Below the pieces are notes generated by a model, which ran no database searches, was not told where the DNA came from, and worked only from the letters and a program-made list of their open reading frames with translations. This document shows, in pieces, positions 1 to 64,000 of a DNA stretch of 64,000 nucleotides. Made by a program: the position numbers and the translations under genes. The DNA is from Intrasporangiaceae bacterium URHB0013 (lineage in GTDB: Bacteria; Actinomycetota; Actinomycetes; Actinomycetales; Dermatophilaceae), in assembly GCA_000620545.1 (NCBI GenBank), contig JIBA01000019.1, positions 1 to 64,000 on the forward strand, given 5' to 3'. The stretch's first letter is position 1. The number at the start of each line of letters is the position of its first letter.

Positions 1-186
1 TGGCAGCAGGTATCCGTCGGACGCCACCACGCCGGCGAACGCTGCGACGTCCACATCGGCGAGAACGTGCTCCAGTTCTGGATCGGCAACGAGCTGCTGC
101 GCACGGTCACCCGCGACAGCACCGGCCCGGTACGCAACAAGCGACCCCTAGGAGGTGCCCTCACCAAGACCCGCACGACACAATGA
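1..186 (+). CDS. IS481-type transposase, C-terminal fragment (cut by window edge)
   Basis: An open frame enters from the left edge and stops at TGA 184-186, giving 61 residues. The tail, with residues around VSVGRHHAGERCDVHIGENV followed by LQFWIGNELLRTV and a VRNKRP ending, resembles the beta-rich C-terminal domain after the DDE integrase core of IS481-family transposases. The catalytic core and left inverted repeat lie outside the window, so whether the element is intact cannot be judged. Family assignment is by recollection of the motif, not by search. Confidence 0.65.
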   Translation, partial: WQQVSVGRHHAGERCDVHIGENVLQFWIGNELLRTVTRDSTGPVRNKRPLGGALTKTRTTQ

Positions 187-521
187 CGTTACGAGTGTCA
201 AGGATCAACCGACGCAGTCACGTCAACCATCACCCGAAGCCCTACAGGGGCACCCTTCACGTCCTCGCAGGCCAGATGGCGACGGCCTGGCCCTCACTGC
301 ACGCCTTCGGCGCCGCCCTTCGGGGCGTCCTCGTGTCACCCCAGGGGATGCCATGGCTGCCGGAGGACGAAGGGTCTTCGCACACTCAGCCGACCACGCC
401 CCCGGCGGATCGGCAGGCGGAGCCGCAGTTGGTCCTAGTACCAAAGGACAATTGTCAGCCGTCCCAAGACCTTGGAGCATCATGCGGAAGAGCCGTGACA
501 CCTAGCCCCGAGGAGCCGGAC
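187..521. other. Gene-poor stretch after the transposase; probable IS right end and promoter of the next gene
   Basis: No convincing gene is seen. The sequence just after the transposase stop (about 190-220) is where the right terminal repeat of the element should lie, but it cannot be proven without the left end. A perfect 10-bp palindrome GACAATTGTC sits at 447-456, about 65 bp before the next start codon, and could be an operator or part of a promoter. The reading frame of the downstream gene stays open through this stretch, but composition and the lack of a ribosome site argue against translation here. Confidence 0.5.
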
Positions 522-1556
522 ATGAAGACGAGGACACGCATCGCGGGGGTTTTCGGGGCGGGTGCAACCATTCTGTCGCTTGTCGCCTCGGCTCTGGCTT
601 TCAGCGGTGGCCCAGCGCAAGCCGCGTCTTCCGACGGCTGCGCGAACGGCGGCTTCCGTCTGGTGAACCTGGCCACCGGAGCCACGGTCGCTGCAGCCGG
701 CGGCGACCGCATCCGTATCAGCATCCCGGCCAGCCAGTTCGGGACCACCTTCGCTGTCCGCGGCCGCTACGCCCAGTTCGACGTCCGCTCCGCCGACTTC
801 GCCGTTCTCAACCAGGCGTTCACGGGCGCCGCGAACCCGCTGGACATCACAGGAGGACGGTTCACCCCGGTCTTCGCCAGCAAGGTGCCCAACCATCGTG
901 GGCTGGTCCTGAACAGCGCCATCTCCGTCGAACTCGACGACGAGGAGCTCTCGCTCCAGCGCACCGGTACGGGGCTGTCGATGAAGATCCAGGCCAAGGA
1001 CTGTGCCCAGGGTGGCATCTTCCAGATGGAGCCCCAGCGTTCCGACGGCACGACCACTCGCATCACCCACACGCTGGCCTCGTCGACGACCACGGGCTTG
1101 ACGCCGTTCTACTTCGACAACCCGAACTTCCGCGCCAAGGTGGGGCAGTTCCTCGGCTCCGGCTGCACCGACGTGCGAACCGGCCCGCCCGGACAGTTCT
1201 GCGTCCAGGTGAGCACCCGCGTCAACATCGCCAACGACGTGTCGCCCCGCTTCGTCGCCCGCGACAGCGCCCAGGTGGCGACGCGCGTACCGCAGGCGGC
1301 CTGCAACACCGCCGCGCCGGTCACCCCGAGCGTGCGGCACTGTGGCGGTGTCTCGATCTGGGATGTCGCCAGCGGCGGTCGGATGGGCTTCGTCACCGGC
1401 GAGGACGCGACCGAAGTGGCGAACCCGCCGACCGACTGCGTGACCAACTGCCAGGCGCAGAACCAGGTACGCGGTCGCCTTGCCAACCTGGGACACCCCT
1501 TCCCCGTCCCCCAGGGGAGCCGTCTCATTCCCAGGTCTGCTCCCCTCGCCCCATGA
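522..1556 (+). CDS. Secreted protein of unknown function
   Basis: 344 residues. The start ATG 522 was chosen because GAGGAG lies 6 nt upstream and a classic signal peptide follows (MKTRTR basic end, hydrophobic stretch about 9-27, cleavage near AQA-A about residue 34). An upstream in-frame ATG at 183 would bury this signal. The mature part contains several Cys residues (about eight), suggesting disulfides in an exported protein, and no catalytic motif that I recognise. A GC-rich hairpin follows. It lies next to an insertion sequence remnant, so horizontal acquisition is possible but unproven. Confidence 0.75.
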   Translation: MKTRTRIAGVFGAGATILSLVASALAFSGGPAQAASSDGCANGGFRLVNLATGATVAAAGGDRIRISIPASQFGTTFAVRGRYAQFDVRSADFAVLNQAFTGAANPLDITGGRFTPVFASKVPNHRGLVLNSAISVELDDEELSLQRTGTGLSMKIQAKDCAQGGIFQMEPQRSDGTTTRITHTLASSTTTGLTPFYFDNPNFRAKVGQFLGSGCTDVRTGPPGQFCVQVSTRVNIANDVSPRFVARDSAQVATRVPQAACNTAAPVTPSVRHCGGVSIWDVASGGRMGFVTGEDATEVANPPTDCVTNCQAQNQVRGRLANLGHPFPVPQGSRLIPRSAPLAP

Positions 1557-1567
1557 GGAGCACGGCT

Positions 1568-1598
1568 GGGCCCCCTTCCCACACCGGGTAGGGGGCCC
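1568..1598 (+). terminator. Candidate hairpin terminator after the secreted protein
   Basis: Perfect 8-bp arms GGGCCCCC (1568-1575) and GGGGGCCC (1591-1598) with a 15-nt loop, 11 bp after the stop codon. There is no U-tract, which is usual for this GC content. Confidence 0.5.
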
Positions 1599-1689
1599 GC
1601 TGGCGTGCGCGATTCCGCGTCGTGGGAGGAGTTCCAGCCCCCTGCGGCAAGCAGTTTCGCTTTGCAGCATCAACCCCGAGAAGCCGCGG

Positions 1690-2073
1690 TCAGCGGCCCC
1701 GGCGAAACAGCCGGTCGAATCCCGAGCGATGGTGCGTCCCCGGCAGTGCTTTGGCTGTGGATGACACGGCCTCCCGGGTGCCCTCCAAAGCCTTGTCGCT
1801 TCCCCGCCGCAGGCCCTTCTTCGGGCCTTTGACGGACTTCTTCATGTCCTTGGTCCCTCGCTTGATCGCCTCCCCCGCCTCCTCAATGGGATGCCGGGCA
1901 GCACGGGGAAGCACCATCAGGGCGGCTAGGTCGAACAGCCGGCGGGCAAGCATGAGCACAGGGATGCCGAGCGGCAGCAGGATGATCGTGATGCACAGGA
2001 CAGCACCCACCAACCCGACCACTCCAGCGAGCACCCAGACCAGTCCGGCAGCGAGCCAACGCAGTATCTTCAT
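1690..2073 (-). CDS. Small membrane protein with basic cytoplasmic tail, unknown function
   Basis: 127 residues. Two hydrophobic segments in the first ~45 residues (WLAAGLVWVLAGVVGLVGAV then IIILLPLGIPVLML-like) are followed by an amphipathic, Lys/Arg-rich tail (repeated KK/KR clusters, FDRLFRRGR end) expected in the cytoplasm. The ATG at 2073 is preferred because GAGGAG sits 6 nt upstream; an ATG two codons earlier abuts the ribosome site directly. Divergent from the GH2 gene. No family recognised. Confidence 0.7.
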   Translation of the reverse strand: MKILRWLAAGLVWVLAGVVGLVGAVLCITIILLPLGIPVLMLARRLFDLAALMVLPRAARHPIEEAGEAIKRGTKDMKKSVKGPKKGLRRGSDKALEGTREAVSSTAKALPGTHHRSGFDRLFRRGR

Positions 2074-2189
2074 GGTCATCTCCTCTTGCTAGAGACGTTC
2101 CCCGTCCGGCGTTGCGACTAACCGTTCACGGCCGATGGGCCCTTGCGCCGCAGATGCGATGCCCAGCTCAGATGATCCATCCTTGAGCG

Positions 2190-4088
2190 ATGGAGCCTTC
2201 CACCGACGCATCCCCAGACTCGGCGACGACCTCGGAGACCGCAGCTCCCGAACCGGGTCGACACTTCCGACCGCAGATGACCAGACCCCACTGGGTCGAC
2301 CTCACGGGCCCCTGGGGTTTTGCCTTCGACGACGCGTCCGTGGGCATGAGCCAGCAGTGGCAGCGTCGCGAGGACGTCTTCGACCGCACCATCGAGGTGC
2401 CGTTCCCGTTCGAGTCCTCAGCGAGCGGCATCGGCGACACCGGCTTCCACCCAGTCGTCTGGTACCGCCGGACGGCGACCGTGACCGCGCGGCGGGGCCG
2501 GCGGGTGCTGCTGCACTTCGGGGCGGTCGACTACCGCGCGCACGTCTGGGTCAACGGGCACGCCGTCGCCTACCACGAGGGCGGCCACACACCCTTCACA
2601 GCTGACATCACGTCGGTTCTCGAGGACTCGAGCGAGCAGGTCGTCGTCGTCCGCGCGGAGGATTCTCCGCTCGACCTGCGCCAGCCGCGCGGCAAGCAGG
2701 ACTGGCAGCCCGAGTCCCACGCCATCTGGTACGACCGCACGTCCGGCATCTGGCAGCCGGTCTGGCTGGAGGACGTGCCCGCCACGAGGATCCGGCACCT
2801 CAACTGGACTCCAGACGTCGATCACCGGGGGCTCGACCTCACCGTCCGGCTGCGCAGCGACCACGCGGGCCGGCGCAACCTCACGCTGCGGGTCGTCCTC
2901 AGTCAGGCTGGCCGCCTGCTCGCCGACGACACGTATGCCGTTCAGGCGACGGAGACCCAACGCCGCATCTCGATCGTCGAGAGCGACATGAGCATCGGCC
3001 ACTCCGACCTGCTGTGGACCCCCGAGCACCCCAACCTCATCGACGCGACCGTCACCCTGCTCGAGGACGGCGAGGTGATCGACGAGGTGGGCAGCTACAC
3101 CGCCCTGCGCAGCCTCACGGCCTCGCGAGACCGGTTGCTCCTCAACGGACGGCCCTACTACCTCCGGCTCGTGCTCGCCCAGAACTTCTGGCCGGAGTCG
3201 CACCTCGCCGCACCCGATGGCGAGGCCTTGAGGCGGGAGGTCGAGCTGGTCAAGGAGCTCGGTTTCAACGGCGTCCGGCTGCACCAGAAGGTGGAGGACC
3301 CGCGCTTCCTGGAGTGGTGCGACCGCCTGGGCCTGCTGGTGTGGGCCGAGATGCCGGCGGCCTACGAGTTCTCGAGCCAGACGATCGACAGGGTCACCCG
3401 CGAGTGGATGGAGGTGCTGGAGCGCGATGCCAGCCACCCCTGCGTCATCGCGTGGGTGCCCGTCAACGAGAGCTGGGGAGTTCCGGCCCTCGAGAGGTCC
3501 CGTGAGCAGCAGGACTTCGTCCGGGCCATCTACCACCTGACGAAGGCGCTCGACCCCGAGCGCCTCGTCATCGGCAACGACGGCTGGGAGCAGCCGGTCA
3601 CCGACGTGCTCACCGTGCACGACTACACCTCCAGGGGCGAGGTGCTGCGGGAACGCTACGGTACGCGCGCTGCGTTGGCGGAGACCCTCGAGCACACCCA
3701 GCCGTCCTACCGCAGCATCCTGCTGCCCGGCTATGTGCCACAGGTCGCCCCCGTGGTCATCAGCGAGTTCGGTGGCATCTCGCTCGACCTCGACGACCGT
3801 GACGGCTGGCGTGGCTACGGCGCTGTCCGCTCCCCCGAGGAGCTGCTCCGCGGCTACGAGGACCTGGTCTGTGCGCTCCTCTCGAGCCCCGTGGTCACCG
3901 GCTTCTGCTGGACGCAGCTCACCGACACCCAGCAGGAGCGCAACGGCCTGCTGACTGCGGCGCGCGAGCCGAAAGCCCCGACCGAGCAGATCCGGGCCAT
4001 CACGACCCGGGTCTCCGCGGCCGTGGCAGGCGACGCCGTCAGCGAGTTCGCCTACGGCGACTACACGCCGGACCACCCCGACGACTGA
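2190..4088 (+). CDS. Glycoside hydrolase family 2 protein (beta-galactosidase/glucuronidase type)
   Basis: 632 residues, cytoplasmic (no signal peptide). The layout is that of GH2: an N-terminal sugar-binding jelly-roll (about 30-200, with WYRRTATV), an immunoglobulin-like domain (about 200-310), and a TIM barrel from about 315. The acid/base is predicted as Glu427 in VNESWG and the nucleophile as Glu526 in ISEFGG, the expected GH2 pair. The protein is shorter than LacZ and of beta-glucuronidase size. Substrate cannot be read from the sequence. It precedes the GH1/GT4 fusion and glf on the same strand, separated by 153 bp with a structured element, so a common role in a galactose- or galactofuranose-containing glycan is inferred. 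Confidence 0.9.
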   Translation: MEPSTDASPDSATTSETAAPEPGRHFRPQMTRPHWVDLTGPWGFAFDDASVGMSQQWQRREDVFDRTIEVPFPFESSASGIGDTGFHPVVWYRRTATVTARRGRRVLLHFGAVDYRAHVWVNGHAVAYHEGGHTPFTADITSVLEDSSEQVVVVRAEDSPLDLRQPRGKQDWQPESHAIWYDRTSGIWQPVWLEDVPATRIRHLNWTPDVDHRGLDLTVRLRSDHAGRRNLTLRVVLSQAGRLLADDTYAVQATETQRRISIVESDMSIGHSDLLWTPEHPNLIDATVTLLEDGEVIDEVGSYTALRSLTASRDRLLLNGRPYYLRLVLAQNFWPESHLAAPDGEALRREVELVKELGFNGVRLHQKVEDPRFLEWCDRLGLLVWAEMPAAYEFSSQTIDRVTREWMEVLERDASHPCVIAWVPVNESWGVPALERSREQQDFVRAIYHLTKALDPERLVIGNDGWEQPVTDVLTVHDYTSRGEVLRERYGTRAALAETLEHTQPSYRSILLPGYVPQVAPVVISEFGGISLDLDDRDGWRGYGAVRSPEELLRGYEDLVCALLSSPVVTGFCWTQLTDTQQERNGLLTAAREPKAPTEQIRAITTRVSAAVAGDAVSEFAYGDYTPDHPDD

Positions 4089-4135
4089 ACGCACACTCGA
4101 GCCGCGAAGCCCTCCCCGGTTTGGCTCCTCCTCAC

Positions 4136-4173
4136 GCGGGTAAGCCGTTGCCGAGTCACTCGGTTAAACCCGC
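4136..4173 (+). promoter_or_regulatory. Nested inverted repeats between GH2 and the GH1/GT4 gene
   Basis: An outer pair GCGGGT (4136-4141)/ACCCGC (4168-4173) encloses a perfect 13-bp palindrome CCGAGT-C-ACTCGG (4151-4163). It could be an operator for a local repressor, or an attenuating or terminating hairpin that separates the GH2 transcript from the downstream operon. There is no U-tract. Confidence 0.4.
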
Positions 4174-4241
4174 AGCCGCGTCCCCCATCCCGTTCTGGGA
4201 CTGCACCTGTGATGCGGCCGCCGGCCCGAGAGGACCACCCC

Positions 4242-8295
<4,054 letters not shown>

Positions 8296-8366
8296 GCACG
8301 CCCGCCAGAACGGCCTGCTCGACCGCCAAGTCGGCCAAAGCCTTCTCGCGGCAGGCCTCCTGCTCC

Positions 8367-8372
8367 TAGAGT
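8367..8372 (+). promoter_or_regulatory. -10 element (TAGAGT) of a leaderless transcript
   Basis: TAGAGT lies 7 nt before ATG 8380, placing the transcription start at or next to that codon. The same TANNNT plus 6-7 nt geometry recurs at many genes in this window. Confidence 0.55.
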
Positions 8373-8379
8373 CGCTGCC

Positions 8380-8421
8380 ATGGCGGCGCACGGGCGGCGG
8401 CGGGGTCACACCCGCCCATGA
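8380..8421 (+). CDS. 13-residue leader ORF coupled to the SpoIIE-type phosphatase gene
   Basis: ATG 8380 opens a 13-codon frame (MAAHGRRRGHTRP) whose TGA at 8419-8421 overlaps the ATG (8418) of the phosphatase gene. With a -10 element 7 nt upstream it would be translated from a leaderless mRNA, and the main gene, which has no clear Shine-Dalgarno, would be reached by termination-reinitiation. Arg/His-rich content may make translation sensitive to arginine supply; that is speculation. Confidence 0.45.
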   Translation: MAAHGRRRGHTRP

Positions 8422-10595
8422 CGGTAGGCGTGGGGGCGGTGGACACCTCGGGCCCTGCCGTCCTGCCCACGACCATCTCGTCCGCCCACCGCCTGGTCCG
8501 CCTGGCCGGGATCGCCATCGCCTACTACCTCGGCGCGCGCCTCGGACTGGGCCTCTCCCTCGTCGGCAACGACGTCACGCCGCTCTGGCCTCCGACCGGG
8601 GTCGCGGTCGCCGCCCTGCTCGTCTTCGGGCGCGCCTCCTGGCCCGCCGTCGCCGTCGCTGCCCTCGCGGTGAACCTCCCGATCAGCGCCAACCCGCTGG
8701 CTGCACTCGTGACCGCTGCGGGCAACACGCTCGCGCCGGTCATCGCCGTCACGCTGTTGCAGCGGGCCGGCTTCCGTCGCCAGCTCGACCGGCAGCGCGA
8801 CGCCCTCGCCATCGTCTTCCTCGGCGCCCTGGCGAGCATGCTCGTCAGCGCGACCATCGGGTCGTGCACCCTGGTCGCCTCCGGCTCGATCACGACGGCC
8901 GAGCTGCCCGCGGCGTGGGCCGTCTGGTGGACGGGAGACGCGATGGGCGTCCTCGCCGTCGCGCCCTTCCTGCTGTGCCTGCCCCTGTTCTGGGAGCAGC
9001 GCCGCTGGCCCGTGCGCACGTGGCTGGAGGCCCTCGCCATCATCGCCGCGGCACTGGTCGTCGTCGCGAGCGCGGTGACCACCGGGCTCCACCTCTTCTT
9101 CCTCACCATCCCGCTCCTGGGCTGCGCGGCGTGGCGCCTGCAGGTGCGTGGTGCCGCTCCGGCGGCGCTGATGGCCTCGCTCCTCGCGACCTGGGCAGCC
9201 GCCCACGACCGCGGGCCCTTCGCCGGCAAGACCCTGCTCGAGCAGATGGTGACGCTCCAGGCCTTCAATGCGTGCGTGGCTCTCACCTCGTTCTTCCTCG
9301 CGGCCCTCGTCAGCGAGCGCATGCACGTGGCCGCCGCGCTGACCGCCGCCGCCGCTGACCTGGAACGACGCGTCGAGCAGCGCACGGCTCAGCTGTCCGC
9401 CGCGAACACCCGTCTGGTGCAGGAGATCCAGGAGCGCTCCGAGGCGCAGGAGCAGCTGAGTCACGAGGAGGCCCGCGCCCAGCGTGAGCACCAGATCGCC
9501 GAGACCCTCCAGCGCAGCCTGCTGCCGGACCGTCTGCCCGACGTGCCCGGTGTCGCCCTCGCTGCGCGCTACGTGCCGGCCACGGCCGATGTGCAGGTCG
9601 GCGGCGACTGGTACGACGTCGTGCAGCTCCCCGGCGGCCTCATCGGACTCGCGATCGGCGACGTCGCCGGCCACGGCCTTGCTGCCGCCGCGACCATGGT
9701 GCAGGTGCGCATGGCCCTGCGCGCGTACGCCCTGCAGGACCCGTCACCCCCCGCCGTCATGCGCGGCGTCCACCAGCTCGTCGGCCAGCTGCCGGTCCCC
9801 GAGATGGTCACGCTCGTCTACCTCGTCTTCGACCCGGCCACGCGCCGTCTGCGGTGGACGAATGCCGGTCACCCTCCCGCCCTCACGTTCGCGCACGGCG
9901 CGGGCACCTATCTCTCCGGCGCGCTGTCCCCACCCGTGGGGGTCACCGTCGACGCGTCGTTCACCGAGGCCAGCAGCGTCCTACCGGCCGGGGCGACGCT
10001 CCTGCTCTACACGGACGGTCTCATCGAGCGGCGCGGGGTTTCGCTGACCGACGGCCTGGACCGCCTGTCCCGCGAGGCGTCCGCTGCGCCCGTCGGTGAC
10101 GGCCTCGAGGTGCTCTGCGACCGGCTCCTCGGCACCTTCCTCGACGAGGACCACATCGAGGACGACGTGGCGATGCTCGTGATGCGCCCCGCGCCCTCCG
10201 TCGACGGCGAGCTCGAGGTCCGGCTGCCCGCAGAGGCCCGCAACCTCGTGCAGGTCCGCGGCGCCCTGCGTCGCTGGCTCAGGGAGGCAACGGTGTCGGA
10301 GACCGATGTCAACGAGGTCCTCGTCGCCTGCGGCGAGGCCTGCGCCAACGTCGTCCAGCACGCCTACAGCGGTCAGGGCTCCCCCGGCGAGCTCGTCGTC
10401 GAGGCCCACCTCGTCGGTGCCGACCTCGAGGTCCGCGTCCGCGACCACGGCCACTGGCGACCGGCCGCCGACCGCGGGGGCGGCTGGGGACTTCAGCTCA
10501 TGGACGCCCTCATGGACGGCGTCGACATCGAGCACACGCCCGACGGCACCGACGTGCGCCTCCGCCGCCGCCTCCACCTCGGGGTCGACGCGTGA
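8418..10595 (+). CDS. MASE1 membrane sensor, SpoIIE-type PP2C phosphatase and HATPase protein
   Basis: 725 residues. Residues about 20-300 are a multi-spanning MASE1-like sensor, followed by a coiled coil (about 310-365, LERRVEQRTAQLSAANTRL), a PP2C-type SpoIIE phosphatase (about 370-590, with GGDWYD, GDVAGHGLAAA, TDGLIE and EDDVAMLV metal-binding motifs) and a C-terminal RsbW-like ATPase (about 600-720, N-box EACANVVQHAY, GGGWGLQLM). It probably senses a membrane signal, dephosphorylates a STAS antagonist and carries its own antagonist kinase-like domain. The next gene, overlapping by GTGA, is a STAS protein with the expected serine, its likely substrate. No sigma factor is nearby. Confidence 0.9.
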   Translation: MTVGVGAVDTSGPAVLPTTISSAHRLVRLAGIAIAYYLGARLGLGLSLVGNDVTPLWPPTGVAVAALLVFGRASWPAVAVAALAVNLPISANPLAALVTAAGNTLAPVIAVTLLQRAGFRRQLDRQRDALAIVFLGALASMLVSATIGSCTLVASGSITTAELPAAWAVWWTGDAMGVLAVAPFLLCLPLFWEQRRWPVRTWLEALAIIAAALVVVASAVTTGLHLFFLTIPLLGCAAWRLQVRGAAPAALMASLLATWAAAHDRGPFAGKTLLEQMVTLQAFNACVALTSFFLAALVSERMHVAAALTAAAADLERRVEQRTAQLSAANTRLVQEIQERSEAQEQLSHEEARAQREHQIAETLQRSLLPDRLPDVPGVALAARYVPATADVQVGGDWYDVVQLPGGLIGLAIGDVAGHGLAAAATMVQVRMALRAYALQDPSPPAVMRGVHQLVGQLPVPEMVTLVYLVFDPATRRLRWTNAGHPPALTFAHGAGTYLSGALSPPVGVTVDASFTEASSVLPAGATLLLYTDGLIERRGVSLTDGLDRLSREASAAPVGDGLEVLCDRLLGTFLDEDHIEDDVAMLVMRPAPSVDGELEVRLPAEARNLVQVRGALRRWLREATVSETDVNEVLVACGEACANVVQHAYSGQGSPGELVVEAHLVGADLEVRVRDHGHWRPAADRGGGWGLQLMDALMDGVDIEHTPDGTDVRLRRRLHLGVDA

Positions 10596-11056
10596 GCGAC
10601 CTCGCCCGCGTCGAGACGACGCGCTCCGGCACCACTCAGCTCGTCCGCGTGGTCGGCGAGCTCGACCTCTCCAACGCCCGCGAGCTCACCGATGCCCTCG
10701 GCCACGCCGTCCCCGAGGACGTCATTCTCGTCGTCGTCGACCTCACCGGTACGACCTACGTCGACAGCGCCGCCATCGCGTCGTTCTTCCGGCTCTCCCA
10801 GCGCCTGCGCGACCGCCGCCAGGACTTGCGCATCGTCGTCCCGGAGACCTCACCCATCCGAGCCGTCATCGAGCTGACCCGCCTGAGCCACGTGATCCCC
10901 GTCGACGAGAGCGCCCCGGATCTCCCGCGCCCCGAGATGGCGTATGCCGTCCTCCCGCAGGAGGGCGAGCCTGCTCCGTCCGCGCCCCCCGGCGGCGAGG
11001 ACGCGCCGCCCGGAGGGCCCCGGCCCGTGGACGACGAGGGCCCGAGCACCGACTAG
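10592..11056 (+). CDS. STAS-domain anti-anti-sigma factor
   Basis: 154 residues, GTG start overlapping the previous stop by 4 nt. Residues about 1-105 form a STAS domain of the SpoIIAA/RsbV type. Ser59 in TYVDSAAIAS is in the position of the phospho-acceptor. The C-terminal ~45 residues are a Pro/Glu/Asp-rich disordered tail not typical of short RsbV proteins. It is expected to bind an anti-sigma kinase when unphosphorylated and to be reactivated by the upstream phosphatase. Confidence 0.9.
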   Translation: MSDLARVETTRSGTTQLVRVVGELDLSNARELTDALGHAVPEDVILVVVDLTGTTYVDSAAIASFFRLSQRLRDRRQDLRIVVPETSPIRAVIELTRLSHVIPVDESAPDLPRPEMAYAVLPQEGEPAPSAPPGGEDAPPGGPRPVDDEGPSTD

Positions 11057-11128
11057 CTGCGCCTCCTGCGGTGGTGCGACCCCAGCATCCGGCGACCGGG
11101 ACGGCCGGTACCTGACAGCGGGCGGTGG

Positions 11129-11812
11129 TCAGACGGTCTGGGTGGCGACGCCACGGAGCAGGGCGAGGTAGTCCCCCACCGGACGGGCCCCCGTCACCGC
11201 GGCATAGTCGTTGGCGAGGACGAAGGGCGTCGACGTGACGCCCATGGCGCGGGCCCGCTGCTCGTCCGCGCGCACCTGCTCGGCGTACTCCTCGGAGGCG
11301 AGCACGGCAGAGACGCGGCGCTCGTCGAGACCGCACTCGGCCGACAGCCGCTGGAGCACCTCGTGGTCGTCGATCGGCAGGCCCTCACCGAAGTGGGCCG
11401 TGTGCAAGCGCTCGACCGCAGCGGAGCGCAGCGCGGGACCGCCCATCTCGCCGGCGAGGGCGCACAGCCGGTGGGCGTCGAAGGTGTTGGCACGCACGGC
11501 GCGGTCCCAGTCGAAGACGAGGTCGTCGGCCTCGGCCACCTCGCTGGCCTTGGCGTTCATCAGCCGGCCGGCACCGGCGTCGCCGCCGTGCCGCACCCCC
11601 AGGTGCTCGCTGACGGGCACGGCGCCACCGACCGGGACGTCGGGGTCGAGCTCGAAGGACCGCAGACGGATGGTGACGTCGTGCGGACGCTCGAAGGCGG
11701 CGACAGCCGCCTCCACCCGCCGCTTCGCGACCCAGGAGTAGGGGCAGACCAGGTCACTCCAGAGGTCGAGCTCGATGAGGGTCGTGGACTCGGCGGCAGG
11801 CTGATCGGTCAT
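11129..11812 (-). CDS. DsbA/FrnE-family thioredoxin-fold protein with CPYS active site
   Basis: 227 residues from ATG 11812 (an in-frame TTG at 11824 is possible). The fold is shown by the DLWSDLVCPYSWVAKRR start, an inserted helical domain and the cis-Pro region TSTPFVLAND near the end. The catalytic site is CPYS: Cys23 remains but the resolving Cys is Ser, so disulfide exchange by a dithiol mechanism is unlikely; a monothiol or isomerase/glutathione-type role is possible. No signal peptide, so cytoplasmic. Converges with the STAS gene. Confidence 0.88.
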   Translation of the reverse strand: MTDQPAAESTTLIELDLWSDLVCPYSWVAKRRVEAAVAAFERPHDVTIRLRSFELDPDVPVGGAVPVSEHLGVRHGGDAGAGRLMNAKASEVAEADDLVFDWDRAVRANTFDAHRLCALAGEMGGPALRSAAVERLHTAHFGEGLPIDDHEVLQRLSAECGLDERRVSAVLASEEYAEQVRADEQRARAMGVTSTPFVLANDYAAVTGARPVGDYLALLRGVATQTV

Positions 11813-11908
11813 CGACTCAGTCAACCACGGACGGCGACGGCGCCGGAAAAGCGTTGCGCCCCCACCGGATCCGGTGGGGGCGCAGCGAGAGGCGTGAGAG
11901 CTGGCGGC

Positions 11909-12715
11909 TCAGATGCGCCCGTACATCGAGGGCGTGGTCCAGATCGAGTGGTTGCCGATCACGGTGCCGGTGCGCTGGGCGTCGATCATGCGGCCGGGGC
12001 TGACGTAGATGCCCACGTGGTAGATCGGCGAGCCGAAGAAGACGAGGTCGCCCGGGCGGGGGTTGCTCACCGGCGTCGAGGCCGCGGCCTGCGCGGACGC
12101 GGTGCGCGGGATCGAGATACCGGCCTGGCGGTAGACGTACGAGGTGAGGCCCGAGCAGTCGAAGCCCGCCGGGGTCGTGCCGCCGTATCGGTAGGGCACC
12201 CCGAAGTAGGACTGGGCGATACCGACGATGCCGGAGGCGCTCGGGGCGGGTGCCACGTTGAGCGCTGCCCGCGTGGTCGAGCCCGAACGCGACGAGCGGT
12301 CCGGAGCGGCCTGACGCTCGGCGACAGCCTCGGTGGCAGCCTGCTCGGCAGCCTCCTTGGCCTTCTCCGCAGCCTCCTTCTCGGCGCGCTGCGTCTTGAC
12401 CTTGATGTCCTCGATGACGACCGGCTTGACCTTGCCCTGCTTGAGAGCGGGCTTGGCGTAACCGATGGCCGACAGGGCGTTGCCGGCCTTGAGGGTGCCC
12501 ACCTGCGGGCCGACGGCGGCCGGGGCGGCGACGCTGCTCTGGCCGTCCGCGGCGTTCGCCGTGCCGGCGAACGAGGCGACGAGACCACCCGAGGCCGCAA
12601 CGATCGCGGCACCCTTCACGGCGGGCTGGGCAGACTCCTTGGCGATCGTCTTGAGCTCCGAGATCGCGTTGAAGCGACCGGGGGCGCGGTGGCGCCCGGG
12701 AACGTTCTGAGCCAC
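11909..12715 (-). CDS. Secreted NlpC/P60 peptidoglycan endopeptidase
   Basis: 268 residues from GTG 12715 (GAGAGG 7 nt upstream). An N-terminal basic region and hydrophobic segment ending near NAADG suggest export. A coiled-coil-like Lys/Glu/Ala stretch (about 95-140) leads to a C-terminal NlpC/P60 domain with the catalytic Cys in GFDCSGL, His in YHVGIYV and a third polar residue near IGNHS. It is predicted to cleave D-Glu to diaminopimelate peptide bonds in cell-wall turnover. Expression is preceded by a c-di-AMP riboswitch, tying wall hydrolysis to turgor/second-messenger state. Confidence 0.92.
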   Translation of the reverse strand: MAQNVPGRHRAPGRFNAISELKTIAKESAQPAVKGAAIVAASGGLVASFAGTANAADGQSSVAAPAAVGPQVGTLKAGNALSAIGYAKPALKQGKVKPVVIEDIKVKTQRAEKEAAEKAKEAAEQAATEAVAERQAAPDRSSRSGSTTRAALNVAPAPSASGIVGIAQSYFGVPYRYGGTTPAGFDCSGLTSYVYRQAGISIPRTASAQAAASTPVSNPRPGDLVFFGSPIYHVGIYVSPGRMIDAQRTGTVIGNHSIWTTPSMYGRI

Positions 12716-12721
12716 GTTTGA

Positions 12722-12885
12722 CCTCTCGACGCCTACGAGGTGAGCTGTCGGGTTCGGGCTGGAGGTACTGCCCGGCCTTCGCTCGGACCAGGTTCGGTCC
12801 ACGGAGGGCTTCACCCCAAGAGCGTCTCTCGACGCCCGGAGAAAGTGGTTCCCCCGCTCCTGCCGTTGCGGTTCGTACTGAGCCC
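12722..12885 (-). ncRNA. c-di-AMP riboswitch (ydaO/yuaA class)
   Basis: In the leader of the NlpC/P60 gene, read leftward, the conserved blocks of this class appear in order: a 5' block with GGAGCGGGGGAACCA, a central TTGGGGTGAAG, and a 3' block AGCCCGAACCCGACAGCTCA followed by CCTCGTAGGCG. The 3' end lies 7-10 nt before the ribosome site, so ligand binding could act on transcription or translation; in known members c-di-AMP lowers expression. In actinobacteria this class commonly precedes cell-wall hydrolases, as here. Boundaries are approximate. Confidence 0.93.
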
Positions 12886-12952
12886 CAGGTCGATGGCAGG
12901 ACTCGGCGGTCCGACCCGGGGCACTCGCTCGACGGGGAGAGCAAGTTCGCCC

Positions 12953-12981
12953 ACCGTACCCAAGTCGGTGTGCCTTGTCAC
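12953..12981 (-). promoter_or_regulatory. Sigma-70-type promoter for the riboswitch leader
   Basis: On the minus strand GTGACA (12981-12976) and TACGGT (12958-12953) are separated by 17 bp, predicting a start near 12946 and a leader of about 230 nt that contains the riboswitch. The rest of the gap up to 13133 holds no gene that I can support. Confidence 0.6.
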
Positions 12982-13133
12982 CTTGGAGTTCCCGGGCGTT
13001 CGAAGAAATTTCAGCGATTCCTCGAAGGTGTGGCAAGCCATGACAAACAGCCCACCGTGAGGGCGGCAAACCGCCACAAAGCGGGAACGCCCACGGAACC
13101 ACCGCCGGGTCTGGTGAGACCCCGTCTCGGGGG

Positions 13134-13829
13134 TCAGGCGACCTGGCAGAAGACGTGGACGGCGACGTCGGCGGGCAGCGAGACACCGGTGGACGGCTCA
13201 CTGCCCTCGCGGACGGCCACGACACGGCCGCCCTCGCGCACGACCTCGACCCGGGCGCCCGGCACGACGCCCGCGCTCGTGAGCAGCGCGAGCGCCTCGG
13301 GATCGACCTGCACCGGCTCACCGATGCGGCGGATCGTCACGACGGCCGGGGCGTCGCCCACCGCAGCGGTCAGGGTGCTGAGCCCCGTCAGGAAGTCCTC
13401 GTCCTGACGCACGCCGAGCTCCTCGAGGCCGGGGATCGGGTTGCCGTAGGGCGACTCGAGCCCCTCGCCGATGAGGCCGAGGATCTTGCGCTCGACCTTC
13501 TCGGACATGACGTGCTCCCACCTGCAGGCCTCGTCGTGGGCGTACTCCCACTCGAGGCCGATGACGTCGACGAGGAGTCGCTCGGCGAGACGGTGCTTGC
13601 GCATGACGCGCGTGGCGAGCAGCCGGCCGTGGTCGGACAGCTCGAGGTGACGGTCCCCCGACACGGCGACAAGGCCGTCACGCTCCATACGGGCGACGGT
13701 CTGCGACACGGTGGGGCCGGAGTGGCCGAGCCGCTCGGCAATGCGCGCGCGCAGCGGGACGATGCCCTCCTCCTCGAGCTCGAAGATCGTGCGCAGGTAC
13801 ATCTCGGTGGTGTCGATCAGGTCCGTCAC
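13134..13829 (-). CDS. dtxR: DtxR/IdeR-family metal-dependent repressor
   Basis: 231 residues from GTG 13829; GAGAAGG is 7 nt upstream and the length then matches DtxR from its first residue, whereas the in-frame ATG two codons earlier abuts the ribosome site. An N-terminal winged helix (GHSGPTVSQTVARMERDGL), a dimerisation domain and a C-terminal SH3-like domain (about 150-231) are present. The metal ligands are conserved: Met10, His79, Cys102, Glu105 and His106 (DEACRWEHVM). It should repress iron or manganese genes when metal-loaded. It sits 30 bp after an MFS gene on the same strand. Confidence 0.94.
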   Translation of the reverse strand: MTDLIDTTEMYLRTIFELEEEGIVPLRARIAERLGHSGPTVSQTVARMERDGLVAVSGDRHLELSDHGRLLATRVMRKHRLAERLLVDVIGLEWEYAHDEACRWEHVMSEKVERKILGLIGEGLESPYGNPIPGLEELGVRQDEDFLTGLSTLTAAVGDAPAVVTIRRIGEPVQVDPEALALLTSAGVVPGARVEVVREGGRVVAVREGSEPSTGVSLPADVAVHVFCQVA

Positions 13830-13859
13830 GGTCATACCTTCTCAGAAATCGCAGAGCGC

Positions 13860-15086
13860 TCAGGGACCGCTCCTCGCCGGGCCACGGGTCGGGTCGTGCC
13901 GCGGCACCCAGATGCGCAGCCAGCCGGCCCCCACGAGGGCTCCCACGCCGAGAACGACGGCGGAGGCGCCGAGCGACATGATGGCGCTCAGCCCTGACAA
14001 CGCCAGGGGGCCTGCTGCCCTTCCCACGTCGGCGCAGAGCCGCCAGCCGCCGAGGAACTGGGCCCGGCCGTCCGCGGGCGACGCGTCGGCTCCCAGCGTC
14101 ATGATGAGCCCCGCCCCCAGCCCGTTGCCGACCCCGAGCACGGTGGCCGCTGCCGTCACCGCGACGAGGCTCGTGGCGAGTGGCAGCAGGGCCATGCCGA
14201 GTCCGAGGACGAGCATGCTGGGCACGGCGGCCGCCACCCGGCCGTAACGGTCCATGAGCCAGCCCGAGGGGTAGAACAGGGCCATGTCGACGGCGCCGGC
14301 CACACCGAAGACGAGCGAGGTCTGAGCCGGCGAGAAGCCGACCGACTCCGCCCAGAGCGGCACGAGCGCCTCGCGGATGGCGCGCGCCCCGGCCACGCAC
14401 ATCGCCCCGGTCCCGAGCGTGAGCAGCACGTGCCGGTGCTGCAGGAGGACGGACGCAACGCTGCGCGGGGGTCCGCCGCCCGCCACGCGATGCGCGGAAC
14501 CGGTGATGTCGGGCGCGAGCAGGACGAGGACGAACGCGGCGATGCTCGCCACGCCGCCCACCGCGTACGCCGACTCCGTCCCCCAGCGCACGATGACGAG
14601 CGAGCCGATGAAGGGCCCGACGAAGTAGCCGATGCGGTGCACCCCGCCGAGCGTCGACAGCGCCCGCGCGCGCATCGCGACGGGCACGGCCTCCGTGAGG
14701 TACGCCTGCCGGGCCAGCCCGAAGAGGGAGCCGGCCAGCCCGATGACGAGGACGCCGACGAAGAGCATGACGAGCCCACCCGCGAGCGCCGCGACCAGCA
14801 TGCCGACCGCCTCGATGAGGGCCGCGACGAGCAGCGCCCGCCGCTCACCGATGCGCGCCGCGAGGGCGCCGGACGGCAGGTCGCCGAGCAGCTGCCCCAC
14901 GCCCAACATCGCGACGAGGAGGGCGGCCACCCCGACCGAGGCGCCGAGCTCGCGGGCCGAGACGGCGATGATCGGCGACACCGCGCCGGCTCCCGTCGAC
15001 CCGAGGAGGGTGGGTCCGTAGGCCGACAGGGCGATGGCACGCAGGCTGCTGCGCCCCTGCGCGCCGTCTCCCCGAATCTCGGTCAC
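13860..15086 (-). CDS. Major facilitator superfamily transporter
   Basis: 408 residues from GTG 15086; a second in-frame GTG at 15113 is possible. About 12 hydrophobic segments are seen, with the MFS loop motif between TM2 and TM3 (GDLPSGALAARIGERRALL) and its repeat in the second half (YPSGWLMDRYGRVAA). It resembles drug-efflux-type DHA1 members; no substrate can be assigned. A TAGGGT element 8 nt before GTG 15086 suggests leaderless initiation. Probably co-transcribed with dtxR. Confidence 0.85.
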   Translation of the reverse strand: MTEIRGDGAQGRSSLRAIALSAYGPTLLGSTGAGAVSPIIAVSARELGASVGVAALLVAMLGVGQLLGDLPSGALAARIGERRALLVAALIEAVGMLVAALAGGLVMLFVGVLVIGLAGSLFGLARQAYLTEAVPVAMRARALSTLGGVHRIGYFVGPFIGSLVIVRWGTESAYAVGGVASIAAFVLVLLAPDITGSAHRVAGGGPPRSVASVLLQHRHVLLTLGTGAMCVAGARAIREALVPLWAESVGFSPAQTSLVFGVAGAVDMALFYPSGWLMDRYGRVAAAVPSMLVLGLGMALLPLATSLVAVTAAATVLGVGNGLGAGLIMTLGADASPADGRAQFLGGWRLCADVGRAAGPLALSGLSAIMSLGASAVVLGVGALVGAGWLRIWVPRHDPTRGPARSGP

Positions 15087-15164
15087 GCCACAGGACCCTA
15101 ACGATCGGGTCACTCCGGTGGCCGGGCCGACCGGGCGACGAAAGCATTGCCCCGTGACCGGAAG

Positions 15165-15503
15165 TCAGAGGACGAGCAGCCCGATGGCGGTGGAGGCGGC
15201 ATTGGCGGCGACGACCGCCACGGCCAGCGTCACCGCCTCCTCTCGACCCCTCACCGGCCACCACCAGAGGAGCAGGGCGGCCTCGACGATGCCGACGACG
15301 ACCTCCGCCCCCACCAGCTGCCACGGTGACACGAAGCCGGCCGACACGGCATACAGCACCGGCTGGGTCGCGACGTTGACGCCGACCGCGCCGACGAGCG
15401 CGCGGCGCCAGCCCACCCAGCCCGCGGCCCGAGCGAACCCGACGAGCACCGGGACCTCGACCGCAAGGGTCAGGGCGAGGGCCTGCAGCCCGGGGACGGT
15501 CAC
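15165..15503 (-). CDS. Small integral membrane protein, unknown function
   Basis: 112 residues from GTG 15503. Three or four hydrophobic segments (ALALTLAVEVPVLVGFA, ALVGAVGVNVATQPVLYAV, VGAEVVVGIVEAALLLWWW, AVTLAVAVVAANAASTAI). Its start codon is 3 bp from the start of the divergent 387-aa membrane protein, so each promoter or ribosome site would lie inside the other gene, and one of the two starts may need shifting. Membership of a small family paired with the neighbour is inferred from position only. Confidence 0.65.
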   Translation of the reverse strand: MTVPGLQALALTLAVEVPVLVGFARAAGWVGWRRALVGAVGVNVATQPVLYAVSAGFVSPWQLVGAEVVVGIVEAALLLWWWPVRGREEAVTLAVAVVAANAASTAIGLLVL

Positions 15504-15506
15504 CGC

Positions 15507-16670
15507 GTGACCGCCCCGTCCCGGTCGATCCGGTCCGTGCCCGACGCGTCCGACCCGTCCGTGGCCGTCCCTCGGTCGCGCACCATCACGCTCCTCGTGC
15601 TGGTGGCCGTCGGCGCCTCGCTCGCACTGGCCCTCGGGGCGCCCATCGCGACCGCCGTCATCGGCCTGATCCTCTTCGGCATCCTGCACAACCTCCTCGA
15701 GATCCGCTACGTCACGGGCCGCTTCTCCGGCATCCTCGGCCGGCCCTTCCTCGACCTGCTCGTCGCGCTCGTCACCGGCATCGTCGTCTGCCGGCTCCTC
15801 TCCGGCGTCATCGGGCGACCGGCACAGCTCGCCGAGATCGTGCTCGGCTACGCCATCCTCGCGGCAGCCGCCCGGCACGGGCTCGACGGCCGGCGACGCG
15901 TCGCTGCCTGGGTGGTCATCGGGGCCGCGGCCGCCACGTCACTGGCCTTCCCGGCGTACCACTTCGTGGTCCTCACGCACCTGCACAACGTCGTGCCCCT
16001 CTTCTTCCTCTGGGAGTGGTCACGGCGCATCACCTCCCGCCGCGGGCGCCGGGCGTTCCGGGCCGCGCAGCTGCTCTGGGTCGTCGCGATCCCCGCGGTG
16101 ATCCTCCTCGGGCTCCTCGACGGCTCGCTCAGCGCGGACCCGGGGATCGTGCGCAGCGTCGTGGGCGACGGGCAGACGGTCCTCGCTGCGAGCGCCCCGC
16201 CGAGCACCGCAGCCGCGGTGCTCGGGATGCGCTTCCTCACCGTCTTCGCCTTCATGCAGACCATGCACTACGTCGTGTGGGTGGCCCTGCTGCCCCGCGT
16301 CGCCCCGGACGCCTCCGCTGCCTTCGAGACGCGGGTGCCGTGGGCGACGGGCCCGCGACTGTGGGCTGCCGGCTTCGTGGCGGCCGCGCTCTTCGCCGTG
16401 CTCTTCGCCGTCGACTTCGCCCAGGGCAAGGCGTTGTATGCCGCCCTGGCGAGCTACCACGCCTACCTCGAGCTCCCCGTGCTGCTGGCCCTGCTCGTCG
16501 GCGCCCGAAGCCTGTCGGCACCGTCCCCGGTGGCGGGCAACGGCGGTGCCGGCACCGGCGTCCCGGAGCCGCCGACGCCCCTGCCACCCCGGGGCGGCGG
16601 ATCCCTCACCGTCGACCTGCGGCCCGAGGCCACCGCCGCGGTCGCGCCCGACATCGAGCTGGGTCCGTGA
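15507..16670 (+). CDS. Polytopic membrane protein with conserved-looking intramembrane His/Glu residues
   Basis: 387 residues from GTG 15507; a later GTG (15537) is an alternative. About eight to nine membrane segments are followed by a Pro/Gly-rich cytoplasmic tail from about 335. Polar residues sit inside or at the edge of the segments: ILHNLLEIRY, LTHLHNVVPLFFLWEW, FMQTMHYVVWV and YHAYLELP. This His pattern is loosely reminiscent of membrane-bound metal oxygenases such as the Brp/Blh retinal-forming family, but the sequence motif is not the same and I do not assign that function. Overlaps the next gene by GTGA. Confidence 0.72.
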   Translation: MTAPSRSIRSVPDASDPSVAVPRSRTITLLVLVAVGASLALALGAPIATAVIGLILFGILHNLLEIRYVTGRFSGILGRPFLDLLVALVTGIVVCRLLSGVIGRPAQLAEIVLGYAILAAAARHGLDGRRRVAAWVVIGAAAATSLAFPAYHFVVLTHLHNVVPLFFLWEWSRRITSRRGRRAFRAAQLLWVVAIPAVILLGLLDGSLSADPGIVRSVVGDGQTVLAASAPPSTAAAVLGMRFLTVFAFMQTMHYVVWVALLPRVAPDASAAFETRVPWATGPRLWAAGFVAAALFAVLFAVDFAQGKALYAALASYHAYLELPVLLALLVGARSLSAPSPVAGNGGAGTGVPEPPTPLPPRGGGSLTVDLRPEATAAVAPDIELGP

Positions 16671-16924
16671 CGCCGCTTCTGCGAGTCGTCGCGCCGCTGG
16701 ACGCCGCGGCCCCACCGGAGAACGCGTGGGGTCCGATGCTCCTCGTCGCGCTGTTCGTCGTCGCGGTCGTGGCCATGGTCCTCGTCTTCGCCCGCACCAC
16801 CCGGCGGCGGGCGACCGCCGAGGACACGGTCACCGCACCCGACGACGGGACGACGACCGAGGACCCGCTGCCGACGGATCCGACGCCGGACGCTCCGGAG
16901 GAGCCCCGCCACCCACCCTCGTAA
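16667..16924 (+). CDS. Small single-span membrane protein, unknown function
   Basis: 85 residues from GTG 16667, overlapping the stop of the preceding membrane protein by 4 nt. One hydrophobic helix (about 22-42, MLLVALFVVAVVAMVLVFA) is followed by RTTRRR and an acidic, Pro/Asp/Thr-rich tail. The topology and coupling suggest an accessory subunit of the 387-aa protein. Confidence 0.65.
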   Translation: MTPLLRVVAPLDAAAPPENAWGPMLLVALFVVAVVAMVLVFARTTRRRATAEDTVTAPDDGTTTEDPLPTDPTPDAPEEPRHPPS

Positions 16925-16931
16925 AAAGGTC

Positions 16932-16961
16932 TTGCCGCCCGGTTCGGACGCGTCGTACGGT
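16932..16961 (+). promoter_or_regulatory. Promoter for a short intergenic transcript
   Basis: TTGCCG (16932-16937) and TACGGT (16956-16961) are spaced by 18 bp, predicting a start near 16968. A strong terminator at 17066-17096 would close a transcript of about 130 nt. Confidence 0.5.
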
Positions 16962-16984
16962 CGAGTCATCGACACCGAAGGGAG

Positions 16985-17035
16985 GTGATCCGAGAAGTGA
17001 TTTCTTCCGGAGCGTGTGAGGTGGCCACGCGATAG
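16985..17035 (+). CDS. 12-16-residue micro-ORF behind an extended Shine-Dalgarno
   Basis: GGAGGTGATCC (16981-16991) is an 11-nt exact complement of the conserved 16S rRNA 3' end, far longer than normal ribosome sites. In frame are GTG 16985 (16 codons) and GTG 16997 (12 codons, ISSGACEVATR after the start), ending at TAG 17033-17035. Only the second start leaves space after the ribosome site. The peptide may be functional, or the element may be a regulatory RNA that binds or titrates ribosomes. No homolog is recalled with certainty. Confidence 0.4.
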   Translation: MIREVISSGACEVATR

Positions 17036-17065
17036 CCGCGTCCCCCATCCACACCAGGGATGAAG

Positions 17066-17096
17066 CAGGGCAGTCCGACCTCGTCGGGCTGCCCTG
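17066..17096 (+). terminator. Strong hairpin terminator
   Basis: A 14-bp stem (17066-17079 with 17083-17096, one G-T pair) with a 3-nt loop, followed by TTCC. It closes the short transcript and may also serve pdxH from the opposite side. Confidence 0.75.
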
Positions 17097-17136
17097 TTCC
17101 CGCGTCCGGGGTCGTGCGTCCGGCCTCGTGCGTCGG

Positions 17137-17877
17137 TCAGGGCTGGAGACGCAGCCTGGTCCACGCGTCAGGGTCGGCGAGGTCGCCGTCGCCCGTGCGG
17201 CGGAAGACGATCCGGTCGTGGAGGCGGTTGCGGCGGCCCGCCCAGAACTCCACCTCGTCGCAGGCGATGCGCCACCCGCCCCAGAAGTCCGGAACCGGCA
17301 CGTCGCGATCGCTGCCCGTGTCGGGGAAGCGCTCGAGCACCTCCTGCCACTTGCGCTCGAGCTCCGCACGGTCCGTGGCGGGCCGCGACTGGTCCGATGC
17401 CCACGCCGAGAGCCTCGAACCGTAGGGCCGGGAGTCGAAGTACGACTCGACCTCGTCGCGCCCGATGAGCTCGGCGGTGCCGCGGAACCGGATCGCACGG
17501 TAGATGGCGGGCCACGTCAGGGCGGCCGCGACGCGCGGGTTCGCCTGCAGGTGCTCGCTCTTCGCCGAGCCAAGGTTCGTCACGAAGCCCGGACCTCGCT
17601 CGTCGAAGAAGCGCATGAGGACCGTGCGCACGTCCGGCGTCCCCGTCGCGTCCACGGTGGCCACCGAGATGGCGGTCGGCTCGGGCACGTCGTCGCGCTC
17701 CTCGGCCGCGGTGACGGCCGCGTCGACCCAGGCGCGGGCCTGCAGGTAGGGCGAGGCGGCCACCTCGGACTCGACGAGACCGTCGCCGGAGTAGTCGACA
17801 CGACGGACCACCGCCAGGCCCTCCCCGGGTGACTCGCGGGGTGTTGCGCGGAGTGGCCTGCGGGGCGAGCTGTCCAT
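17137..17877 (-). CDS. pdxH: Pyridoxamine 5'-phosphate oxidase
   Basis: 246 residues. It oxidises pyridoxine/pyridoxamine 5'-phosphate to pyridoxal 5'-phosphate with FMN. Diagnostic stretches are TPDVRTVLMRFFDERG and FVTNLGSAKSEHL (FMN binding), RIRGTAEL-like strand, YFDSRPYGSRLSAWAS, and the C-terminal FWAGRRNRLHDRIVFRR with the substrate-binding Arg/His. The N-terminal ~25 residues are an extension. It makes the cofactor used by SerC 5 kb away. TAGTGT 6 nt before the ATG indicates a leaderless mRNA. Confidence 0.96.
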   Translation of the reverse strand: MDSSPRRPLRATPRESPGEGLAVVRRVDYSGDGLVESEVAASPYLQARAWVDAAVTAAEERDDVPEPTAISVATVDATGTPDVRTVLMRFFDERGPGFVTNLGSAKSEHLQANPRVAAALTWPAIYRAIRFRGTAELIGRDEVESYFDSRPYGSRLSAWASDQSRPATDRAELERKWQEVLERFPDTGSDRDVPVPDFWGGWRIACDEVEFWAGRRNRLHDRIVFRRTGDGDLADPDAWTRLRLQP

Positions 17878-17883
17878 GACCCC

Positions 17884-17889
17884 ACACTA
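17884..17889 (-). promoter_or_regulatory. -10 element (TAGTGT) of leaderless pdxH
   Basis: On the minus strand TAGTGT is followed by 6 nt and the pdxH ATG, so transcription should begin at the start codon. Confidence 0.55.
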
Positions 17890-17987
17890 GGGTTGACCCG
17901 AGAAGGTCCGCGCGGACGTCAGGCCACGGCGCGTGCGGTCCCGGCGACAGCCCCGGTCACCCCGGGGCGCTGTGAGGAGTGACCACG

Positions 17988-18392
17988 ATGGCAGGCAAGG
18001 GCAAGCTCGTCACCCAGACCGTCAAGCTCGGCATCAAGTACGGCCCCCAGATCTGGGTGGCCACGCAGGCCCTGCGCGAGCCCGTCAAGGAGGCCGCCAA
18101 CAAGGCGATCTCGAGCGAACGCGCCCGTCGTCAGGCAATGGCCCACGCGGCGTCACTCGCCGACGGCAGCATCCTCAAGGTCTACAAGGGCGACGCCGCG
18201 CACTGGGTCGTCTTCAGCGGCGACGAGGCGGTCGGCGTGCACCCCGAGACCGACATGCTGCTCCCAGCCCTCGTCGAGCGGGCCGACCTGGCAAAGCGGA
18301 TCCGGCCCGACGACAAGGTCACTGCCGCTGACCGCGCCAAGGACGCCGCTGCCGCAGCCCTGCGCCGGGGAAGGCCCAACCAGGTCGACTGA
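17988..18392 (+). CDS. Conserved-looking cytoplasmic protein, unknown function
   Basis: 134 residues from ATG 17988 (GAGGAG 8 nt upstream; an in-frame GTG at 17979 abuts the site). Basic N-terminal half (KLGIKYGPQIWVATQALREP), a compact middle with YKGDAAHWVVFSGDEAVGVHPE that looks like a small beta-rich domain, and a helical Lys/Arg-rich end. No family recognised. Lies between pdxH and the pentapeptide protein. Confidence 0.75.
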   Translation: MAGKGKLVTQTVKLGIKYGPQIWVATQALREPVKEAANKAISSERARRQAMAHAASLADGSILKVYKGDAAHWVVFSGDEAVGVHPETDMLLPALVERADLAKRIRPDDKVTAADRAKDAAAAALRRGRPNQVD

Positions 18393-18434
18393 CCGACCCC
18401 TTCCGCCGGACGTGCCTGTCGCGTCAGCCGGCGC

Positions 18435-19061
18435 TCAGTCAGCCACGGTGATCCCGAGCTCGAGGGCGAGCGCGTCCGCGAGCTCGATGACCTGCGAACG
18501 GCTCACCGTCGCGCCCTTCAGCCCGGCCAGGCCGACCGGCGAACGGAGGGTGGCCCCGGAGAGGTCGAGGGCGGCATACGTCCCGCGCCCGAAGGTCGGC
18601 GTCACGAGCGTGCAGCCGTCGAAGGTCAGGCCGTCGACCGTCGCCTCCTGCAGGTCGAGCTCGACGACGACGCAGTCGACGAAGGCGACGTCCTTGAGCC
18701 GGGCGCCGCGCAGGTTGAAGAAGTCGACCTTGCCGCCGCGCACCGTGACGTCGCGCCACGTCGAGCCCCATGCCGACACGGCAGCGAGCCGGCAGCCCTC
18801 GATCGTCGTCTCGACGAGGCTCGCCTCGGCCAGCGTCACGCCGACGCCCGCGACGCGCTCCCACTCGCACTCGGACCAGCGCGAGCCCTCGAGGTGCGCC
18901 TCGTCGAGCGTGCCGCCGAGCAGCGAGCACTCGAGGAACGTGTGGCCCTCCGCGTGGGCGCCGCTGAAGTCCGTCGCCTCGAAGCGGACCGCGTCGTGGT
19001 GGTGGTCTCGGGTGCTGAACACGGCGTCACGAAACACGGTCTGGTCGGCGGCTGACGGCAT
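18435..19061 (-). CDS. Pentapeptide-repeat protein
   Basis: 208 residues with consecutive degenerate A(D/N)LXX-type pentapeptides across most of the length (for example FSGAHAEGHTF, LRGARLKDVAFVDC, LDLSGATLRSP), forming a right-handed quadrilateral beta-helix. Members range from DNA-mimic gyrase protectors (MfpA, Qnr) to uncharacterised proteins; with this length MfpA-like activity is possible but there is no specific evidence. CAGACT lies 6 nt before the ATG, consistent with leaderless transcription. Confidence 0.88.
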   Translation of the reverse strand: MPSAADQTVFRDAVFSTRDHHHDAVRFEATDFSGAHAEGHTFLECSLLGGTLDEAHLEGSRWSECEWERVAGVGVTLAEASLVETTIEGCRLAAVSAWGSTWRDVTVRGGKVDFFNLRGARLKDVAFVDCVVVELDLQEATVDGLTFDGCTLVTPTFGRGTYAALDLSGATLRSPVGLAGLKGATVSRSQVIELADALALELGITVAD

Positions 19062-19156
19062 ACGGTGAGTCTGTCAGCCGGGACCGACGCCCCGCTCCTC
19101 GCCACCGGCTGCGGCCTCCACACCGCGGTGGTACCGCCTGCACAGCAAGGATCGCC

Positions 19157-20278
19157 ATGGCAGAAAGCACGCCCGACCCTGACTTCAAGCCCGGTCTCGA
19201 GGGCGTCATCGCCTTCGAGTCGACCATCGCAGAACCGGACAAGGAGGGTGGGGCGCTGCGCTATCGGGGCGTCGACATCGACGACCTCGTCGGGCACGTC
19301 GACTTCGCCCACGTCTGGGGCCTGCTCGTGGACAACGAGTTCGACCCCGGGCTGCCGCCCGCCGAGCCCTATCCCCTGCCGGTGCACACCGGGGACGTAC
19401 GCGTCGACGTCCAGTCCGCGCTCGCCATGCTCGCGCCCGTGTGGGGGTTCCGGCCCACTCTCGACATCGACGCCGACGAGGTGCGCGACAACCTCGCCCG
19501 CGCCGCCGTCATGGCCCTGTCGTTCGTCGGCCAGTCGGCCCGCGGGCTCGACAAGCCGATGGTCCCGCAGAGCGAGGTCGACAAGGCCCGCAGCATCACC
19601 GAGCGGTTCATGATCCGCTGGCGTGGCGAGCCCGACCCGAGGCACGTCGAGGCCGTCGACGCCTACTGGGTGTCCGCCGCCGAGCACGGCATGAACGCCT
19701 CCACCTTCACGGCCCGCGTCATCACCTCCACCGGCGCCGACGTCGCCGCCGCGCTCTCGGGTGCCGTGGGCGCCATGTCCGGACCGCTCCACGGAGGGGC
19801 GCCGTCGCGAGTCCTCCACATGCTCGACGGGGTCGAGCAGCAGGGCGACGCGACGACCTACGTCAAGGGCGTCCTCGACCGGGGCGACCGCCTCATGGGA
19901 TTCGGGCACCGGGTGTACCGCGCGGAGGACCCGCGGGCCCGCGTGCTCCGCTCGGCCTGCGAGCGCCTCGGTGCGCCGCGCTACGAAGCTGCCGCCGCGC
20001 TCGAGAAGGCCGCGCTCGAGGAGCTGCACGCGCGCCGCCCCGACCGCGTGCTCGCGACGAACGTCGAGTTCTGGGCGGCCGTCATCCTCGACTTCGCCGA
20101 GGTGCCGCCGTCGATGTTCACGCCGATGTTCACGTGTGCGCGCACCGCCGGCTGGTCCGCCCACATCCTCGAGCAGAAGCGCACGGGCCGGCTCATCCGA
20201 CCGTCCTCGCGCTACATCGGCGAGGGCCCGCGCCGACCCGAGGACGTCGCCGGCTGGACGCCGGACATCTCCCGCTGA
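19157..20278 (+). CDS. citA: Citrate synthase 2 (CitA type)
   Basis: 373 residues. It condenses oxaloacetate with acetyl-CoA. The family regions are present: LRYRGVDIDDL, the first catalytic His in SGPLHGGAP, the second in MGFGHRVYR, and the Asp-containing VEFWAAVILDF, then the CoA/citrate Arg in ARTAGWSAHILEQ. The size matches the short actinobacterial second citrate synthase or 2-methylcitrate synthase class; the distinction cannot be made here. AAGGA lies 7 nt before the ATG. Confidence 0.92.
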   Translation: MAESTPDPDFKPGLEGVIAFESTIAEPDKEGGALRYRGVDIDDLVGHVDFAHVWGLLVDNEFDPGLPPAEPYPLPVHTGDVRVDVQSALAMLAPVWGFRPTLDIDADEVRDNLARAAVMALSFVGQSARGLDKPMVPQSEVDKARSITERFMIRWRGEPDPRHVEAVDAYWVSAAEHGMNASTFTARVITSTGADVAAALSGAVGAMSGPLHGGAPSRVLHMLDGVEQQGDATTYVKGVLDRGDRLMGFGHRVYRAEDPRARVLRSACERLGAPRYEAAAALEKAALEELHARRPDRVLATNVEFWAAVILDFAEVPPSMFTPMFTCARTAGWSAHILEQKRTGRLIRPSSRYIGEGPRRPEDVAGWTPDISR

Positions 20279-20413
20279 CCAGCCCTGTGAACAGGGTCTT
20301 CCCGCACTGACGGTCCTCGCACGGGAGGCCCGCCCGCTTCGACGCGCCGTCCGGCGTGCTCGCGCGTAGCCTCGCCACCAGGAGCCAGCAGGTCACCGAG
20401 TCGGGGAGTCAGC

Positions 20414-22417
20414 ATGGTGCAGCGACTGCGAGTCCGAGGATCGATCGTGCTGGCGGGCGCCCTGCTCGCCGGCGCGGCACTGGCGGTGGAGCAGCCACCC
20501 CCCGCCGAGGCGGCACCGACGCTGCAGGTGACGACGGTGGTGTCAGGCCTCAGCCACCCGTGGGACATCACGTGGGTCGGGGACCTCATGCTCTATGACC
20601 TGCGCGCCGGTCAGGTCTGGAGCAAGCGCGGCAGCAACGCGCCGCGCCGCGTGATGATCTCCGGCTTCCCGTCGATCTACGTCAACAGCGAGGGCGGCCT
20701 GCTCGGCATGGTTGCCGACCCCGCCGCGTCGACGAACAAGCGCTTCTACACCTGCCAGGCGGTCCGCAGCTCGGCCGGCAACCCGCTCGACGTGCGCGTC
20801 CTGCGATGGCGGCTGACGAGCGACACCACCGCGGTCTCCGACGGTTCGCCGATCGTGACGGGGCTCCCGCTGTCGAGCGGTCGGCACTCCGGGTGCCGGC
20901 TGCGGTTCGGCGGCGACGGCAAGCTCTACGTCGGCACCGGTGACGCCGCCGTCGGCACCCACCCGCAGAACCTCGCCTCGCTCGGCGGCAAGGTGCTCCG
21001 GGTCAACGCCGACGGGACGATCCCGACCGACAACCCCTTCTACGCGCGCGGCGGCAACGCCCGCTACGTCTGGAACTCCGGCCACCGCAACATCCAGGGA
21101 CTCGCCCTGCGGCCGGGGACGACCGAGCTGTGGTCGGCCGAGCACGGCACGAGCCGCGACGACGAGATCAACCTCTCGGTGCGCGGTGGCAACTACGGCT
21201 GGGACCCGGTGCCGGGCTACGACGAGTCGACGCCGATGACCGACCTCACGAAGTTCCCGACCGCTCGCATCGCCATGTGGTCCTCCGGCGCCCCGACCGT
21301 CGCGACGAGCGGCGCGACCTTCCTGCGCGGCTCGGCCTGGGGCGAGTGGCAGGGCGCTCTCGCCGTCGGCCTGCTCAAGGGCGAGGGCATCTACCTCATG
21401 CGGTTCGACCCCACCCCGACGACGTCACGCGTCGCCTCGGTCACCCGGCTCGCGGCCGCGCAGGGCCACGGTCGCATCCGCGCCGTCCAGCTGGGCCCTG
21501 ACGGAGCGCTCTACTTCACGACCTCCAACGGCACGAACGACGAGATCGTGCGCATCCGGCCGACGGCAGCCGTGCCGAGCAGGTCGGCCGGCACGTTGAT
21601 CTCACCCAGCGGGGTCACGGCGACCCGCACGGGGTCGCAGGTCCTCACCTTCGTGCGCAGCACCGGCGACGGGGTGTGGTTCAAGCGCAGCACGAACGAC
21701 GGCGCGAGCTGGTCGGCGTGGACCTCCGCCGGGGTGACCTCGACGGACGCGCCGTCTGCCACGAGCTCGCGTTCCGGCCGGGTCGACCTCTTCACCCGCA
21801 ACGCGTCGAGGCAGCTCGTCCACACGTGGTTCCAGGACGGCATCCGCAAGGGTTCCGTCAACCTCGGCGGCACCGTCATCGCCCAGCACGGAGCCTCGCT
21901 CGGCAACGGCACGATGGACGTCTTCGCCCTCGCGACCACCGGCACCGCGTGGCGCAAGCACTATGACGGCACCCGCTGGAGTGGCTGGATCTCCGCCGGT
22001 GGGCGGTTCACGTCCGGCCTCTCGGCCTCCGCCGACCCGGCCGGCCGCGGGATCCTCGTCACCGGCCGCGGGACCAACGGCGCGACCTACGAGCGCACGT
22101 TCTACCCGACCACGGCCACCAGCAGCTGGGTCCAACGGGGCGACAACCTCGCTGCCTGGTCCGACCGGGCACTCGGTGACGCGTGGCCGGGTCGGGCGCT
22201 CGTCGCCGTCGGCAACGGTGTCGACCGGCGCGCCGTGGTCCAGCGCGGCGGCGTCCTCATCGGAACGTCACAGGTGTTCACGTCCGCGCCCGACGTCGTG
22301 ACCCGGTCGGACGGCACGTTCCTGCTCTTCGGCAAGGGTCCGGACGGTGACCTGCGGGTCTACGACGGCAGACCCGGGCGGTTCACCAGCACGTCCCTCG
22401 GCGGCATGCTCCGCTGA
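20414..22417 (+). CDS. Secreted PQQ-type glucose/sorbosone dehydrogenase with a C-terminal lectin-like propeller
   Basis: 667 residues with a signal peptide (1-33, ending AEA). Residues about 38-380 form a six-bladed GSDH propeller: SHPWDITWVGD start, GRHSGCRLRFGGDGKLYVGTGD, NSGHRNIQGLALRP (with the active-site His) and EHGTSRDDEINL. These are features of soluble aldose sugar dehydrogenases. Residues from about 390 resemble a PLL-like beta-propeller (W/S-rich repeats such as SNDGASWSAWTSAG). It probably oxidises extracellular sugars using PQQ; no PQQ synthesis genes are nearby, so the cofactor may be scavenged. GGGGAG precedes the ATG by 5 nt. Confidence 0.87.
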   Translation: MVQRLRVRGSIVLAGALLAGAALAVEQPPPAEAAPTLQVTTVVSGLSHPWDITWVGDLMLYDLRAGQVWSKRGSNAPRRVMISGFPSIYVNSEGGLLGMVADPAASTNKRFYTCQAVRSSAGNPLDVRVLRWRLTSDTTAVSDGSPIVTGLPLSSGRHSGCRLRFGGDGKLYVGTGDAAVGTHPQNLASLGGKVLRVNADGTIPTDNPFYARGGNARYVWNSGHRNIQGLALRPGTTELWSAEHGTSRDDEINLSVRGGNYGWDPVPGYDESTPMTDLTKFPTARIAMWSSGAPTVATSGATFLRGSAWGEWQGALAVGLLKGEGIYLMRFDPTPTTSRVASVTRLAAAQGHGRIRAVQLGPDGALYFTTSNGTNDEIVRIRPTAAVPSRSAGTLISPSGVTATRTGSQVLTFVRSTGDGVWFKRSTNDGASWSAWTSAGVTSTDAPSATSSRSGRVDLFTRNASRQLVHTWFQDGIRKGSVNLGGTVIAQHGASLGNGTMDVFALATTGTAWRKHYDGTRWSGWISAGGRFTSGLSASADPAGRGILVTGRGTNGATYERTFYPTTATSSWVQRGDNLAAWSDRALGDAWPGRALVAVGNGVDRRAVVQRGGVLIGTSQVFTSAPDVVTRSDGTFLLFGKGPDGDLRVYDGRPGRFTSTSLGGMLR

Positions 22418-22441
22418 GACTCTCTCGTCCTCGCCGTGGTC

Positions 22442-22473
22442 CCGGGGCGGCGGGCGCTGGACCGCCGCCCCGG
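22442..22473 (+). terminator. Hairpin terminator after the sugar dehydrogenase
   Basis: Perfect 12-bp arms CCGGGGCGGCGG (22442-22453) and CCGCCGCCCCGG (22462-22473) with an 8-nt loop, 24 bp after the stop. Confidence 0.7.
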
Positions 22474-22590
22474 ACGAAGGATCGGCGGCCGCGGCGGCTT
22501 CGCCCTGACGGGTCCCCGCCCGTGTGGGCGTCCACACACCGAGCAACGGTGTCCAAGGGGTGGGCACGTGGGGTTCAATGGCTGCGGTGA

Positions 22591-23805
<1,215 letters not shown>

Positions 23806-23820
23806 GTCCCAGAGCTACGC

Positions 23821-23840
23821 CCCCGGGCTGAGACCCGGGG
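23821..23840 (+). terminator. Hairpin terminator after serC
   Basis: CCCCGGG/CCCGGGG arms of 7 bp with a 6-nt loop, 15 bp after the serC stop. Confidence 0.55.
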
Positions 23841-24003
23841 CGGAGTCCCCCGGGCTCCTGCCGCACGTGCCGAGAGGGCCAGCTCCCGTATGCCGGGTGC
23901 TGGCCCTCCGCGCACGCGTGCCCACGCGCGTGACCTTTCGACGGGACCCTCGTTGTGCCGTGCAGACCGCCCACGGGGGCGGCTGTCGCACCGAGGAGTC
24001 ACC

Positions 24004-25362
24004 ATGGTCCGCATCGTCCGCGCCGGCACCACCGCGCGCCGGGTCGCTGCAGCCGTGCCGGTCATCGCCCTGGCCACGGCGGGCATCGCGTTCGCTGCCA
24101 CCCGCGGCCCCGACCCGGCCACGCCGACGGCGGCGATCACCGTGCCCGACCGGGCCATCACCGAGGGAAGCCCGCTCTACCCGCAGGCCGGTCCCGCGCC
24201 CGCACCGATGCAGCTGCCCCCGATCTACCAGACCTTCACCCGCGACTACGCCCGCGTCGACGTGCCGGCCGAGTCGCGCGGCGCGATCTCCGCCATCGAC
24301 TCGCTCGCCCCCGTCCGCCTGGACGCGAACGGCATACCGGCCGTGGCCGTCACGGCCTACCAGCGTGCTGCCGGCGTCCTCGGCGCCATCAAGCCCGGCT
24401 GCGGCGTCGACTGGGCCCTGCTCGGGGCCATCGGCCGGGTCGAGAGCAACCACGCGCGCTTCGGCGGCAACGTGCTCGACGGCAGCGGCATCGCCCGCCC
24501 CGGCATCATCGGCATCCCGCTCGACGGCTCGCGCGGCACGGCCCGCATCACCGACACCGACGGCGGCGCCCTCGACCGGGACGCCGTGTTCGACCGGGCC
24601 GTGGGCCCGATGCAGTTCATCCCGACGTCGTGGTCGATGGCCGGCCGCGACGGCGACGGCGACGGCGACGCCAATCCGCAGAGCCTCGCCGACGCCGTCA
24701 CGGGCGCGGGCGTGCTGCTCTGCTCGGGCGGCGCCGACCTGCGCCAGCCGGGTGCGGCCTACCGCGCCGTGCTGCGCTACAACCACTCCGACTCCTACGT
24801 CCGCACGGTCCTGTCCATTGCCGACGCCTACCGCCGCGGCGTGACCGTGGTCCCCATGAGCGCGATCCCCGCTGCCCGCCCCGCTCCCGGGACGGGCTCG
24901 GCCACCCCCGAGGGCTCGGGCTTCGCGTATGCCGGTTCACCGGCCCCCCGTTCGACGGCTTCGCCGAGCGCACGCCCCACACCGAGCTCCTCGGCGAAGC
25001 CGTCACCCGCGCCGTCCCGCACGTCGAAGCCGGCCCCCTCGCCGAAGCCGTCCGCAGAGGCGAAGCCGGCCCCGAAGCCGAAGCCCGCACCGAAGCCGGG
25101 GTCGCCCGGGCTGCCCGTCCCGCTTCCGCGGGTGCCCGGCGTCCCGCTGCCCTCGGTCACCGTGCCGCTCCCGTCGGGAACGAAGCTGCCCGTGCCGCCG
25201 CTGCCGGCCGAGATCGTGCGGCTGCTCGCGCTGCCCCACCTGCCGCTCCTGGGCGGCGACCCCAAGGACCTGGTCCGCGTGCTCGACCCGCTCACGGCGA
25301 AGGTCGTCTGCGTCCTCGACTCCAAGGTCGTGACGTGTCCCCCCGGAGGTCTGCTCGGCTGA
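24004..25362 (+). CDS. Secreted lytic murein transglycosylase with long Pro-rich tail
   Basis: 452 residues from ATG 24004 (GAGGAG 5 nt upstream). A signal/anchor segment (about 12-32) is followed by an SLT-type lysozyme-like domain (about 110-285) with catalytic Glu in LGAIGRVESNHAR, the AVGPMQFIPTSW motif and RYNHSDSYVRTVL. Residues about 300-400 are a Pro/Ala/Ser/Lys low-complexity linker with PKP repeats, and the last ~50 residues contain two Cys that may form a disulfide. It should cleave peptidoglycan between MurNAc and GlcNAc at the cell surface. The asparagine-, aspartate-rich GRDGDGDGDANPQS loop is typical of this actinobacterial family. Confidence 0.9.
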   Translation: MVRIVRAGTTARRVAAAVPVIALATAGIAFAATRGPDPATPTAAITVPDRAITEGSPLYPQAGPAPAPMQLPPIYQTFTRDYARVDVPAESRGAISAIDSLAPVRLDANGIPAVAVTAYQRAAGVLGAIKPGCGVDWALLGAIGRVESNHARFGGNVLDGSGIARPGIIGIPLDGSRGTARITDTDGGALDRDAVFDRAVGPMQFIPTSWSMAGRDGDGDGDANPQSLADAVTGAGVLLCSGGADLRQPGAAYRAVLRYNHSDSYVRTVLSIADAYRRGVTVVPMSAIPAARPAPGTGSATPEGSGFAYAGSPAPRSTASPSARPTPSSSAKPSPAPSRTSKPAPSPKPSAEAKPAPKPKPAPKPGSPGLPVPLPRVPGVPLPSVTVPLPSGTKLPVPPLPAEIVRLLALPHLPLLGGDPKDLVRVLDPLTAKVVCVLDSKVVTCPPGGLLG

Positions 25363-25396
25363 TCCGACCCCCCGCCGGTCGAGCAGCACCCTCCCG

Positions 25397-25430
25397 CGGG
25401 AGCGGTCGCCCTGTCGGGCGGCCGCTCCCG
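25397..25430. terminator. Bidirectional hairpin between the transglycosylase and ferritin genes
   Basis: A 15-bp stem (25397-25411 with 25416-25430, one G-T pair) and a 4-nt loop separates two convergent genes and can serve both. Confidence 0.7.
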
Positions 25431-25443
25431 TCGTCCGGCTCCG

Positions 25444-25974
25444 TCAGGCGTCGGCGCCCGCGATGGGCGGCGCCGACGCGTCCGCGGACTCGCGGCCGCC
25501 TTCGCGGCGGAGGTACTCCTCGATGTTCTCGACGTCCGCGCGGTTGCGCTCGACGACGGTCAGCAGGTCGGACATCGAGCTGACCTCCTCGACCTGCTCC
25601 TTGATGAACCACTGCATGAACTGGTCCGAGGCGAAGTCGTGCTCCTCGCGCGCGACGGCCGTGAGCGCGTTGACCTGGTCCGTGACCCGCTTCTCCTGGG
25701 CCAGGGCGAGCTGCACGGGCTCGACGATGTCGGCGAAGGCGTTCGTCGGGGCTGCCACGCCCGGGATCGCTACGGTCGAGTCGGTGTCGAGCAGGAACTG
25801 GACCATCATCATCGCGTGGTCGCGCTCCTCGAGCGCCTGCCGGTAGAACAGGGCCGCCATCTGGGGCATCGTCAGGCTGTCGTAGTAGACGGCGATGGCG
25901 ACGTACTGCTGGTGGGCGGCGTACTCGTGGGCGATCTGCTCGTTGAGCAGGTCGACGAACCTCTGGGCGGCCAT
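25444..25974 (-). CDS. Ferritin
   Basis: 176 residues from ATG 25974 (GAGGAG 6 nt upstream). A four-helix ferritin with ferroxidase ligands visible: Glu in NEQIAHEYAAHQQY, the EERDHA pair in helix B, and EEVSSM in helix D. It stores iron as a 24-mer; similar proteins are called BfrB/Ftn in actinobacteria. No heme-ligating Met is evident, favouring ferritin over bacterioferritin. Regulation by the DtxR-type repressor of this window is plausible but no iron box was found upstream. Confidence 0.92.
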   Translation of the reverse strand: MAAQRFVDLLNEQIAHEYAAHQQYVAIAVYYDSLTMPQMAALFYRQALEERDHAMMMVQFLLDTDSTVAIPGVAAPTNAFADIVEPVQLALAQEKRVTDQVNALTAVAREEHDFASDQFMQWFIKEQVEEVSSMSDLLTVVERNRADVENIEEYLRREGGRESADASAPPIAGADA

Positions 25975-26115
25975 GATGGCTCCTCGGCACTGGTCTCGAC
26001 GGGTGGGGCAGGTGCCCATCCTAGGGAGGAGGCCCCAGCCGGTCCGCCGGCCGCCTCGGCGTCGGGCCCGGGCCGGGGGCGAGGGAGCCGCGCGGCGCCG
26101 GCGGGGCAGGGCGGC

Positions 26116-26205
26116 TCAGCGGTTGACGAGCGCTGCGATGACGGCGATCGCGATGAAGAGCACGAGGGCCGCGACGGTGATGCGGTGGCGGAACTTGAAG
26201 TTCAC
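26116..26205 (-). CDS. 29-residue single-span membrane microprotein coupled to an MFS exporter
   Basis: GTG 26205 overlaps the stop of the MFS gene (GTGA) and the frame runs to TGA at 26118-26116. It encodes a short basic N-terminus (NFKFRHR) followed by one hydrophobic helix (ITVAALVLFIAIAVIAALV) and NR. GAGGTG lies 5 nt upstream within the MFS gene. Such coupled microproteins often bind and tune transporters (as AcrZ with AcrB); that role is inferred. The helix composition, overlap and ribosome site make a chance ORF unlikely. Confidence 0.62.
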   Translation of the reverse strand: MNFKFRHRITVAALVLFIAIAVIAALVNR

Positions 26206-27488
26206 TTGGTCACCTCGGGGGCCGAGGGCACCACCGAGGCGAGCTGGATCCGGAGTCGGGGGCGCCGTTGGGTCTGGATGGTCACCGCGACATTCTGCCG
26301 ACGTGCGACCCAGAGGGCCACCGCGACCAGGCTGAGCCCCACGGCGACGGTACCGATGGCGATCGTCCAGCGCGGGCCCCAGACGTCACCGATCCACCCG
26401 ATGACCGGGGCTCCGACAGGTGTGCCGCCCATGAAGATGGCCATGTAGAGCGCCATGACCCTGCCGCGCATCACGGGGTCGACGCTGACCTGGACCATGG
26501 CATTGGCCGTGGTCAGCGCGGTGAGGGCGGCCAGGCCCGTCGGGACGAGGAAGACGGCGAACATCACGTAGTTGGGGGCCGTCGAGAGCAGGGCCGTCGA
26601 CACGGTGAAGCCGGCGAGGGCGACCAGGAGCACGCGGAGCCGAGGTCGGGCCCGTCGCGCCGAGAGCAGGGCCGCGGTGAGCGAGCCGATGGCCATGATC
26701 GAGCCGAGCAGGCCGTACTCCCCCGGGCCCTTGTCGAAGACCTTCGTGGCCATGAGCGCCATCGTCAGCTGGAAGTTCATGCCGAACGTCCCGAGCACGA
26801 AGACGAGGGCCATGATGAGCACCAGGTCTGGCCGGCCCCTGACATAGCGCAGGCCCTGGCGGATCTGGCCCTTGCCCCGGGCGCGCGGTGACGGGGTGAG
26901 CAGGCTGGTGTTCAGCCGGAGCAGCGCGACGAGCACGAAGAGGAACGTAGCGGCGTTGACGTAGAGCGCGGGCGCGATGCCGAACCAGGCGATGACCAGG
27001 CCGGCGACGGCCGGTCCGACGAGGCGGCCGAGGTTGAAGGACGCACTGTTGAGGGCGACGGCGTTGGGCAGGTGCTCGGTGTCGACCATCTCGGAGACGA
27101 ACGTCTGGCGGGCCGGGTTGTCGACGGCGGTCGCGACGCCCTGCACGAACGCGAGGGCATAGACGTGCCACAGCTCGACCACCCCGGCAGCGGTGAGCAC
27201 CGCGAGCAGCAGGGCCGTCGCGAGGAGCGCGGTCTGGGTGAGGAAGAGGATGCGACGCTTCGGGAAGCGGTCGACGAGCATCCCGGCGAACGGCGCGAGG
27301 ATGAGGAACGGCAGGAACTGCAGTCCCGTGACGATGCCGAGCGCCGTCGAGGAGTGGTCCGTGAGGACCGTGAGCACGAGCCAGTCCTGGGCGACGCGCC
27401 CCATCCACGTGCCGACGTTGGAGACGATCGCGCCGGAGGCGTAGATGCGGTAGTTCGGGATCGAGAGCGAGTGGAAGGTGGGGCTCAT
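26202..27488 (-). CDS. MFS exporter (EntS-like)
   Basis: 428 residues from ATG 27488, overlapping the MarR gene stop (ATGA). Twelve hydrophobic segments; the start FHSLSIPNYRIYASGAIVSNVGTWM and LVDRFPKRRILFLTQ (TM2-3 loop), DNPARQTFVSEMV are typical of the MFS_3/EntS group of siderophore, macrolide or drug exporters. Encoded behind a MarR regulator, it is likely an inducible efflux pump. Confidence 0.9.
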   Translation of the reverse strand: MSPTFHSLSIPNYRIYASGAIVSNVGTWMGRVAQDWLVLTVLTDHSSTALGIVTGLQFLPFLILAPFAGMLVDRFPKRRILFLTQTALLATALLLAVLTAAGVVELWHVYALAFVQGVATAVDNPARQTFVSEMVDTEHLPNAVALNSASFNLGRLVGPAVAGLVIAWFGIAPALYVNAATFLFVLVALLRLNTSLLTPSPRARGKGQIRQGLRYVRGRPDLVLIMALVFVLGTFGMNFQLTMALMATKVFDKGPGEYGLLGSIMAIGSLTAALLSARRARPRLRVLLVALAGFTVSTALLSTAPNYVMFAVFLVPTGLAALTALTTANAMVQVSVDPVMRGRVMALYMAIFMGGTPVGAPVIGWIGDVWGPRWTIAIGTVAVGLSLVAVALWVARRQNVAVTIQTQRRPRLRIQLASVVPSAPEVTK

Positions 27489-27934
27489 TCGCTGGCCACC
27501 TTGGCCAGCACGGCTGCGGCCCGCTGGAGCAGCTCCCGCTCCGCGTCCGTCAGCTGCTCGAACCGCGAGAGCATCCACTCGTCGCGGTGCCGGCGGATCC
27601 GCTTGAGCGACTTCCGGCCCTCAGGGGTCAGCGACAGGATCACCTGACGGCCGTCGGTGGGGTCGTCGGCCCGCGAGACGTAACCGCGCTCGACGAGCAT
27701 GTTCGTCGTGCGCTTCATGCTGGGGGCGGAGACGCGCTCGATGTCGGCGAGCTCGCTGTTGGTGCGAGCCGTGCCCTCGAGCCGGCAGAGCACCGAGAAC
27801 TGGTGCGGGGGCAGCTCACGGTCGGACTCGAAACGGACCCGCCGCGAGATGCGCATGCAGGCGAGTCGGATGTCGTTGGAGAGCGAGACGAGCTCGCTTC
27901 TCGAGAGCTGGGCGATCGGGTTCTTGGCAGTCAA
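27485..27934 (-). CDS. MarR-family transcriptional regulator
   Basis: 149 residues, TTG start at 27934 with GAGGA 7 nt upstream. A winged helix is evident: LPPHQFSVLCRLEGTARTNSELADIERVSAPSMKRTTNMLVERGYVSRADDP followed by the wing DGRQVILSLTPEG. First gene of a regulator-MFS-microprotein operon with 4-nt overlaps. A 6-14-6 inverted repeat 34 bp upstream is a candidate autoregulatory operator. Confidence 0.92.
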   Translation of the reverse strand: MTAKNPIAQLSRSELVSLSNDIRLACMRISRRVRFESDRELPPHQFSVLCRLEGTARTNSELADIERVSAPSMKRTTNMLVERGYVSRADDPTDGRQVILSLTPEGRKSLKRIRRHRDEWMLSRFEQLTDAERELLQRAAAVLAKVASE

Positions 27935-27967
27935 GGGCGGATCCTCGGAAGTACAGTCTGGTGATCC

Positions 27968-27993
27968 TTAGCCTAACTCATTACCTCGGCTAA
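27968..27993 (-). promoter_or_regulatory. Candidate MarR operator
   Basis: Perfect 6-bp inverted repeats TTAGCC (27968-27973) and GGCTAA (27988-27993) are centred about 46 bp before the marR start. Size and AT-rich arms, unusual at this GC content, fit a MarR dimer site overlapping the promoter. Confidence 0.5.
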
Positions 27994-28058
27994 CCATTCC
28001 CAACCTTGGACACGTTGGACAGGTCGGACATCCGGGGCCGACCGGGGGGCGTACGCGG

Positions 28059-28088
28059 ACGGCCCCCTCCCGAGCGGGAGGGGGCCGT
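28059..28088 (-). terminator. Hairpin terminator of the purine permease gene
   Basis: A perfect 13-bp stem (28059-28071 with 28076-28088) with loop GAGC, about 55 bp after the permease stop on the minus strand. Confidence 0.75.
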
Positions 28089-28143
28089 GACGGCATACGC
28101 GCTCTGGCGAGGGGCCGAGCGCACCGCGCGCTGCGGGACGGGC

Positions 28144-29640
28144 TCAGGTGAGCATCGACTCGAGCGGCGCCTTGATGAAGTAGACGACGAAGAACGCGGC
28201 CACGATCCAGAGCAGCGGGTGGATCTGGCGCCGCTTGCCGCGGGCCATCTTGATGAGCACCCACGCGATGAAGCCTGCTCCGATGCCGACGGTGATGTTG
28301 TAGGTGAACGGCATGAGCACGATGGTGAGGAACGCGGGCAGGGCGACCTCCATGTCGTCCCAGTCGATGTTCTTGACCTGGGTCATCATGAGGAAGCCGA
28401 CGATGACGAGTGCCGGGGCCGCGGCCTCCGACGGGACGACTGCGAACAGCGGCGCGAGGAACGTCGCGAGCAGGAAGAGGACGCCAGTCACGACCGAGGC
28501 GAGACCCGTGCGGGCTCCCTCCTCGACGCCGGACGCCGACTCGATGTAGGACGTGTTGCTGCTGATGCCACCGGCGCCACCGCCGATGGCAGCGACGGAG
28601 TCGACCACGAGGATCCGGTCGGTGTGGGGCGGGTTGCCGTCCTCGTCGAGCAGCTTGGCCTCGGTGCCGATCGCGACGACGGTGCCCATCGTGTCGAAGA
28701 AGTCGGCGAGCAGCAGGGAGAAGACGAACATGACGGCCGTGACGAAGCCGATCTTCTCGAACGAGCCGAGGAGGTTGAACTGGCCGAGGATGCCGAGGTC
28801 GGGGGTGTTGGTGATCGAGTCGGGCAGCCTGGGCACGGTCAGGGCCCACGCCGAGGGGTTGGTCAGGGCGCCCTTGTCGTCGAAGACGCGCGGCCCGATG
28901 CTGAAGATCGCCTCGAGCACCATCGCGAGGACGGTCGCCGCGACGATGCCGATGAGGATCGCACCCTTCACCTTGCGGATGAGCAGGACCGCGATGAGCA
29001 GGACGCCGACGACGAAGACCAGGGTGGGCCAGCCCTCGAGGCTGCCGCCGATGCCGAGCTCGCTCGGCACCGAGCCGGGGGTGGAGGGACGGCGGGCGAA
29101 GCCGGCGTCGATGACGCCGATGTAGGCGATGAAGAGGCCGATGCCGACCGAGATCGCGACCTTGAGCGGCCCCGGGATCGCCTTGAAGACCGCCTTGCGG
29201 AAGCCCGTGAGCACGAGCACGAGGATGATGACGCCCTCGATGACGACGAGGCCCATGAGGTCGGCGAAGGTGATCTTCTCGGCCGAGTGGGTCAGCACCA
29301 TGCCGGTGATGAGGCCGTTGATGCCGAGGCCGGCGGCCAGCGCGATGGGGAAGTTCGCGACGAGGCCCATGAGGATCGACATGACTCCGGCGATGACGGC
29401 CGTGCCGACCGCGACGAGCAGCTTGCTCTGGTTCAGGTCGGTCGTGCCGCCGATCATGGTGCCCGAGCCGTCGACGACGCCCGAGAGGATGATGGGGTTG
29501 AGGACCACGATGTAGACCATCGTGAAGAAGGTGACGAAGCCGCCCCGGACCTCGCGAGCGACGGTGGACCCGCGCTGGGTGATCTTGAAGAAGCCGTCGA
29601 GCCCGGTCTCGGTGGGCGCTGTGCGTGTATCCGTCGACAT
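28144..29640 (-). CDS. NCS2-family purine permease (AzgA-like)
   Basis: 498 residues from ATG 29640 (an ATG at 29649 is also in frame). About 12-14 membrane segments; REVRGGFVTFFTMVYIVVLNP near the start, GLGINGLI, DFFDTMGT and SSNTSYIESASGVEEGARTGLAS are the hallmark of the AzgA subgroup of NCS2 transporters, which take up adenine, guanine or hypoxanthine with protons. No clear ribosome site is visible. Terminated by a strong hairpin. Confidence 0.9.
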   Translation of the reverse strand: MSTDTRTAPTETGLDGFFKITQRGSTVAREVRGGFVTFFTMVYIVVLNPIILSGVVDGSGTMIGGTTDLNQSKLLVAVGTAVIAGVMSILMGLVANFPIALAAGLGINGLITGMVLTHSAEKITFADLMGLVVIEGVIILVLVLTGFRKAVFKAIPGPLKVAISVGIGLFIAYIGVIDAGFARRPSTPGSVPSELGIGGSLEGWPTLVFVVGVLLIAVLLIRKVKGAILIGIVAATVLAMVLEAIFSIGPRVFDDKGALTNPSAWALTVPRLPDSITNTPDLGILGQFNLLGSFEKIGFVTAVMFVFSLLLADFFDTMGTVVAIGTEAKLLDEDGNPPHTDRILVVDSVAAIGGGAGGISSNTSYIESASGVEEGARTGLASVVTGVLFLLATFLAPLFAVVPSEAAAPALVIVGFLMMTQVKNIDWDDMEVALPAFLTIVLMPFTYNITVGIGAGFIAWVLIKMARGKRRQIHPLLWIVAAFFVVYFIKAPLESMLT

Positions 29641-29684
29641 GACGGACATTTTAGTGGCGGCGTGGAGCGCCTCCGACCAGACCC

Positions 29685-29690
29685 TAGGCT
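29685..29690 (+). promoter_or_regulatory. -10 element (TAGGCT) of the leaderless DUF2530 gene
   Basis: TAGGCT is followed by 6 nt and GTG 29697. Confidence 0.55.
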
Positions 29691-29696
29691 GTGTGC

Positions 29697-29975
29697 GTGA
29701 CCGACGAGACCACCCCCGACGCACCTCCCGCGTCTGACCGGGCGCCCCAGCCGGAGCCCGCACCTCTCGAGCCGCTGCACGTGCCGATGCTGCGGATCAT
29801 CGAGGTCGGGCTCGCCGTGTGGGTCGTCGCCCTCGTCGTCACGCTCGTCGTGCCCGCCCTGCACGAGGGTGACCGGGACTGGTGGCCGTGGACGTGCGTG
29901 GCCGGCTTCGTGCTCGGGGTGATCGGCTGGGCCTACGTGCGCCGCGGTCGCGGCAACGCGAGCGACGCCGTCTGA
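29697..29975 (+). CDS. DUF2530 membrane protein
   Basis: 92 residues from GTG 29697 (a GTG at 29691 is in frame). An acidic Pro-rich N-terminus, then two membrane helices (VGLAVWVVALVVTLVVPALH and TCVAGFVLGVIGWAYVRRGRG) with a DRDWWPWTCVAG turn, the core of the actinobacterial DUF2530 family. Function unknown. Divergent from the purine permease. Confidence 0.82.
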   Translation: MTDETTPDAPPASDRAPQPEPAPLEPLHVPMLRIIEVGLAVWVVALVVTLVVPALHEGDRDWWPWTCVAGFVLGVIGWAYVRRGRGNASDAV

Positions 29976-30061
29976 GCACGCCGGCCCGGCCGTGCCGGCT
30001 CCAGACGGGGGGAAACCAACCGCTCCGGTATGCCGCGTGGCCCGTCCGTCGACGAGTGACG

Positions 30062-30982
30062 TCAGTCGGTGACGGGGTCGTCCGAGCCGTGCTGCTCGTC
30101 CTCGTCCGGCTGCTCGCGCTCTGCCAACTGCTCGGCCTCGACCGGCTGCTCGCCCTCGGCCGGGACCGCGGCGTTCGGAGCCGCATCGGCGGGCTGCTCG
30201 TCCCCGGCCGTCGTCTCGTCGCGCGCAGCCCGCTGGGCGGGCTCGAGGTCGACGGCGAACTCGTCGACGATCGGCTCGCCGACCGATGCCGGCTCCGGGT
30301 GGTCCATGTCGGTCTCGGAATGGGCCCCGCACCCGTGGTCGAGCGAGACGACCCGGCCGTCGGACGGGCTCCACTCGTTGGCGCACACGCCGAACGTCGC
30401 GCGCAGCGCCCCTGCCATGGGCAGGAAGTAGCCGCACGTCGTGCAGCGCGCGGTGGCCTTGGTCGCGATGTCGGCCATCGGTCCGTGGTCGCCGAAGTAC
30501 CAGCGGCTCGCGGCGACCTCGCGCCCCTCTGCCGAGAGCACGCGGGGACGGCCCAGGCCGAGCTCGAAGAAGGCCATCTGGTCGACGTCCTCCTCGCCCG
30601 TGGCCTCGAAGCCGGCCTCGAGGTTCGGGTCGTCCTGACGGTAGGGCAGCACGTCACCGGCGCCGAGGTCGCCGGGAGCGAGCCGGTCGGCATACGGCAG
30701 CCACTCGGGGGCGAGGACGGCGTCCGGGCCGGGCAGCAGGTTGGTCTCGCAGACCGTGGCGACCTTGGCGCGCGGCACCCGGGCGACACTGACGCCCCAC
30801 CGCCACCCGCGGTAGCCCGGCGACAGGCACTCGAACCAGTGCATGCCGAGGCGCTCCTCGAGCAGGTCGAGGCCGAGGTGGGCGCCGATCGTCCCGGGCT
30901 CGGCGACCTCCTCGAGCACGCTGCGGGCGAGGTCGGACGCGGCCAGCAGCACGGCGTCCGTCTTGGGGGCGGTGACGGTCAT
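30062..30982 (-). CDS. DUF3027-family protein with a zinc-ribbon-like Cys cluster
   Basis: 306 residues from ATG 30982. Residues 1-~230 match the DUF3027 layout: HWFECLSPGYRGWRWGVSVARVP, and a Cys cluster CTTCGYFLPMAG...FGVCANEWSPSDG...DHGCGAHSE expected to bind zinc. The final ~75 residues are an acidic, Glu/Ala-rich low-complexity tail. It starts 5 bp downstream of the cold-shock gene stop, so the two form an operon; co-occurrence of DUF3027 and a cold-shock protein is a recurring actinobacterial arrangement to my knowledge. Confidence 0.82.
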   Translation of the reverse strand: MTVTAPKTDAVLLAASDLARSVLEEVAEPGTIGAHLGLDLLEERLGMHWFECLSPGYRGWRWGVSVARVPRAKVATVCETNLLPGPDAVLAPEWLPYADRLAPGDLGAGDVLPYRQDDPNLEAGFEATGEEDVDQMAFFELGLGRPRVLSAEGREVAASRWYFGDHGPMADIATKATARCTTCGYFLPMAGALRATFGVCANEWSPSDGRVVSLDHGCGAHSETDMDHPEPASVGEPIVDEFAVDLEPAQRAARDETTAGDEQPADAAPNAAVPAEGEQPVEAEQLAEREQPDEDEQHGSDDPVTD

Positions 30983-30986
30983 CAGC

Positions 30987-31382
30987 TCACTTCTCCAGCT
31001 CGTCCGCGAGGCCGCGCAGGGCACGCGCGACGTTCGAGGCGAGCTTGCGGTCGGGGCGGCGTCCACTGCGGTAGCCGTTGCTCACGCCATCGAGGAGCTG
31101 CACGACGTCCTCGATGATGACGACGAGCTCCTCCGGGGCCCGGCGCGTCTGCGCGGTCTTGTTGGCGGCGACGGACTGGACCGGGTCGAGCACCGTGACC
31201 GACAACGCCTGGGCACCCTTGCGGCCCTCGACGATGCCGAACTCGACACGCACGCCCTTCTTCAGGGTCGTCACGCCCTCGGGGAGCGCGTTCGCGTGCA
31301 GGAAGACGTCCGCGCCGGAGTCCTCGGAGATGAATCCGAAGCCCTTGTCCGCGTCGTAGAACCTGACCTTGCCAGTCGGCAC
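30987..31382 (-). CDS. Cold-shock protein with C-terminal extension
   Basis: 131 residues from GTG 31382 (GAGGTGG 5 nt upstream). Residues 1-68 are a CspA-type OB fold with RNP1 KGFGFI and RNP2 DVFLHANAL. A ~60-residue extension follows (VIIEDVVQLLDG..., LASNVARALRGLADELEK), helical and conserved in the actinobacterial long Csp class. Binds single-stranded nucleic acid. The 5' leader is about 60-70 nt from a TAGGCT element near 31450. The remaining gap to 31632 shows no gene. Confidence 0.92.
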   Translation of the reverse strand: MPTGKVRFYDADKGFGFISEDSGADVFLHANALPEGVTTLKKGVRVEFGIVEGRKGAQALSVTVLDPVQSVAANKTAQTRRAPEELVVIIEDVVQLLDGVSNGYRSGRRPDRKLASNVARALRGLADELEK

Positions 31383-31632
31383 AGTCCACCTCGTTCAGAT
31401 CTCGGTCGGCCGTCCGACGGCACGGCTCGATGGCGCTCCTTGCGCTCGGCTCCAGCCTAACGGCTCCGGGCAACCGGGATTTCGCGAAGCGCGGGTGCCG
31501 GCCCCTCGCACGGTTCCACGCGCTATCGCTCGTTGCCGGATGTGGCGGGGCGACGCGCGCCAGCCCCTCTGCCAGCTGCCGACGTGCTGCTCGGCGGCTG
31601 AGCCGTCACGCGCCGGACCGGTCCGCTCCCCG

Positions 31633-32574
31633 TCAGGTCGGGGAGATGCCCCACGTGCCCGTCCACTCCTCGCCCGGCGCGAGCACGACCAGGCCGTCGC
31701 CCGAGTTGAAGGCGTCGGCGGGGCAGCTCATCGGCTCGACGGCGATGCCGACGACTCCCCTGCGGTCCTGCGCGATGGCCGTGAAGACCTGCAGCCACTC
31801 GAACGCGGCGTCGGCCCAGAGGGTCGTCGCACGGTCTCCCGCTGACACGACGACGCGCCACATGCCGTCCGCGTCGCGTGCGACGTCGGTGTAGGCCGTG
31901 TCGAGTCGGGCGTCGCCGACGGGGTGTGCCTCTCGGAAGTCGTAGGGTCCGCCGTCCACCGGACGGTTCGCGGCCGGTAGCAGCCTCTCGTCGACCTCCA
32001 CCCAGGTCCTGGCCGGGACGCGCAGCTCGACGTCGGGCAGCAGGGTGTCCCCGATGGCCAGGTACGGGTGCGCGCCGTAGCCGAAGGGCGCGGCCGACGG
32101 GCCGACGTTGCGGGCGGCCGCCGTGACGACGAGACCCGAGTCGTCGAGCAGGTAGGTCGTGCGCAGGTCGAGGAAGTGGTCCCACCCGGGCTGCGGGTGC
32201 AGGCGGTAGCCGACCGTGACGCGGTCGTCCTCGTGCTCGACGAGCTCCCACAGGGCCCAGCGCACGAGCCCGTGGCTCGCGTTGCCGCGGGCGACCTCGG
32301 TGACCGGCAGCTGGTGCTCGGTGCCCGCGAACGTGTAGCGGCCGTCGCGGATCCGGTTGGGCCATGGCATCAGCTGCTGGCCGCGGCCGGACGCGCACGT
32401 CTCGTCGGCGGCATACCCCGCGACGAGGTCGACGCCGTTCCGGACAAGGGTCCGCAGCCCGCCACCGACCTCCACGACCGTGGCCTCGAACGGACCGTGC
32501 CCGATGGTCCACTGCTGCCCGGTCGGGTGTGCCGGGGCGGACTCGGCGGGGGACGCCGGTGAGAGCGCACTCAT
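31633..32574 (-). CDS. Aldose 1-epimerase family protein
   Basis: 313 residues. A beta-sandwich mutarotase: MPWPNRIRDGRYTFAG, the conserved His in SHGLVRWALWE, FGYGAHPYLAIG with the second His, and Glu in GIAVEPMSCPADAFNSGDGLVVL. It interconverts alpha and beta anomers of aldoses; similar actinobacterial proteins may act on hexose phosphates. TAGCGT 6 nt before the ATG indicates a leaderless mRNA divergent from the helicase-associated gene. Confidence 0.9.
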   Translation of the reverse strand: MSALSPASPAESAPAHPTGQQWTIGHGPFEATVVEVGGGLRTLVRNGVDLVAGYAADETCASGRGQQLMPWPNRIRDGRYTFAGTEHQLPVTEVARGNASHGLVRWALWELVEHEDDRVTVGYRLHPQPGWDHFLDLRTTYLLDDSGLVVTAAARNVGPSAAPFGYGAHPYLAIGDTLLPDVELRVPARTWVEVDERLLPAANRPVDGGPYDFREAHPVGDARLDTAYTDVARDADGMWRVVVSAGDRATTLWADAAFEWLQVFTAIAQDRRGVVGIAVEPMSCPADAFNSGDGLVVLAPGEEWTGTWGISPT

Positions 32575-32580
32575 GCCGCA

Positions 32581-32637
32581 ACGCTAGCGGGCGTGCCCGA
32601 GGAGCGGTCGGAGGCCACGGCATCCGGGCAGTAGGTT
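32581..32637. promoter_or_regulatory. Back-to-back leaderless promoters
   Basis: TAGCGT (minus strand, 32586-32581) serves the epimerase gene and TAGGTT (plus strand, 32632-32637) the helicase-associated gene, each 6 nt from its start codon. The -35 regions share the 45 bp between them, so the promoters may interfere. Confidence 0.55.
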
Positions 32638-32643
32638 GGGCGG

Positions 32644-35040
32644 ATGGCCACCACGAGCCGGAGCCTCGCCGACGACATCCGCGGTCGCAGCGACGCAGAG
32701 CTCATCGACCTCGTGCTCGCGCGCCCCGACCTCGCGCGCCCGGCGCCGGCCGACCTGACCGGTCTTGCCGCCCGCGCGGGCACCCGGGCGAGCGTGCAAC
32801 GCGCCGTCGAGGCACTCGATCGCGGCCACCTCCAGGTGCTCGAGGCCGTCGTCGTCGCCGGCGACGGGGCCGACCGCAGCGTGCTGCTCCAGCTCCTCGG
32901 CACCGACGACACGAAGACCGTCGAGACCATCGTGCAGGACCTCTGGCGCTCGGCGCTGCTCTGGCGCGGCGCCGACGGCGACCACGTCGTGCGCACCGTG
33001 CCCGAGGTGCTCGGCGCGGCGGTCGCGGGCCTGGGGGTGCCGATGCGGGAGCTGCGCCCCTCGTCGCCGCCCGAGCACGCCGACCCCGATCGCATCCGGG
33101 CCACCATCGCCGAGGCACCCGACGACTCTCGCGCCATGCTCGAGCGGATGACGTGGGGACCGGCGTTCGGCGTCCTGCCCACCGCCGCACCCGGCCGCAC
33201 GACGGCCCGGTGGCTCCTCGAGCACCACCTGCTCGTCCCGGTGTCGACCGACCGCGTCGCGATGCCCCGCGAGGTCGGGCTCGTGCTGCGCGGGGGTCGG
33301 CTCCACCGCGTGGCCGAGCTGACCCCGCCCGACATCGAGGCCCACGCCGTCTCACTCGTCGATGCCGCTGCGGGTGGAGCCGCGAGCGAGTGCCTCACCC
33401 ACGTCGACGAGCTCGCCGCCGCCTGGGGTGCCGACCCGCCGCGGGTGCTGCGCGCCGGCGGCCTGTCGGTTCGCGACCTCCGCATCACGCAGATGGCCCT
33501 GGACCTCGACCCCGAGCACACCGCCTTCGTCGTCGAGCTGGCGTATGCCGCGGGGCTCGTCGCCGACGACGGCGAGGTCGTGCCGGTGTGGGCCCCCACG
33601 TCGGAGATCGACGAGTGGAGCTCGAGCGAGGCCGGGCACCGGTGGGCCGCGCTGGCCCTGGCATGGCTGGCTTCGACCCGGGCCCCGCACCTGGTCGGGC
33701 GGCGCAGCACCGGGACCGGACCGGCCAACGCGCTGGGCCCCGACGTCCAGTGGCCGGCGATCCGGGCGATCCGTCGGGAGGTGCTGCGCGAGCTCGCCTC
33801 GCTCGAGCCGAACAGGGCTCCCGCCCCCGCGTCGCTGCGGGAGCGTCTTGCCTGGCGGCGGCCGAACCGTACCGCTGCCGTGCTCGACGAGGCCGTCGAA
33901 GCGGTGCTGCGCGAGGGCGAGTGGCTGGGCGTCACCGGGCGCGGTGCGCTGTCCGAGGCGGGCCGGGCCCTCGTGGCGCCGCTCGTCCCCGCCGGTCGAG
34001 GTGATGGCGGAGGCGGCGTCGGTGTCGCCAACACCTCGAACGGCAAGCGCGCCGCCCGGCGTCGAGGTGATGGCGGCAGTGGCGTTGCTGCCGGGATCAC
34101 CTCGACCGAGCAGCCAGCGGTGACGGTGGAGACCGTCGCGGCGGCGATGTCGGCGCACCTGCCCTCGCCCGTCGACCACATCCTCGTCCAGGCCGACCTC
34201 ACCGCCGTGGCTCCCGGACCGCTCGTCGGAGGCCTCGGATCGTTCATGCGCCTCGCCGCGGACGTCGAGTCCCGCGGCGGCGCCACCGTCTACCGGTTCA
34301 CGCCGGAGTCCGTCCGTCGGGCGCTCGACGCCGGGTGGACCGCCGCCGACTTCATCGAGACCGTGCGTCGGTCGAGCCGCACCACCCTGCCGCAGCCCCT
34401 CGAGTACCTCGTGTCCGACGTCGCGCGCAAGCACGGCCAGACCCGCATCGGTGGCGCGGCGGCCTACATCCGCTCGGACGACGAGGCCGTGCTCGACACG
34501 ATGCTCGCCTCGCGCGACCTCGCTCCCCTTCGGCTGCGGCGACTCGCGCCGACCGTGCTCGTGTCGTCAGCGGACCCACGGGTTCTGGTGGACCTCCTGC
34601 GCGACAACGGTTTTGCGCCCGTGCACGAGGGGCAGGACGGCACGGTCGTCCATGCCGAGACGCCACGCCGGCGGGCCGGCTCGCGACGCCGCGGCCCCGG
34701 TCCGATGGTCTCTCCCGTCGATCGCCCCTACACCCAGTCCCTCGTCGACGGCCTGCGCGCGGCCGAGGCGACGGCCGACCAGCGGCGCGTCGAGGACGAG
34801 ACGCGGCCCGGTCCGCGCATCCAGGCGATGGACCCCGTCGTGACGCTCTCGCTGCTGCGCGACGCGGTCGCCGACCGGCACGGTGTCTGGATCGGCTACT
34901 CCGACGGGCACGGCGCGACGAGCCGCCACCTCATCCACCCGCAGAAGGTCGAGGGCGGCCGGGTCAGGGCCACGGACGAGTCCGGCCACGAGAAGTCCTT
35001 CTCGGTCCACCGCATCACCGGGGCCACCCTCGAAGGCTGA
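32644..35040 (+). CDS. Helicase-associated (Helicase_C_3) protein, XPB partner type
   Basis: 798 residues. N-terminal helical repeats (SLADDIRGRSDAELIDLVLARPDLARP, then RASVQRAVEALDRGHLQVLEAVV) are winged-helix-like, as in actinobacterial proteins related to mycobacterial Rv0862c. Near residues 510-640 a Helicase_C_3 domain is seen (DHILVQADLTAVAPGPL...), and the last ~70 residues form a WYL-like strand set (RHGVWIGYSDGHGATSRHLIHPQKVEGG). No Walker motif, so not itself a helicase. It is encoded near XPB, likely a partner in DNA repair. Residues about 450-490 are Gly/Arg-rich and derive from two copies of a palindromic element. Confidence 0.82.
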   Translation: MATTSRSLADDIRGRSDAELIDLVLARPDLARPAPADLTGLAARAGTRASVQRAVEALDRGHLQVLEAVVVAGDGADRSVLLQLLGTDDTKTVETIVQDLWRSALLWRGADGDHVVRTVPEVLGAAVAGLGVPMRELRPSSPPEHADPDRIRATIAEAPDDSRAMLERMTWGPAFGVLPTAAPGRTTARWLLEHHLLVPVSTDRVAMPREVGLVLRGGRLHRVAELTPPDIEAHAVSLVDAAAGGAASECLTHVDELAAAWGADPPRVLRAGGLSVRDLRITQMALDLDPEHTAFVVELAYAAGLVADDGEVVPVWAPTSEIDEWSSSEAGHRWAALALAWLASTRAPHLVGRRSTGTGPANALGPDVQWPAIRAIRREVLRELASLEPNRAPAPASLRERLAWRRPNRTAAVLDEAVEAVLREGEWLGVTGRGALSEAGRALVAPLVPAGRGDGGGGVGVANTSNGKRAARRRGDGGSGVAAGITSTEQPAVTVETVAAAMSAHLPSPVDHILVQADLTAVAPGPLVGGLGSFMRLAADVESRGGATVYRFTPESVRRALDAGWTAADFIETVRRSSRTTLPQPLEYLVSDVARKHGQTRIGGAAAYIRSDDEAVLDTMLASRDLAPLRLRRLAPTVLVSSADPRVLVDLLRDNGFAPVHEGQDGTVVHAETPRRRAGSRRRGPGPMVSPVDRPYTQSLVDGLRAAEATADQRRVEDETRPGPRIQAMDPVVTLSLLRDAVADRHGVWIGYSDGHGATSRHLIHPQKVEGGRVRATDESGHEKSFSVHRITGATLEG
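33995..34106. repeat. Two REP-like palindromic elements inside the helicase-associated gene
   Basis: Copy 2 has perfect 11-bp arms GTCGAGGTGAT (34061-34071) and ATCACCTCGAC (34096-34106) around 24 nt. Copy 1 starts with the same GTCGAGGTGATGGCGG at 33995 and ends with a degenerate arm near 34030-34040. They encode a Gly-rich linker that differs in composition from the flanking domain. Confidence 0.7.
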
Positions 35041-35046
35041 GCGGAC

Positions 35047-35184
35047 TTGGCAGGCAAGGAGATCCGCGGAGGCAACTGGCCGGCATACGTGCTCCACGGG
35101 CAGGGCGAGCCACGCCGCTACGCCCTGATCCGCACCGATCGCGACTGGCTGCTCCACCTCACCAAGGACCAGCCGCCCGGCTGA
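35047..35184 (+). CDS. Short protein resembling the end of a LigD 3'-phosphoesterase domain
   Basis: 45 residues from TTG 35047, in the same frame as the preceding gene and separated from its stop by two codons (GAAGG about 10 nt upstream). The sequence LAGKEIRGGNWPAY...RRYALIRTDRDWLLHLTKD is loosely like the C-terminal strands of LigD phosphoesterase domains, which read ...LxGxxxLVRT...WLLIKxxD. It may be a degraded remnant or a small coupled protein. Confidence 0.45.
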   Translation: MAGKEIRGGNWPAYVLHGQGEPRRYALIRTDRDWLLHLTKDQPPG

Positions 35185-35200
35185 GCGGACCCGTCGGGCG

Positions 35201-36133
35201 TCAGGCGCCGGCGAGGGCGCGCACGACGTTGCTCGGCGACGGCCGGCCGAGCTGCCGAGCCATCCACACCGACGTCTCGACGAGGACGTCGAGGTCGACG
35301 CCGGTCCTCACCCCTGCACCCTGGAGGGCCCAGACGAGGTCCTCCGTGGCGAGGTTGCCGGTGGCCGACTTCGCGTAGGGGCAGCCGCCGAGGCCGCCGG
35401 CCGCGGCGTCCACGACCGAGACTCCGTCGCGCAGGGCGGCCATGGTGTTGGCGAGCGCCTGTCCGTACGTGTCGTGGAAGTGCACGGCGACGCGGTCGGT
35501 GCCGATGCCACGGGCGGCCAGCGCCTCGAGCAGCCGGTGCACGTGGCCGGTGGTGCCGACGCCGATGGTGTCGCCGAGGCTGAGCTCGTGGCAGCCGAGG
35601 TCCATGAGCCGCTCCGCCGTGTCGACGACCTGGTCGACGGGCACGGGGCCCTCCCACGGGTCGCCGAAGCACATCGAGACGTAGGCGCGGACCCACATGC
35701 CGTCGGCGAGGGCCCCCTTCACCACCGGGGCGAACATGGCGTACTGCTCGGTGACCGACCGGTTGAGGTTCTTCTGCGCGAAGGTCTCGGTGGCCGACCC
35801 GAAGATCGCGATGGCTGCGAGGCCCAGCTCACGGGCGCGGTCGAGGCCGCGCTCGTTGGGCACGAGCGCGGGTCGTCGCCGGCCCGAGCCGTCGGGGCCG
35901 AGGCCCGCGAGGACCTCCTCGGCATCGCCCATCTGCGGCACCCATCGCGCCGGGACGAACGACGTCGTCTCGATGGTGCCGAGCCCCGCGGCCTCGAGGC
36001 GGCGGATGAACTCGACCTTGGTGGCGGCCGGGACGATGGTCTTCTCGTTCTGCAGCCCGTCGCGCGGACCGACCTCGTAGATCGTCACCTCCGGGGGCAG
36101 CCCCGTTGCCGCCTCGACCTGTGGGGATCGCAT
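35201..36133 (-). CDS. Hydroxymethylglutaryl-CoA lyase
   Basis: 310 residues from ATG 36133; in-frame starts at 36142 and 36196 are possible. A TIM barrel of the HMGL-like family: VTIYEVGPRDGLQNE (metal and catalytic Asp/Arg), SFVPARWVPQMGDAEEV, DTIGVGTTGHVHRLL, VHFHDTYGQALAN (metal His pair) and the GGLGGCPYAKSATGNLATED Cys loop. It cleaves HMG-CoA to acetoacetate and acetyl-CoA in leucine degradation. No acyl-CoA carboxylase genes are adjacent. Confidence 0.94.
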   Translation of the reverse strand: MRSPQVEAATGLPPEVTIYEVGPRDGLQNEKTIVPAATKVEFIRRLEAAGLGTIETTSFVPARWVPQMGDAEEVLAGLGPDGSGRRRPALVPNERGLDRARELGLAAIAIFGSATETFAQKNLNRSVTEQYAMFAPVVKGALADGMWVRAYVSMCFGDPWEGPVPVDQVVDTAERLMDLGCHELSLGDTIGVGTTGHVHRLLEALAARGIGTDRVAVHFHDTYGQALANTMAALRDGVSVVDAAAGGLGGCPYAKSATGNLATEDLVWALQGAGVRTGVDLDVLVETSVWMARQLGRPSPSNVVRALAGA

Positions 36134-36237
36134 GCGCCCCATACTGTCACCAGCACGCTCCAGCCCCGGGCCGAGGTTCGCCTCGCGGTGGGGCACGACG
36201 GAATACCTCGACCCACGCTCGGAGTTGTCCCCACACG

Positions 36238-37890
36238 ATGAATGACGGACCCCTGATCGTCCAGAGCGACAAGACCCTCCTCCTCGAGGTCGACCACCCG
36301 AACGCCGAGGCCGCGCGCCGCGCCATCGCGCCGTTCGCCGAGCTCGAGCGCGCCCCCGAGCACGTGCACACCTACCGCATCACGCCGCTCGGTCTGTGGA
36401 ACGCCCGAGCGGCCGGCCACGACGCCGAGCAGGTCGTCGACGCGCTCATCACGCACAGCCGGTATGCCGTCCCCCACGCGCTGCTCGTCGACGTCGCCGA
36501 CACGATGGACCGCTACGGCCGGCTCACCCTCACCAAGGAGGGCCTCACCGACAGCCCGGAGGGCACCCGACTCGTGCTGCGCACGACGGACCGGCCGGTG
36601 CTCGAGGAGGTGCTGCGGCACAAGAAGATCAAGCCGCTCACCGGTGAACGCCTCGACGACCTCGCCGTCGTCGTGCACCCGAGTGAGCGCGGCACCCTCA
36701 AGCAGGAGCTGCTCAAGGTCGGCTGGCCGGCCGAGGACCTCGCCGGCTACGTCGACGGCGAGGCCCACCCGATCGACCTGGACCAGGCCGACTGGCACCT
36801 GCGCCCCTACCAGCAGCACGCCGTCGACGGCTTCTGGCACGGCGGGTCCGGTGTCGTCGTCCTCCCGTGCGGCGCCGGCAAGACGCTCGTCGGTGCCGGT
36901 GCGATGGCCGCGGCGAAGGCGACGACCCTCATCCTCGTGACGAACACCGTCAGCGCGCGCCAGTGGAAGGACGAGCTGATCAGGCGCACGACGTTGACCG
37001 AGGAGGAGATCGGCGAGTACTCCGGCGCGCGCAAGGAGATCCGCCCCGTCACGATCGCGACCTACCAGGTGCTGACGACGAAACGGAAGGGTGCCTACGC
37101 GCACCTCGACCTGCTCGACGCCCGCGACTGGGGCCTCATCGTCTACGACGAGGTGCACCTGCTGCCCGCGCCGATCTTCCGCATGACGGCCGACCTCCAG
37201 GCGCGACGCCGGCTCGGCCTGACCGCGACCCTCGTGCGCGAGGACGGCCGCGAGGCCGACGTCTTCAGCCTCATCGGCCCCAAGCGCTTCGACGCGCCGT
37301 GGAAGGACATCGAGGCGCAGGGCTACATCGCTCCCGCCGACTGCGTCGAGGTGCGGGTGAGCCTCCCCGACGGCCAGCGGATGGCGTATGCCGTGAGCGA
37401 GCCGGAGGAGCGCTACCGCCTCGCCTCGTGCTCCGACGCGAAGCTCCCCGTTGTCGAGACGCTCGCGAAGCAGCACTCGGGCGAGCCGACCCTCATCATC
37501 GGCCAGTACCTCGACCAGCTCCACGAGGTGGCCGAGCGGCTCGGTGCGGACGTCATCACCGGTGAGACGACGGTCAAGGAGCGCCAGCGCCTCTACGACG
37601 CGTTCCGCACCGGCGAGATCACCACCCTCGTCGTCAGCAAGGTCGCGAACTTCTCGATCGACCTGCCGGAGGCGAGCGTCGCGATCCAGATCAGCGGCAC
37701 CTTCGGCTCGCGCCAGGAGGAGGCGCAGCGGCTCGGTCGCGTCCTGCGGCCCAAGGGCGACGGGCGCACGGCGCACTTCTACACGATCGTCAGCCGCGAC
37801 ACGGTCGATGCGGACTTCGCGGCGCACCGCCAGCGCTTCCTCGCAGAGCAGGGCTACGCGTACCGGATCGTCGACGCCGACGACCTCTGA
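36238..37890 (+). CDS. DNA repair helicase XPB
   Basis: 550 residues from ATG 36238. An N-terminal domain (1-~185) precedes two RecA lobes: Walker A LPCGAGKTLVGA with Lys215, DEVH box (YDEVHLLPAPIF), and helicase motifs TIATYQVLTT, LGLTATLVRED, and QRLGRVLRPKGDG (motif VI). This is the bacterial XPB/ERCC3 homolog, a 3'-5' DNA helicase. The Helicase_C_3 protein 1.2 kb upstream is its usual genomic companion in actinobacteria. Divergent from HMG-CoA lyase. Confidence 0.95.
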   Translation: MNDGPLIVQSDKTLLLEVDHPNAEAARRAIAPFAELERAPEHVHTYRITPLGLWNARAAGHDAEQVVDALITHSRYAVPHALLVDVADTMDRYGRLTLTKEGLTDSPEGTRLVLRTTDRPVLEEVLRHKKIKPLTGERLDDLAVVVHPSERGTLKQELLKVGWPAEDLAGYVDGEAHPIDLDQADWHLRPYQQHAVDGFWHGGSGVVVLPCGAGKTLVGAGAMAAAKATTLILVTNTVSARQWKDELIRRTTLTEEEIGEYSGARKEIRPVTIATYQVLTTKRKGAYAHLDLLDARDWGLIVYDEVHLLPAPIFRMTADLQARRRLGLTATLVREDGREADVFSLIGPKRFDAPWKDIEAQGYIAPADCVEVRVSLPDGQRMAYAVSEPEERYRLASCSDAKLPVVETLAKQHSGEPTLIIGQYLDQLHEVAERLGADVITGETTVKERQRLYDAFRTGEITTLVVSKVANFSIDLPEASVAIQISGTFGSRQEEAQRLGRVLRPKGDGRTAHFYTIVSRDTVDADFAAHRQRFLAEQGYAYRIVDADDL

Positions 37891-37940
37891 GTGAGTCCTC
37901 ACGTCGCGATCGCGCGTCCGTCTCGTCCAGCGACCCGGTT

Positions 37941-37968
37941 AGGTAAGACACGCCTTACCTCTTACCAT
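37941..37968 (+). promoter_or_regulatory. Promoter overlapped by an inverted repeat (possible iron box variant)
   Basis: Perfect 7-bp inverted arms AGGTAAG (37941-37947) and CTTACCT (37954-37960), 6 nt apart, lie directly before a -10 element TACCAT (37963-37968), which is 7 nt from GTG 37976. The half-site TTAGGTAAG resembles DtxR/IdeR half-sites, but the canonical 19-bp box has arms 1 nt apart, so another regulator is possible. The position over the -35 region suggests repression. Confidence 0.55.
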
Positions 37969-37975
37969 CGACCTC

Positions 37976-38152
37976 GTGGGAAAGCTCAAGGCCAAGGACG
38001 TGGCGAAGCTCAAGCCGAAGTCCAAGTGCTGCAAGGACAGCCCGCGGTGCACGAGGTGCCCCGTGGTGATCAAGCGACTGTGCGCGCAGGACTGCGCCTC
38101 GATGTGCGGCAAGGACTTCAAGAAGGCGCTCGCCAAGGCCCGCAAGCGCTGA
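37976..38152 (+). CDS. 58-residue Cys-rich basic protein
   Basis: GTG 37976 to TGA 38152. The protein begins with Lys-rich GKLKAKDVAKLKPKSK, then holds seven Cys: Cys18, 19, 25, 28 (CCKDSPRCTRCP), 36, 40 and 44 (CAQDCASMC), and ends KKALAKARKR. The spacing suggests metal binding (zinc or iron) or a thiol-rich RNA/DNA-binding peptide. It lies between XPB and a two-component system, is leaderless, and is placed behind an inverted-repeat operator, so metal- or redox-responsive expression is inferred. A similar short Cys-rich protein is, to my recollection, common in actinobacteria without known function. Confidence 0.75.
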   Translation: MGKLKAKDVAKLKPKSKCCKDSPRCTRCPVVIKRLCAQDCASMCGKDFKKALAKARKR

Positions 38153-38230
38153 GGACAGGGGGCCTCGTCCGGGCGCCCTGTCCAGGACCGTCCGCCGGAC
38201 CTGTCCCGTGTGGCCTTCGGTGCAGGTGCG

Positions 38231-38249
38231 TTCCCAGCCAACTCCCAGC
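38231..38249 (+). promoter_or_regulatory. MprA-box-like direct repeat before the response regulator gene
   Basis: TTCCCAGC (38231-38238), 3 nt, CTCCCAGC (38242-38249): two 8-bp direct repeats with 11-bp period, the geometry described for mycobacterial MprA boxes. It sits 22 bp before the gene start, consistent with autoregulation. Confidence 0.65.
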
Positions 38250-38270
38250 GAACACCCTGACACTGGGAGG

Positions 38271-38993
38271 GTGGACAGCCAGCCAGCGTCGACCCCGGAG
38301 GCGCGCCTCCTCGTCGTCGAGGACGAGCCGAACATCCGCGAGCTGCTCGCGACGTCCCTTCGCTTCGCCGGCTTCGAGGTCGAGACGGCCGGCGACGGCA
38401 CGACCGCCCTCGCCATGGCGGCGGAGTCCGAGCCCGACCTCGTCGTGCTCGACGTCATGCTCCCGGACGTCGACGGCTTCGAGGTGACCCGGCGCCTGCG
38501 CGACCGCGGGCGCCAGCAACCGATCGTCTTCGTCACCGCGCGCGACGCCACGGGCGACAAGGTCCAGGGCCTCACGGTGGGCGGCGACGACTACGTCACC
38601 AAGCCGTTCAGCCTCGAGGAGGTCGTCGCCCGCATCCGGGCGGTGCTGCGCCGTACCCGCGGCCAGACCGACGACGGCGCGACGCTGCGCTTCCACGACC
38701 TGGAGCTCAACGAGGACTCCCACGAGGTGCGCCGGGCCGGCCGGGTCATCGACCTGTCCCCCACCGAGTTCAAGCTGCTGCGCTACCTGTTGCTCAACCC
38801 CAACCGGGTGCTCTCGAAGCTGCAGATCCTCGACCATGTCTGGGACTACGACTTCCGCGGGGAGTCCGGCATCGTCGAGTCCTACATCTCCTACCTCCGG
38901 CGCAAGATCGATGCCGACGGACCTTCACTCATCCACACCAAGCGCGGCGTGGGTTACGTTCTCCGGGTGCCCCCAGAGCTGACGAATCCCTGA
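38271..38993 (+). CDS. OmpR-family response regulator (MprA-like)
   Basis: 240 residues from GTG 38271; further upstream GTG codons are in frame. Receiver domain with acidic pocket Glu17-Asp18, phospho-acceptor Asp61 (VVLDVMLPD), Thr in VTARD, Lys in VTKPFSLEE, then a winged-helix output domain (LSPTEFKLLRYLLLNPNRVLSKLQILDHVW). The order regulator-kinase-HtrA protease is that of mprA-mprB-pepD of mycobacteria, a cell-envelope stress system. GACACT 6 nt before GTG fits a leaderless, activator-dependent promoter. Confidence 0.92.
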   Translation: MDSQPASTPEARLLVVEDEPNIRELLATSLRFAGFEVETAGDGTTALAMAAESEPDLVVLDVMLPDVDGFEVTRRLRDRGRQQPIVFVTARDATGDKVQGLTVGGDDYVTKPFSLEEVVARIRAVLRRTRGQTDDGATLRFHDLELNEDSHEVRRAGRVIDLSPTEFKLLRYLLLNPNRVLSKLQILDHVWDYDFRGESGIVESYISYLRRKIDADGPSLIHTKRGVGYVLRVPPELTNP

Positions 38994-38997
38994 CCGG

Positions 38998-40533
38998 ATG
39001 GGCGAGCTGACGGCCCCGGCGGCCGACGTGCCCCGCTCCGTCGGAGCCGTGAGCGGGCGTTCCCTCACGCGCCGCCTGAGGGCGATGCCGCTGCGCTGGC
39101 GACTGCTCGGGGTGACCCTCGGGCTCGTCGCCGCTGCCCTCGCCGTGACGGCGCTCACGGTCAGCGCCCTGCTGCGCGTCTACCTGCTCAACCAGGTCGA
39201 GCAGGAGCTGCACGTCTACGCCGCGAGCGTGGCCTCCTTCGAGGCGGCAGAGCTGAGCGAGACCCAGCCCCGGCTGCCCTCCGGCTTCACCGTGCGCACC
39301 ATCGACATCGACGGCGGGAACGTCCACTCGCTCGGCGAGGCGGTCACCGAGCCCGACCGGGCCGACATCCCGGCCCTGCGCCCCGACGACCCCCGGGTGA
39401 GCGACCCCACGACGTTCCCGGTCGGTTCCGTCGGGAGCGACGCCACGTGGATCGCGCTCGCCCAGCTCGACCAGGCGCGGACCCACATCTACGTCTTCGC
39501 CCTCCCCCTGCACCCGCTCGACAGCACCGTCAACCAGTTCCTGCTCTACGCGACCGGCATCGGCGCCATCGCGCTGCTGCTCACGGGCGTCTGCGGCTGG
39601 TACCTCGTGCGCCGCACCTTCCGACCCCTGACCCGCATCGAGGACACCGCGGCCCAGATCGCCGTGGGCGACCTCACCCAGCGCGTCGACGTGCCCGACA
39701 CCGACGACGAGGTCGCGTCGCTGTCCCGCTCGCTCAACTCGATGCTCGCCCGCATCGAGCAGAGCTTCGCCGTGCGGCAGGCCAACGAGGCGAAGATGCG
39801 CCGCTTCATCGCCGACGCGTCGCACGAGCTGCGCACCCCGCTCGCGGCCGTGGGAGGCTACGCCGAGCTCTACCGCCAGGGGGCGCTGCCGACGGCCGAC
39901 GCCGTGACCGGTGCGATGGGTCGCATCGAGTCCGAGGCGCACCGGATGAGCGGCCTCGTCGAGGACCTGCTGACGCTCGCTCGCCTCGACGGCGAGCGTC
40001 CGCTCGAGCTGCAGACCGTCGACCTCGCCGTCCTGGCGGCCGATGCCGCCCAGGATGCCCGGACGATCGCGCCCGACCGGCACGTCCTCGCGACCGGCAT
40101 CCACGGCCCCATCGAACCGACGGAGCTGGAGGCCGACGAGCTGCAGCTGCGCCAGGTCGTCACCAACCTCGTCACCAACGCGCGCGTCCACACCCCCGAG
40201 GGCACACCGATCGAGATCCTCGTCGGGCGCACGGACGCCGGCCACGTCGCCGTCCACGTCCGCGACCACGGCGCCGGGATCCCCCAGCCGGACCGGCAGA
40301 GCGTCTTCGAGCGCTTCTATCGCGCGGACTGGTCCCGCAGCCGTGGCAAGGGCGGCGGCAACGGACTGGGCCTCGCGATCGTCGAGGCGATCGTCGTCGC
40401 GCACGGTGGCCGCGTGACCGTCGAGGAGACCCCCGGAGGCGGGGCGACCTTCGTCGTCGTGCTCCCGGTCCGGCCGGGCCGCAGCGGTGATCGCCATCAC
40501 ACAGGCACGGCTCAAGGCACAGCGGATTCCTAG
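38998..40533 (+). CDS. Sensor histidine kinase (MprB-like)
   Basis: 511 residues, starting 4 bp after the regulator stop. Membrane segment about 36-60, an extracytoplasmic domain (about 61-180), second segment (about 181-203), HAMP (204-258), dimerisation helix with phospho-acceptor His276 in ADASHELRTPL, and an ATPase domain with LVTNARVHTP (N box), DHGAGIP and GGGNGLGLAIV. It should sense envelope stress and phosphorylate the upstream regulator. The HtrA protease gene follows. Confidence 0.93.
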   Translation: MGELTAPAADVPRSVGAVSGRSLTRRLRAMPLRWRLLGVTLGLVAAALAVTALTVSALLRVYLLNQVEQELHVYAASVASFEAAELSETQPRLPSGFTVRTIDIDGGNVHSLGEAVTEPDRADIPALRPDDPRVSDPTTFPVGSVGSDATWIALAQLDQARTHIYVFALPLHPLDSTVNQFLLYATGIGAIALLLTGVCGWYLVRRTFRPLTRIEDTAAQIAVGDLTQRVDVPDTDDEVASLSRSLNSMLARIEQSFAVRQANEAKMRRFIADASHELRTPLAAVGGYAELYRQGALPTADAVTGAMGRIESEAHRMSGLVEDLLTLARLDGERPLELQTVDLAVLAADAAQDARTIAPDRHVLATGIHGPIEPTELEADELQLRQVVTNLVTNARVHTPEGTPIEILVGRTDAGHVAVHVRDHGAGIPQPDRQSVFERFYRADWSRSRGKGGGNGLGLAIVEAIVVAHGGRVTVEETPGGGATFVVVLPVRPGRSGDRHHTGTAQGTADS

Positions 40534-40602
40534 GAACACCACAACCGGGTCCAAAGCTGGGTAGATGTGATGGGGGACAACAGACACGAGCGAGGAGGAG
40601 CC

Positions 40603-41886
40603 ATGACCCTGGCACCTGAGGACCACACCCAGCAGATCCCGCAGGGCGGCTACTACAGCCAGTCCGCACCCCCCACGCCACCGGCGCCGCCGACGCCGCC
40701 CCTGGGCGAGGGCAGCCGCCCGGCGCCCAGGCGTGAGAGCCGTGTCGGACAGACCGTGGGCGTCGCGCTCCTGGCGGCCGTCCTGGCGAGCGGTGGCACG
40801 TATGCCGTGACGCAGCTCGACGGCCAGGGCACCGCCGCCCCGACGACCTCCTCCGCCTCGACGACGACCCAGAACCAGAACACGTCCCCGACCGTCGTGC
40901 AGGGCAACGCCTCGGCTCCCGACTGGACAGCCGTCGCCGCCGCCGTCTCGCCGAGCGTCGTCAGCATCAACGTGACGACGCAGCAGGGCTCGGGCGCCGG
41001 CTCCGGTGTCGTCTTCGACGGCCAGGGCCACGTCCTCACCAACAACCACGTCGTCGAGGGCGGGGGCGGCAACGGCGCCATCACGGTGACCCTGAGCGAC
41101 GGCCGCACGTACGCCGCCACCGTCGTCGGGACCGACCCGTCGACCGACCTCGCCGTCATCAAGCTGACCGACGCCCCCAAGGACCTGAAGCCGATCACCC
41201 TCGGTGACTCCGAGGCGCTCAAGGTCGGCGACCCGGCCATGGCGGTCGGCAACCCCCTCGGCCTCTCGGGCACCGTCACGACGGGCATCGTCTCGGCGCT
41301 CAACCGCCCGGTCAGCACCGGCACGTCGAGCGAGTCGCCCTTCGGGCAGCAGCAGTCGTCGGGTGACGAGGTCGTGACGAACGCCATCCAGACGTCGGCA
41401 GCCATCAACCCGGGCAACTCCGGTGGCGCGCTCGTCAACGCCAAGGGTGAGCTCATCGGCATCAACAGCTCGATTGCGTCGCTGGGCCAGGGCGCGGGCG
41501 GCCAGAGCGGCAACATCGGCATCGGCTTCGCCATCCCCGTCAAGGAGGCCAAGTCGATCGCCGACCAGCTCATCAAGAGCGGCAAGGCCGAGCACGCCTT
41601 CCTCGGCGTCAGCACCCGTGACACCGTCGTGGCCGACGGCACCGCCAAGCGGGCCGGCGCCCAGGTCGTCTCGGTCAGCGGGAGCACTCCCGCGGCGAAC
41701 GCCGGCATCAAGAACGGCGACGTCATCATCGCCGTCGACGGCCAGCGCATCGACTCCGCGACCGCCCTCGTGGCCCAGATCCGCGAGATGACGGCCGGCG
41801 ACAAGACCACTCTGACGGTGATCCGTGGCGGCGCCCGTCAGGACGTCCCCGTCACGCTCGCCGTCAAGCCGGCCGCCTCCAGCTGA
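40603..41886 (+). CDS. Membrane-anchored HtrA/DegP-type serine protease with PDZ domain (PepD-like)
   Basis: 427 residues from ATG 40603 (GAGGAGG upstream). A Pro/Gln-rich cytoplasmic N-terminus (1-48), one membrane anchor (about 50-70), a Ser/Thr-rich linker, a trypsin-like domain with triad His149 (TNNHVVEG), Asp182 (STDLAVIKL) and Ser273 (NPGNSGGAL), and a PDZ domain (about 330-425). It acts outside the membrane in protein quality control and, by analogy with PepD, feeds back on the two-component system. Preceded by the kinase gene on the same strand. Confidence 0.94.
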   Translation: MTLAPEDHTQQIPQGGYYSQSAPPTPPAPPTPPLGEGSRPAPRRESRVGQTVGVALLAAVLASGGTYAVTQLDGQGTAAPTTSSASTTTQNQNTSPTVVQGNASAPDWTAVAAAVSPSVVSINVTTQQGSGAGSGVVFDGQGHVLTNNHVVEGGGGNGAITVTLSDGRTYAATVVGTDPSTDLAVIKLTDAPKDLKPITLGDSEALKVGDPAMAVGNPLGLSGTVTTGIVSALNRPVSTGTSSESPFGQQQSSGDEVVTNAIQTSAAINPGNSGGALVNAKGELIGINSSIASLGQGAGGQSGNIGIGFAIPVKEAKSIADQLIKSGKAEHAFLGVSTRDTVVADGTAKRAGAQVVSVSGSTPAANAGIKNGDVIIAVDGQRIDSATALVAQIREMTAGDKTTLTVIRGGARQDVPVTLAVKPAASS

Positions 41887-42090
41887 CGGACCTCCTCGGC
41901 CTCGCCCCGCACACGGACAGGGTGACGATCCCCCGGACGTGAGGGGGCGGCGCCGGGTCCGCCCCTCGTATGCCGTCGGGTTCGCGCCCGTCCCCGCCAC
42001 CGGCTCCCGGCGGCTCGGACGGTCGCCCACCCGGCGGCATACGTTCTGTGCACGCACCGCTGCGGATTGGGGCGGTACCGGCGACGCACG

Positions 42091-42096
42091 TACCCT
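42091..42096 (+). promoter_or_regulatory. -10 element (TACCCT) of a leaderless gene
   Basis: TACCCT is followed by 6 nt and GTG 42103. The 200 bp before it, after the HtrA stop, contain no gene. Confidence 0.5.
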
Positions 42097-42102
42097 TGCG
42101 CG

Positions 42103-43623
42103 GTGAGTGAGACCGAGAACGAGCTGGACCCCGCCGCCGTCGTGCACCTCGACCCCGAGGACGTCGCGACGGCGGTTCGGGTGCTCGCCCTGGCACCGTC
42201 GCTCGAGATCGACGACCCGGACCTCGAGACGCTCAAGCGGGCCGCGTCGCTGCTGTACAAGCGGCTCAAGAAGGACCGCCGCAACGCGAAGACGTGGGCC
42301 GAGCGCAAGGCCGACCGACAGGTCATCGAGTCGACCGCCACCGGATCGCCGATGCGGATCGACGACGAGACCAAGGGAATCCCTCTCGTGTCCAACGCCA
42401 CCGGTGCGTTCGCCGGCGAGCTGGTGACCCCGCGCGGCTGCTACATCTGCAAGAACGACTACACGCTCGTGGATGCGTTCTACCACTGGCTCTGCCCCGC
42501 CTGCGCAGCCCGCTCCCACGCGAAGCGCGACCAGCGCACCGACCTCTCGGGCAGGCGCGCGCTGCTCACCGGCGGCCGCGCGAAGATCGGGATGTACATC
42601 GCCCTGCGCCTGCTCCGCGACGGCGCCCACACGACGATCACGACGCGCTTCCCCAAGGACGCGATGCGTCGCTTCTCGGCGATGGAGGACTCGGCCGACT
42701 GGATCCACCGGCTCAAGATCGTCGGCATCGACCTGCGCGACCCCACGCAGGTCGTCGCCCTCGCCGACGAGGTGTCGGCCGCAGGCCCCCTCGACATCCT
42801 CATCAACAACGCCGCCCAGACGGTCCGCCGCTCCCCCGGGGCCTACAGCAACCTGGTCGAGCTCGAGTCGGCACCGCTGCCGGACGGCGTGGTGCTCCCC
42901 GAGATGGTGACCTTCGACCGGATCAGCGAGGCGCACCCCGCCTCGATCGCCGGTGCCCTCGGCAGCCACGCCATCGCGCACCACGACGGCGAGTCGGTCG
43001 AGCACGCCATCGCCGCGCACAGTGCGGCGTCGATGACGGCGCTCGCCCTCACGGCAGGTCACGCCAGTCTGGAGGCCCACCGGGCCGGCACCGCCGTCGA
43101 CGCCGGTGGCCTGCTGCCCGACCTGCAGCGGACGAACTCGTGGACCCAGAAGGTCGAGGAGGTCGACCCCCTCGAGCTGCTCGAGGTGCAGCTGTGCAAC
43201 TCGACGGCGCCCTTCATCCTCGTCTCGCGCCTGCGCCCGGCGATGCGCGCCGCGGTCGCAGCCGGAGCACGACGGGCCTACGTCGTCAACGTGTCGGCGA
43301 TGGAGGGCCAGTTCTCCCGTCGCTACAAGGGGCCCGGCCACCCGCACACGAACATGGCCAAGGCTGCGCTCAACATGATGACCCGCACAAGCGCGGGTGA
43401 GATGTTCGAGAGCGACCGCATCCTCATGACCGCTGTCGACACCGGCTGGATCACCGACGAACGGCCCCACGACGAGAAGCTGCGCATCGCCGCCGAGGGC
43501 TGGCACGCCCCGCTCGACCTCGTCGACGGCGCCGCGCGCGTGTACGACCCGATCGTCCGCGGCGAGGCCGGCGAGGACCTCTACGGCTGCTTCGTCAAGG
43601 ACTACGAGCCCAGCCCCTGGTGA
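42103..43623 (+). CDS. SDR-family protein with an N-terminal zinc ribbon and altered active site
   Basis: 506 residues from GTG 42103. An N-terminal helical region (1-~105), then a four-Cys ribbon Cys113-x2-Cys116 and Cys131-x2-Cys134, then a Rossmann SDR domain: nucleotide loop LLTGGRAKIG (about 155-163), ILINNAAQT, Ser398 in VNVSAMEG, Lys420 in TNMAKAALNM. The Tyr of the SDR YxxxK motif is absent: Thr416 occupies K-4. A long insertion (about 250-370) lies between the NNAA motif and the active-site Ser. It may be a binding or regulatory SDR rather than a standard dehydrogenase. The next gene starts 69 bp downstream. Confidence 0.85.
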   Translation: MSETENELDPAAVVHLDPEDVATAVRVLALAPSLEIDDPDLETLKRAASLLYKRLKKDRRNAKTWAERKADRQVIESTATGSPMRIDDETKGIPLVSNATGAFAGELVTPRGCYICKNDYTLVDAFYHWLCPACAARSHAKRDQRTDLSGRRALLTGGRAKIGMYIALRLLRDGAHTTITTRFPKDAMRRFSAMEDSADWIHRLKIVGIDLRDPTQVVALADEVSAAGPLDILINNAAQTVRRSPGAYSNLVELESAPLPDGVVLPEMVTFDRISEAHPASIAGALGSHAIAHHDGESVEHAIAAHSAASMTALALTAGHASLEAHRAGTAVDAGGLLPDLQRTNSWTQKVEEVDPLELLEVQLCNSTAPFILVSRLRPAMRAAVAAGARRAYVVNVSAMEGQFSRRYKGPGHPHTNMAKAALNMMTRTSAGEMFESDRILMTAVDTGWITDERPHDEKLRIAAEGWHAPLDLVDGAARVYDPIVRGEAGEDLYGCFVKDYEPSPW

Positions 43624-43679
43624 CGCCCGCGCGTCGATCTCGTCCCTGCCGGGGTATGCTGTCCGGCCGGTTCCCGGCG

Positions 43680-43685
43680 TAGCGT
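43680..43685 (+). promoter_or_regulatory. -10 element (TAGCGT) of the leaderless VOC gene
   Basis: TAGCGT is followed by 7 nt and ATG 43693. Confidence 0.5.
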
Positions 43686-43692
43686 CCGGTCC

Positions 43693-44094
43693 ATGATCAC
43701 CGCCGTTCACAACCTCGTCTACTCCGACGACGCCGCCGCGACGCGCGCCTTCTTCCGCGACGTGCTGCGGTGGCCGCACGTCACCGACGCCGCGACGACC
43801 CCGGGGGCGTCAGGGGCGGATGCCTGGCTCATCTTCGGCACCGGCCCGAGTGAGCTCGGTGTGCATCCCACCCGCGGGCCGGAGGGCTCGACGTGGAGCG
43901 CGCCACGCCACCACGCGATCTCGCTCATGTGTGACGACCTCGAGGCGACGATGGCTGACCTCGCCTCGCGTGGTGCGACCTTCACGTCGGAGCCGGCCGA
44001 CCACGGCTACGGACTCGTCGTCATGCTTGCCGTGCCCGGTGCGGACGACATCCAGCTCTACGAGCCGAGGCACCCCACCGCCTATGACCACTGA
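43693..44094 (+). CDS. VOC (glyoxalase/bleomycin-resistance) family protein
   Basis: 133 residues forming two beta-alpha-beta-beta-beta modules: VHNLVYSDDAAATRAFFRDVLRWPHV at the start and HHAISLMCDDLEATMADLASRGATF in the second module, ending DDIQLYEPRHP with a metal-type Glu. A divalent-metal dimeric enzyme of unknown substrate. Confidence 0.88.
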   Translation: MITAVHNLVYSDDAAATRAFFRDVLRWPHVTDAATTPGASGADAWLIFGTGPSELGVHPTRGPEGSTWSAPRHHAISLMCDDLEATMADLASRGATFTSEPADHGYGLVVMLAVPGADDIQLYEPRHPTAYDH

Positions 44095-44154
44095 TCCCTC
44101 TCGGCTCCGGGCGCCGGAAGTCCTCCTCGACGTCATCGAGGGGCGCAGCGGCGG

Positions 44155-44682
44155 TCAGAGGAGCTTGGCGTACCAGACCTCGGCGTAGAACGCGTCCGAG
44201 AAGGCCGGCACCTCGACCCAGCCGTGGCGGGCGTAGAGGGAGCGGGCCTCGACGAGGTCGCGGCGGGTGTCGAGCCGCATCTGCGCGACACCCCAGACGC
44301 GAGCCACCTCCTCGGCCGTCAGCAGCAGGCTGGTCCCGAGGCCGGTGCCACGCAGCCCGGGACGCACGAACATCCGTCGCAGCTCGGCGACGCGCGAGCC
44401 CCAGGCGTCGCGCGTGAGTCGCAGGCCGACGCACCCGGCCAGGAAGGTGTCGTGGTCTGCGCTGCGAGCCACGATGAAGACGCCGGTGGGCGGCGCCAGG
44501 TCGTCGTTGCGCATTCGGGGGAAACCGGTCTCGATCTCCTCCTCGGTCGAGTCCCGGCCCTCCTCCCGCTGGTACCAGCGGTCACTCACCTCGATGTAGT
44601 AGGCGCGCAGCAGCGCCTCGCTCTCGGCCGACGCGACGTCGCCGAGCTCGATGACCCAGTCGGTCGAGCGGTCGTCGGTCAC
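44155..44682 (-). CDS. GNAT-family N-acetyltransferase
   Basis: 175 residues. Acetyl-CoA binding loop RPGLRGTGLGTSLL (Q/RxxGxG/A type) with the preceding strand VAELRRMFV, and the C-terminal RLDTRRDLVEARSLYARHGWVEV strand-helix. Substrate unknown. Its GTG overlaps the stop of the nucleotidyltransferase gene by 4 nt, so the two are coupled; acetylation plus adenylylation of the same class of compound (for example an aminoglycoside-like molecule) is a speculation from context. Confidence 0.88.
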   Translation of the reverse strand: MTDDRSTDWVIELGDVASAESEALLRAYYIEVSDRWYQREEGRDSTEEEIETGFPRMRNDDLAPPTGVFIVARSADHDTFLAGCVGLRLTRDAWGSRVAELRRMFVRPGLRGTGLGTSLLLTAEEVARVWGVAQMRLDTRRDLVEARSLYARHGWVEVPAFSDAFYAEVWYAKLL

Positions 44683-45527
44683 GTCGCCGGGTCGCCGGGA
44701 CGGCCGGGGGCCGGAGGGACCGTGATCGCCACGCCCTCGGCGACGACCTCCGTCATCAGGGCGATGAGGTCACGGCGACGCCGGCCGGGCTCGGCGGCAT
44801 ACGTCGACGGGCCGTCGGGATGCTCGCGCACCCGCAGGCCCTCCTCGACGATCTCGCGGTGGTGCGGGTAGGCCTCCCGCGCCCAGCGGCCCGCGCCGGA
44901 CTTCGACGTGGGCCGCCCGGTCACGAGCAGGTGGACGAGTCGCGGGGCCCCCAGGGCGCCCCACTCGGCGGCCTGCGGCAGCGACGCCTCTCGCGGGTGG
45001 TGCTCCATCGCCTCGAGCTGCGACCGCCAGAAGGTGTCGAGGTTCTGGCGGGTCGAGTCGTGCAGGGCCCTGTCGTCGCTCCAGATCGCGATATCCCGGA
45101 GCTCCTTGCCGCGCAGGGTGATTCCGTGGTCACGCAGCTCGCGCCACGTGATGTCCTTGACGTCGCAGTGCGTGCCGACGTCGAACCAGTGGTGCAGCAC
45201 CCCGGGGTGCTCGGGCACATCGTCAGGACGCCCGGCGAGGTCACCCTCGACGACGTAGAAACCGTCGTACTCCGGTGCGGGCCAACGCTTCTCGATCTCG
45301 GCATGCACCTGACGGAGCACGTCGACGTCCTCGTCGGTCGGCCGGCGACTCGTGACCGCGACGAAGTCGATGTCGCTGCCGTCGTGGAACTCCCCCTCGA
45401 AACCGATCGACCCGTGCAGGTGCAGACCGTCGAGCAGCCCGGGCAGACGCTCGTCGAGGAGCTCGGCATGGGCCTCGGTCACCGCGCGGACGACCTCCGG
45501 GAGCTCCTCGCGGGTCGGCGTCGCCAC
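44679..45527 (-). CDS. Nucleotidyltransferase (ANT(3'')/AadA-like fold, DUF4111)
   Basis: 282 residues from GTG 45527, 5 bp after the pepN stop. The polymerase-beta-like motif GSIGFEGEFHDGSDIDFVAV supplies the Gly-Ser and the catalytic Asp-x-Asp pair, and a C-terminal helical domain (WGALGAPRLVHLLVTGRPTSKSGAGRWA) is AadA-like. It transfers a nucleoside monophosphate to a small molecule; streptomycin/spectinomycin modification is known for close families but not proven here. Coupled to the downstream acetyltransferase. Confidence 0.82.
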   Translation of the reverse strand: MATPTREELPEVVRAVTEAHAELLDERLPGLLDGLHLHGSIGFEGEFHDGSDIDFVAVTSRRPTDEDVDVLRQVHAEIEKRWPAPEYDGFYVVEGDLAGRPDDVPEHPGVLHHWFDVGTHCDVKDITWRELRDHGITLRGKELRDIAIWSDDRALHDSTRQNLDTFWRSQLEAMEHHPREASLPQAAEWGALGAPRLVHLLVTGRPTSKSGAGRWAREAYPHHREIVEEGLRVREHPDGPSTYAAEPGRRRRDLIALMTEVVAEGVAITVPPAPGRPGDPAT

Positions 45528-45532
45528 GACGG

Positions 45533-48031
45533 TCAGACCGTCGCGCCGAACGTCGCCTGCGATGCCAGCGCCTCTCGCAGCTCGGCATCGGCGTCGACGA
45601 GTGAACGGTGCACCGCCGGGGTCAGGTCGTCGCGGGAGATGGCCTCGGCACTCAGCCGTGCCGTCTCGTCGGTGAAGACCCGCGGGAAGGCCACGAGGAC
45701 GACGCGCGACAGGGCGTCCTCCCCGACCCAGCCCGACATCGCGGGAACGTCGACGAAGTAGCGCGGCACGTAGTCGGCCACGAGTGCGTCGTCCGGTGAC
45801 ACCCAGAAGCCACGCGCGAGGTGCACCATCTCGTAGTTGGAGCGTCCTTGACGGCCGGTCAGCTGCTCCCACGCCCACGCCTTGGCCTTCGCCTCGGGCA
45901 GGCTCGCACGACATGCGAGCGCGTTGAGCCCGCCCTGCAGCGTGTCGTCCTTGGCGCGGAAGGCCTCGATCTCCGTGACACCGATGAGCCCGCGCGCCGC
46001 GAGGTTGCGCACGACGATCCAGCGGAAGTCGCCGTCGTCCTCGAGACCGGCCGGCAGGCCGCGGCCGTCGGCCCAGGCGCGCAGGAGCCCCTCGTCGTCG
46101 CTCGTCCCGGCGACGAGTCGGGCCGCCGCCAGGGACTCGGTCGTGCCGGCAGCGGCCCGCTCGAGCAGGCCGGTGCCGGCACGGTCGAGGCGACTCATCG
46201 CCGCCTCCTGGGACGGGCGCGGCACGAAGTACGGCACGATGCGGTGCTCGGCGTAGCCCGCGACACGCGTCAGGATCGAGGAGTTCGTCTCGCTCGGCCA
46301 CGCGTGGTCGAAGACGTCGAGGAACGCGTCGGGCGAGACGGTCGCGCCGTGGACACCGTCGATGAGCGAGGACCACACGACGGCGCGGGCCTGCTCGTCG
46401 GGGATCTGCGCGAGCTGGGACGGCAGCGCGGCCACCGTGGAGTCCGACAGGCGCACGCGTGCCCACGTGAGGTCGGACGCGTTCGGCACGACGACGGCGG
46501 CCTCCGGGGTGCCCTCGAGCTCGGCGAGGGTCGTCTCCGGGCCGGTGACGGTCGTCGAGACCCGCCCGAGCTCGCGCCCGTCGGTCCACCCGGCGACGTC
46601 GAAGGCGTGCGGCCGGTCGGCCGGACGGTCGGCCGGGGTCTCGCGGAGCACGACCGCGGACTCGATCACGCCGCCCTGCTCCTGCACGTCGACCGAGAGG
46701 GTGTCACGGTCGGCCGTGAGCAGCCAGGCCCGCGACCACGCGTCGAGGTCCTTGCCGCTCGCCGTCTCGATCGCGCCGAGGAAGTCGGCGAGCGTGCCGT
46801 TGCCGTACGAGTGGTCGGTGAGGTAGGCCCGCACGCCCGCGATGAACTGGTCGTCGCCGACGTACGCGATGAGCTGGCGCAGCGTGGCGGCGCCCTTGGC
46901 ATAGGAGATGCCGTCGAAGTTCTGCAGCGCGCTCTGGGCGTCGAGTGCCTCGACACCGGCGACGGGGTGCGTCGACGGGGAGCGCTCGGCGCCGTAGCCC
47001 CACACCTTGCGCACGATCGAGGAGTCGACCCACGCGTCGGTGTACTCGGTCGCGTCGACGAGGCAGCGGTGCGACATGTACTCGGCGAACGACTCGTTGA
47101 GCCAGAGGTCGTCCCACCACTTCATCGTCACGATGTCGCCGAACCACATGTGCGACATCTCGTGGCTGACCGTGTTGGCGCGGGTCAGCAGCTCGTCACG
47201 GGTCGCGGCGCCGCGGTAGAGGTACTGGTCGCGGAAGGTGACGCAGCCGGGGTTCTCCATCGCGCCCGCGTTGAACTCCGGTACGAAGACCTGGTCGTAC
47301 TCCCCGAACGGGTAGCGGATGCCGAAGAGGCCGTGGAAGTAGTCGAACGACCGCTTCGTCACGTCGAACAGCTCGGCCGCGTGCCGCTCGAGCGGCTCCC
47401 GGAGCGAGGCCCGTGCGTGGATGCCGAGCGGTATGCCGTCGTGCTCGTCGCGCACGGAGACGTACGGTCCCGCGCACACCGTCACGAAGTACGTCGCGAG
47501 CGGCTTCGTCGTCGCCAGGGTCCAGGTACCGTCGCCGGTCCGGGTGGCGGCACCGTTGCCGATGACGGTCCAGTCGAGCGGCGCGTGGACCGTCACGTCG
47601 TAGGGCGCCTTGAGGTCGGGCTGGTCGAAGCACGCGTAGACGCTGGGTGCGGCGTCGAGGAAGAGGTGGCCGTAGACGTAGTCCCGGTCGTCAGCCGGGT
47701 CGGTGGCCCGGTGCAGGCCCTGGCCGTCGTGGCTGTAGGCCATCGTCGCGGCGACGACGAGCTCGTTGTCGGCGACGAGACGCGGCAGCGGGAGCCGGCC
47801 GTCGACCACGGCGGCCGGGTCGAGCGGCTCGCCGTTGAGGGTGATGCTCTCGACGGCGCGGGCCTTGAGGTCGACCCAGGAGGCGGCGCCGGGCTCGGCG
47901 CACGCGAACCGGACGCTGGTGCGCGAGCCGAAGACCTCGGCACCCTGGTCGAGATCGAGCTCGACGGCATACGACGTGACGGTGATCAGCGAGGATCGCT
48001 CGCGGGCTTCGGCCAGGGTGAGACTACGCAT
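45533..48031 (-). CDS. pepN: Aminopeptidase N (M1 family)
   Basis: 832 residues. A beta-saddle N-terminal domain, the GAMEN exopeptidase motif (256-260), the zinc site His290-Glu291-x2-His294 (HEMSHMWFGD) and Glu313 (WLNESFAEY), then a C-terminal helical domain. It removes N-terminal residues from peptides in the cytoplasm. Length (830-870) is typical of the actinobacterial PepN. CAGGCT 7 nt before the ATG suggests leaderless initiation. Confidence 0.95.
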   Translation of the reverse strand: MRSLTLAEARERSSLITVTSYAVELDLDQGAEVFGSRTSVRFACAEPGAASWVDLKARAVESITLNGEPLDPAAVVDGRLPLPRLVADNELVVAATMAYSHDGQGLHRATDPADDRDYVYGHLFLDAAPSVYACFDQPDLKAPYDVTVHAPLDWTVIGNGAATRTGDGTWTLATTKPLATYFVTVCAGPYVSVRDEHDGIPLGIHARASLREPLERHAAELFDVTKRSFDYFHGLFGIRYPFGEYDQVFVPEFNAGAMENPGCVTFRDQYLYRGAATRDELLTRANTVSHEMSHMWFGDIVTMKWWDDLWLNESFAEYMSHRCLVDATEYTDAWVDSSIVRKVWGYGAERSPSTHPVAGVEALDAQSALQNFDGISYAKGAATLRQLIAYVGDDQFIAGVRAYLTDHSYGNGTLADFLGAIETASGKDLDAWSRAWLLTADRDTLSVDVQEQGGVIESAVVLRETPADRPADRPHAFDVAGWTDGRELGRVSTTVTGPETTLAELEGTPEAAVVVPNASDLTWARVRLSDSTVAALPSQLAQIPDEQARAVVWSSLIDGVHGATVSPDAFLDVFDHAWPSETNSSILTRVAGYAEHRIVPYFVPRPSQEAAMSRLDRAGTGLLERAAAGTTESLAAARLVAGTSDDEGLLRAWADGRGLPAGLEDDGDFRWIVVRNLAARGLIGVTEIEAFRAKDDTLQGGLNALACRASLPEAKAKAWAWEQLTGRQGRSNYEMVHLARGFWVSPDDALVADYVPRYFVDVPAMSGWVGEDALSRVVLVAFPRVFTDETARLSAEAISRDDLTPAVHRSLVDADAELREALASQATFGATV

Positions 48032-48102
48032 GGGACCGAGCCTGCCAGATCGGCAGGCCTGCCGTCGCCACGGTCATCCCCGTCCTCCGCGCAACGGCCG
48101 GA

Positions 48103-48975
48103 TCAGCGGTGGAGCGGACCGCCCGCCATGCTCTCGAGGCGCGCGATGCGCTGGTCCATCGGCGGGTGCGTCGAGAGGAACCGCGTGACGTCCTGCGCCC
48201 GGAAGGGGCTGGCGATCATCATGTGGCTCGCATTGACGATGTCCTGCGACGGCGCCAGTGGTGCGCGCGCGACGCCGGACTCGAGCTTGCGCAGGGCCGA
48301 CGCGAGGGCGAGCGGGTCGCCGGTCAGCTTCGCGCCGTCCTCGTCGGCGTCGTACTCGCGCGTGCGGCTGATCGCCATCTGGATCATCATCGCGGCCATC
48401 GGCGCGAGCAGGCTCATCGCCAGCAGCGCGAGCGGGTTGGGACGGTCCTCGTCGGAGCCGCCGCCGAAGATGCTCGTGAACATCAGCATCTGGCCGATCG
48501 AGGTGATGACACCAGCGACCGCTGCGGCGACCGAGCTCGTGAGGATGTCGCGGTTGTAGACGTGCATGAGCTCGTGCCCGAGGACGCCACGCAGCTCGCG
48601 CTCGTCGAGGAGGCCGAGGATGCCTTCGGTGCAGCAGACGGCGGCGTTCTGCGGGTTGCGGCCGGTCGCGAAGGCGTTCGGCGCCGGAGTCGGGCTGATG
48701 TAGAGCCGGGGCATCGGCTTGCCGGCGGCGGTGGAGAGCTCACGGACGATGCGGTACATCGCCGGCGCCTGCGCCTCGGAGACCGGGTAGGCGTGCATGG
48801 CGCGGATGGCGAGCTTGTCGCTGTTCCAGTAGCCGTAGAAGGTCATCGCGACACCGATCAGCGCGAAGACCCAGATGAAGCGCCCACCGCCGACGAGCGC
48901 GCCGATCCCGAGCAGGAGTGCCCAGATGCCGCCGAAGAGGGCGGCGGTCTTGAGCCCGTTGAAGTGGTTGTGCAT
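48103..48975 (-). CDS. htpX: Membrane zinc metalloprotease HtpX
   Basis: 290 residues from ATG 48975. Two N-terminal membrane segments (13-28, 33-50), the zinc site His134-Glu135-x2-His138 ([13 protein letters not shown]), two further hydrophobic segments (about 146-162, 175-195) and the third ligand in [18 protein letters not shown]. It degrades misfolded membrane proteins and belongs to the envelope stress response. CTCCCAGC direct repeats identical in layout to those before the response regulator lie 36 bp upstream. Confidence 0.95.
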
Positions 48976-49010
48976 GTCGAGTGAACGACCGGCTCGCGCA
49001 CGGCGTTCCC

Positions 49011-49029
49011 GCTGGGAGCGGGCTGGGAG
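49011..49029 (-). promoter_or_regulatory. MprA-box-like direct repeat before htpX
   Basis: On the minus strand CTCCCAGC (49029-49022), CCG, CTCCCAGC (49018-49011): two identical 8-bp repeats at 11-bp period, with a weaker third half-site (CTCCCGGG type) further upstream. Confidence 0.65.
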
Positions 49030-49081
49030 TCGGCCCGGGAGCCGGCCCCGGCACCGGTGTGACCGAGATCTCGGACCGGAC

Positions 49082-49109
49082 GTAGTTGAATCGACAACTC
49101 GACAACTAC
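49082..49109 (+). promoter_or_regulatory. Inverted repeat in the htpX/divergent gene promoter region
   Basis: Perfect 7-bp arms GTAGTTG (49082-49088) and CAACTAC (49103-49109) enclose 14 nt; AT-rich for this genome and 60 bp before the next rightward gene. A TTGACG sequence at about 49122 may be its -35. Candidate operator for a dimeric regulator. Confidence 0.45.
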
Positions 49110-49169
49110 ACGGCGTAGTAGTTTGACGGTGTTGGGGAAAACCGACATCCCATCCGATGAAAGTAGCGA

Positions 49170-49772
49170 ATGATGCGCAAGACACTCGACCGGTTGATCT
49201 CTTGGACCGGCCTCATCATGGCCGTCGTGCTCGCCGTGGCCGGCGCCCTCCTGATCTACGCGAGCAGCTTCGTGGCCAGCAACGTCAAGGAGCAGCTGAG
49301 CCAGCAGAACATCACGATGCCGGCAGCCGCAGCTCTCGAGACCCAGGACCAGAAGGACGCGCTGCTCGAGTTCGCCGGCCAGAAGATGGAGACCGGCGCC
49401 CAGGCCAAGGCGTTCGCGGACCACTACATCCTCGTGCACATGAACACCCAGTCGAACAACAAGACCTACTCCGAGGTGTCGGCCGAGTACCTCAAGGCCG
49501 CCAAGGACCCGAGCGCCGACCCGGCACAGGTGAAGACGCTCGGCGACCTGCGGGAGAGCCTCTTCATGGGCAACACCCTGCGGGGCCTGCTCCTCAACGC
49601 CTACGCCTTCGGCACCATGGGCACGATCGCCCTGTACGCCGGCATCGGCGCCCTCATCGGAGCCGCCCTCCTGCTCGCCCTCGGCCTGCTGGGCCTGCGC
49701 CACGCGAGGACCGTCGAGGACACGGCGCCCGAGCGAGCGGTCGCCACCCGAGCGGTCCCCCAGAACGCCTGA
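49170..49772 (+). CDS. Two-span membrane protein with extracytoplasmic middle domain, unknown function
   Basis: 200 residues (ATG 49170; ATG 49173 also possible). Membrane segments about 12-34 and 145-175 flank an extracytoplasmic domain of ~105 residues rich in Gln, Lys and Ala with helical character ([32 protein letters not shown]). The Arg/Glu-rich end is cytoplasmic. Divergent from htpX and possibly in the same stress regulon. No family recognised. Confidence 0.75.
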
Positions 49773-49828
49773 CCCGCCGCACCGTCCGGTACGAACGTCG
49801 CCCGACGCGCGGAGACCAGGACGGCCGC

Positions 49829-49864
49829 ACGACGACCCCGAGGCCCATGCCTCGGGGTCGTCGT
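49829..49864. terminator. Long bidirectional hairpin between a membrane-protein gene and nuoN
   Basis: A perfect 16-bp stem (49829-49844 with 49849-49864) with loop CCAT, 2 bp beyond the nuoN stop. It terminates the rightward gene and the leftward nuo operon. Confidence 0.8.
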
Positions 49865-49866
49865 CG

Positions 49867-51453
49867 TCAGCCGAGGAGGCGCAGCAGCAGGTCGGGCTGG
49901 ACACTCACGACGACCAGCACGGCGGAGGCGAGCACGAGGCCCGCGACCATGGCCGGACGACGTCGGCCCGACCGGGCACCGCTCCGGGCCCGTGCGATGT
50001 CGGGTTCGCCGTCGGACTCGCCGTCGGGTGCGGTGATGACGGCGCGGAGCCAGCGCAGGTAGACGGCGACACCGATGACGGCGTTGACCGCCGCGACGAC
50101 CGCGAGCCAGACCCAGCCCTCGGCGACGACCGGCCGCAGGGCCGTGACCTTGCCGACGAGCCCGATGACGCCGGGCGGGAGGCCTGCGAGCGAGGTCAGC
50201 GCGAGAGCGAGGGCGCCGGCGCGCCAGGGGTGGCGCTGCCACAGTCCCTCGTAGGCGGCGATGGAGCGGCCGTCGCCGGGCCGGTCCTGCAGCGTGACGG
50301 CGACGACGGCGAAGGCCACGAGAGTCGCGACGACATAGGTGAGCAGGTAGGTCGCGCTCGCGCCGACCCCGAGCGCCGAGATGCTGACGAGCGGCAGCAC
50401 GACCCAGCCCGCCTGCGCGACCGTCGACCACGCGAGCAGGCGCACGACGTCGTCCTGGCGCAGGGCCATGACGTTGCCGAGCGTCATGCTGAGCGACGCG
50501 AGCACCGCGATCGACAGGAGGGCGGGCGTCCCGAGCGCCGCCACGGCCCGCAGCACGACGAGCAGCGCTGCGAGCGCGGCGACCTTGGAGACCGTGGCGA
50601 GGAAGGTCGCGATGGGCACGGACGAGCCGGCATATGCCGTGGGCGTCCACGCGTGGAAGGGCACGAGCGAGAGCTTGAAGCCGACCCCGGCGATGACGAG
50701 GACCGTGGCCAGACCGACCACCCCGGCGGACGTGGACGGGAAGACGACGGTGGACGGGCCTCCGGGAGCCGCCGTGAACGCGCCCCCCGACGAGAGCGCT
50801 GCGTCCGGGGTGAGGAACGGGCTGCCCGTCGCCGTGAACCAGAGCGCCACCCCGAGCACGAGCAGGGCGAAGGAGACGAGGGACGTCACGAGCAGCTGCG
50901 TGGCGCCTGCCACGGCAGACCGTCGACCCGAGAGCGCCACGAGCGCGATGACGGGCAGGGTCGCGAGCTCGAGGGCGATGAGCCAGGTCCCGACGTCACG
51001 GCTGGCCGCCACGACGACGGTGCCGGCCAGCGCCGCGAGGAGCAGCACGGCCTCGACCGGCTCACGGGTGCTGTCGGCGGGGCGGCGACGGCGTGTGGCG
51101 GGCCAGGCGAGAGCGATGCAGACGAGGGCCGAGATCGCGGCGGCGAGCTGGAGGGTGCCGCCGAGGGCGTCCGCCTGCCAGAGGCACACCTGCGACACGC
51201 CGTCGATGGTCGGCGCCGCGCCGGCGGCGACGTCACGACCGGTGAGGCAGAACGTCTCGCGCGTCGACCCGCCGCCCAGCGCGAGCCCGGGCACGGCCGC
51301 GGCCGCGGCTCCGAGCGCGGCCAGCCCGGCGATGGCGTACGGCACGCGACGCAGGCGGGGGTTGACGAGGTCCACGGCGAGCACCAGGACGAGGCCCGCG
51401 ACCGGCAGGAGCGCCGGCAGGAGGGTCGCGTAGTCGATGGCGAGGCCGTTCAC
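49867..51453 (-). CDS. nuoN: NADH-quinone oxidoreductase-type subunit N
   Basis: 528 residues, about 14 membrane segments; an antiporter-like proton pump subunit of complex I. GVGFKLSLVPFHAWTPTAYAGSSVPIATFLATVSKVAA (pumping Lys and Pro-kinked helices) and AWSTVAQAGW are diagnostic. GTG start overlaps the nuoM stop by 4 nt. Last gene of the operon; a 16-bp hairpin follows. Confidence 0.93.
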   Translation of the reverse strand: MNGLAIDYATLLPALLPVAGLVLVLAVDLVNPRLRRVPYAIAGLAALGAAAAAVPGLALGGGSTRETFCLTGRDVAAGAAPTIDGVSQVCLWQADALGGTLQLAAAISALVCIALAWPATRRRRPADSTREPVEAVLLLAALAGTVVVAASRDVGTWLIALELATLPVIALVALSGRRSAVAGATQLLVTSLVSFALLVLGVALWFTATGSPFLTPDAALSSGGAFTAAPGGPSTVVFPSTSAGVVGLATVLVIAGVGFKLSLVPFHAWTPTAYAGSSVPIATFLATVSKVAALAALLVVLRAVAALGTPALLSIAVLASLSMTLGNVMALRQDDVVRLLAWSTVAQAGWVVLPLVSISALGVGASATYLLTYVVATLVAFAVVAVTLQDRPGDGRSIAAYEGLWQRHPWRAGALALALTSLAGLPPGVIGLVGKVTALRPVVAEGWVWLAVVAAVNAVIGVAVYLRWLRAVITAPDGESDGEPDIARARSGARSGRRRPAMVAGLVLASAVLVVVSVQPDLLLRLLG

Positions 51454-52955
51454 GGCGACACGCCCAGACCGGACAGCAGGCCCGTCGTGGCGGTATCCGA
51501 GAGACCGAGCAGCAGGTGTGGCAGCACCCCGAGCACGACGATGACGACCACGAGGACCATGACGACAGCCCAGCGCGGGCCTCGTGCGTCAGCGACCGGC
51601 TCGGCGGCAGCGCCCACGGCCGCGTCGCTGCCCTCCCCGGCCCAGACGATCCGGGCGACGCGCAGCGCGTAGGCCGCCGCGAGCGCGAGTCCCACGGCGC
51701 CGAGCACGACGCAGGCGCGCAGGAGCGCGACGGGACGGTCGGGCGCGGGCGACCACGCGGCATACAACGCGAGGAACTCACCCCAGAAGCTGACGAGGCC
51801 GGGGAGCCCCAGCGCTGCGGCCAGGCCGACGACGAGCGCCAGTCCGAAGCGAGGAGCCTTGTCGCGCAGGGCCGCACGGGCCACGTGCAGGTCGGAGGAC
51901 CCCCACTGCTCCTTGAGGTCACCGACGACGAAGAAGAGCAGGGCGGCGACCACACCGTGCGCGATGTTGCCGAAGAGCGCCGCCTGCAGGCCCGTCTCGC
52001 TGCCCGAGGCGATCGCGAGCGCCACGAAGCCCATGTGCGCCACCGAGCTATAGGCGATGAGCCGCTTGAGGTCGCGCTCGACGAGGCAGGCCAGGCCTCC
52101 CCAGAGGATGCCGACGACGCCGAGGAGCGCGAGCACCGGGCTCAGCCGGGCCACGCCCTCGGGGACGGTGGGGACGGCGAGCCGGACGATGCCGTAGGTG
52201 CCCATCTTGAGCAGCACGGCCGCGAGCAGCACCGAGCCGGCCGTGGGCGCGATGGTGTGGGCCGAGGGCAGCCACGTGTGCAGCGGCCACAGCGGCACCT
52301 TGATGCCGAGCCCGAGCAGCAGCATCGCGGCGATCGCGACCTGGAGCGGACGCGAGAGGCCCGCACCGTGGCGCTCTGCGAGGACGGCGAGGTCGCTCGT
52401 GCCCTGGTGGTGGACGAGGAAGAGGATGCCGACGAGCATCAGCGTCGAGCCAAGCACCGTGAAGAGGACGAAGCGGCCGGCCGCGTCGGCCCGGGTCTCG
52501 TCGGCCACGTGGTCGTCACCGAAGCGGCGCACGAGCACCCACATCGGCACGAGGACCACCTCGAAGGCGATGAAGAAGAGGATGGCGTCGCGCGCCATGA
52601 ACGTCGCGAGGGCCCCCGCCTCGACGAGCAGGACGCAGCCGAGGAAGGTCGACCCGGTGCCTCCCCTGGGGATCGGACCGGAGAGGGCGTGGGCGACCAC
52701 GGCGACGGTCAGCAGGGCGGTGAGCAGCACGAGCGCCGCCGAGACGCCGTCGACACCGAAGTGCCACCGGACGCCGAGCGAGCGGATCCACGGCACGTCG
52801 ACCTCGTGGCGGCCGGAGACGACCACGACAGCGAGGACGGCTGTGACGACGGTGGATCCGAGCGCGATGCCGCGCTCGACCGTGGACTCACCGGGGATCG
52901 CGATCAGGGCGATCGCCGCGAGCAGCGGCAGCAGGAGCATGAGGGTCAGCGCCAT
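51450..52955 (-). CDS. nuoM: Complex I subunit M
   Basis: 501 residues from ATG 52955. Antiporter-like subunit with the Glu of TM5 in FIAFEVVLVPMWVLVRRFG, the pumping Lys in LGIKVPLWPLHTWLPSAHTIAPTAGSVLL and AYSSVAHMGFVALA. The start lies inside the last codons of nuoL (10-bp overlap). Confidence 0.93.
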   Translation of the reverse strand: MALTLMLLLPLLAAIALIAIPGESTVERGIALGSTVVTAVLAVVVVSGRHEVDVPWIRSLGVRWHFGVDGVSAALVLLTALLTVAVVAHALSGPIPRGGTGSTFLGCVLLVEAGALATFMARDAILFFIAFEVVLVPMWVLVRRFGDDHVADETRADAAGRFVLFTVLGSTLMLVGILFLVHHQGTSDLAVLAERHGAGLSRPLQVAIAAMLLLGLGIKVPLWPLHTWLPSAHTIAPTAGSVLLAAVLLKMGTYGIVRLAVPTVPEGVARLSPVLALLGVVGILWGGLACLVERDLKRLIAYSSVAHMGFVALAIASGSETGLQAALFGNIAHGVVAALLFFVVGDLKEQWGSSDLHVARAALRDKAPRFGLALVVGLAAALGLPGLVSFWGEFLALYAAWSPAPDRPVALLRACVVLGAVGLALAAAYALRVARIVWAGEGSDAAVGAAAEPVADARGPRWAVVMVLVVVIVVLGVLPHLLLGLSDTATTGLLSGLGVSP

Positions 52956-54859
52956 GCGGTCACCCCCAGGACGGCGACGAGCACGACACCCGCGAGCAGG
53001 CTGAGCAAGGACAACGACGGCACGGCGCGGTGGCCGCGCTCCCCCGCCCGGCCGGCGGCTCGCGCCACGACGGCCGTCGCGCGTGGGTAGGCGTCGACGA
53101 CGTCGCGGTCGAGCACCACGACGAGACGCGCGACCGCGGTGACGGCCCGGCCGATTCCGACGTATGCCGTGTCGACGCCGAAGCCGCGCACGGCTGACTC
53201 GCGGACACGGACGGGGATGCGGTCGGCCACGTCGAGGCGACCGCGGTCGCTGACGGACCACACGGCATACGCGGCGCCGGCGACGAGCAGCAGGGACAGC
53301 AGCGAGCTCACGAGGCCGAGGTGGAGGCCGCCGCGCAGGGTGGTGAGGAAGAGGGTGCCGACGAGGGTCAGTGCCGCGAGCACCGACACGACGAGCGCGG
53401 CCGAGAGCGTGATCGCCGCGTGGCCGTGGGCGTGCACGCGCTCGACCTCGGCGTCGTCGGCGCTGTCGGCGGTGGTCACGACCGCGACGTGCTCTTCGGC
53501 GACGACTGCCGGGGCGGCTTCGGGTAGCTCACCCGACGCCGCCACCGCCGTGTCGAGGAGCAGCCAGGCCCGGGCGCAGTAGGCGGCCGTGAGCGCGACG
53601 GTGACGAAGAGCGCGACGACGACGAGCCAGGCGCGCAGGCCGCCCCCGGCCGTCGCGCCCTCGAGCGCTGCGTCGATGACGGTGTCCTTGGTGAAGAAGC
53701 CGATGAGCGGCGGCACCCCGGCGAGGGCGGCGAAGCCCATCCCCATCGACCACCGCAACGCGCCGGTGGGGCGCAGCCGGCCGCGCAGGGCCGCGAGGGC
53801 GGTCGCACCGGCGAGGACGGAGAGCCAGCCGGCGCCGAGGAAGAGCAGCGCCTTGAAGAACGCGTGACCGATGAGCTGCGAGATGCCGGCGCCCGGACCG
53901 AGCTCGGCGGGCGCCGCGGCCAGGGCGGAGAGCATGATGGCGACCTGGCTCAGGGTCGAGTAGGCGAGCATCCGCTTGAGGTCGGTCTGTGCCAGCGCGA
54001 GCATGGCGGCATAGACCATCGTCACGGCGGTCAGGACGGCGAGCAGCGTGCGCGCACCGTCGTGCTCGGCGTAGAGGCTGAAGAGGCGCGCGATGACGTA
54101 GGTTCCCGCCGCGACCATGGTCGCCGCATGGATGAGGGCCGAAGCAGGGGTCGGGCCCTCCATGGCGTCGGGAAGCCAGTCGTGGAAGGGCACGAGACCG
54201 GACTTGCCCGCGACGCCGATGATGATGCCGACGAGGCCGACGGTCAGCAGCGTGTCGTCACCGCTCGCCGTGAGCACCGCCATGAGGTCGGTGGAGCGGG
54301 CCTGCACCGAGAGCGCCACGATGCCGACGACCATGGCGATGTCGGCCACGCGCGTGACGAGAAAGGCCTTGTAGGCGGCCCGTCTCGCCGCCGGGCGCTC
54401 GCTGTCGTGGCCGATGAGCAGCCACGAGCACCAACCCATGACCTCCCAGCCGATGAGCAGGAGGACGAGGTCGCCCGACTGGACGAGGAGCAGCATCCCG
54501 GACGCGAAGAGCGAGACGGTCGCGGCGAACTGGCCGTAGCGAGGGTCGTCGCGCAGGTACCACGCCGTGAAGACCTGGATGCCCAGCACGACGAGCGCGA
54601 CGACGAACGCGACCAGTCCGGAGAGGCGGTCCGACAGCAGGTGCAGCGGTACCGACAGGTCACCGAGCGGGAGGCTGCCGATGGTGGTGATGTCGGCGGT
54701 GCGCGACGGGGCGACCCACTGGACGAGTCCGAGCACCGCGACACAGGCCGACACCGCGACCGCGATGACCGAGGCGAGGCTTCGCTGGCGCCGGGCGAGC
54801 AGCCCTGCCAGGGCCGCCAGCGCCGGGAGCACGACGATCATCCGCACGATCCAGCTCAC
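52946..54859 (-). CDS. nuoL: Complex I subunit L
   Basis: 637 residues from GTG 54859, overlapping the nuoK stop by 4 nt. Conserved LLLIGWEVMGWCSWLLIGH (TM5 Glu), GKSGLVPFHDWLPDAMEGPTPASALIHAATMVAAG and AYSTLSQVAIML. The C-terminal part carries the amphipathic lateral helix region, with a His/Glu/Asp-rich loop (ERVHAHGHAA, residues about 480-500). Confidence 0.93.
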   Translation of the reverse strand: MSWIVRMIVVLPALAALAGLLARRQRSLASVIAVAVSACVAVLGLVQWVAPSRTADITTIGSLPLGDLSVPLHLLSDRLSGLVAFVVALVVLGIQVFTAWYLRDDPRYGQFAATVSLFASGMLLLVQSGDLVLLLIGWEVMGWCSWLLIGHDSERPAARRAAYKAFLVTRVADIAMVVGIVALSVQARSTDLMAVLTASGDDTLLTVGLVGIIIGVAGKSGLVPFHDWLPDAMEGPTPASALIHAATMVAAGTYVIARLFSLYAEHDGARTLLAVLTAVTMVYAAMLALAQTDLKRMLAYSTLSQVAIMLSALAAAPAELGPGAGISQLIGHAFFKALLFLGAGWLSVLAGATALAALRGRLRPTGALRWSMGMGFAALAGVPPLIGFFTKDTVIDAALEGATAGGGLRAWLVVVALFVTVALTAAYCARAWLLLDTAVAASGELPEAAPAVVAEEHVAVVTTADSADDAEVERVHAHGHAAITLSAALVVSVLAALTLVGTLFLTTLRGGLHLGLVSSLLSLLLVAGAAYAVWSVSDRGRLDVADRIPVRVRESAVRGFGVDTAYVGIGRAVTAVARLVVVLDRDVVDAYPRATAVVARAAGRAGERGHRAVPSLSLLSLLAGVVLVAVLGVTAWR

Positions 54860-55293
54860 GACGTGGCCTCCCGCGCCGCCGCTGCAGCCTCGCGCCCGGT
54901 CTCGGGGGCAGCGACGGCGGCGTCGCGCGCGTCGGCGTCGGGGGCGTCGGCGACGTCCGCCTCGTCGGCGCGCTCCTCCGGGGTGTCGTCGGTGAGGTCG
55001 GGTACCGCGGTGAGGTCGATGTGTCCCGAGCGGCGGAACATCACGAGGATGATCGCGAGTGCCACGGTGATCTCGGCCGCGGCGATGGTGATGACGAAGA
55101 GCGTCAGCACCGGTCCGGCCGAGAGGGGTGCGCCGGGGCGCGATCCAGCCGTGACGAGCAGCAGGTTGGCGGCGTTGAGGACGAGCTCGACCCCGATGAG
55201 CACGAGGACGGCGTTGCGGCGGGCGAGGACTCCGTAGACACCGAGCCCGGCGAGCAGCGCCGCGAGGGCGGCGGGCAAGGAGAGGTGGATCAT
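54856..55293 (-). CDS. nuoK: Complex I subunit K with C-terminal extension
   Basis: 145 residues. Three membrane helices with the two proton-path Glu residues (LIGVELVLNAANLLLV and AAAEITVALAIILVMFRR). The normal length is about 100; the final ~45 residues are an acidic, Ala/Asp/Glu-rich tail probably in the cytoplasm. ATG start overlaps the nuoJ stop by 4 nt. Confidence 0.93.
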   Translation of the reverse strand: MIHLSLPAALAALLAGLGVYGVLARRNAVLVLIGVELVLNAANLLLVTAGSRPGAPLSAGPVLTLFVITIAAAEITVALAIILVMFRRSGHIDLTAVPDLTDDTPEERADEADVADAPDADARDAAVAAPETGREAAAAAREATS

Positions 55294-55856
55294 CGGCGCT
55301 CGCCCGCCGGCGCGCCCGCGGTGACGGGGCGGCGATCCTCGGCGCCCTCACGGTGCAGGACCAGCCGCGACACGGCGAAGGCGCCGATGAGCGCGACCAG
55401 GAGCAGCACCGAGAGCAGCTCGAAGGGCCAGACCCACGTGCCGAAGACGGCCTGCGCCACCTCCGGCGTCGTCGTGGTCGGGGTGTCGAGATCGGCCGTC
55501 GCTCCGGAGAAGAGCGGGAGCAGCAGCGACCCGAGCAGCACGGTCGTCGCGGCTCCGAGCAGGGCGCCGGCGACGCGCTGCCACCACGGGGTGTCGATCT
55601 CGGCATGAGGACCGATCGGGGCCCGGGTCAGCATGAGCGCGAAGAGCACGAGCACGACGATGGCGCCGACGTAGACGAGCAGCTGGACCAGGCCGACGAG
55701 CTCCTGACCCAGGACGAGGTAGGCGCCCGCCAGGGAGCCGAGGGACACCAGCAGCCAGAGGGCCGCGTGGACGACGTGCTTCGTCGTCACCGACAGCAGC
55801 GCCGACAGGGCCGTCACAACACCGACGGCGGTGAAGACGAGGTCGCGGGTCGTCAC
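55290..55856 (-). CDS. nuoJ: Complex I subunit J
   Basis: 188 residues from GTG 55856. Five membrane segments with the conserved [17 protein letters not shown] pi-bulge helix of TM3. Overlaps nuoI by 4 nt upstream. Confidence 0.92.
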
Positions 55857-56659
55857 TCGCGCTCCTCGTCGGTCGACACCGTGGGCAGCACCTGCGTCGA
55901 GTCCCCCTGTGCCGAAGCCTGGTCCGCAGCCTCCTCGGCCTGCGCGCCGTCGGCGGGTGGGAGGAGCGCGGACTGCTCCGCCGCCGGCTGGCTCGCCGTG
56001 CGCCCGGCCGCCGCGGGCATGACCCGCGTCTGCTCGGCCTCGGGCGCCGGTACGGCGGTCGCCGACGTGGCCTCCCGTCGCACCCGGGCGGGGCGGGCAG
56101 CGGCGCCGGCCCCACGCGTACCACCCGCGGCGCCGGCCACCCCGGCGGAACCCCGAGGAGGTTTGGCGGCGGCCGTCACCTCGGCGGGGTCGGCGCTCCC
56201 CGGGTCGAGCGCCGGAGGTGCCGGGACGGTGGCCATCCAGGCGCCGAGGCGGTCCTTCTCGTGGAGCAGGTCGCGGATGTCCAGCTCGGCGTACTCGAAC
56301 TCGGGGCTCCAGTGCAGGGCGTCGAAGGGGCAGACCTCGATGCAGATCCCGCAGTACATGCAGAGCGAGAAGTCGATGGCGAAGCGGTCGAGGACGTTGC
56401 GCTGACGCGCACGTCCCCCCGGCGTCGTCGGAGGCAGCTCCTCCTTGTGCGAGTCGATGTAGATGCACCAGTCGGGGCACTCACGGGCACAGAGCATGCA
56501 GGAGGTGCAGTTCTCCTCGGTCAGCGCGATGACGCCACGCGACCGCGGCGGCAGCGCGGGCGAGACGTCGGGGTACTCGGCCGTGTGCGTGTGCCGCGTC
56601 AGCGACCTCGCCGTCGTGGCGAGCCCCTTGACGAGCCCCGGCAGCATGCCGTCAGCCAC
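55853..56659 (-). CDS. nuoI: Complex I subunit I (two 4Fe-4S clusters) with long C-terminal extension
   Basis: 268 residues from GTG 56659 (GGAGG about 9 nt upstream). Two ferredoxin motifs, [15 protein letters not shown] and [18 protein letters not shown], carry clusters N6a and N6b that pass electrons toward NuoB. The Fe-S core ends near residue 155; a ~110-residue Ala/Pro/Glu-rich low-complexity tail follows, absent from ordinary NuoI. With NuoG and NuoF missing, this subunit could be the direct electron entry point, for example from ferredoxin. Confidence 0.92.
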
Positions 56660-56680
56660 GCCTCCCCACCTCCCCCTCCA

Positions 56681-56951
56681 CCGTCGAAAGGCCAAAGTCT
56701 GCGCCCACCGCACCGTCGAGAGGCCAAAGTTCGTGGGGTCGGCGCGGTCGAGAGGTCAGTTTGGCCGGGACGGGTCCTGGCCACTCGACGGTCCGGGGGC
56801 CGCGAAGTTCGGCCACTCGACGGTGATGGGGCCGCAGAGTTCGGCCTCTCGACGAGCCAGAGGCCGCGAAGTCTGGCCTCTCGACGGAGGTGGGGCCGCA
56901 GACTTTGGCCTCTCGACGGTGGCGGGGCCGCAAAGCTTGGCCTTTCGACGG
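56681..56951. repeat. Nine-copy 32-bp repeat array (three inverted, six direct) between nuoH and nuoI
   Basis: A 13-bp core recurs at exact 32-bp steps: CCGTCGARAGGCC-type at 56681, 56713 and 56745 (the third degenerate), and its reverse complement GGCCWCTCGACGG-type at 56779, 56811, 56843, 56875, 56907 and 56939. A second block in each unit, GGCCGCRRAGTYT, lets every unit fold into a small hairpin. The array fills the only substantial gap in the operon, about 300 bp, between nuoH and nuoI; the last unit touches the nuoH stop codon. Confidence 0.92.
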
Positions 56952-56956
56952 TGGGG

Positions 56957-57925
56957 TCATGGGTGAACCACCACCCCGACGGCGGTCAGCGCTAGCTGGA
57001 AGAGCGCCATCGGCACGAGCCACATCCACGCGAGGCGCTGCAGCTGGTCCTCGCGCATGCGCGGCCAGGACACCCGCAGCCAGATGACGACGACCGCGAC
57101 GAGGAAGCCCTTGAGCAGGGTCCAGAGCCAGCCGAGCCACTCCTCGAGAGGCCCGGACCAGCCGCCGAGGTAGAGCACGGCGAAGAGCAGGGACATGACG
57201 ACGATGCCGGCGTACTCGGCGAGCAGGAAGAACGCGAAGCGCAGTCCGGTGTACTCGGTGAACGCGCCGAAGACGATCTCCGAGTCGGCCAGGGGCATGT
57301 CGAAGGGTGGGCGCTGCAGCTCGGCGAGGGCGGCGACGAGGAAGACGACCGCGCCGGGCAGCTGCCAGACCAGCCACCACGGGTTCCACGCCTCGGCGAT
57401 GCCGACCAGGGACAGGGTGCCGGCCGCGAGGGCGACGGACGCCACGGCCAGGACCATCGGCAGCTCGTAGGAGACGAGCTGGGCGGCGGCGCGCATCGCG
57501 CCGAGCAGGGAGTACTTGTTGGCCGAGGCCCAGCCCGCCATGAGCGTGCCGATGATGCCGACCCCGATGACCGCGAGCACGAGCACGACGCTCGCGTCCA
57601 CGTCGGCACCGACGACCCGCGGCGACAGGGGGATGACGGCGAGTGCGACGAGGTAGGGGATGAGAGCGACGAACGGGGCGAGCCGGAAGACCCAGCGGTC
57701 GGCCCGGGCCGGGGTGATGTCCTCCTTCTGGACGAACTTCACCCCGTCGGCGACGAGCTGCGCCCACCCGTGGAAGCCTCCGGCATACATCGGCCCGAGG
57801 CGGCCCTGCATGTGCGCCATGACCTTGTGCTCCGTCTGACCGACGAGCAGGGGCAGGACGAGGAAGGCCGCGAGCACGGCCACGGCACGCAGCACGACCT
57901 CGAGCCACGGCGACAGGTCGCTCAT
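56957..57925 (-). CDS. nuoH: Complex I subunit H
   Basis: 322 residues from ATG 57925, overlapping the nuoC stop (ATGA). Eight membrane segments with VGQTEHKVMAHMQGRLGP, ADSEIVFGAFTEYTGLRFAFFLLAEY (quinone-channel Glu residues) and LLKGFLVAVVVIWLRVSWPRMREDQLQRLAW. It normally forms the quinone chamber together with NuoB and NuoD; NuoD is not encoded here. The protein is shorter than average (about 330-400). Confidence 0.94.
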   Translation of the reverse strand: MSDLSPWLEVVLRAVAVLAAFLVLPLLVGQTEHKVMAHMQGRLGPMYAGGFHGWAQLVADGVKFVQKEDITPARADRWVFRLAPFVALIPYLVALAVIPLSPRVVGADVDASVVLVLAVIGVGIIGTLMAGWASANKYSLLGAMRAAAQLVSYELPMVLAVASVALAAGTLSLVGIAEAWNPWWLVWQLPGAVVFLVAALAELQRPPFDMPLADSEIVFGAFTEYTGLRFAFFLLAEYAGIVVMSLLFAVLYLGGWSGPLEEWLGWLWTLLKGFLVAVVVIWLRVSWPRMREDQLQRLAWMWLVPMALFQLALTAVGVVVHP

Positions 57926-58449
57926 CGCGGTCCCCACTCGGGACCGGGGACGCCGGGCGCCTGCACGCGCCGCCGGCCGGGGGCGCGGGCGGAGTCGTGC
58001 CCCTCGCCGGGCTCCTTGGCGCCCGGCCACGCCTTCGAGGCACGGGCGGCGAGGACGAAGGACTTGCGCAGCGGCGTGCCCTCGAAGCCGTCGGGGAGCA
58101 GGAGCGGTCGCAGCCCGAGCCCGCTGCCGTCGTCGAAGCCGTCGAACTCGATGCCGAACATCTCGTGGGTCTCGCGCTCGTGCCATGCCGCGCCGCGGAA
58201 GATCCCGGTCAACGACGGCACGGGCAGCCCCTCGGAGACGCGGGTGCGCAGCAGGACGGACACCAGTGCACCCGGCTGGCGGGTGTCGAGCAGGTGGCAG
58301 ACGATGTCGAAGCCGGCGTCGTCACCGTCGCGGTCGGTCTCGTCGACGGCCGTGAGCCAGTCGAAGTACGCGTAACCCTCCTCACGGAGCGACAGAACCG
58401 TGCTCAACCACTCCCCGGAGGGCACGTCGCGCACGTCGGTGACCCTCAC
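57922..58449 (-). CDS. nuoC: Complex I subunit C
   Basis: 175 residues from GTG 58449, overlapping the nuoB stop. The 30-kDa-subunit signature [16 protein letters not shown] and [18 protein letters not shown] is present. No NuoD domain is fused to it: the protein ends in a ~40-residue Arg/Pro/Gly tail. The expected nuoD gene is absent from the junction with nuoH. Confidence 0.92.
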
Positions 58450-59138
58450 TGGCCACCCTCCCCCGGCTTCACACCTCGGCGCAGGAGGGGGCGACGGAGG
58501 TCACCGGCGCTGCCGACGCGAGTGCCCGCATACCGTCCCTTGAGCTTCTGCGCCGAGAGGCGCTCGGTCGCGATCTGCTCCTGCAGGCGGATGATCCCGT
58601 GGAGCAGCGCCTCGGGACGCGGTGGGCAGCCGGGGACGTAGACGTCGACGGGGACGATCTGGTCGACGCCCTTGGTGACCGAGTAGGAGTCCCAGTAGGG
58701 GCCGCCGGAGTTGGAGCAGGCGCCGAAGGAGATGACGTACTTCGGCTCGGGCATCTGGTCGTAGAGGCGGCGGATCGCCGGTGCCATCTTGTCGGTGACG
58801 GTGCCCGAGACGACCATGAGGTCCGCCTGGCGCGGGCCGGGGGCGAAGGGGATGACCCCGAGGCGGATGAAGTCGTGGCGGCCCATCGAGGCGGCGATGA
58901 ACTCGATGGCGCAGCAGGCGAGCCCGAAGTTGAAGACCCACAGGGAGTAGCGACGCCCCCAGTTGAGCACGACCTTGATCGGCTTGGGCGCATGGCTGCC
59001 GAGCACGCCCACCGATGCGGGCCCGATGGTCGGCATCGGCAGGCTGACGGGCCGGCTGCTCGACGCGCTCGACGCGCTCGACGCGCTGGACGGGCTGGAC
59101 GGGCTGGACGGGCTCGGCGGGCTCGGCGGCTGCTCCAT
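58446..59138 (-). CDS. nuoB: Complex I subunit B
   Basis: 230 residues from ATG 59138, one base inside the nuoA stop (TGATG), with GAGGTGGG upstream. All four cluster-N2 cysteines are seen: the CC pair in [17 protein letters not shown] and [10 protein letters not shown]. An N-terminal ~30-residue Ser/Pro/Ala run comes from a 9-bp tandem repeat. N2 is the last cluster before quinone in complex I. Confidence 0.94.
59058..59129 (-). repeat. Eight-unit 9-bp tandem repeat at the start of nuoB
   Basis: Eight contiguous nonamers on the plus strand: three GCTCGACGC, three GCTGGACGG and two GCTCGGCGG. They encode the Ser/Pro/Ala N-terminus of NuoB in steps of three residues, so copy-number change preserves the frame. 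Confidence 0.9.
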
Positions 59139-59497
59139 CACACCCACCTCAGCAGGCCGCGGCGACCCGCGTGGGCCAGGCCCAGCACGATGACACCGAT
59201 GAAGATGCCCATCTCGACGAGGCTGGCGCGGCCCAGCTCGGCGTCGCGGATGACGGTCGCCCAGGGGAAGAGGTAGATCGCGTCGACGGCGAAGATGACG
59301 TAGAGGAAGGAGAAGACGAAGTAGCGCACCTTCGTCTGGGCCCAGCCGTCGCCGACCGGGTCGACGCCGGACTCGTACGTCGTCAGCTTGGCCGCGTGCG
59401 CGGCCCGCGGTGCGAGCAGTCGTCGCACGACCATCGCTGCCGTGACGAGCAGGACGCCCGCCCCCAGCACCGCTGCGACGGCCACGTACCCGGACAT
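59138..59497 (-). CDS. nuoA: Complex I subunit A
   Basis: 119 residues from ATG 59497; an in-frame ATG at 59515 would include the -10 element. Three membrane helices with the conserved [13 protein letters not shown] loop and [22 protein letters not shown]. First gene of the operon; TAGGCT 7 nt before the ATG indicates a leaderless mRNA. Divergent from korA. Confidence 0.92.
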
Positions 59498-59504
59498 GAC
59501 GGCC

Positions 59505-59510
59505 AGCCTA
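59505..59510 (-). promoter_or_regulatory. -10 element (TAGGCT) of the leaderless nuo operon
   Basis: On the minus strand TAGGCT is followed by 7 nt and the nuoA ATG. The remaining ~210 bp to korA must hold both divergent promoters; no palindromic operator stood out. Confidence 0.55.
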
Positions 59511-59720
59511 TCCATGCCGGTTCGCCGATGGCGCGGTCCCCGTGGCCGGCTTCGAACGGCGTCGCGCGCTCGGCGCCCGGGCGGGTCCGCGGGCCGACGC
59601 GGCTGTCCACGTGATGGCAACCTGCGCATTCCGGCGCAGAGAGCGACATAGCATGGAAGTGTCCCGCCGCACAGGGCCACGGGCAGTGAATCGTATGGAA
59701 GTTCGAGGACGTCGCAGAGC

Positions 59721-61615
<1,895 letters not shown>

Positions 61616-61619
<4 letters not shown>

Positions 61620-62695
61620 CCACTGACCTGGGTATGCCGCTCCGCTCCGCGAGCGTCCCCGGCACCGCGGGCGTGCCCCGCCTTCCCGACGGGACGGCGC
61701 TGACGAAGAAGGACTTCACGTCCGACCAGGAGGTGCGCTGGTGCCCCGGTTGCGGCGACTACGCGATCCTCGCCGCCGTGCAGGGCTTCCTGCCCGAGCT
61801 CGGGCTCAAGCGGGAGAACATCGTCTTCGTCTCGGGCATCGGGTGCAGCTCGCGCTTCCCGTACTACCTCGACACCTACGGGATGCACTCGATCCACGGT
61901 CGCGCCCCCGCCATCGCGACCGGACTGGCCGCGACCCGGGAAGACCTGTCGGTCTGGGTCGTCACCGGTGACGGCGACGCGCTGTCGATCGGCGGCAACC
62001 ACCTCATCCACGCGCTGCGCCGCAACGTCAACCTCAAGATCCTGCTCTTCAACAACGAGATCTACGGCCTGACGAAGGGGCAGTACTCCCCCACCTCGCA
62101 CGTCGGACAGGTGACGAAGTCGACGCCCCTCGGGTCGCTTGACACGCCCTTCAACCCGGTGTCCCTGGCGCTCGGCGCCGAGGCGAGCTTCGTGGCCCGC
62201 ACCATGGACTCCGACCGCCAGCACCTGACCTCGGTGCTGCGTGCCGCGGCCGAGCACCGCGGCTCCGCACTCGTCGAGATCTACCAGAACTGCCCGATCT
62301 TCAACGACGGCGTGTTCGACGTCCTCAAGGACCGCACCGAGGCAGCCGCCCGGATCCTGCACCTCGCCGACGGCGAGGAGGTCGGAGCCGGTGACGGCGT
62401 CGTCGTCCGCGACGACCGGGGCTCACTGTCCGTCGTGCCGCGGGCGCAGGCCGATCCGGCCCGCATCGTGCGCCACGACGTCTCGGCCGAGGACCCGTCC
62501 GCGGCGTTCGCGCTCTCGCGGCTCGACAGCCCGGACCTCGGTCACGTGCCGATGGGGATCTTCCGCAACGTGCAGCGCCCGACCTACGACGACTCCCTGC
62601 GTGAGCAGATCGCCTCGGCTCGCACCGGCGAGGTCACCGATGCCGACATCGACGCCCTGCTGGCGGGGCGCGACACCTGGACCGTGGGGGCGTGA
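61616..62695 (+). CDS. korB: 2-oxoacid:ferredoxin oxidoreductase, beta subunit
   Basis: 359 residues. TPP-binding subunit: VVTGDGDALSIGGNHLIHALRRNVNLKILLFNNEIYGLTKGQYSPTS holds the Mg-TPP GDG...NN motif. Cysteines WCPGCGDYA and GIGCSSRFP, plus a later Cys (NCPIFNDGVF), fit the single 4Fe-4S cluster of KorB. Coupled to korA upstream and to a transporter gene downstream (GTGA overlap). Confidence 0.94.
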
Positions 62696-63693
62696 CGGCC
62701 CGACAGACCTTCACGCCCGCCGCGCGTCCCGAGTCGTCGACGCCTGCATCGGGCTCGAGGGCACCGCACGGCGAGGTCGGGCGGGGCACCCTGCTCGGCT
62801 TCGCGGCATACGGGCTCTGGGGGCTCTTCCCGCTCTACTTCGACGCGCTCAAGCCCGCCGGACCGTGGGAGATCCTCGCCCACCGCATCCTCTGGACCCT
62901 GCTCTTCTGCGTGGTCGTGCTGCTCGTCGTGCGCGACCTCGGCTGGATCCGCCCGCTGCTGCGCCGGCCGCGGCTGCTCGCCGGCACCGGGCTCGCGGCG
63001 GTGCTCATCGCGGTGAACTGGGTCGTCTACGTGGCGGCCGTCACCTCGGGCAACACCTCGGAGGCGGCCCTCGGCTACTTCCTCAACCCCCTCGTGACGG
63101 TGGCGCTGGGTGTCGTCGTGCTCGGTGAGCGCCTACGCGTCCTCCAGTGGGTGGCCGTCGGGATCGGCGTCGCCGCCGGCGTCTACCTCGGTGTGTCCGG
63201 CGGACGCGTGCCATGGGTGGCCCTCACGCTCGCGGTGTCCTTCGCGCTCTACGGCCTGACGAAGAAGAAGATCGGCGTCAGCCTCGACGCGATCCACGGC
63301 CTGACCGTCGAGACCGTCGTGCTGGCCCCCGTAGCGGTGGTGCTCCTCCTCGTCGTGGGTGCCCAGGGCGGACTCGAGTTCGGCCTGCACGGCGGGACGC
63401 ACACGTCGCTGCTCGTGCTGTCCGGCCTCGTCACCGCCGTGCCGTTGCTGTGCTTCGCCGCCGCGGCCCGGCGCATCCCGCTCGTGTCGATCGGGCTCAT
63501 CCAGTTCATCACCCCGCTCATGCAGCTGCTGTGTGCGGTGGTGCTCCTCGGTGAGCACATGCCACGCGAGCGCTGGGTCGGCTTCGGGATCGTCTGGGCC
63601 GCACTCCTCGTGCTGACCGTCGACTCGCTGCTGGGTCTGCGTGGCGCGCGCGCCGCACGACGCGACCTGCCCGTCGACGACTGCCCGCGCTGA
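62692..63693 (+). CDS. rarD: RarD/EamA-family transporter
   Basis: 333 residues from GTG 62692, overlapping korB. Ten membrane helices in two EamA halves: LLGFAAYGLWGLFPLYFDALKPAGPWEILAHRILWTLLF opens with the RarD signature, and VLLGEHMPRERWVGFGIVWAALLVL is the end of the second half. Substrate unknown. Translational coupling to KOR genes is odd for a permease and may reflect only operon growth. Confidence 0.9.
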   Translation: MTARQTFTPAARPESSTPASGSRAPHGEVGRGTLLGFAAYGLWGLFPLYFDALKPAGPWEILAHRILWTLLFCVVVLLVVRDLGWIRPLLRRPRLLAGTGLAAVLIAVNWVVYVAAVTSGNTSEAALGYFLNPLVTVALGVVVLGERLRVLQWVAVGIGVAAGVYLGVSGGRVPWVALTLAVSFALYGLTKKKIGVSLDAIHGLTVETVVLAPVAVVLLLVVGAQGGLEFGLHGGTHTSLLVLSGLVTAVPLLCFAAAARRIPLVSIGLIQFITPLMQLLCAVVLLGEHMPRERWVGFGIVWAALLVLTVDSLLGLRGARAARRDLPVDDCPR

Positions 63694-63878
63694 GGCGGAC
63701 CCGGCACACCCGCTGACGCGCGGCTCGCGCTGATGGGCGGCTCCGGCGGGCGGCCGGCGGGCGGACGGCCGGCGGGCGGCCGGCGGACGGCCGCGCGGCT
63801 GCGGGCTGTCCGGCTGGTGTGCGGTGAGAAGCCGCCGACCGCAGCCACCGAGCGCCCCCGCAGTGACAGACTGCCGGG
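63694..63878. other. GC-rich gap with 11-bp repeats between rarD and an MFS gene
   Basis: No gene seen. Four 11-bp CCGGCGGGCGG-type units occur at 63743-63753, 63754-63764, 63769-63779 and 63780-63790 (the last with one change), followed by GGCCGCGCGGC. They can fold into alternative G/C hairpins and may act as a terminator for korAB-rarD. Confidence 0.6.
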
Positions 63879-64000
63879 GTGAGCGACATCGTCCTCGGCT
63901 CCCGCACCGGTCGGTTCGTCATCGCGGCCGCGGTGCTCGGCTCGGGCATGGCCCTGCTCGACGGGACCGTCGTCAACGTCGCGCTCGTGCGCATCGGCGA
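63879..64000 (+). CDS. MFS transporter of the DHA2 (EmrB/QacA) type, N-terminal fragment
   Basis: GTG 63879 opens a frame that runs off the window after 40 complete codons. The segment VLGSGMALLDGTVVNVALVRIG is the first helix and motif D1 of 14-helix drug-proton antiporters. Nothing further can be said. Confidence 0.75.
   Translation, partial: MSDIVLGSRTGRFVIAAAVLGSGMALLDGTVVNVALVRIG

Follow-up and report, generated by a model that had tools for sequence, protein, structure and literature searches.

REP/BIME elements (GTAG and CGTC superfamilies) are interspersed palindromes which hug stop codons, lie mostly in gaps between convergent or unidirectional genes, occur as inverted pairs and form several families per genome (PMC3733652). 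Tagged REPs are described there predominantly in Proteobacteria, and the word 'Actinobacteria' was not found in the text of that paper that was searched. Hairpin terminators lacking U tracts, which are reportedly common, offer a second comparison, the two-way types being likewise inverted repeats within tens of bases of a stop codon (PMC8355165).

The repeats described here were met in a stretch of 64,000 nucleotides (the window; contig JIBA01000019.1) of the soil-dwelling Intrasporangiaceae bacterium URHB0013, the genome of which falls in the same GTDB genus as Terrabacter tumescens. They are best read as a lineage-specific family of REP/BIME-like interspersed inverted repeats lying a short way past stop codons, for the most part in gaps between convergent genes. 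In the broad sense of REP/BIME the likeness holds, palindromes being numerous in intergenic DNA at the 3' ends of genes and often paired in inverted orientation, and, as in the CGTC superfamily, there is no dedicated transposase (PMC3733652). By contrast, the arrangement in which an unpaired CGTC or GTAG tag precedes a hairpin of 8-9 bp is missing (PMC3733652). Of the 172 interior units of this genome, 4 have GTAG on either strand; 161 have CGTC, but here CGTCGA pairs with TCGACG inside the palindrome and single arms fold poorly, so that the unpaired tag, 8-9 bp stem, 4-5 nt loop and CCA tail of the CGTC superfamily were not found. The present family also differs in having half-palindrome units repeated every 32 bp in tandem, and in its Dermatophilaceae host. 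Since the placement matches, but the superfamily-defining marks were sought and are lacking, the family is REP-like, not a REP. RAYT-driven REPs were rejected as an identity, as the RAYT (Y1 transposase, PF01797) has no match in any of nine genomes of the genus (one only 74% complete), and was detected in 5 of 14 control genomes.

Unlike the two-way terminators lacking U tracts (PMC8355165), the family is repeated, sequence-conserved and has tandem arms, and its role in termination is putative. No earlier description of it was recognised among the papers listed by searches of open-licence literature. The uptake sequences of Neisseria and Haemophilus, which occur as inverted pairs at terminators, are similar in that a short conserved word is inverted at gene ends and has lineage dialects; by contrast, the present family has far fewer copies, is organised in arrays and has no known link to uptake. 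As an actinobacterial gene-end family, without the usual transposase and with tandem arms in a fixed 32-bp register, it opens the question of how actinobacteria end transcription between convergent genes.

The array between nuoH and nuoI

The nuo array comprises nine 32-bp units (56681-56951), three inverted then six direct, in the interval between nuoH, which ends to its right, and nuoI, the called start of which is 33 nt to its left. Gene calls are from a purpose-built codon model, not annotation. The features are:

56681-56757, minus strand: left arm of three 32-bp units, cores at 56681-56693, 56713-56725 and 56745-56757
56758-56778, no strand: centre between the arms; longest perfect stem 9, z -2.9, no good palindrome
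56779-56951, plus strand: right arm of six 32-bp units, cores starting at 56779, 56811, 56843, 56875, 56907 and 56939
55853-56647, minus strand: nuoI (4Fe-4S protein), from the first ATG, with an in-frame GTG a further 12 nt upstream
56957-57925, minus strand: nuoH (NADHdh, PF00146), with its stop codon 5 nt from the array

All nine core starts and their orientations are as given in an earlier, sequence-only reading of this DNA. That reading took the 13-bp core, GGCCWCTCGACGG, to be present nine times at exact multiples of 32 bp; the core is perfect in just five units (56713, 56779, 56811, 56875 and 56907), with three others having one mismatch and one having two, and the multiples of 32 bp hold within each arm, not over the inversion, where the step is 34 bp. 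The core with two mismatches, the third of the left arm (56745-56757), scored under the threshold of the array caller, and the stem at the centre was measured between the 56713 and 56779 units.

Taken singly, the core does not exceed chance in the window: with up to two mismatches it has 25 matches, compared with a shuffle mean of 19.6, and 13 of 100 shuffles were as high. The array itself exceeds chance, because it has TRF scores of 184-236 and because the two-unit pattern, GGCC..TCGACG-N20-GGCC..TCGACG, has 78+47 matches in the genome, as against 0+0 for the reversed control pattern.

The tight packing proposed for the other nuo genes is seen in overlaps of 4-10 bases, and does not extend to nuoA and nuoB, which by our gene calls are separated by about 100 nt. 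The array may possibly decouple nuoA-H from nuoI-N, as had been suggested; the 33 nt between the array and the called nuoI start would leave scant space for a separate promoter.

The nuo cluster (49867-59497) comprises nuoA, B, C, H, I, J, K, L, M and N, with the A-, B-, C-, H-, I-, L- and N-type proteins assigned by Pfam and J, K and M by place; the interval between nuoC and nuoH is without genes, and nuoD-G are therefore absent at this locus. The cluster is adjoined by genes of the 2-oxoacid:ferredoxin oxidoreductase type (59721-62695; the first was Pfam-checked), and a second nuoH, 39% identical, is present about 22 kb further on the same contig. At 59058-59129 a 9-bp repeat, GCTCGACGG, occurs eight times in the stretch by which the longest nuoB ORF extends 5' beyond the called nuoB start.

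Copy number, anatomy and placement of the family

The nuo array is not unique, but one copy among a family of inverted repeats. Of the earlier suggestion of a mobile repeat family, the part borne out is that of a dispersed family: the genome-wide search gave at least 35 arrays; this is a lower bound, as arrays were delimited in stretches around listed matches, and 5 of the 35 are without an exact two-unit pair. All 125 exact two-unit matches fall within these 35. Allowing one mismatch, a 17-mer core of the unit gave 85 matches (control 0); allowing three, a 19-mer gave 207 (control 4).

The basic element is the palindrome CGTCGANNGGCC...GGCCNNTCGACG, half-palindrome units of which repeat in tandem at 32 bp to give arms pointing outward. 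The minus-then-plus order is usual, being present in 24 of the 26 two-armed arrays of this genome, and thus the inversion at nuo, previously taken as a sign of rearrangement, requires no local rearrangement. The alternative then raised, a BIME-like origin, agrees with the arrays in both layout and placement. A perfect central stem of 17-23 pairs is present in 10 of the 24 minus-plus arrays; folding of the centre is weaker in larger arrays, that at nuo included (Spearman 0.82 over 24 arrays, with centre length as a confounder). In 28 of 37 distinct palindromes, the two variable bases of the core are matched by exact complements in the other half (mean 9.6 and maximum 19 in 2000 shuffles).

Within an arm, 153 of 168 steps in the own genome measure exactly 32 bp, as do 89 of 95 among those of 30-34 that were retained for relatives; the spacing across the centres of arrays shows no phasing. 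The spacers differ at 3.39 positions per 20 within the same arm, at 8.20 between opposite arms of one array and at 7.82 between unrelated arrays. This likeness within arms, not between arms or arrays, fits growth of the arms by tandem duplication.

The placement of the arrays is strongly skewed: 21 of the 35 have convergent neighbours, 13 tandem and 1 divergent, compared with 8 convergent pairs among the 57 pairs of adjacent genes in the window (Fisher p 7e-6 for the enrichment). Of the 70 gene ends next to an array, 55 are stops, which lie a median of 12 nt away (45 of them at 30 nt or less); the other 15 are starts, at a median of 103 nt. The same skew is seen in relatives, where a first tally (42 arrays minus 3 of the own genome, with the additional L084 array left unclassed) gave 22 convergent, 16 tandem and 1 divergent, and a second gave 12, 10 and 1, respectively (n=23). 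All of 20 simple palindromes, picked from the 70 of the scan across the taxonomic family, follow one or more stop codons at a distance of no more than 80 nt.

An inverted repeat with a 16-bp stem at 49773-49866, between convergent genes, is outside the repeat families seen here, showing that these are not used at every convergent gap. Single genes lie beside or between arms at L048, L057 and L053 and at the orthologous loci L065, L066, L091, L081 and L129; named by eye, they are hydrolase-like, AbiEi-like and metal-binding-receptor-like. For the hydrolase-like and AbiEi-like genes, related genomes conserve the arrangement of minus arm, gene and plus arm, which in the AbiEi-like case extends to Humibacillus. 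That these are gene cassettes or invertible segments was rejected, since synteny shows whole-locus orientation only and no inversion.

Turnover and dialects in related genomes

An exact-pattern scan of the species collection, from which the own genome was possibly excluded, returned 20 stretches, belonging to Terrabacter, Humibacillus xanthopallidus and a single Dermatophilaceae MAG, and tandem pairs are present in 7 of 9 genomes of the genus. The palindrome pattern extends to 19 of 149 genomes of the taxonomic family (12 of 53 genera), often as a single match, with 19 in one genome (G034); the reversed control gave one match in each of 3 genomes. Carriage of the repeats by viruses was rejected, no viral contig being matched by the corrected pattern.

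The comparison of nuoH-nuoI spacing that had been proposed as a check reveals turnover at this site. Among 8 Terrabacter genomes, the array is present in 4 (261-315 nt), a remnant in 1 (108 nt) and the site is empty in 3 (39-42 nt); outside the genus, no units were found in any of 11 orthologous junctions. Two orthologous convergent sites, at which repeat families were assigned by eye, were compared in 8 genomes each. At one, inverted repeats are present in all 8, 5 being of the array family and 3 of a TCGAGTG..CACTT family; at the other they are present in 7, 5 being of the array family and 2 of an unrelated TTTCGCGCGC family, with a gap of 5 nt in the remaining genome. Such swaps for other inverted repeats open the question of what selection preserves, structure or sequence.

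The patterns of the two replacing families occur in 9 (TCGAGTG..CACTT) and 4 (TTTCGCGCGC) of the 149 genomes of the taxonomic family, with no matches for the controls. Of 20 loci fetched for them, 19 were classed (L245 was dropped): the TCGAGTG..CACTT family is convergent at 6 of 8, and the TTTCGCGCGC family at 3 of 11, with 2 more divergent, so the latter is less closely bound to stop codons, which counts against a role in ending transcripts. At one locus (L227, G000:C2:16700-20700) five TCGAGTG..CACTT palindromes lie within about 680 bp in a gap between tandem genes.

The spacer consensus is of a CCGC-AACTTT-like type in the own genome, G005 and G008, a GGCC-ACGT-like type in G002, G006 and G007, and a further type in Humibacillus. 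Using part of the relatives' arrays, nuo units were assigned to the model of the genome they came from in 6 of 6 cases for the own genome, 5 of 5 for G006, 0 of 1 for G004 and 1 of 3 for G007. When one locus at a time was left out, the proportion of units returning to the genome of origin was 113 of 124 for the own genome, 42 of 61 for G069, 19 of 34 for G006, 17 of 30 for G007, 5 of 13 for G008, 1 of 26 for G005 and 0 of 5 for G004; judged by these return rates, the spacer dialects are clade-like rather than species-specific.

Folding and candidate roles

On the transcript strand, the whole nuo spacer is predicted to fold as one two-arm hairpin (-191.7 kcal/mol, z -8.2), so that one large structure is supported by the folding model. 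The earlier proposal of a hairpin in each unit found no support in this genome, as the right arm alone barely beats shuffles (z -0.95) and the left arm fails to (z +1.09). Among three two-unit consensus strings, that of the own dialect is shuffle-like (z -0.84), compared with z -4.7 and -3.5 for two related dialects, and unit folding may therefore differ between clades. Genome-wide, the median z is -11.1 for two-armed arrays (n=26) and -1.6 for one-armed arrays (n=9, range 0.3 to -5.2), which have up to eight units and were folded on the plus strand. The little structure in the latter indicates that hairpins are not the whole role of the arms; predicted hairpins would account for the two-armed copies, but not for the persistence of most one-armed ones.

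We lean towards the array as a putative two-way transcript-end element, in which the hairpin would make or mark the 3' end of transcripts arriving from both directions, either by two-way termination or by 3'-end protection, and in which the arms would arise by tandem duplication. At nuo, such an element is probably not operon-specific and would most likely act as a partial terminator or processing hairpin, lowering nuoI-N relative to nuoA-H; a full terminator would silence nuoI-N, which counts against this role. So does the U-tract consensus scan, which gave no intrinsic terminator site at the array, although a G+C-rich hairpin is present. Further points against it are that, of the one-armed arrays between tandem genes, 17 point towards the stop of the upstream gene but 6 in the other direction (orthologues were not collapsed, and the 6 include a five-plus-one array and the partly seen nuo array of G004), that spacers in opposite arms of one array are no closer than those of unrelated arrays, and that the core, GGCC..TCGACG, is conserved beyond the need for pairing, albeit that its detection itself required the core.

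Two other readings are serious rivals to a transcript-end role. In one, a sequence-specific protein would bind the DNA of the units at intervals of three helical turns, acting as a roadblock or as a nucleoid or topology factor where convergent transcription accumulates supercoils. The core common to Terrabacter and Humibacillus, the near-invariant 32-bp steps within arms and the persistence of mostly unstructured one-armed arrays all speak for such a protein. We nonetheless consider it unlikely, since the conservation of the core is partly built in, the core being the search word, the spacing is unphased across the centre, and one specific protein would not explain why unrelated inverted repeats substitute at orthologous sites. 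The exactness of the steps is also less telling than it appears: 14 of 167 are off 32, compared with 272 spacer differences in 96 pairs, a proportion fairly close to what neutral indels could plausibly give. Alternatively, the palindromes may spread and the arms grow by slippage, without benefit and tolerated only behind stops. Presence versus absence at the nuo site, the likeness of same-arm spacers (3.39 against 7.82 for unrelated arrays), the clade dialects and the weaker centres of larger arrays, with the confounding by centre length noted above, are in keeping with this selfish or mutational origin. It is made doubtful by the lack of a Y1/RAYT transposase match in the nine genomes of the genus (that at 74% completeness included), by arms conserved at one orthologous locus in Terrabacter and Humibacillus, by the matched changes in palindromes and by the occupation of the same sites by other inverted-repeat families.

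That the nuo array evolved as a specific regulator setting the ratio of nuoA-H to nuoI-N is very improbable; it does lie between nuoH and nuoI in 4 of the 8 Terrabacter genomes, but is missing or a remnant in the other 4, and 34 further arrays of the family are elsewhere in the genome. A composite proposal, in which several competing inverted-repeat families of Terrabacter-like genomes replace each other at convergent ends, with dialects homogenised within clades and a dedicated protein treating the arms, phased at 32 bp, as polar stops to transcription, is considered a long shot.

A known RNA family was rejected as the identity of the array, Rfam 15 (gathering score) giving a match in the window elsewhere only; this sole match is a c-di-AMP riboswitch (RF00379, 60.5 bits) at 12718-12894 on the minus strand.
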